From positions 1-22,157 of IMG/VR virus record IMGVR_UViG_3300042695_000931: a stretch of 22,157 nucleotides of DNA; one strand, 5' to 3'. This document shows positions 1 through 22,157 of the stretch, piece after piece. Below the pieces are notes generated by a model that saw nothing but the letters and a program-made list of their open reading frames with translations, did no database searches and was not told the DNA's origin. Each line of letters opens with the position of its first letter. Position 1 is the first letter of the stretch. The stretch comes from a virus. A program made the position numbers and the translations under genes.

Positions 1-2
1 TT

Positions 3-1634
3 CCGATCTTCGACGCGCTGCAAAATCCGCTGGTCCGGCGCGTGCACTTCCGCAAGGCGGTGCAGATCGGCGGCACGCTGGTCGCCGACGTCTGGCTACC
101 GTGGATAATCGCCAACGACCCCGGCCCAATCTCGTGGACGATGCAGACCGACGAGATGGTCGAAAAGCACGCGAAGACGCGCCTCTGGCCGCTGCTCGAG
201 CGCTGCCGTCCGGTCGCTGCGCTACTGCCGAAGCCGGGGCCGCATCGCACCACGACCGAGATCTTCTTCGGCGGCTTCTTCGTGACGCTCAACGCGGCGA
301 ACCTTTCAACGCAGCAGAGCCAATCGATCCGCTACAAGATCAACGACGAGCTCTGGCTCCCGCGCTGGCAGGAGATCTACGGCCACGCCGTGGCGCGCGT
401 CTCAAAGTTCGAGGAGGTCGGGCGCTCGAAGATCTACAACGCGAGCCAGGCGCCGGTGATGGACGCGGAGACGGGCAACGTCGAGGACACGAGCTACCGC
501 TCAGGCGACCAGAGCGAGTGGCACGCCGAGTGCCCAGCCTGCCGAAAGATTCTGCCGGTCGCGTTTGAGGTGCTGCACAAGGAGCAGCGCGGCGGCGTGA
601 TCTGGGACCGAGCGGCGCGCCGCGATGACGAGACGTGGGACGTCGGGCGCGCGGTGGAGACCTGCCGTTTCCGCTGCATCGCTTGCGGTCACGAGTCCGT
701 AGACAGCGACGCGACGCGCGCTGGCTGGGCGAAGACCGGGCGCTTCGTGCCGATGAATCCTGCGGCGCCGCGCGAGGTGCGTTCGTTTCGACTGGAGGCA
801 ATCGTCACGCGGCCGATGCGGCTCCTAGTCGAGGAGTTCCTCCAGGCCGAAAACCAGCTGGTTCGCACGGGCGACGAGCAGGCGAAGATTGAGTTTCGGA
901 CGAAGCGGCAGGCGCTGCCGTGGATCGTGGAGAAGAAAGCGGTGAACGTGCTGTTGAAGGACTCGGGCTACAAGCTCGCCGACTACGCGCAGGGCGAGTC
1001 GATCCCAGACGAGGCGATCCGCTTTATGGCGATTGACCGCCAGCAAGATCACTTCTGGGTCGAGGTCGGCGCGTTCTCCACGGCGCAAGGGCCGCGCTAC
1101 CGCCAGCTGTGGTTCGGGCGGATTGACACGCGGGACCAGCTGCGCGCGCTCCAGGAGCGGTTCAAGGTCTCGTCGGCTTGCGTCGCGCAGGATCGCGGCT
1201 ACCGGCCGGCGGACGTGGACCGCGATTGCGCTGAGTTTGGCTGGCGCTCGATGCGCGGTTACGGCCGGCGCACGTGGACGATGCGAGACGAGGCGACCGG
1301 GCAGATGGTCAACTTCCCGTTCAGCGACCCACAGGTCAGCGACTACCGGGGCGGCGATGTTTACTTCTACAACTGGTCCGGCGATTACTTTAAGGACACG
1401 CTGGCGAGCGCGCTGGAGGGTAAGGGCGACTTGCGCTGGGAACTGCCGTCGGACGTCAACCCGCTCTACCTTGAGCACCTCAAAGGCGAGGCGAAGGTCG
1501 AGGTGCGGACCGGCGTCTGGGAGTGGCGGGAGGTCCGAAGCAACGCGCCGAATCACGGCCTCGATACGTCGGCGATGCTCCTCTGTATGGCGACGATTGC
1601 GGGCATCATCCGCTTCGTGCCGGCGAAAAGTTAG
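3..1634 (+). CDS. terL: Phage terminase large subunit, GpA/lambda-A type (5' partial)
   Basis: The frame is open to the left edge, so the true start lies upstream; a GTG at 42 is internal. The 543 visible residues match the GpA-type terminase: an ATPase that drives DNA packaging and a nuclease that cuts concatemers. A deviant Walker A lies at nt 54-77 (KAVQIGGT), with the lysine at the front as in lambda gpA and no GKT. It is followed by NDPGPISWTMQTDEM, as in the family. A Walker-B-like YKINDELWL is near nt 335-360. Two cysteine pairs (ECPACRK near nt 529 and CRFRCIACGHE near nt 662) form a probable zinc knuckle between ATPase and nuclease. MAIDRQQDHFWVEV near nt 1025 fits the first acidic strand of the RNase H-like nuclease. 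No small terminase is visible; it may lie upstream. Confidence 0.93.
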   Translation, partial: PIFDALQNPLVRRVHFRKAVQIGGTLVADVWLPWIIANDPGPISWTMQTDEMVEKHAKTRLWPLLERCRPVAALLPKPGPHRTTTEIFFGGFFVTLNAANLSTQQSQSIRYKINDELWLPRWQEIYGHAVARVSKFEEVGRSKIYNASQAPVMDAETGNVEDTSYRSGDQSEWHAECPACRKILPVAFEVLHKEQRGGVIWDRAARRDDETWDVGRAVETCRFRCIACGHESVDSDATRAGWAKTGRFVPMNPAAPREVRSFRLEAIVTRPMRLLVEEFLQAENQLVRTGDEQAKIEFRTKRQALPWIVEKKAVNVLLKDSGYKLADYAQGESIPDEAIRFMAIDRQQDHFWVEVGAFSTAQGPRYRQLWFGRIDTRDQLRALQERFKVSSACVAQDRGYRPADVDRDCAEFGWRSMRGYGRRTWTMRDEATGQMVNFPFSDPQVSDYRGGDVYFYNWSGDYFKDTLASALEGKGDLRWELPSDVNPLYLEHLKGEAKVEVRTGVWEWREVRSNAPNHGLDTSAMLLCMATIAGIIRFVPAKS

Positions 1635-1688
1635 CGTGGAATTGGGGCCGAGGTTTTCCTCAAAAGAGTTCTGGACTTTCCCGAGCGC

Positions 1689-1724
1689 TTGGGTTTCTCT
1701 CTGCACATCGACAGAGCAACCCAA
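1689..1724 (+). other. Inverted repeat in the leader of the next gene
   Basis: TTGGGTT (1689-1695) pairs with AACCCAA (1718-1724), and CTCTG (1699-1703) pairs with CAGAG (1712-1716), with a 3/1-nt internal loop and an 8-nt apical loop. An A-rich run follows it, not a T-run, so it is not a canonical terminator. It sits in the 107-nt gap after the terminase gene, 17 nt before the next ATG, and could be an RNA stability or leader structure. Its function is unknown. Confidence 0.4.
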
Positions 1725-1741
1725 CCAAAAAAACAACGACA

Positions 1742-2110
1742 ATGACCACCAACGAAATTAACTACCTCAGCAAGAGCCTCGCCGCCTCGGTCGCCTTCTC
1801 AAAGAATAACCACCGCGCCGAAGTCATCATCGCCAAGCGCGGCGATCTGTCCGCCGTCGTCCGCTCGATCTACGGCAACCGCAGCAAGCCGCACTACGAA
1901 TTCGGCTACTGCCGCTTCGGGCGGAAGGCTGTCTGGGTCGGCGTGACTAACTTTTTCGGCAGTCACGCGGCCGAACTTTACAACGAGAGTCATACGAACG
2001 AATACGTGGGCAAAATCGCAGTCACGGTAGGCGAAGCGAATGTGCGAGACATCGCGGCGAAATGTTTCCGCGCCGCCGACGAAGTGACCGCGCTGCGGTC
2101 CGCCGCGTGA
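1742..2110 (+). CDS. Hypothetical phage protein
   Basis: A 122-residue protein starting at the ATG after an A-rich leader (ccaaaaaaacaacgaca). The frame stays open further upstream into the terminase gene, but the ATG at 1742 gives a product lying wholly beyond it, so that start is chosen. I do not recognise the family. The sequence is mixed alpha/beta in character, with an aromatic centre (HYEFGYCRFGRKAVWVGV) and no signal peptide, membrane segment or known catalytic motif. It lies between terminase and the gpW-like gene, where lambda-like phages often carry small accessory genes. Its TGA overlaps the GTG of the next gene (GTGA), suggesting translational coupling. There is no obvious Shine-Dalgarno site. 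Confidence 0.7.
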   Translation: MTTNEINYLSKSLAASVAFSKNNHRAEVIIAKRGDLSAVVRSIYGNRSKPHYEFGYCRFGRKAVWVGVTNFFGSHAAELYNESHTNEYVGKIAVTVGEANVRDIAAKCFRAADEVTALRSAA

Positions 2111-2307
2111 AGCCTCACGACTGCACCTTCGAGACCTTGGCGGACGGCCGCCAGGTCTGCTTTGAGTGCGACGCACCAAAGAACCCCGCCGCGGTCGCGC
2201 TAGGCCGCCTAGGCGGGCGGATCCGATCCGAGGCCAAGGCCGCCGCCGCAAGGCGCAACGGAAGACGAGGCGGACGACCGCCGAAGCAGACCAAGCCGCT
2301 CCCATAG
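2107..2307 (+). CDS. Small CxxC protein with basic GRRGGRPPK tail
   Basis: A 66-residue protein starting at GTG 2107, which overlaps the preceding TGA. The N-terminal part has HDC and then VCFECDAPK, so a small metal knuckle is possible. The C-terminal half is rich in Ala and Arg (ALGRLGGRIRSEAKAAAARR) and ends in NGRRGGRPPKQTKPLP. That end resembles an AT-hook-like minor-groove binder and a tail common in small phage proteins. Nucleic-acid binding is therefore plausible but inferred. The stop codon TAG lies in the loop of an intrinsic terminator, so the gene's last codons form the 5' arm of the stem. An alternative upstream ATG at 2062 would sit inside the previous gene and is less likely. 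Confidence 0.65.
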   Translation: MKPHDCTFETLADGRQVCFECDAPKNPAAVALGRLGGRIRSEAKAAAARRNGRRGGRPPKQTKPLP

Positions 2308-2322
2308 TGGGGCGGCTTTTTT
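2293..2322 (+). terminator. Intrinsic terminator overlapping the end of the CxxC gene
   Basis: AAGCCGC (2293-2299) and CCCA (2301-2304) pair with TGGG (2308-2311) and GCGGCTT (2312-2318) around one bulged T at 2300. The loop is TAG (2305-2307), the stop codon of the upstream gene. A run of six T (2317-2322) follows. This is a strong rho-independent signal between the terminase-side genes and the gpW/portal genes. Confidence 0.88.
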
Positions 2323-2349
2323 GTCGTCAAATCGAAGCCAGCGCGCCGC

Positions 2350-2367
2350 GTCAAAAAACCTTTTGAC
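2350..2367 (+). promoter_or_regulatory. GTCAAAA/TTTTGAC inverted repeat carrying a TTTGACG start-associated motif
   Basis: GTCAAAA (2350-2356) and TTTTGAC (2361-2367) are a perfect 7-nt inverted repeat around AACC. The right arm is part of TTTTGACG, and the same TTTGACG element recurs before three other genes (13014, 14984 and 17395). TTGACG is followed by 14 nt and then the ATG at 2383. The palindrome could bind a protein; the recurring motif may be a phage promoter or translation-initiation element. Function is inferred only from repetition and position. Confidence 0.45.
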
Positions 2368-2382
2368 GGCTGCCGCTCTTTT

Positions 2383-2622
2383 ATGGCGGCCGACAATCCC
2401 TTCCTCGACATTGACGTTGCGACGCTGACAACGCTCAAGTCCAAGGTCTTGGACGCAATCCAGGCTTGCCTGCTCAACACGAGCTACTCGCTCAACGGCA
2501 AGAGCGTCACGCGCGCTGATCTTAACACGCTCAACAAGATGCTGGGCGACATCACCGCGGCGATTGAATACCAAAACGGCGACACGACCGACACGACGTT
2601 CGTCAGCTTCACGGGCAATTGA
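2383..2622 (+). CDS. gpW-like head-tail joining protein
   Basis: A 79-residue protein. The length, the pattern (a helix around LTTLKSKVLDAIQACLL, a beta-hairpin around YSLNGKSVTRADL, then a helix NTLNKMLGDITAAIEYQNG) and the position between terminase and portal match lambda gpW. That protein plugs the portal after packaging and joins head to tail. Identification is by fold-like pattern and synteny, not by strict sequence identity. There is no Shine-Dalgarno site; the start follows a terminator and a TTTGACG element. GCCGC before and GCGGC directly after the ATG could pair, placing the start codon in a 9-nt loop. Confidence 0.72.
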   Translation: MAADNPFLDIDVATLTTLKSKVLDAIQACLLNTSYSLNGKSVTRADLNTLNKMLGDITAAIEYQNGDTTDTTFVSFTGN

Positions 2623-2624
2623 TT

Positions 2625-4922
2625 ATGCAGACCTTCGACGCGACCCAAGTCATCCGCAACCGGCCGTGGTTCGAGCGGGCGCTCGAGACCATCGCGCCGC
2701 AGGCCGCGCTGCGCCGGCTCCAGGCTCGCGTCGAGACCGCGCTTTTTAGCTACAACGCCGCGCAGACGAACCGGCTTTACGCGCCGATGCAGTACGGCCA
2801 GCCGAGCGAGTCCTCGCAGACGGTGCGCGAGCGCGTGGTGATGATGTGGGAAGCGCGGAACTTGGTCGAGAATTGTCCCGAGGTGAAGGAGGTCTCGCGC
2901 AAGTTCGGCAATTACCTGACGCCGACGGAATACTCGGCAACGACTGGAGACCGCGACTACAACGCGACCGTCAACGAGTGGTTTCACTCGTGGTGCAAGC
3001 AGGCCGACGCGACGGGCCGCAATTCCTTCCGCAAGCTCGTCCAGCTGGCCGCGGAAAACCGGCCGGTAGACGGCGACTGCGGCTTCGTCATCCGCCGCGT
3101 GGGCGATGGGCTCAAGCTCCAGCTGGTGCCGGCGACCCGCATCGGCAATCCAAACGAGATGGGCCTCGACTCGGAGAACTACTTCGAGGGCGTCATCACG
3201 AACGAGTTCGGCGTGCCGGTAGCGTATCGCATTTACCGCGTGACGCGCGAGGGCGTTTACTTCGGCGCGGAGGACGTGCCGGCCGGCAACTTCTGCCACT
3301 ACTTCGACCCCTTCCGCGTCGATCAGTACCGCGGCGTGACCGACTTTCACGCGGCGATCCAGACGGCGCGGATGCTGCACGAGATCCTCCAGGCCGAGAA
3401 GGCCGGCGTGCGCTTCGCTTCGCAGCAGGCTGCGCTCGTCTTCACGGACCGCGGCACGGCCAACGCGCGCAACCTCTTCACGCCGACCCCGAGCGCGACG
3501 CTGCCCAGCGGACAGCAGCAGAAGAACGAGCTTTCCGAGGTCGGGATGATTAAGTATCTCGGCCAGGCTGATCGCGTCGAGACGATGCCGGCGCGGCCGA
3601 GCACGGCGTTCACGGGCTTCATCGCGCATCTGATGCACGAGCTTTCCATCGCGGTCGGCATCCCGAAGGGCGTCCTCTTCGGCACGCAGGATTACGCCGG
3701 CCCGAGCGTGCGCGCGGAGTTCGCCGCGGCCGACCGAGTGTTCGCGCGGCATCAGGGCGTCCTCGTGGACAAGGTGCTCGACCCGATTAAGAACGCGGTG
3801 ATCCTCGATGCCATCGCCCGCGGAGAAATCCCGGCGCCTCCGGCTCGCGCCGGCGAGACTCCGGTGCAGGCGCTTAAGCGCGCGACCCGCGGCGAGTGGC
3901 GCTTCCCGCCTAAGCTCACCATCGACGTTGGTCGCGAGAGCCAAGCCAATCTGAACGAGAACCGCCAAGGCGCGAAGTCTCTCCAAGAGATCGCGGCCGA
4001 GCAGGGCACCGATGCCTTTACGCGGCTTGAGCAGATCGCTGCGGAGGCGAGCTACGTCAAGGAGCTCTCGGAGCGCTACGAGATCCCCGAGACGGCGATT
4101 CGCCTCGTGACCAATTCGCTGCCCAGCACGCCGGCTGCTGCTGCCGCTACTGGCGACAACGTGGCGAGCGCCGCCGCTGAGGCGCAGGCGGAATCGACCG
4201 CATCGCCGGAGGACGAAACGCCCGACCAGCCTCCGACGCCGGCCGAGCTTGCGCGCTTCGCGAGCGTCGATCTCACGCCGACCGATGCGATGGCAGCCGA
4301 GGCCAAGCGCGGCCTCGAGTGGCGCGAGAAGTTCAACCGTGGCGGCACGGCAGTTGGCGTCGCTCGCGCGCGCGACATCAGCAACAAGTCGAATCTGTCG
4401 CCCGACACGGTGCGCCGGATGGTCTCGTATTTCGCGCGGCACGAGGTGGACAAGCAGGGCACGGGCTTTTCCCCAGGCGAAGACGGCTATCCTTCCGCCG
4501 GCCGCATCGCGTGGGCGCTATGGGGCGGTGACGCCGGCGCCAGCTGGGCGCGTGCGAAATCCGAGGCGCTCAAACGCGAGGAACTGAATCGGCCGACAAA
4601 CGTCGCCGATGCGCTAGAGGCTGGGCGCAATCGCGCGAAGCGGCCGCTGGAGCGGCTGGCTGACAAGGCGACCAAGCTTGCCGCGGTGCGCGAGAAGCTC
4701 GGCCACAACGCGAAGAGCGAGGCGCAGATCCAGCAGGCGCTCAAGCCGTTCGGATTTCAACCGAAGCCAGTCGTTGCGCCGCCGCCTCCCGCTCCGGTCG
4801 TCACGCTATCCGACGCCCGCAAGATGCTCGCCGAGAAGGCCGACGCCGAGAACAAGCTGACCGCGCTCTTCGCGAGCGTGACTGATCGCCGCGCCAAGAT
4901 CAAAAGCCTCCGCACCCATTGA
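2625..4922 (+). CDS. Portal protein, lambda gpB family, with appended C-terminal domain
   Basis: A 765-residue protein from ATG 2625; a TTG at 2619 overlapping the previous stop is the alternative start. It forms the dodecameric head vertex for DNA passage. Family signs are YNAAQTNR (43-50), an N-terminal region with VRERVVMMWEARNLVENCP, the basic core, and DPFRVDQYRGVTDFHAAI (228-245). The usual portal region ends by about residue 510. An Ala/Pro/Glu linker follows, then a separate domain around 545-650 with RGGTAVGVARARDIS (572-586) and GEDGYPSAGRIAWALWGG (618-635), a module I associate with many phage structural or unknown proteins. The last ~110 residues are coiled-coil-like with a poly-Pro break. 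No gpC-type protease follows directly, unlike lambda. Confidence 0.92.
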   Translation: MQTFDATQVIRNRPWFERALETIAPQAALRRLQARVETALFSYNAAQTNRLYAPMQYGQPSESSQTVRERVVMMWEARNLVENCPEVKEVSRKFGNYLTPTEYSATTGDRDYNATVNEWFHSWCKQADATGRNSFRKLVQLAAENRPVDGDCGFVIRRVGDGLKLQLVPATRIGNPNEMGLDSENYFEGVITNEFGVPVAYRIYRVTREGVYFGAEDVPAGNFCHYFDPFRVDQYRGVTDFHAAIQTARMLHEILQAEKAGVRFASQQAALVFTDRGTANARNLFTPTPSATLPSGQQQKNELSEVGMIKYLGQADRVETMPARPSTAFTGFIAHLMHELSIAVGIPKGVLFGTQDYAGPSVRAEFAAADRVFARHQGVLVDKVLDPIKNAVILDAIARGEIPAPPARAGETPVQALKRATRGEWRFPPKLTIDVGRESQANLNENRQGAKSLQEIAAEQGTDAFTRLEQIAAEASYVKELSERYEIPETAIRLVTNSLPSTPAAAAATGDNVASAAAEAQAESTASPEDETPDQPPTPAELARFASVDLTPTDAMAAEAKRGLEWREKFNRGGTAVGVARARDISNKSNLSPDTVRRMVSYFARHEVDKQGTGFSPGEDGYPSAGRIAWALWGGDAGASWARAKSEALKREELNRPTNVADALEAGRNRAKRPLERLADKATKLAAVREKLGHNAKSEAQIQQALKPFGFQPKPVVAPPPPAPVVTLSDARKMLAEKADAENKLTALFASVTDRRAKIKSLRTH

Positions 4923-4924
4923 CA

Positions 4925-7900
4925 ATGCATAGTGTCCTCGACGCCATCATCACGAGCAACGAGCAGCTGGGCCAGCGGGCTGAGGAGTTCGCGCAGCTGC
5001 TAGTCGAGCACGACAAGACGCTCGACGAACTGCTCGAGCGCATCGGCAAGACGGTGCCGGAGATCCGCAAGGAGCTGGAGTCCAAGCTGACCGAGGCGGT
5101 GCCTGGGCTCGTCTCGGACGCCTATGCCAAATACAACGAAGACCTCGAAGGCCGCTGCCGCGCCGCGCTCGCCGACTCGCAGACGAAGCTCGAAGCCGTC
5201 CGCGCTGAGATCGTCGCTCTTGCTCAAACGCAGTTCACCGAGGCCGAGAAGCAAATCGGGCTGACCGCGGAGCAGATCGAGTCGCGCATCCTGGGCGCGC
5301 TGACGGAGGCCGCGAAGGAGCGCATTACAAAGCTCGAGCGCGGTCTCGTCATCGAGATTCAGCACGCGGTCAACGCCGCGCTGCCGAAGCAGGAACTGGC
5401 CGCGGCGCCGACGCTGATCGACTCGTATCGCGGGCAATGGAAAGAGGGGATGGTCGCGCAGCGTGGCGATCTCTTCTCGTGGTACGGCTCCACCTACCTC
5501 GCGCTCGAGGACACGAATGACACGCCGGGGCGGAAGAACATCGCGACCGCTGGCGCGAAGTGGGCGGTGATCGCCGCGCGTGGTGCAGGCGGTGGCGGCG
5601 GTGGCGGCGGTGACTCGCTGCCTTCGCAGACGGGCAACGCGGGCAAGTTCCTCAAGACCGACGGCACGTCCACGCTCTGGGAAGCGATCCCCGGCGGCGG
5701 CGATATGCTGGGCGCGAACAACCTGACCGACGTCGCGTCGATCACGGCAGCATTCGCGAACATCAAGCAGCCGGCGAGCACGAGCGCCTCGGGCGTCGTC
5801 ACGTTCGCGACCTCGGGCGAGAGCGCCGCGCTGAAGGCGGTGCAGGCCAACGACGCGCGCTTGTCCGACTCGCGCACGCCTACCGCGCACGCTTCGACGC
5901 ATCAGACGGGCGGCAGCGACCCAATCGACTTCCCGGTGGATTCGGTCTTTGGCGCGACAAACACGATCACGCAAGTCGACTACTTCGCGCTTAACACGTC
6001 GAGCACCGCGAGCGTGACCACGGCGAAGGCCGTCTGGAACGCGACCGAGGGCGCCATCGAGGTCGGGCTCAACTCGAGCGTCAATGCGCTGCTCGGCGTC
6101 GACGCGCACGTGCAAGTCTACAACCAGAGCGGATCGCCGTTCACCAAGGGCCAAGTCGTGCGACAGGATGGCTCCTCTGGCACGCGGCTCAAGGTGGTGC
6201 TGGCGCTGGGCACCGATGATGCTAATTCGGCGACAACGATCGGCCTCGTCTCGCAGACCATCGGGAACAACTCGTCCGGCTTCATCATCACGAACGGCCT
6301 CCTGCGCGGCATCAACACCAACGCCTTCAACGAGGGCGACACGCTCTGGCTTTCGGCCACGACTCCAGGCGGACTCGTCAACACGCGGCCGACGCAGCCG
6401 AATCACTCGGTGCGGATCGGCTACGTGATCAAGAAGGCTGGCGTCGCGGATGGCATCATCTACGTCGACATTCTCAACGGGTTCGAGCTTGAGGAACTGC
6501 ACGACGTCCTCGTGACCACGGTCGCGAATCGCGATTTTCTCTCTTACGATTCCTCGACCACCGTCTGGCGGAATCGGCAGCTTTTCGACTCGACCGCTCC
6601 GGCTGCGCTTGGTGCCTCGGCCACGGCCGGCGTCTCGATCACCGCGGCCCGCGTCGATCACGTCCACGCACGGCCGACGCTCGACCAGCTGGACATCAGC
6701 GGCGCGGCGCAAGGCGACATCCTCTACCGCTCGGCCACCAGCTGGGCGCGGCTGCCCGCGGCAACTGCCGGATACATTCTCCAGACGAACGGCGCCGCGG
6801 CGAACCCCAGCTGGGCGCAGAACACCGGCGGCAGCGGCGCGCCGACCGATGCCGAATACATCGTCGCATCAGCGAACGGATCGCTGAGTGCCGAGCGGGT
6901 CATCAGCAACAGCACCTCGGTCACGGTCAACTTCGCGACCGGCGGACAGGTCTCGCTTGAACGCGCCGCGCTGACTGGCGACGTCACGGCCTCGCAGAAT
7001 AGTAACGCGACCACGATTGCCAACGACGCGGTCTCGAACGCGAAGCTCGCAAATATGGTGGCGAGCACCATTAAAGCGCGGGTCACGGCTTCGACCGGCG
7101 ATCCGGAAGATGCCAGCCTGACGCAAGTCCTCGACCTCGTCGGCTCCACGACTTACGGCGACGTCCTCTATCGCGGCAGCACGAGCTGGCAGCGGCTCGC
7201 GCCTTCGGTCTCGGGCTACGTGCTCGCGACGCAGGGGCAAGGCGCGAATCCGCTTTGGGTCGCGCAGACTGGCGGTGGCGGCGGCGCTCCTACGGACGCC
7301 GAGTATCTGGTCGCTAGCGCGAATGGAACGCTATCAGCGGAGCGCGTCATCCAGAACTCGACGTCGATCACGGTCAACTTGGCGACGGGCGGGCAGTTCG
7401 CGCTGGAGCGGGCAGCGCTCACAGGCGACGTGACCGCGAGCCAGAACAGCAACTCAACGACCATCGCGAACGGCGTCGTCAGCACGGCCAAGCTGGGCGG
7501 GGACATCACGACCGCGGGCAAGGCGCTCCTCGACGATGCAGATGCTGCGGCGCAGCGCACGACGCTCGGCCTCGGCACGCTCGCGACGCAGAACGGCACG
7601 TTCTCGGGCACAAGCTCGGGCACGAACACGGGCGACCAAACGATTACGCTCACGAGCGACGTTACCGGCAGCGGCACGGGCTCCTTCGCGACGACCATCG
7701 CGAATGATGCCGTGACCAACGCCAAGCTCGCCAATATGGCCGCGAGCACGATCAAGGCTCGCATCACCGGCAGCACGGGCGATCCCGAGGACGCAACGTT
7801 TACGCAGGTGCTCGACCTCGTTGGCTCGGCCACCTACGGCGACATCCTCTACCGCGACTCGAGCTCGTGGGCGCGCCTGCCTGCCGGCACCTCGGGCAAT

Positions 7901-8461
7901 TACCTTAAAACGCAGGGCGCAGGCGCGGCGCCGACTTGGGCGACGGTTAGCGCGAGCGGCGGCGGCTCGACCAACCTCTGGCTCGCGGCCTCGCAATGGA
8001 TACCGCGCACGACGACCGGCGCCGGCATCGACTCGCGCGAGCTCACGACGAACAATTACGACGAGCTCCTCTTCGACGCTGGCACCGCGGAGTTCGCGCA
8101 GGCGCTTGCCGTGATGCCGAGCAACTACAACAACGGCACACTGACCGCGCGCTTTTATTGGACCGGCAGCGGAGCGCTTGACGCAACCGACGACGTCGTC
8201 TGGGGATTCCAAGGCGTGGCCGTCGCGAATGACGACGCGCTAGGCGTCTCGATGGGCACGGCAGTCACGGTCGCGGACACGGTGATCACCATCAACGATA
8301 TGATGATCTCCTCTGCGACGACGTTCGCGACGATGGGCGGAACTCCGGCGGCCAACAAGCCGCTGCTGCTTCAGGTCTACCGGGACGCGGCAAACGCGGG
8401 CGATACCTACGGGCACGACGCCCGCCTGCTTGGCGTGGAGATCAGCTACACCTCGGCCTGA
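4925..8461 (+). CDS. Large repeat-containing tail fibre / receptor-binding protein
   Basis: An 1178-residue protein starting 2 nt after the portal stop. Domains in order: Glu/Lys-rich coiled coil (about 10-150); carbohydrate-binding-module-like strand set with RGQWKEGMVAQRGDLFSWYG (about 167-225); a run of eight glycines; a fibre shaft with VRIGYVIKKAGVADGIIYVD (to about 530); ARVDHVHARPT; three repeats opening with GD(I/V)LYR (about residues 597, 745 and 972); and a C-terminal domain (about 1012-1178) with FDAGTAEFAQALAVMPSNY and HDARLLGVEISYTSA. That last domain is of a kind frequent at the ends of environmental phage fibres. The protein should be a trimeric virion fibre contacting the host surface. 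Placing a fibre directly behind the portal is unusual. Its TGA overlaps the next ATG by 1 nt. Confidence 0.88.
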   Translation: MHSVLDAIITSNEQLGQRAEEFAQLLVEHDKTLDELLERIGKTVPEIRKELESKLTEAVPGLVSDAYAKYNEDLEGRCRAALADSQTKLEAVRAEIVALAQTQFTEAEKQIGLTAEQIESRILGALTEAAKERITKLERGLVIEIQHAVNAALPKQELAAAPTLIDSYRGQWKEGMVAQRGDLFSWYGSTYLALEDTNDTPGRKNIATAGAKWAVIAARGAGGGGGGGGDSLPSQTGNAGKFLKTDGTSTLWEAIPGGGDMLGANNLTDVASITAAFANIKQPASTSASGVVTFATSGESAALKAVQANDARLSDSRTPTAHASTHQTGGSDPIDFPVDSVFGATNTITQVDYFALNTSSTASVTTAKAVWNATEGAIEVGLNSSVNALLGVDAHVQVYNQSGSPFTKGQVVRQDGSSGTRLKVVLALGTDDANSATTIGLVSQTIGNNSSGFIITNGLLRGINTNAFNEGDTLWLSATTPGGLVNTRPTQPNHSVRIGYVIKKAGVADGIIYVDILNGFELEELHDVLVTTVANRDFLSYDSSTTVWRNRQLFDSTAPAALGASATAGVSITAARVDHVHARPTLDQLDISGAAQGDILYRSATSWARLPAATAGYILQTNGAAANPSWAQNTGGSGAPTDAEYIVASANGSLSAERVISNSTSVTVNFATGGQVSLERAALTGDVTASQNSNATTIANDAVSNAKLANMVASTIKARVTASTGDPEDASLTQVLDLVGSTTYGDVLYRGSTSWQRLAPSVSGYVLATQGQGANPLWVAQTGGGGGAPTDAEYLVASANGTLSAERVIQNSTSITVNLATGGQFALERAALTGDVTASQNSNSTTIANGVVSTAKLGGDITTAGKALLDDADAAAQRTTLGLGTLATQNGTFSGTSSGTNTGDQTITLTSDVTGSGTGSFATTIANDAVTNAKLANMAASTIKARITGSTGDPEDATFTQVLDLVGSATYGDILYRDSSSWARLPAGTSGNYLKTQGAGAAPTWATVSASGGGSTNLWLAASQWIPRTTTGAGIDSRELTTNNYDELLFDAGTAEFAQALAVMPSNYNNGTLTARFYWTGSGALDATDDVVWGFQGVAVANDDALGVSMGTAVTVADTVITINDMMISSATTFATMGGTPAANKPLLLQVYRDAANAGDTYGHDARLLGVEISYTSA
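6713..7951 (+). repeat. Three diverged fibre repeats opening with GD(I/V)LYR
   Basis: Repeat openings are at nt 6713, 7157 and 7838. Each carries GD(I/V)LYR, a short Ser/Trp stretch, then a Gly-rich segment ending near a Trp (NPSWAQ, NPLWVAQ, APTWATV). Units 1 and 2 both continue with GAPTDAEY(I/L)VASANG, then LERAALTGDVTASQNSN and TTIAN. Unit 2 holds an extra segment with AAQRTTLGLGTLATQNGTF. The spacings are 444 and 681 nt, so the difference is 79 codons. Unit 3 is only partly represented. This is coding repetition from internal duplication, not a mobile element. Confidence 0.85.
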
Positions 8462-9102
8462 TGAGAGCGCGGATTCGCCACTTTTCTTACAAGGCGGCCG
8501 GGGCTAATTTAGCCCTAGATGCGCGTTACATAACAGGGGTTTCAAACGCTACCACATTCTCGCCTTGGTCGGACATTAGTGGCAACGCAAATAACGCGAG
8601 TCAGGCGACTACTGCTCGTCGCGGGACATATTATGTGCGCGATTCCAATTTCGGCGGGCAAGCCGCAGTAGATTTTGATCTTAACGGTCAAATGGCGTGG
8701 ACACCAGTTTCGTCTAAAAGCACATTTATTGTAATGTACAGAGCCTCGGCGCGTTATTCAGACTTCGGCGTTGCGCTCGACAACGGAGGTCTTGGGGCAG
8801 CCAGCGGCGGAGTGCATTCTAATGCGTCCTATGACTACACATACAACTGGACGCCAGCAATTCAGCGCGTCAATAGGGTCGCTGTTACAGATAATACTAG
8901 CAAATGGTGGACAAGTGGAGGGGTTGGTTATTTTGAGGATTCAAGCGGTTTTTCGTTAAAACAAATTGGTTTTGAGTCAGGTGGTCTTCACGGGCCGAAA
9001 GCATTCATTTCGCATATTTCCTTATTCACAACGGCACTCGGCTCTTCATTTGTTCGTCGAATCGAAGACCACTTGGGATTTTCATTTAAACTTAAGAACT
9101 AA
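8461..9102 (+). CDS. Probable LamG/concanavalin-like lectin protein
   Basis: A 213-residue protein starting with an ATG that shares 1 nt with the fibre's stop. The N-terminal half has LALDARYI, FSPWSDISGNANNASQAT and GGQAAVDFD, the signature pattern of concanavalin A-like (LamG) jelly-roll domains: a WxDxSGNxNxA strand, then G.AAVDFD. The C-terminal half carries further strands and ends in a helix (SFVRRIEDHLGFSFKLKN), also usual for such domains. This suggests glycan binding as part of the adhesion apparatus. Base composition differs from its neighbours: nt 8881-8940 are 25/60 G+C, against 45/60 at 7921-7980. Many codons end in A or T. This fits recent acquisition of a host-range module. The lectin call is by pattern only. 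Confidence 0.72.
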   Translation: MRARIRHFSYKAAGANLALDARYITGVSNATTFSPWSDISGNANNASQATTARRGTYYVRDSNFGGQAAVDFDLNGQMAWTPVSSKSTFIVMYRASARYSDFGVALDNGGLGAASGGVHSNASYDYTYNWTPAIQRVNRVAVTDNTSKWWTSGGVGYFEDSSGFSLKQIGFESGGLHGPKAFISHISLFTTALGSSFVRRIEDHLGFSFKLKN

Positions 9103-9501
9103 ATGCCCACCTATCTCGTCCTCGACTGCGAGCTCCGCTGCGAGACCGACCCGCAGACCATCGCCAATCTAGAGCGTAAAGGCTGGGTCGAGACACCGCC
9201 GCCGTCCTATGACCCCGCCACGCAGCAGCCTCCCGTCTGGGAGAACTGCGCGTGGGTGGTGAAGCCCATCCCGCCCCCGCAACCTTACCGCGTGAGCAAG
9301 GATACCATTGTTTCGCGAGTGCTCGCTGCCGGGAAGCTCAATGATCTCATCGCGTTAACCGACAGCCTGCCGACCGATCAAGCTTACCTTTGGGACAACT
9401 TTGCGTGGTTTTGGAACACTAATCCGACCATTGTGGGGATGTGTCAGCAGCTCGGCCTTGATCCGGCGGTTATCCTCGCGCCGGACCCCTACTTGACCTA
9501 A
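9103..9501 (+). CDS. Hypothetical protein following the fibre module
   Basis: A 132-residue protein whose ATG directly follows the preceding stop. GC-rich codon use returns here. The first half is Pro-rich and Trp-containing (GWVETPPPSYD, PPVWENCAWVVKPIPPP). The second half is probably helical (KDTIVSRVLAAGKLNDLIAL, then LWDNFAWFWNTNPTIVGMCQ and LGLDPAVILAPD). That half resembles, in style, small helical proteins often encoded next to phage fibres, which may act in assembly; this is an impression, not a family match. There is no signal peptide or membrane segment. Confidence 0.68.
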   Translation: MPTYLVLDCELRCETDPQTIANLERKGWVETPPPSYDPATQQPPVWENCAWVVKPIPPPQPYRVSKDTIVSRVLAAGKLNDLIALTDSLPTDQAYLWDNFAWFWNTNPTIVGMCQQLGLDPAVILAPDPYLT

Positions 9502-9502
9502 A

Positions 9503-9889
9503 ATGAAACGCCTCCTTGCCTCGCTCCTGCTAGTTGCTACCGCGTTCGCCCAGACTGGCGACACGCTGACCGTGAATGTCGGACAACAGATGGCGTTCTC
9601 GGCCACGGCTGAGGGCACGCCGCCGCTTACTTGGCAATGGCTGAAGAACGGGGTGGCGATTGCCGGCGCCACGAATGCCAGCTACACCATCGCCTCTGCC
9701 GCGACCACCGATTCCGGCACCTATCGGGCCCGCGCAACCAACTCGGCCGGCAACGCCGAATCAAACGCGCTGACGATCAACGTCGTCGTGCCAGTGATCG
9801 CGCCCAAGAACGTCGTGGCGAGTGTGGTTGTGACGACCCCCACGCAGGGGGGCAATTCGGGATCTCGCCCGCGTTCGCCCAAGGACTAA
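9503..9889 (+). CDS. Secreted or surface Ig-like domain protein
   Basis: A 128-residue protein. It begins with a clear signal peptide (MKRLLASLLLVATAFA, likely cut before QTG). Residues about 20-97 are one immunoglobulin-like domain: FSATAEGTPPLTWQWLKNG, the core Trp pattern, then ATTDSGTYRARATNSAGN with the DxGxY tyrosine corner. A Ser/Pro/Gly-rich tail follows. Ig-like domains are common on phage virions, where they may stick weakly to glycans, but usually as parts of structural proteins without a signal peptide. Here the signal would send it to the envelope or outside. This Ig subtype is widespread in secreted proteins of Verrucomicrobiota, which is a weak host hint. Gene transfer from the host is possible. 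Confidence 0.78.
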   Translation: MKRLLASLLLVATAFAQTGDTLTVNVGQQMAFSATAEGTPPLTWQWLKNGVAIAGATNASYTIASAATTDSGTYRARATNSAGNAESNALTINVVVPVIAPKNVVASVVVTTPTQGGNSGSRPRSPKD

Positions 9890-9890
9890 C

Positions 9891-10103
9891 GTGAAGACGA
9901 CCGACCAACTCCTAGCGCTCGCGCAAATGGCCGGCGACCTGATCGCGCGGCTGGACCGGATGGAGCAGCAGTTCGCGACGCAATCCATCTCGCTCAACGC
10001 CGCCGACAAGGCGCTTGCCGCAAGCCTTGACGGTTTACGCTCTCTTGACGCCGCCGCGCTAGAGGCTCGCATCGCCGCCATCGAAAAGAAACTCTCCCAA
10101 TGA
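9891..10103 (+). CDS. Small coiled-coil protein
   Basis: A 70-residue protein with a GTG start 1 nt after the preceding stop. It is almost entirely helical and heptad-like: TDQLLALAQMAGDLIARLDR, then MEQQFATQSISLNAADKALA and ALEARIAAIEKKLSQ. It resembles the N-terminal coiled coil of the following fibre (which has EKLEGEFSTHAKPLEAATNA and ALSGIKALQ). It could be a duplicated or split-off fibre N-terminus, or a trimerising adaptor. It ends at an ATGA overlap with the second fibre gene, which suggests coupled translation. No catalytic motif is visible. Confidence 0.7.
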   Translation: MKTTDQLLALAQMAGDLIARLDRMEQQFATQSISLNAADKALAASLDGLRSLDAAALEARIAAIEKKLSQ

Positions 10104-12076
10104 GCAGCCAACTGGAAAGCATCTACTCTGACGAACTGTTCCTCCTTGCCGAGACGCTCGGCGAGGTGAAGACGCGCACCGAGAAGCTGGAGGGCGAGTT
10201 CTCTACGCACGCGAAGCCGCTCGAGGCCGCGACCAACGCGCTCTCCGCGGCGCTGTCCGGCATCAAGGCGCTGCAATTCCACGTGCTCGATAACAACCTG
10301 GGCGCGCTCTCCGCTCGGGTGGAGGAGATGCGGAAGTCGGTCGACGAGCAAGTGGGCGTCATCGCGCTCGAGCTCAAGAAGGCCGACGAGACCAACGCGG
10401 CCAAGGCAGGCCAAGACGCCGAGGCGCTGCGCTCCGAGATCGCGGCCTTGCAGGCGCAGCTGGGCACGCTTGGCGCGCAGTTCGCGGCGCAGCTGGAGCG
10501 GGTGGAGTTCTCGGCGAAGGAGGAGGCGAAGAAGTTGCAGCTAATCCCCGGTCCCGCGGGCGCGGCTGGCGCGTCGCTCAATCCGCGCGGGACGTTCGTC
10601 GATGGCGAGACGTACAACCGCCTCGACGTTGTCTCGTGGCTCGGCTCGTCCTACATCGCAGCGGTGGACGGCGTGACCGAGAAGCCGTCGAAGAACAGCA
10701 ATCAATGGCAGGTGCTCGCCTCGCGCGGCAGCGGTGGCGCTGGAGGCGCGGGCGACTTCGGCTCGCTCGCGGGCGTCGCGCAGATCAACCAAGGCGGCAC
10801 CGGCCAGACCACGCGGGCTGCTGGGCTCAACGCACTCCTGCCGAGCCAGACCGGCAACGTGCAGTATATGCTCCTAACGGACGGAGCCGGGACCGTCAGC
10901 TGGGGCGCGCAGCCAGTCGCGGGTCTGCCGAGTCAGACGAGCAACGGCGGCAAGCTGCTGACGACTGACGGGACGAACGCGAGCTGGAGCAATGCCGTCA
11001 CGGTCTCGGGGAGCAACGCCACGGTGACGGGGACGCTGACGGTGAATGGGGCAAGCACGTTCAATAACACCGTTACCATTTCGACCAACGTCGGTTTTAT
11101 TGGGAAGTCTGGCAGCGGGACTGGCGGCAATTGGCGTTACATTTCCGACGACGGCACGAGTCGCTGGCTTTCGGGAATACTTGGGAGTCCGAGCGAAACT
11201 TCATTTGATATTTACGACATCGTCAATGGACGCTCGTTGTTGACCCTGACGGCGGCTGGAGTCGTGAAGGTGCCGCAGACCACCTCCTCCACGACCACCT
11301 CTACCGGCGCGCTGGTGGTGGGCAACGGGACGAGCGGCGGGCTGGGGGTGGGGGGCGCGATTTGGGGTGGTGGCAAAGTTCACGTTGGATCGGCTGGGTA
11401 TGCGGATGGCGGGGCAAAGCTTAATGTCTACGCAACGCCATCTGATGCGGGCTATCTCTACGGCATCCGCCTTAGCGACAACTCCACGGCTACGCTTGCG
11501 CTCGGCCTGCAAACCCCGACCGGCACCACTTCGTCCTTCATCCATAGCAACATCGCTCTTGGGTTCGGCACCGTTGGTACCGCCGCGCTCAACATCAATA
11601 CGAGCCAGCAGGTGCAGGTGCTTGCCACCACCGCCTCCAACAACACCTCGTCCGGCGCTCTGGTGGTGAGCGGGGGCGTGGGGGTGGCGGGGGCGATCTA
11701 TGCGGGTGGCGATCTTACGGTCGATAAAACAGAGCCGACGATTACGTTCAAGCGTGCGGCAAATACCAACCTCAATATCGTTAACTTCTGGACTGGAGTG
11801 GCTGCTGACTTTGGGATTGGCCTTCGTAATACCACCGATAGCGACCTGCACATCTACAATTACGGAACGGCGAATGACGCTCTGAAGATTGCTAAGGCCG
11901 ACTCGCTCGCGACGTTTGGCGGGGCCGTTCGTACTGCCGCTCCTTCTGGTGGAACTGCTGCCAACTGGAAGCTTGGCACCGTCGCCACGGTGTCCCCGAC
12001 CTCGCCCAATCGGACCATTGAAGTCGATATCGGCGGCACGATCTACTACATCCACGCCAAGACCACCAACAACTAA
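10100..12076 (+). CDS. Second tail fibre with coiled coil, collagen-like and repeat modules
   Basis: A 658-residue protein with ATG in a 4-nt ATGA overlap. Order of parts: N-terminal coiled coil (1-145); short collagen-like GPAGAAGAS; a carbohydrate-binding-module-like segment RGTFVDGETYNRLDVVSWLG with NSNQWQVLASRG (about 158-205); fibre motifs INQGGTGQTTRAAGLNALL, LPSQTGN and LPSQTSN; then two STGALVV/SSGALVV...GG(A)I repeats (nt 11261-11386 and 11606-11722). The C-terminus is a short beta domain (RTIEVDIGGTIYYIHAKTTNN). It shares the coiled-coil/CBM-like/Gly-rich plan with the first fibre (RGQWKEGMVAQRG there), so both probably use the same attachment site or are alternative receptor-binding proteins. 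No chaperone or peptidase domain is recognisable at the C-terminus. Confidence 0.86.
   Translation: MSSQLESIYSDELFLLAETLGEVKTRTEKLEGEFSTHAKPLEAATNALSAALSGIKALQFHVLDNNLGALSARVEEMRKSVDEQVGVIALELKKADETNAAKAGQDAEALRSEIAALQAQLGTLGAQFAAQLERVEFSAKEEAKKLQLIPGPAGAAGASLNPRGTFVDGETYNRLDVVSWLGSSYIAAVDGVTEKPSKNSNQWQVLASRGSGGAGGAGDFGSLAGVAQINQGGTGQTTRAAGLNALLPSQTGNVQYMLLTDGAGTVSWGAQPVAGLPSQTSNGGKLLTTDGTNASWSNAVTVSGSNATVTGTLTVNGASTFNNTVTISTNVGFIGKSGSGTGGNWRYISDDGTSRWLSGILGSPSETSFDIYDIVNGRSLLTLTAAGVVKVPQTTSSTTTSTGALVVGNGTSGGLGVGGAIWGGGKVHVGSAGYADGGAKLNVYATPSDAGYLYGIRLSDNSTATLALGLQTPTGTTSSFIHSNIALGFGTVGTAALNINTSQQVQVLATTASNNTSSGALVVSGGVGVAGAIYAGGDLTVDKTEPTITFKRAANTNLNIVNFWTGVAADFGIGLRNTTDSDLHIYNYGTANDALKIAKADSLATFGGAVRTAAPSGGTAANWKLGTVATVSPTSPNRTIEVDIGGTIYYIHAKTTNN
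11261..11386 (+). repeat. Fibre repeat copy A (TTTSTGALVVGNG type)
   Basis: The encoded segment runs from VVKVPQTTSS through STGALVVGNGTSGGLGVGGA to GGGKVHV. It matches copy B in the order of TT.S...(S/T)GALVV, a Gly-rich turn, G(G/A)AI and a closing beta strand. The Gly-rich part is encoded by a G-dense + strand stretch around 11335-11372. This is an internal coding duplication of the kind common in fibre shafts. Confidence 0.75.
11606..11722 (+). repeat. Fibre repeat copy B (NNTSSGALVVSGG type)
   Basis: The encoded segment runs from QQVQVLATTASNN through TSSGALVVSGGVGVAGAI to AGGDLTV, the diverged partner of the copy at 11261. The start-to-start spacing is 345 nt. Copy B is 3 codons shorter in the Gly-rich turn. 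Confidence 0.75.
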
Positions 12077-12124
12077 TCCTTTCCTATGAATACCGTCATC
12101 GCCATCTCCCCCGTTTCCGTCTGG
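12074..12124 (+). repeat. Gene-start repeat, copy 1 (HNH gene)
   Basis: This is the stop codon and leader (taatcctttcct) plus the first 13 codons of the HNH gene. It resembles the leader and start of the gene at 12759. Over the 13 codons, 28 of 39 bases and 10 of 13 residues agree (MN..IAI.PVSVW). One Ser uses unrelated codons (TCC versus AGC). Confidence 0.75.
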
Positions 12125-12748
12125 GACCAGAAGGTCTCAGCGGCGCGGCGTTGGCGACGCGGTGAGTTCAATGAGGAACTGGGCAAGTACTTCTGGCAGT
12201 ACCGCAGCGATGCCGCGAAAAGCGAGCGATGGGTGACCAAGGAGCAGTTGGACCACTATCGCGCCTATGAGCAGGCCAAGGGCGCGGAGTGGTATTCCGA
12301 GCACAAGGAGCAGCATCTCAAAAACGGGTTAGCTTGGCAGAGGTCTAACAAGGACAAGGTGCGCCAGATCACCCGTAAATGGAGATCAGCAAACTTGGAA
12401 AAGGATAAGGCTTCAGCGCTAGCTTGGCGAATTAAGCACAAGGAGTATCTAAAGGAGAGGAGTCGCCGCTACGCCAAGATGCATCCAGACCGTGTGCGAG
12501 CTGCTGCAATGAAGCGCATTTCGTTGAAGCGCGCCGCGACGATCTCGCTGCGATTTGTTGCCGGATTTTACGAGATGGCGGATCGAGTCGGTAAATGTCT
12601 TGGCATCGCGTTTGAGGTAGACCACATCCACCCGCTTTCAAAGGGCGGAAGCCATTGCGCCGAGAACCTTCAGCTTTTGCCGAAGTACTGGAATATCCGC
12701 AAAGGCAATCGCCTCAACTTCCCGCTTCCCTCCTGCTATCTAACCTAA
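12086..12748 (+). CDS. HNH endonuclease (free-standing, homing type)
   Basis: A 220-residue protein. The first 13 residues (MNTVIAISPVSVW) repeat the N-terminus of the next gene. Then come RRWRRGEFNEELGKYFW and RWVTKEQLDHYRAYEQ, a basic helical middle rich in Lys/Arg/Trp (KDKVRQITRKWRSANLEKDK), and a C-terminal HNH core with EVDHIHPLSKGGSHCAENLQ, LLPKYWNIRKGNR and the metal/catalytic His pair in DHIH. Such basic-repeat HNH enzymes are typical selfish phage endonucleases that cut gene copies lacking them. Base use in the middle is less GC-rich than the surrounding genes, which fits transfer. It interrupts the fibre-side genes and is intact. The start lacks a Shine-Dalgarno site. Confidence 0.88.
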   Translation: MNTVIAISPVSVWDQKVSAARRWRRGEFNEELGKYFWQYRSDAAKSERWVTKEQLDHYRAYEQAKGAEWYSEHKEQHLKNGLAWQRSNKDKVRQITRKWRSANLEKDKASALAWRIKHKEYLKERSRRYAKMHPDRVRAAAMKRISLKRAATISLRFVAGFYEMADRVGKCLGIAFEVDHIHPLSKGGSHCAENLQLLPKYWNIRKGNRLNFPLPSCYLT

Positions 12749-12797
12749 CCTTTGACCTATGAATAACGAAATCGCCATTCAACCCGTGAGCGTGTGG
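12746..12797 (+). repeat. Gene-start repeat, copy 2 (downstream small gene)
   Basis: A leader (taacctttgacct) and 13 codons (MNNEIAIQPVSVW) partner the sequence at 12074. The similarity stops after the Trp codon in both copies. This points either to capture of a start region by the HNH gene or to a shared functional N-terminal peptide. Confidence 0.75.
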
Positions 12798-13013
12798 ACT
12801 GCTACCGGCACCAAGACTGCCGTTAAATTCTTTCCGAGATATATCAACTATCAGAACGGTCCCGCCGTTGCCGACTGCCAGCTTCTTGACGCTGCCGGTG
12901 CGGAAGTCGCCACCCAGCTTGTCAATGCCACCGAGGCGCAGACGGCTGCCTGGACCGACGACGTCGGCTTTTACGAGGTGCTCGCGCAGAACGCCGGCCT
13001 GACTCCGCTGTGA
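12759..13013 (+). CDS. Small phage protein with MNxxIAIxPVSVW start
   Basis: An 84-residue protein, probably mainly beta: VSVWTATGTKTAVKFFPRYI, then NGPAVADCQLLDAAGAEVAT, ending with WTDDVGFYEVLAQNAGLTPL. It resembles, in style, a group of short proteins often found behind tail-fibre genes, with a '...W..NG..K.A..F' start and a Gln-Leu-x-Asp strand. No function is established. The N-terminus is shared with the upstream HNH protein. The stop TGA is followed directly by TTTGACGG. A role as a small virion or fibre accessory protein is inferred from context only. Confidence 0.7.
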   Translation: MNNEIAIQPVSVWTATGTKTAVKFFPRYINYQNGPAVADCQLLDAAGAEVATQLVNATEAQTAAWTDDVGFYEVLAQNAGLTPL

Positions 13014-13020
13014 TTTGACG
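13014..13020 (+). promoter_or_regulatory. TTTGACG start-associated motif, second copy
   Basis: TTTGACG directly follows the TGA stop of the preceding gene (TGATTTGACGG). The ATG at 13036 lies 15 nt after the end of the motif. The same TGATTTGACGG string occurs before the protease gene at 14981-14991. No Shine-Dalgarno site is visible in this leader. Confidence 0.45.
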
Positions 13021-13035
13021 GGCCGCCCTGACGCT

Positions 13036-13185
13036 ATGGACGCAAACACCATCTCGCCCGAGCAAGCCCTCCAGAATCTCGCGCACGTCGCCGCCGCTTA
13101 CCGAGGCACCGCGCAGGAGCACGATCTCCTGCGCCAGTCGGTGCAAGTTTTGGCGGACGCGATTAAAGTGAAGCCTTTCGCGTGA
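13036..13185 (+). CDS. Very small hypothetical protein (49 aa)
   Basis: This reading frame runs from the ATG 15 nt after a TTTGACG element to a TGA that overlaps the next ATG (TGATG). The protein is helical and starts MDANTISPEQALQNLAHVAA; it goes on with HDLLRQSVQVLADAIKVK and contains no Cys or membrane segment. The ...LLRQSVQVLADAI... pattern suggests an amphipathic helix. I do not recognise a family. The tight coupling to the holin-like gene and the shared start motif support it being a real gene. It could be a small regulator of the lysis genes, but that is a guess. Confidence 0.6.
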   Translation: MDANTISPEQALQNLAHVAAAYRGTAQEHDLLRQSVQVLADAIKVKPFA

Positions 13186-13592
13186 TGCTCGACTTCCTCT
13201 CATCTGCTCTCGGTGGTGGCGCACTTGGCGTCATCCTCCGCATCGGAAACGGCTTCTTCGAGGAGTTCCGCGCCGGCCGAGAGCACGGGAGGAAGTTGGA
13301 AGAGGCGAAGGTGCTCGCGTCGATCCGCCAAGACGAGGCCGCGTGGAAAGCCTTCGAGGCGAGCCAGCAGGCGAGCGTGGTGCCGCCCAACGTCCACGCT
13401 TGGGTCGCGGACGTCGTGACGCTGTTCCGTCCGTTCCTGACGATATCGCTCGTGCTGATCGCGACCGTGATCTGGTTCTACGCAGCCGAGCCTTCCCGCG
13501 CGTCGATGACTGAACAGGTCACGTTCGCCGCGTTCAACTGCGTCGGCTGGTGGTTCGGTGATCGCGCCGCCTATCGCGCCAAGCTCAAATGA
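13185..13592 (+). CDS. Holin-like membrane protein
   Basis: A 135-residue protein starting at ATG 13185; a GTG at 13182 is an in-frame alternative. Hydrophobic segments lie at about 5-25 (LSSALGGGALGVILRIGNGF), 83-102 (PFLTISLVLIATVIWFYAAE) and, weaker, 112-125 (VTFAAFNCVGWWFG). A charged cytoplasmic-type loop between the first two has the arrangement GREHGRKLEEAKVLA. The final WWFGDRAAYRAK resembles the end of 3-TM holins of the GTA/phage type. Holins make the timed lesion in the inner membrane for lysis. No endolysin is recognised next to it, so the role is tentative. ATGA overlap joins it to the next small membrane gene. Confidence 0.62.
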   Translation: MLDFLSSALGGGALGVILRIGNGFFEEFRAGREHGRKLEEAKVLASIRQDEAAWKAFEASQQASVVPPNVHAWVADVVTLFRPFLTISLVLIATVIWFYAAEPSRASMTEQVTFAAFNCVGWWFGDRAAYRAKLK

Positions 13593-13789
13593 TCAAGCCA
13601 GCCGACTTCGTCGCCGCTATTACTCCCCCGGTCGCCACCGTGACCGCGGGCCAGATCAACTCGCTGCTCGGTATCGTTACCGGCATTGCCTCGCTGGCGT
13701 TCATCTTTTGGCGCTGGAATCGCGAGATAAAGAAGGCGCGCGCCGAAGACGCCGCAGCGGCCGACGCGCAGGAGGGGCGGCGTGACTGA
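13589..13789 (+). CDS. Small single-TM membrane protein
   Basis: A 66-residue protein in a 4-nt ATGA overlap with the holin-like gene. Residues about 23-41 (INSLLGIVTGIASLAFIFW) form one membrane span, followed by RWNREIKKARAEDAAAADAQ, a charged and probably helical tail. This fits a small lysis-associated membrane protein (antiholin, or i-spanin-like, with a helical soluble part), but spanins are normally longer and no o-spanin lipobox gene is seen nearby. It overlaps the metallophosphoesterase gene by 8 nt. Confidence 0.68.
   Translation: MIKPADFVAAITPPVATVTAGQINSLLGIVTGIASLAFIFWRWNREIKKARAEDAAAADAQEGRRD
13771..13775 (+). promoter_or_regulatory. Shine-Dalgarno site for the metallophosphoesterase gene
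   Basis: GGAGG lies 6 nt before GTG 13782, inside the previous gene. It is among the clearest canonical ribosome sites in the window and supports the GTG start despite the 8-nt overlap. Confidence 0.7.
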
Positions 13790-14732
13790 CTGGTCCGCAG
13801 TTCAGCGGGACGAGTCCCGCAAGCTCTACGAGGCCGAGATCGCGGGCCTGCGGAAAGAGCTCGATGTGGCCAGGGCTGCACTCGAGAACGCGACCAAGGC
13901 GCGCAAGGCCAAGCCGGCGCCGTCCGTCTCGCCGCGTAAGCGCACAGGATCCGACATCGTCCGCGTCGTCATCCCCGACACGCACGGCTCGCTCGTGGAT
14001 CCCAAGGCCATCGCCGCGATGCTGGCCGACATCCGCGCGCTCGACCCGCAGGAAATCATCCTGCTAGGCGATCACGTCGACTGCGGCGGATTCCTCGCGC
14101 AGCACCACGTGATGGGCTACGTCGCCGAGACGGATTACACTTACGAGGAGGATCTCGCCGCCTCCGCGCTTTTCCTCGACCAGCTGCGGGCCGCAGCGCC
14201 TCGCGCGAAGATCGAGTACCTTGAGGGCAACCACGAGCGGCGCGTCGAGACGTGGTGCGTGACGCAAGTGCTGCGCCACAAGAAGGACGCCGAGGGGCTT
14301 CGCCGGCTGCTCGCGCCCGAGTTCCGGCTGAAGCTCAAGGAGCGCGAGATCGCGTATTACCGGCAGGGCGAGTTCTACGACGGGCTTCCGGTCCCCGGCG
14401 TCATCAAGCGCGGGAAATGCTTCTTCTTTCACGGCGTCTCTACGGCAAAGAACGCGGTCGGCGCGACGGTCGACAAGATCGCCGGCAACTGCGTGTTCGG
14501 CCACACGCACCGCGCGCAATCGAACATCGTGCGGCGCATCGCGACCGGCATCGTCGGCGCGTGGAACCCTGGATGTCTCTGCCAGCTTCAGCCTCTATGG
14601 CAGCACACGGCTCCAACCGACTGGTCGCACGGCTACGCGGTGCAGCTAGTCGCGACTAGCGGCGCGTTCCTGCATCTCAATATTCCCATCATCGAGGGCG
14701 AGTCGCACTTCGCGGCGCTGCTAAAACTGTGA
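13782..14732 (+). CDS. Calcineurin-type metallophosphoesterase
   Basis: A 316-residue protein with GTG start. After an N-terminal helical stretch (about 5-45) and a basic linker come all motifs of the family: PDTHG (D66, H68), LLGDHVD (D97), GNHE (N150, H151), FFHGVS (H217) and GHTH (H241, H243). The two-metal active site is therefore complete and the enzyme is predicted active on a phosphoester. The substrate is unknown; some phage relatives act on nucleic-acid ends or cyclic nucleotides. A C-terminal segment with GAWNPGCLCQLQPLWQH is cysteine-containing. Position between holin-like genes and the capsid operon does not reveal the job. GTGA at its end starts the next gene. Confidence 0.88.
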   Translation: MTDWSAVQRDESRKLYEAEIAGLRKELDVARAALENATKARKAKPAPSVSPRKRTGSDIVRVVIPDTHGSLVDPKAIAAMLADIRALDPQEIILLGDHVDCGGFLAQHHVMGYVAETDYTYEEDLAASALFLDQLRAAAPRAKIEYLEGNHERRVETWCVTQVLRHKKDAEGLRRLLAPEFRLKLKEREIAYYRQGEFYDGLPVPGVIKRGKCFFFHGVSTAKNAVGATVDKIAGNCVFGHTHRAQSNIVRRIATGIVGAWNPGCLCQLQPLWQHTAPTDWSHGYAVQLVATSGAFLHLNIPIIEGESHFAALLKL

Positions 14733-14983
14733 ACTGGAAATCTCTTGTCGAAGCGCAGAACCGCAAGACCTACGTGCTGCCTGCCGGCTGGGACTCGCGC
14801 GACAAAGTGGCCGAGCAGCTAGAGTGCAGCGTCGACAACGTGCGCGTGCTCCTCGGGCCAGCGATCCGCGCGAAGACCGTCGAGGTCGCGCAATTCCCGG
14901 TGTGGGATGAGATTACGAAAAAGGTGGTCCGCGTTACTGCATACAAGCGCCGAGCTACTTTAGACGTTAAAAGCAAAGGATGA
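14729..14983 (+). CDS. Small probable winged-helix DNA-binding protein
   Basis: An 84-residue protein starting at a GTG that overlaps the preceding TGA (GTGA). The order LPAGWDSRDKVAEQLECSVD, then NVRVLLGPAIRAKTVEVAQF, with VWDEITKKVVRVTAYKRR, gives a helix-turn-helix followed by a two-stranded wing. This would be a winged-helix fold of the kind used by small phage DNA-binding and terminase-small proteins. The motif call is by eye. Its TGA is followed at once by TTTGACGG and the protease gene. A regulator of the capsid transcript is possible but unproven. Confidence 0.62.
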   Translation: MNWKSLVEAQNRKTYVLPAGWDSRDKVAEQLECSVDNVRVLLGPAIRAKTVEVAQFPVWDEITKKVVRVTAYKRRATLDVKSKG

Positions 14984-14990
14984 TTTGACG
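14984..14990 (+). promoter_or_regulatory. TTTGACG start-associated motif, third copy
   Basis: TTTGACG follows the TGA of the previous gene, within TGATTTGACGG, exactly as at 13011-13021. The ATG at 15006 lies 15 nt after the motif. The string GACGGCGGCGGC resembles the copy at 2361 (GACGGCTGCCGC). GCGGC (14994-14998) and GCCGC (15009-15013) could pair, leaving the start codon at the end of the loop. Confidence 0.48.
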
Positions 14991-15005
14991 GCGGCGGCTT
15001 TTACA

Positions 15006-15965
15006 ATGGCCGCGCCCACCATCACCTTTGCCGTTGCCGCCGGTAAGATCGACGCCGACGCCGGCGTGATTCGCGGCGTCTCGCTGATCTCGGAAGGGCC
15101 GGCGCTGGGCCACGGCGTGATGGTCGACGCGCGCACGCTTGAGCAAGTGAAGGCCGCGGCGGAGCAATACGAGGGCGGGCTTAAGGTGAAGCTAGATCAC
15201 AACTCAGGCGCCGGCGACATCATCGGCTACGTCGACGGGCTGCGGATCGAGGGCAAAAAGCTCCTGGGCGATCTGAACTTGCTCAAGAACTCGCCGCATC
15301 GCGGGTACGTGCTAGAGATCGCCGAGAAGATCCCCGACACGTTCGGGCTGTCGATTGCGTTCTCCGGTCCGGTCGAGATGTCGGGCGACAAAAAGACGAT
15401 GCTCCAGCGCTGCTCGGAGATTTATTCCGTCGACCTCGTGAGCGAGCCGGCCGCCAACGCTGAAGGGCTCTTCCAGCGCCGGATGAAATCCTTTCAGACC
15501 GAATCTGGCACTACGCCCGAGGAGGCGAAAACCGAAATCGAAATCAAAATTCCGATGAATGATGACGTAAAAAAGGAGATCGCGGGGATGATCGAATCCG
15601 CGATGATGGGTATGGGCGAGCGGCTCTCCAAGCTGGAGGCCGGTATGCCTAAGCCCGAAGACAAGCCGGCCGCTATGTCGGCCAAGCACGACGAGGTGCA
15701 GCTGGCTGCCAAGCAGGCCGCCGAGGCTGCGCTCAAGGAGTTCGCCAAGACCATCGGCGCGCCCGCGGCTCCCGCGGCCTCCGCTGAGGTTGCGGCTCCC
15801 GCCGCTAAGAGCGAGGCGAAGAGCTTCGAGGCCATCGTGGCTGCGAAGACTTCCGAGCTCAAGGGCAACAAGGGCGACGCGATCGCGTTCGCCATCAAGA
15901 ATCACGCGGCCGAATACCAGCAGTACCGCTCCCGCGTCGCTGCTGGCGAGGTCGTCAAACTCTAA
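15006..15965 (+). CDS. Prohead protease fused to scaffold-like C-terminus
   Basis: A 319-residue protein from ATG 15006 (a TTG at 14985 is an alternative that would include the motif region). The N-terminal ~150 residues are a phage prohead serine protease: KLDHNSGAGDIIGYVDG (catalytic His65), DTFGLSIAFSG (Ser116) and SEIYSVDLVSEPA (acidic residue, Asp143 likely). The C-terminal ~165 residues are charged and helical, rich in Ala/Glu/Lys (VQLAAKQAAEAALKEFAKTI), as expected for a scaffold or delta-domain that is cleaved away. An internal in-frame ATG at 15555 (MNDDVKKEIAGMIESAMMG) could make a separate scaffold, as with lambda Nu3, but no ribosome site is evident. It is followed by the decoration and capsid genes. 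Confidence 0.88.
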   Translation: MAAPTITFAVAAGKIDADAGVIRGVSLISEGPALGHGVMVDARTLEQVKAAAEQYEGGLKVKLDHNSGAGDIIGYVDGLRIEGKKLLGDLNLLKNSPHRGYVLEIAEKIPDTFGLSIAFSGPVEMSGDKKTMLQRCSEIYSVDLVSEPAANAEGLFQRRMKSFQTESGTTPEEAKTEIEIKIPMNDDVKKEIAGMIESAMMGMGERLSKLEAGMPKPEDKPAAMSAKHDEVQLAAKQAAEAALKEFAKTIGAPAAPAASAEVAAPAAKSEAKSFEAIVAAKTSELKGNKGDAIAFAIKNHAAEYQQYRSRVAAGEVVKL

Positions 15966-15978
15966 CCAGTAACCTACA

Positions 15979-16335
15979 ATGGCTACCCAATACCTCGGCA
16001 ACGGCACGTTCCTTGCCAACACCACCATCACCGCCTTCCAGGGCGTCGTGATTTCCAATAACCGCGGCGTCGGCCTCTCGACGTCGACCGCGTGCGACGG
16101 CATCGCGCAGATCGATGCGGCTTCCGGTGATTACGTCACCGTCCGCTTCCTCCATTCCGCCGGCACCTTGAAGGCGACCGTCACCGGGACTCCCGTCACC
16201 GTTGGCGACAACCTCTACCTCGCCGCCTCGGGCCTCGTCTCCACCACCGGCACCGTCACCGTCGGCAAGAGTCTCTCGACTCAGGCCAGCGGCAACGGCT
16301 CCGCGGTGATCGAGTTCATCCCGAAGAACCTGTAA
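15979..16335 (+). CDS. Head decoration protein
   Basis: A 118-residue, mostly beta protein (MATQYLGNGTFLANTTITAF, FQGVVISNNRGVG, GDNLYLAASGLV, GKSLSTQASGNGSAVIEFIP). Its Gly/Thr-rich strands, length and place between the protease and the major capsid gene match the decoration proteins (gpD position, DUF2190-like pattern) that sit on the outer surface and stabilise the expanded head. The leader has ccagtaacctacaATG, like the capsid gene leader (cttcctacaATG), and no Shine-Dalgarno site. Assignment rests on synteny and general pattern, not a decisive motif. Confidence 0.78.
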   Translation: MATQYLGNGTFLANTTITAFQGVVISNNRGVGLSTSTACDGIAQIDAASGDYVTVRFLHSAGTLKATVTGTPVTVGDNLYLAASGLVSTTGTVTVGKSLSTQASGNGSAVIEFIPKNL

Positions 16336-16344
16336 CCTCTAAAG

Positions 16345-16350
16345 AAAGGA
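16345..16350 (+). promoter_or_regulatory. Shine-Dalgarno-like AAAGGA for the capsid gene
   Basis: AAAGGA, within taaagaaagga, lies 10 nt before the capsid ATG 16361, in a 25-nt gap. It is among the better ribosome sites in the window, which fits the most highly expressed gene. Confidence 0.6.
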
Positions 16351-16360
16351 TCTTCCTACA

Positions 16361-17326
16361 ATGTACACCAATTCTGCCGCCGTTTTCCGTGGCGACATCG
16401 CCGGCGTCCTCGAGCAAGCCAAAGACTGGGAGACTGGTCTGATCGGCACGCGCGTGATGCCGATCCTCAACGTCCCCGTCCGCGCTGGTCAGTATCCCGC
16501 CTTCAAGCTGAAGGAGGGCCAGCTGCTCAAGTCGGACGTCAAGGTTCGCGACCCGTACTCCACCTTCCCGCGTGGGACCAATTCCTTCACGCAGGAAACC
16601 TACTTGTCGCTGGAATACGGGTACGAACAGGCCGTGGATGATACCGTGACGGCCGACGTCTCGCGTTTCTTCGACGCCGAGGTCGTCGCCGCCAAGCTGT
16701 CCCGCCGCAAGCTCCTGCTCGCCCACGAACTCCGCGTGGCCGGCCAGATCTTCAGCACGGGCAACTTCACCAGCACCAACTCGGGCACCGCCTACACGAA
16801 CGCGAACATCGCGACGTTCGACGTGGGCGAGGACGTGCAGCTGGCGATCGACCGTATGATCGCCAAGGGCGAGTCCACGAGCAACCTGCGCGTGGTCATC
16901 CCGTACCCCGTCTGGACCCGCATCCGCGCGAGCACCAAGTTCCAGAACCGCCTCCGCGGCGCTGGCATTTCGAGCGACACGATCCTCAACGCCTCCACCC
17001 AGGCGGCGGCCGAGGTCTTTGGCGTGAGCGAGGTGCTGATCGGCCGCGCGGCCTATGACTCCGCGGCTGAAGGCGTGGCGTTCTCGAGCGCCAACATCTG
17101 GGCCAACACCTACATCTGGGTCGGTTCCGTGACCGAGTCCGGCGCCGGCTACTTCGGCGGCGGGGCCGGGTTCACCTTGAACTGGTCCGAGTATGGTCCC
17201 GCGGTCGGCGTGTTCACCTACCGCGACGAGTCGATCAAGTCGAACATCGTCCGCGCCTCGCACTACGTGGCGGAGAAGGTGGTCAACACCAACGCCGGCG
17301 AACTGATCGCGACGCAGTACTCCTGA
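16361..17326 (+). CDS. Major capsid protein
   Basis: A 321-residue protein. It lies directly after protease and decoration genes and before an intrinsic terminator, as expected for an HK97-fold capsid. Characteristic regions are an N-terminal arm, the extended-loop-like VRAGQYPAFKLKEGQLLKS, the spine-helix region FDAEVVAAKLSRRKLLLAHE, the central region VVIPYPVWTRIRASTKFQNR, and a C-terminal strand set (YFGGGAGFTLNWSEYGPAVG, GVFTYRDESIKSNIVRASHY). Together with its position this is convincing for the head shell subunit. Asn/Gly/Thr-rich loops suggest decoration contacts. Strong expression is likely because of its ribosome site and the terminator behind it. Confidence 0.88.
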   Translation: MYTNSAAVFRGDIAGVLEQAKDWETGLIGTRVMPILNVPVRAGQYPAFKLKEGQLLKSDVKVRDPYSTFPRGTNSFTQETYLSLEYGYEQAVDDTVTADVSRFFDAEVVAAKLSRRKLLLAHELRVAGQIFSTGNFTSTNSGTAYTNANIATFDVGEDVQLAIDRMIAKGESTSNLRVVIPYPVWTRIRASTKFQNRLRGAGISSDTILNASTQAAAEVFGVSEVLIGRAAYDSAAEGVAFSSANIWANTYIWVGSVTESGAGYFGGGAGFTLNWSEYGPAVGVFTYRDESIKSNIVRASHYVAEKVVNTNAGELIATQYS

Positions 17327-17362
17327 TCCAAAGATTAAAGGCTGACGGGTATCCCGATGCCG

Positions 17363-17397
17363 CCCGCGCTCCTTAACTGGGGCGCGGGTTTCTTTTT
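17363..17397 (+). terminator. Intrinsic terminator after the capsid gene
   Basis: CCCGCGCTCC (17363-17372) pairs with GGGGCGCGGG (17379-17388), with one G-U pair and loop TTAACT. TTTCTTTTT (17389-17397) follows. The T-run runs straight into the next TTTGACG motif, so it separates the capsid operon from the glyco/methyl cassette. Confidence 0.92.
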
Positions 17398-17401
17398 GAC
17401 G
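17395..17401 (+). promoter_or_regulatory. TTTGACG start-associated motif, fourth copy
   Basis: TTTGACG lies at the end of the terminator T-run, 14 nt before ATG 17416. GACGCG (17398-17403) pairs perfectly with CGCGTC (17419-17424), so a hairpin would hold the start codon at the end of its loop, as at 2383 and 15006. No Shine-Dalgarno site is visible before the ATG. Confidence 0.48.
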
Positions 17402-17415
17402 CGACCGACAGCGCA

Positions 17416-19137
17416 ATGCGCGTCTCACTTTGCGTCATCTGCGGGAACGAGGCCGAGCACATCATCGCGATGCTTTCGAGCTTCGCGCCTGTGTTCGACG
17501 AGCTCTGCATCGTGCGGGCTATCGGAGCGAAGGAGGCAGACGCGACTCTGGAGATGGCTGCGGCTTGGTGCCGCGAGAACGGCAAGGACTTCCGCGGGGC
17601 TGAGTATCGGAACGGCTACGGCGCCGAGAAGTGGGACCACGTCGACTCCTTCGCGCGCGCCCGCAACGCGGCCTTCGCTAAGGCAACCGGCGACTGGATC
17701 GTCTGGTCCGACTGCGACGATCTGCTCGACGAGGCGCACGACTTCCGCGATTTCCTACGCACGGTCGCGCCTGAGGTGCTGATGGTGCGCTGTCCTTACG
17801 ATGTCCGCGGGACGAATAAGAAGCTGCACCGCGAGCGTGCGATCCGCCGTTCCGCCTTCGAGGCTGGTCGCGTCTGGCATCACGACGTCCACGAGAACCT
17901 CCTACTGCTTCCCGGCGACAAGCACGAGGACTGGCCGCGGCCGGTCTGGGTACACGCGCCGAAGTCGGTCAAGAAAGAGAACCGCCGGCGCAATCTCCGC
18001 ATCCTCGGTCAGTCGGTGAAAGAGACTCCGACGCAGTATTTCTACATCCACCAAGAGCACCTCTGCGCCGGAAATCGGCAGGCCGCGGAGCAGTTCGGGA
18101 AGATCGCTCTAAGCTTCCCGAATCTCGAGCAGTCCTTCCGCTACGAGGCGCTGCTGAACCTCGCCAAGCTCTGCGGCGATTCGCGCGAGGCGATGAGCTA
18201 CGCGCTGCAAGCGCACGCCGTCTTCCCGTGGTGCCGGGAGGCTTACGCCGCGATCATCCTCCTGCTCTTCGAGAAGAACGACGGCGCGCGTGCCCGCTGG
18301 TGGGCCGAGGAGATGCTGCGCCACCGCGAGCCGATCGGCGCCGATAAGCCGTGGACCTCCGAGGCGAAATACTACGGCTGGGCGGGCTACGATCTGGCAG
18401 CGCGAGCCTTCCGACTGGCTGGGATGGAAGCGCGGGCTGACGTGCTCCAGCAGCAGTTCCATCTCGGCAAGCATCCGCGGATCTCGCTCGTCCACGCGAC
18501 CCGCGGCCGCACCTCGAAGGCCGTTGCTTGCCGCGAGGCTTGGCTCGGGCTCGCGCAGGATCCGACGCGCATCGAGCACGTCTTCGCCGTGGACGCGGAC
18601 GACAAGGAGTCGGTGACGATGGGCAAGCAGTTCCTCAGCGTCGTCTCGGAGAAGCGCTCCTGCGTCGCAGCCTGGAACCTCGCAGCCAAGAAGGCGCGCG
18701 GCGATCTGATCGTGCAGCTGTCGGACGATTGGGTTCCGCCGATCGGCTGGGACGCCAAGCTGCTCTCGCTCGTCGAAGATCGCGACTTGCAAAAGGAGCC
18801 GCTCGTCATCGCGGTCCACGACGGCCACCGCACCGGCCCGCTCCTTTGTATGGCTATCCTTTCGCGCGCGCGCTTCGAGCAGCAGGGCGGCGAGCTCTTC
18901 TACGAGGGATACGAGTCGGTCTTCAGTGATAATGAGTTCTCGCACCGCGCCTGGCGTGACGGCGTCGTCATCGACGCGCGCCACCTCTACAAGTTCGAGC
19001 ATCAGCACCCATCCTTCAAAAAGGGGAACTGGGACGCGACCTACCAGCACAACAATACGAAGGAGCGTTACGACGCTGGCCTCGAGCTCTTCAAGCAGCG
19101 CAACCCTGACGCCGACTCCAAATGGACCACGCCGTGA
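17416..19137 (+). CDS. Two-domain GT-A (GT2-like) glycosyltransferase
   Basis: A 573-residue protein. N-terminal domain: VSLCVICGNEAEHIIAMLSS, then DFRGAEYRNGYG, FARARNAAFAKATGDWIVWS and DCDD (Asp99, Asp101, Asp102), a GT2 nucleotide-sugar fold with a DxD motif of the kind in SunS-like enzymes. A helical, TPR-like middle section lies around 240-320. C-terminal domain: RISLVHATRGRTSKAVACRE, VFAVDADD (Asp393, Asp395), WNLAAKKARGDLIVQLSDDW (Asp437/438 second acidic site) and FKKGNWDATYQHNNTKERYD. Two catalytic-looking domains in one chain suggest successive sugar addition. The acceptor is unknown; virion protein, DNA or host envelope are all possible. It leads a three-gene cassette. Confidence 0.87.
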   Translation: MRVSLCVICGNEAEHIIAMLSSFAPVFDELCIVRAIGAKEADATLEMAAAWCRENGKDFRGAEYRNGYGAEKWDHVDSFARARNAAFAKATGDWIVWSDCDDLLDEAHDFRDFLRTVAPEVLMVRCPYDVRGTNKKLHRERAIRRSAFEAGRVWHHDVHENLLLLPGDKHEDWPRPVWVHAPKSVKKENRRRNLRILGQSVKETPTQYFYIHQEHLCAGNRQAAEQFGKIALSFPNLEQSFRYEALLNLAKLCGDSREAMSYALQAHAVFPWCREAYAAIILLLFEKNDGARARWWAEEMLRHREPIGADKPWTSEAKYYGWAGYDLAARAFRLAGMEARADVLQQQFHLGKHPRISLVHATRGRTSKAVACREAWLGLAQDPTRIEHVFAVDADDKESVTMGKQFLSVVSEKRSCVAAWNLAAKKARGDLIVQLSDDWVPPIGWDAKLLSLVEDRDLQKEPLVIAVHDGHRTGPLLCMAILSRARFEQQGGELFYEGYESVFSDNEFSHRAWRDGVVIDARHLYKFEHQHPSFKKGNWDATYQHNNTKERYDAGLELFKQRNPDADSKWTTP

Positions 19138-19760
19138 GCAGTCAATTCACCTACGAGTATCGCATCCACAACTCGACGGATGCGTTGATGTCCCGCGACC
19201 GCACGATCCGCGCGCAGTACGATCACGCCTACGTCGCGCGGTACGAGAAGTACCCCGAGCGCGAGCTCTCCGAGATCCGCGCGGCGCTGTTCCGTCGCTT
19301 CTTTCCAGAGGCGTTTATCGTCTGCGACATCGGCTACGGAACCGGCGCGTTCCTGCGGGCGGTCAACGATCGCAGTCCTTGGGTCCATTGCTGGGGCTAC
19401 GACGTTTCCCCATATCCCGCGCCGTCGTTCGTGCGCGTGGATCCCGAGTGGCAGCGGACACGCTGGCCGGTGCTGACGTTCTTCGACTCGCTTGAGCACT
19501 TTGACCAGCTGCCGCGGTTCGAGGCCGATGGTGCGATCGTCTCGGTCCCGTGGTATCACCCAGCGCTCGGCGCGGAATGGTTCTACAACTGGAAGCACCG
19601 GCGCCCAGGCGAGCACCTCTGGCACTTCACGCCGGAAACGCTAGCAAACGCGATGGCGATCAATGGGCTTCGTCCGGTCTTCATCGGCTCGCCCGAGGAC
19701 GCGGTCCGCAAGAATGATGGTGACTGGCCGAACATTCTCACAATGGTCTTTAAGGCGTGA
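19134..19760 (+). CDS. SAM-dependent methyltransferase, class I
   Basis: A 208-residue protein counted from GTG 19134 (GTGA overlap with the previous stop, matching other junctions here); an ATG at 19122 gives four more residues. VCDIGYGTGAF (about 63-73) is motif I of class I methyltransferases, with the GxGxG-like glycine run. An acidic strand follows (CWGYDVSPYPAP), then LTFFDSLEHFDQLPRFEADG, and the ending HLWHFTPETLANAMAINGLR, a pattern of the Methyltransf_23 group used on small molecules or glycans. The N-terminal part (SQFTYEYRIHNSTDALMSRD) is specific to this protein. Lying between two glycosyltransferases, a role in methylating a sugar is the simplest guess. DNA methylation motifs (DPPY/NPPY) are absent. 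Confidence 0.83.
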   Translation: MSSQFTYEYRIHNSTDALMSRDRTIRAQYDHAYVARYEKYPERELSEIRAALFRRFFPEAFIVCDIGYGTGAFLRAVNDRSPWVHCWGYDVSPYPAPSFVRVDPEWQRTRWPVLTFFDSLEHFDQLPRFEADGAIVSVPWYHPALGAEWFYNWKHRRPGEHLWHFTPETLANAMAINGLRPVFIGSPEDAVRKNDGDWPNILTMVFKA

Positions 19761-20470
19761 GAATCTGCATCGTCTACCACCAGCGCCTCGGCGACATCAT
19801 CCGCATCCTTCCGATTGCGCGGCATCTGGCCGGCCAAGGTCATTCGGTCTACGTCGAGTGCTTCGCCCAGTATTGGGGGCTCTTTTCCTGCGTCAGCTAC
19901 GTGCGGCCGTCGGACCCCAAGCAGCGCGACAAGATGCGCTTCGGCCGCGTGCTCGAGCTAGAGATCTGGCCGCACCGCTACGACGAGTATCGCGCCAGCG
20001 GCAAGCCGTGGGGCGACTTCGTCTTCGGCCTTTTCCCCGAGTTCGCGCAGCTTAACCAGCGGCCCGAGTTCGATCTGATCGACGAGCAGCCGCCGCTGGA
20101 GGACTACGGCTTCAGCCGCGAGATCTGCCTACTGGCGCCGTTCGGTTACAGCCAAGGCAAGCAGTACCACGCCGGGGCGCTGATGGAAGCCTGCCGGCGG
20201 GTCGCCAAGCGGCCGATTGTCTTCCTCGCGGACGACGCGCAGGAGGCGAAGCTCCTGACTTGGCGCGTGCCGCAGTCGATGATCTTGCGGGCGAAGTCCC
20301 CGGCGCACTTGCCGCGGATCATCCGCGACGCCGAGGAGATGTTCACGATCAACTCCTCCCCGTGCATCATCGCCGGCGCCGTGCGGAAGGAGTTCTGGCA
20401 CGTCTCGTCGGGCGTCGCTCAAGATGACACATTCTCGCCAGCCTCGCGCGTTGTGACAGTTGGCGATTAA
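19757..20470 (+). CDS. GT-B glycosyltransferase, GT9 (heptosyltransferase)-like
   Basis: A 237-residue protein with GTG start in GTGA overlap. The N-terminus RICIVYHQRLGDIIRILPIA (GLGD-like loop) matches the first beta-alpha unit of GT9 ADP-heptose transferases. REICLLAPFGYSQGKQYHAG and the later AEEMFTINSSPCIIAGAVRK resemble the second Rossmann-like half with the typical 'TxxSxxxHxAGA' nucleotide-sugar site. The usual His is missing here: it reads NSSPCIIAGA. It is shorter than full GT9 enzymes (about 320-350), so the acceptor half may be reduced. It is the third gene of the cassette. Whether it is active is uncertain. No Shine-Dalgarno spacing is good. Confidence 0.72.
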   Translation: MRICIVYHQRLGDIIRILPIARHLAGQGHSVYVECFAQYWGLFSCVSYVRPSDPKQRDKMRFGRVLELEIWPHRYDEYRASGKPWGDFVFGLFPEFAQLNQRPEFDLIDEQPPLEDYGFSREICLLAPFGYSQGKQYHAGALMEACRRVAKRPIVFLADDAQEAKLLTWRVPQSMILRAKSPAHLPRIIRDAEEMFTINSSPCIIAGAVRKEFWHVSSGVAQDDTFSPASRVVTVGD

Positions 20471-20472
20471 GT

Positions 20473-20793
20473 ATGGCCGCAGTCCGCGACTTCGATCCCG
20501 TGCAGCTGGCGCTCGACCAGGGCGCCATCTTGGAGCAAGCCGGCATCACGTTCTCTTACCTCGGCAGCACGATCACCGGCGTCTGGTCTTCCAGCCGGAA
20601 CCTTTTTGACGAGTTCGAGGATCAGCGCCGGGATGACGTGAAGTTCACGGTGTTCTTTACGACCTCCTCGGTGACTGGAACGCCGGCTCAGAGTCAGACG
20701 CTGGTGCGGGCCGGCACGACCTACTTCGTGGAGCAGGTGCGGTTCGACGCGGAGGGCGCGGGCTGCGAGATCGATATCGTGAAGGTGATATGA
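20473..20793 (+). CDS. Head-tail joining (neck) protein
   Basis: A 106-residue protein, beta-rich after a short helix (MAAVRDFDPVQLALDQGAIL). TFSYLGSTITGVWSSSRNLF, VKFTVFFTTSSV, TLVRAGTTYFVEQVRFDAEG and CEIDIVKVI follow the pattern of lambda gpFII/phage head-tail connector proteins, with an 'AGTTY.V..V' strand near the end. Position between the capsid side and the gpZ/gpU-like genes supports the role of neck ring on the portal. Its stop overlaps the next ATG by 4 nt. The family call is by pattern and synteny. Confidence 0.72.
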   Translation: MAAVRDFDPVQLALDQGAILEQAGITFSYLGSTITGVWSSSRNLFDEFEDQRRDDVKFTVFFTTSSVTGTPAQSQTLVRAGTTYFVEQVRFDAEGAGCEIDIVKVI

Positions 20794-21680
20794 TCGATGT
20801 CACGCTCAACTCTGGGAAGCTCGACTTGGCGCTTGAGCGGCTGGCGCAGTCGGCGCGCGTCGATCTAGGCAAGGTCATCAAGCAGGAGGGCGGGAACGTG
20901 GCACGGTCGATAATGATGATTCTGCCGCCGACCGGACAGCACGAGCACCGGAAGAGCAAAAAGCCGGTAAGATCCGGTCTAACTACGGCCGCAAAGGAGC
21001 AGGGCGAATACGCGATCAAATCGGATCTTTTCGGCGGAAGGACACGGACCATTAAAAAGCAGATTACGACTCTCGGCATCTTCCAGCGGATCGGAAGTTC
21101 CAAGGTTACGCCGCCAAAGAGAGCTCGGACTGAAACCGTCAGCGTCCGTCTTGGATGGGAAACGTCCAAGACGATTCGCATTTACTGGAAGTTCTGGAAT
21201 CAGAACGCATCAGTCTCGACGATGCGTAACTTCCATTTGAAGTACCGCGACCGCTACGGACGCATCGGCTACGTCGACCGGAATCCGATTGGCCGCTGGC
21301 AGGTTCAGAATCAGATGTGGATCAGCGACGCATCTGCCGACCGTTATCTCAACTCCGTTCAGTCAAAGGTCGGCTGGGCCAAGGCTGGATTTGCCGCAGC
21401 CGCTCTCGCGACCGGACAGCGCGTGCCAGCTTGGGTCCGTCGTCACGCGGCGCGGGCCGGCGTCGAGTCGCACAACTTTACCAGCGATAAACCGTTCCTG
21501 ACCGGCACGGCGGTCAACATCAAGGTTCCAAATCCGGATCGCTACGTGAATGATGCGCTCGAGTTCCGCGCGAAGATCACCCTGAAGAAAGTCGACGCCA
21601 TTCTCGCCAACCGCGCCGTAAACCTTGGATTCGCGCGCATCAGCGGGGCCGGCGTCGTGCAGGAGAATATGCCACGATGA
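20790..21680 (+). CDS. Tail completion / minor tail protein (gpZ-like position)
   Basis: A 296-residue basic protein after an ATGA overlap with GAAGGTG just upstream. The first ~100 residues (SGKLDLALERLAQSARVDLG, GNVARSIMMILPPTGQHEH) suit HK97 gp10/gpZ-type proteins, starting with a helix and a basic loop. The C-terminal part (VGWAKAGFAAAALATGQRVP, AWVRRHAARAG, then EFRAKITLKKVDAILANRAV) contains a helical segment I associate with phage minor tail genes. The centre is rich in Arg/Lys/Tyr (NFHLKYRDRYGRIGYVDRNP). It lies between neck and tail-terminator genes, where lambda gpZ lies. Confident for a tail-joining role, less for a specific family. Confidence 0.68.
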   Translation: MIDVTLNSGKLDLALERLAQSARVDLGKVIKQEGGNVARSIMMILPPTGQHEHRKSKKPVRSGLTTAAKEQGEYAIKSDLFGGRTRTIKKQITTLGIFQRIGSSKVTPPKRARTETVSVRLGWETSKTIRIYWKFWNQNASVSTMRNFHLKYRDRYGRIGYVDRNPIGRWQVQNQMWISDASADRYLNSVQSKVGWAKAGFAAAALATGQRVPAWVRRHAARAGVESHNFTSDKPFLTGTAVNIKVPNPDRYVNDALEFRAKITLKKVDAILANRAVNLGFARISGAGVVQENMPR

Positions 21681-22114
21681 GCACCCGCACTAACATCCGC
21701 AACGCCATCGGGCTAAAGCTGACGCAGGCTGGCGTCGTGCCCACGGCGAATCTCCTCAAGGGCCGGAACAATACGCTTGCCTCGACGAGCTTCCCGTCCG
21801 CCGCCGTCTATGCGGTCAACGAGCAAGTCGAAGTCCGCACGCTGGCGCCGTCAAATCGGACCCAGTACCGGACGCTGCAAGTGATGGTTGAGTATTTCAC
21901 CGCGGAGGTGGCCGGCTCGACGACGATCATCGACGACCTCTTCGACACGGGCTCGGCCGCCGTCGAGGCCGCGGTGTTGGCTGACGTGACCCTGGGCGGC
22001 GTCTGCGATGACCTCCTTCTGACAAGCGTGGATTATGTGATCGAGCCTGACGAAGAGCGTCGCTGGGGCGTCGCTCGTCACACCTTCTCCTGCATCTATT
22101 TAACCACCGACTAA
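21677..22114 (+). CDS. Tail terminator protein (gpU-like)
   Basis: A 145-residue protein with ATGA overlap and AGGAG 11 nt upstream (21661-21665). Sequence pattern: RTNIRNAIGLKLTQAGVVPT, a region FPSAAVYAVNEQVEVRTLAP, the strand YRTLQVMVEYFTAEVAGS, then TIIDDLFDTGSAAVEAAV, and DVTLGGVCDDLLLTSVDYVI with a final beta strand (ARHTFSCIYLTTD). This is the standard gpU tail-terminator arrangement that caps the tail tube. Its neighbours (gpZ-like before, tail tube after) agree exactly with lambda order. Confidence 0.83.
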   Translation: MSTRTNIRNAIGLKLTQAGVVPTANLLKGRNNTLASTSFPSAAVYAVNEQVEVRTLAPSNRTQYRTLQVMVEYFTAEVAGSTTIIDDLFDTGSAAVEAAVLADVTLGGVCDDLLLTSVDYVIEPDEERRWGVARHTFSCIYLTTD

Positions 22115-22115
22115 A

Positions 22116-22157
22116 ATGGCGAACCACTTAGGCCGCGAAGGCACCGTCAAAATCTCG
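22116..22157 (+). CDS. Start of probable major tail (tube) protein (3' partial)
   Basis: ATG at 22116 opens a frame running to the right edge (14 codons, MANHLGREGTVKIS). The N-terminus MANHxGREGxVKxx is characteristic of phage tail-tube proteins, and the location directly after the tail terminator gene is where gpV lies in lambda. Only the first residues are visible, so this rests on that short sequence and synteny. Confidence 0.7.
   Translation, partial: MANHLGREGTVKIS

Follow-up and report, generated by a model that had tools for sequence, protein, structure and literature searches.

The window, a 22,157-nucleotide stretch of viral DNA (IMG/VR record IMGVR_UViG_3300042695_000931), encodes at positions 9503–9889 of the plus strand a 128-amino acid protein with a predicted signal peptide and a single Ig domain, termed SPIG here. 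SPIG is an optional one-gene cargo of tailed phages in several lineages. The gene itself, its fold (as a model), the selection acting on it, its optional presence, and its independence from the fibre tip are directly supported. Apparently, a phage Ig domain has been repurposed for export. The explanation that we tentatively prefer is that SPIG is a Sec-exported, non-virion accessory protein, possibly a tip-independent exclusion or anti-readsorption factor.

The SPIG ORF starts with an ATG at 9503, one base past the stop of the preceding gene, and its own stop ends at 9889, just before the GTG of the next gene. Profiles, alignment, and a structure model divide the protein into a predicted signal peptide (residues 1–16, 9503–9550), an I-set-type Ig β-sandwich (residues ∼17–95, 9551–9787), and a conserved PxNVVxS segment (residues ∼96–112) with a short basic tail (residues 113–128, together 9788–9886). 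The Ig domain is matched by Pfam I-set (residues 15–89, E 4.7e-12) and by the Hoc-like PHROGs family phrog_4069 (residues 18–89, E 9.5e-15). Neither Pfam profiles nor the structure model revealed a second domain. The AlphaFold2 model (17 relatives) shows a confident Ig sandwich for residues 21–100 (block mean pLDDT 86–95, and 88–95 over most of the domain); the leader, the tail, and everything beyond residue 100 are of low confidence. In the PDB, the model is matched by animal Ig domains (Foldseek; best, the MALT1 Ig domain, 9.6e-7), and by sequence the PDB entries that match best are Ig repeats from phage tail proteins (9c2d, 1.5e-25). For the Ig part, dN/dS is 0.14 at a pS of 0.56 (pooled pairs, which are not independent), and this purifying selection indicates that SPIG is a real gene. 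Cysteine is absent from 17/17 aligned sequences; SPIG is therefore not a lipoprotein.

The leader comprises 16 residues (MKRLLASLLLVATAFA, followed by QTGD) in a signal-peptide layout. In a rule-based test (basic n-region, uncharged core, and small residues at −3/−1), SPIG was the sole passer among the 25 plus-strand genes of the window that were tested. By itself this rule is weak evidence, with a false-pass rate of 3–5%: it was passed by 995/20000 shuffles of the whole protein (5%) and by 517/20000 random leaders (2.6%). The alignment of window SPIG with 16 relatives (55–98% identical to it) argues more strongly for export than the rule alone, because an n/h/c leader passing the rule is found in 17/17 of these diverging, although not independent, sequences. 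The leader evolves with a dN/dS of 0.46 compared with 0.14 for the Ig domain at similar pS (again from pooled, non-independent pairs), and M1 and Q17 are invariant (17/17). Export is thus predicted with good confidence, and cleavage would take place between A16 and Q17. The initial annotation had described a signal peptide followed by one Ig domain and expected the protein to leave the infected cell. The ORF, the profiles, the leader rule, and the structure model confirm this architecture, and its export, although a prediction, is well supported.

The window is a partial contig, in which SPIG is preceded by terminase, portal, long fibre, tip, and 132-amino acid genes. It is followed by a 70-amino acid gene, a second fibre, HNH, holin-like membrane genes, metallophosphatase, a 326-amino acid gene at the usual protease position, cement, MCP, sugar genes, and connector genes. 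Judged from its position and swapping, the gene at 8461–9102 probably encodes the fibre tip, which is exchanged for unrelated tips in relatives. The 132-residue product of 9103–9501 may, by position, be a tip accessory protein or chaperone; the stop of this gene abuts or overlaps the SPIG start in many relatives. The holin-like genes lie 3.3 kb from SPIG. One of them (13182–13592) encodes a membrane protein that is holin-like by topology, its PHROGs match being of unknown function; the other (13589–13789) encodes a small membrane protein whose relative in L005 matches a PHROGs holin (E 0.0025). The tip gene, the 132-amino acid gene, and both holin-like genes are on the plus strand. Strict lipobox scans of the plus-strand ORFs of the window found no candidate. 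Between MCP and the head-closure gene (17416–20470) we observed a glycosyltransferase-2, a methyltransferase, and a further ORF. The metallophosphatase-type gene (13782–14732) recurs in phages with unrelated heads (L018:6449–7399 and L165:5224–6174) and is found directly behind SPIG in L018.

Two scans of viral contigs yielded 23 and 25 SPIG loci, most of them on contigs common to both; L045, L051, and L053 were new in the second. Among 11 other SPIG-carrying records tested, two belong to the window lineage (MCP, 81–83%); the window terminase has no match in the same 11 records, which by itself shows little. A second group of carriers possesses a PHROGs phrog_2 terminase and a phrog_1328 major head protein (two records tested), and a third an SU10/P22-like portal. 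SPIG proteins 92% identical to that of the window occur in L012 and L015, the heads of which are unrelated to the window's. Among 50,697 phage records, the window MCP has no match, and phage-record matches of the window portal and fibre are all below 60% identity.

SPIG is present in 10/26 related contigs that span the junction from the fibre to the next gene (window included) and absent from 16/26. This count is drawn from 39 loci hand-picked from relative tables; it leaves out L017, which starts inside SPIG, and 3300042881_001902, where SPIG is cut by the contig end, and omits the more distant relatives with other fibres (L154–L160). Five contigs (L070, L089, L090, L091, and L117) possess clean empty sites, at which the stop of the 132-amino acid gene overlaps or abuts the start of the 70-amino acid gene (9891–10103 in the window, plus strand), joining the two directly. 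Unrelated open frames occupy the junction in L094 (6534–7091) and L104 (after 5866), which suggests that it is a cargo hotspot.

SPIG does not follow the fibre tip. The protein is 91–100% identical in eight contigs and 75–80% identical in a ninth, while the upstream tip is swapped for unrelated ones; between the window and L002, SPIG is 100% identical, whereas the tips are 5% alike. Over 36 pairs from these 9 contigs, the Spearman coefficient of SPIG identity is −0.11 with tip identity and −0.23 with identity of the tip-accessory gene; the pairs share contigs, so that a p-value would be no proper test, and L009, the tip of which is not delimited, was set aside. As a separate observation, tips are exchanged wholesale, LamG-like-looking versus glycine-rich, in otherwise near-identical phages (window 8461–9102, L002, L012, L019, L097, L103, and L105). 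Surface exclusion, one of the roles proposed in the initial annotation, is contradicted in its most specific form, that is, blocking of the receptor of the phage's own tip (the tips being putative receptor-binding parts), and we rejected it; in a broader form, surface exclusion or a decoy role is possible. Because SPIG stays constant while the tip is swapped, both receptor-matched exclusion and a dedicated virion part are disfavored, and the missing lipid anchor likewise makes a receptor-matched mechanism unlikely.

We propose that SPIG is an accessory ("moron") gene of the late operon, located where the fibre and lysis genes meet, and that it encodes a soluble, Sec-exported single-Ig protein. 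SPIG would be produced along with the other late proteins, exported, and cleaved after A16; its mature form would act on the infected cell, in the periplasm or at the surface, and not in the virion. Its target is probably a constant component of the host envelope, because the Ig fold resembles repeats in large proteins of the presumed host group and the sequence is independent of the tip. There, SPIG would most likely lower re-adsorption or superinfection by related phages independently of their tips; taken on its own, such an exclusion or anti-adsorption role is possible but rather doubtful. Tip independence also fits a role in lysis or a general envelope role. A more specific version, which we regard as unlikely, sees SPIG as a secreted mimic of the hosts' Ig-repeat surface proteins, shared by phages of several lineages as a one-gene cassette behind a swappable tip and blocking re-adsorption whatever the tip. 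If true, exclusion would be receptor-independent, a conserved host-surface site being occupied against progeny and rival phages alike. More generally, this Ig family looks built for export, is optional, does not depend on the tip, and is shared by phages whose heads are unrelated; it thus suggests that the Ig domain has a second use, on the envelope of the infected cell. SPIG also offers a small target for studying the control of re-adsorption or lysis in phages of poorly studied Verrucomicrobia-like hosts.

The main rival, although on balance improbable, is a lysis accessory: the exported Ig domain would bind the wall or envelope and aid the endolysin or spanin step. In several lineages, SPIG is followed by lysis-like genes, namely a lipobox ORF overlapping another frame and then a holin-like gene. 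In L005, L006, L012, L013, and L016, SPIG precedes a lipobox gene (LSGC) whose overlapping arrangement resembles that of spanins, with a holin-like gene behind it where tested. In L020 and L021, SPIG lies between a protein with a Cys/His/Glu motif and a small membrane-type protein, and in L022 it precedes a Cys/His/Glu-motif gene and a gene for a short proline-rich lipoprotein. The stand-alone SH3 protein of Drexlerviridae, for which a lysis-accessory role was proposed in T1-like phages, is likewise optional (188/522; available text of PMC13164509). However, the most constant neighbor of SPIG is not a lysis gene but the upstream fibre module. Where the upstream DNA is readable, SPIG in most loci stands directly behind a fibre, tip, or tip-accessory gene, the exceptions being L020 and L021 (one gene between) and L023 (immediate neighbor not assigned). 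Moreover, the holin-like genes of the window are distant from SPIG, no lysis gene was identified adjoining it in L045 and L015, and the Cys/His/Glu protein, whose structure model (pLDDT 52) is too poor for use, is not identified by profiles.

Two observations on these neighbors may be added. The Cys/His/Glu protein occurs next to or near SPIG at L020:487–966, L021:5519–5998, L022:6333–6734, and L018:7835–8239, has invariant DC, FA, H, and IEPQT motifs, appears papain/transglutaminase-like by eye, and in one member gives a weak match to Pfam Gln_amidase (0.012). An Rz/Rz1-like layout, with a lipobox ORF out of frame in or overlapping a small gene with a hydrophobic start, is found at L111:11538–11841 and at L005:2463–2769 and in relatives; the spanin label denotes lipobox and layout alone, and the two spanin-like proteins encoded by L111, which lacks SPIG, have no PHROGs match. 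SPIG itself was rejected as a spanin or lipoprotein, as it possesses neither a cysteine nor, in the model, a C-terminal helix; in relatives, the adjoining lipobox genes are separate.

Alternatively, SPIG could be a secreted adhesin or conversion factor that alters the host surface or biofilm by mimicking host Ig repeats, unrelated to superinfection. We consider this quite unlikely. The closest cellular relatives that we found are Ig repeats in very large proteins of Opitutia (Verrucomicrobia), with 50% identity to SPIG over ∼62 residues. One Opitutia MAG contains 92 matches, all in ORFs of 421–6810 amino acids. The initial annotation had suggested looking for the same protein in host genomes, and no stand-alone copy turned up in the Opitutia genomes searched, only Ig repeats in large ORFs. 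At E ≤ 1e-20, with at most 23 candidates scored per genome, 4/188 Opitutia genomes gave matches, all in ORFs of 814–2482 amino acids and none of them stand-alone; at E ≤ 1e-12, six of nine genomes did, all in ORFs of 491–4882 amino acids. A pattern scan of genome contigs returned 122 pattern matches, one of them a relative. Relatives of the window MCP occur in 9/286 Opitutia genomes, and the host is plausibly Verrucomicrobial, an assignment that is weak, as the counts come from Opitutia alone. Against an adhesin, a gene in the late operon would have only a short time to produce a phenotype before the cell lyses, and no integration gene is seen in the window, which is a partial contig. The available text of the paper on the Verrucomicrobia phage P8625 reports no signal peptides (PMC4642752).

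A virion component, that is, a Hoc-like or tail decoration protein whose leader is either removed or serves in assembly or membrane contact, is very unlikely. The best PHROGs matches of SPIG are indeed Hoc-like head decoration and tail proteins, Foldseek retrieved phage Hoc proteins from BFVD with the model, one of them as the top match, and the gene sits among structural genes. However, the leader is conserved throughout the alignment, a second domain is lacking, and six known phage Ig proteins sampled from five phages carry no such leader, in agreement with the earlier view that these proteins are normally leaderless. SPIG is also optional and recurs at 92% identity in L012 and L015, the heads of which are unrelated to the window's. 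In the relatives searched, we detected no structural protein carrying a fused Ig domain. Since it is optional, shared among unrelated heads, and preceded by a leader, SPIG is probably not part of the virion, and the suggestion of a virion protein that uses the periplasm is disfavored.

Finally, it is highly improbable that SPIG is not exported, being a frameshifted Ig extension of the upstream gene (a frequent arrangement of phage Ig domains according to the text available of PMC5009743) or starting downstream of the leader at the in-frame GTG (codon 24) or ATG (codon 30) of the window gene. The frame of SPIG relative to the gene before it is not fixed (the three relations occur 14, 5, and 3 times in the 22 of 25 loci that could be assigned), which marks SPIG as an independent gene and led us to reject a fusion. 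In 13/25 loci, the SPIG frame closes no more than 5 codons before the ATG (L013 and L014, which start at the contig end, are not among them). M30 is replaced by V in L022, L023, L051, and L053 and by I in L045, and the leader retains its signal-peptide character, which argues against the downstream start that the initial annotation had named as refuting export.

Phage Ig domains are regarded as modules for display on the virion. The Hoc-like and Ig decoration proteins (116 residues in Guernseyvirinae, PHROG 4069; T4 Hoc) share the I-set-like single Ig fold with SPIG and are up to ∼45% identical to it over this domain. Whereas the sampled Hoc-like proteins are leaderless and possess a different N-terminal part, SPIG has a leader passing the rule (17/17) and no additional capsid- or tail-binding part. 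The gut-phage adhesin paper describes Ig proteins displayed on the particle, and the words "signal peptide" and "secreted" are absent from its available text (PMC13370021). No exported phage Ig protein was described in the literature searched by title or abstract start.

Exclusion proteins of the Llp/Cor type are expected to match the receptor-binding protein, and to our knowledge those with a SPIG-like placement are lipoproteins. In the available texts, T5 Llp is an exported exclusion protein whose gene lies immediately downstream of that for the receptor-binding protein (PMC9586334), and the Cor protein found in T1-like phages is a small, exported superinfection-exclusion lipoprotein (PMC13164509). 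SPIG resembles them in being small and predicted to be exported, and in most readable loci also in its placement directly behind a fibre or tip module. In contrast to Llp and Cor, it has an Ig fold, no lipobox, and no covariation with the tip. Like the stand-alone SH3 protein of Drexlerviridae, SPIG consists of one small binding-type domain, is optional, and in several loci stands beside lysis genes; the domain of the former is SH3, not Ig, and "signal peptide" has 0 occurrences in the available text (PMC13164509). With the Opitutia Ig repeats, finally, SPIG shares the near absence of cysteines, but these repeats are embedded in ORFs that are hundreds to thousands of residues long, whereas SPIG is a single short gene.
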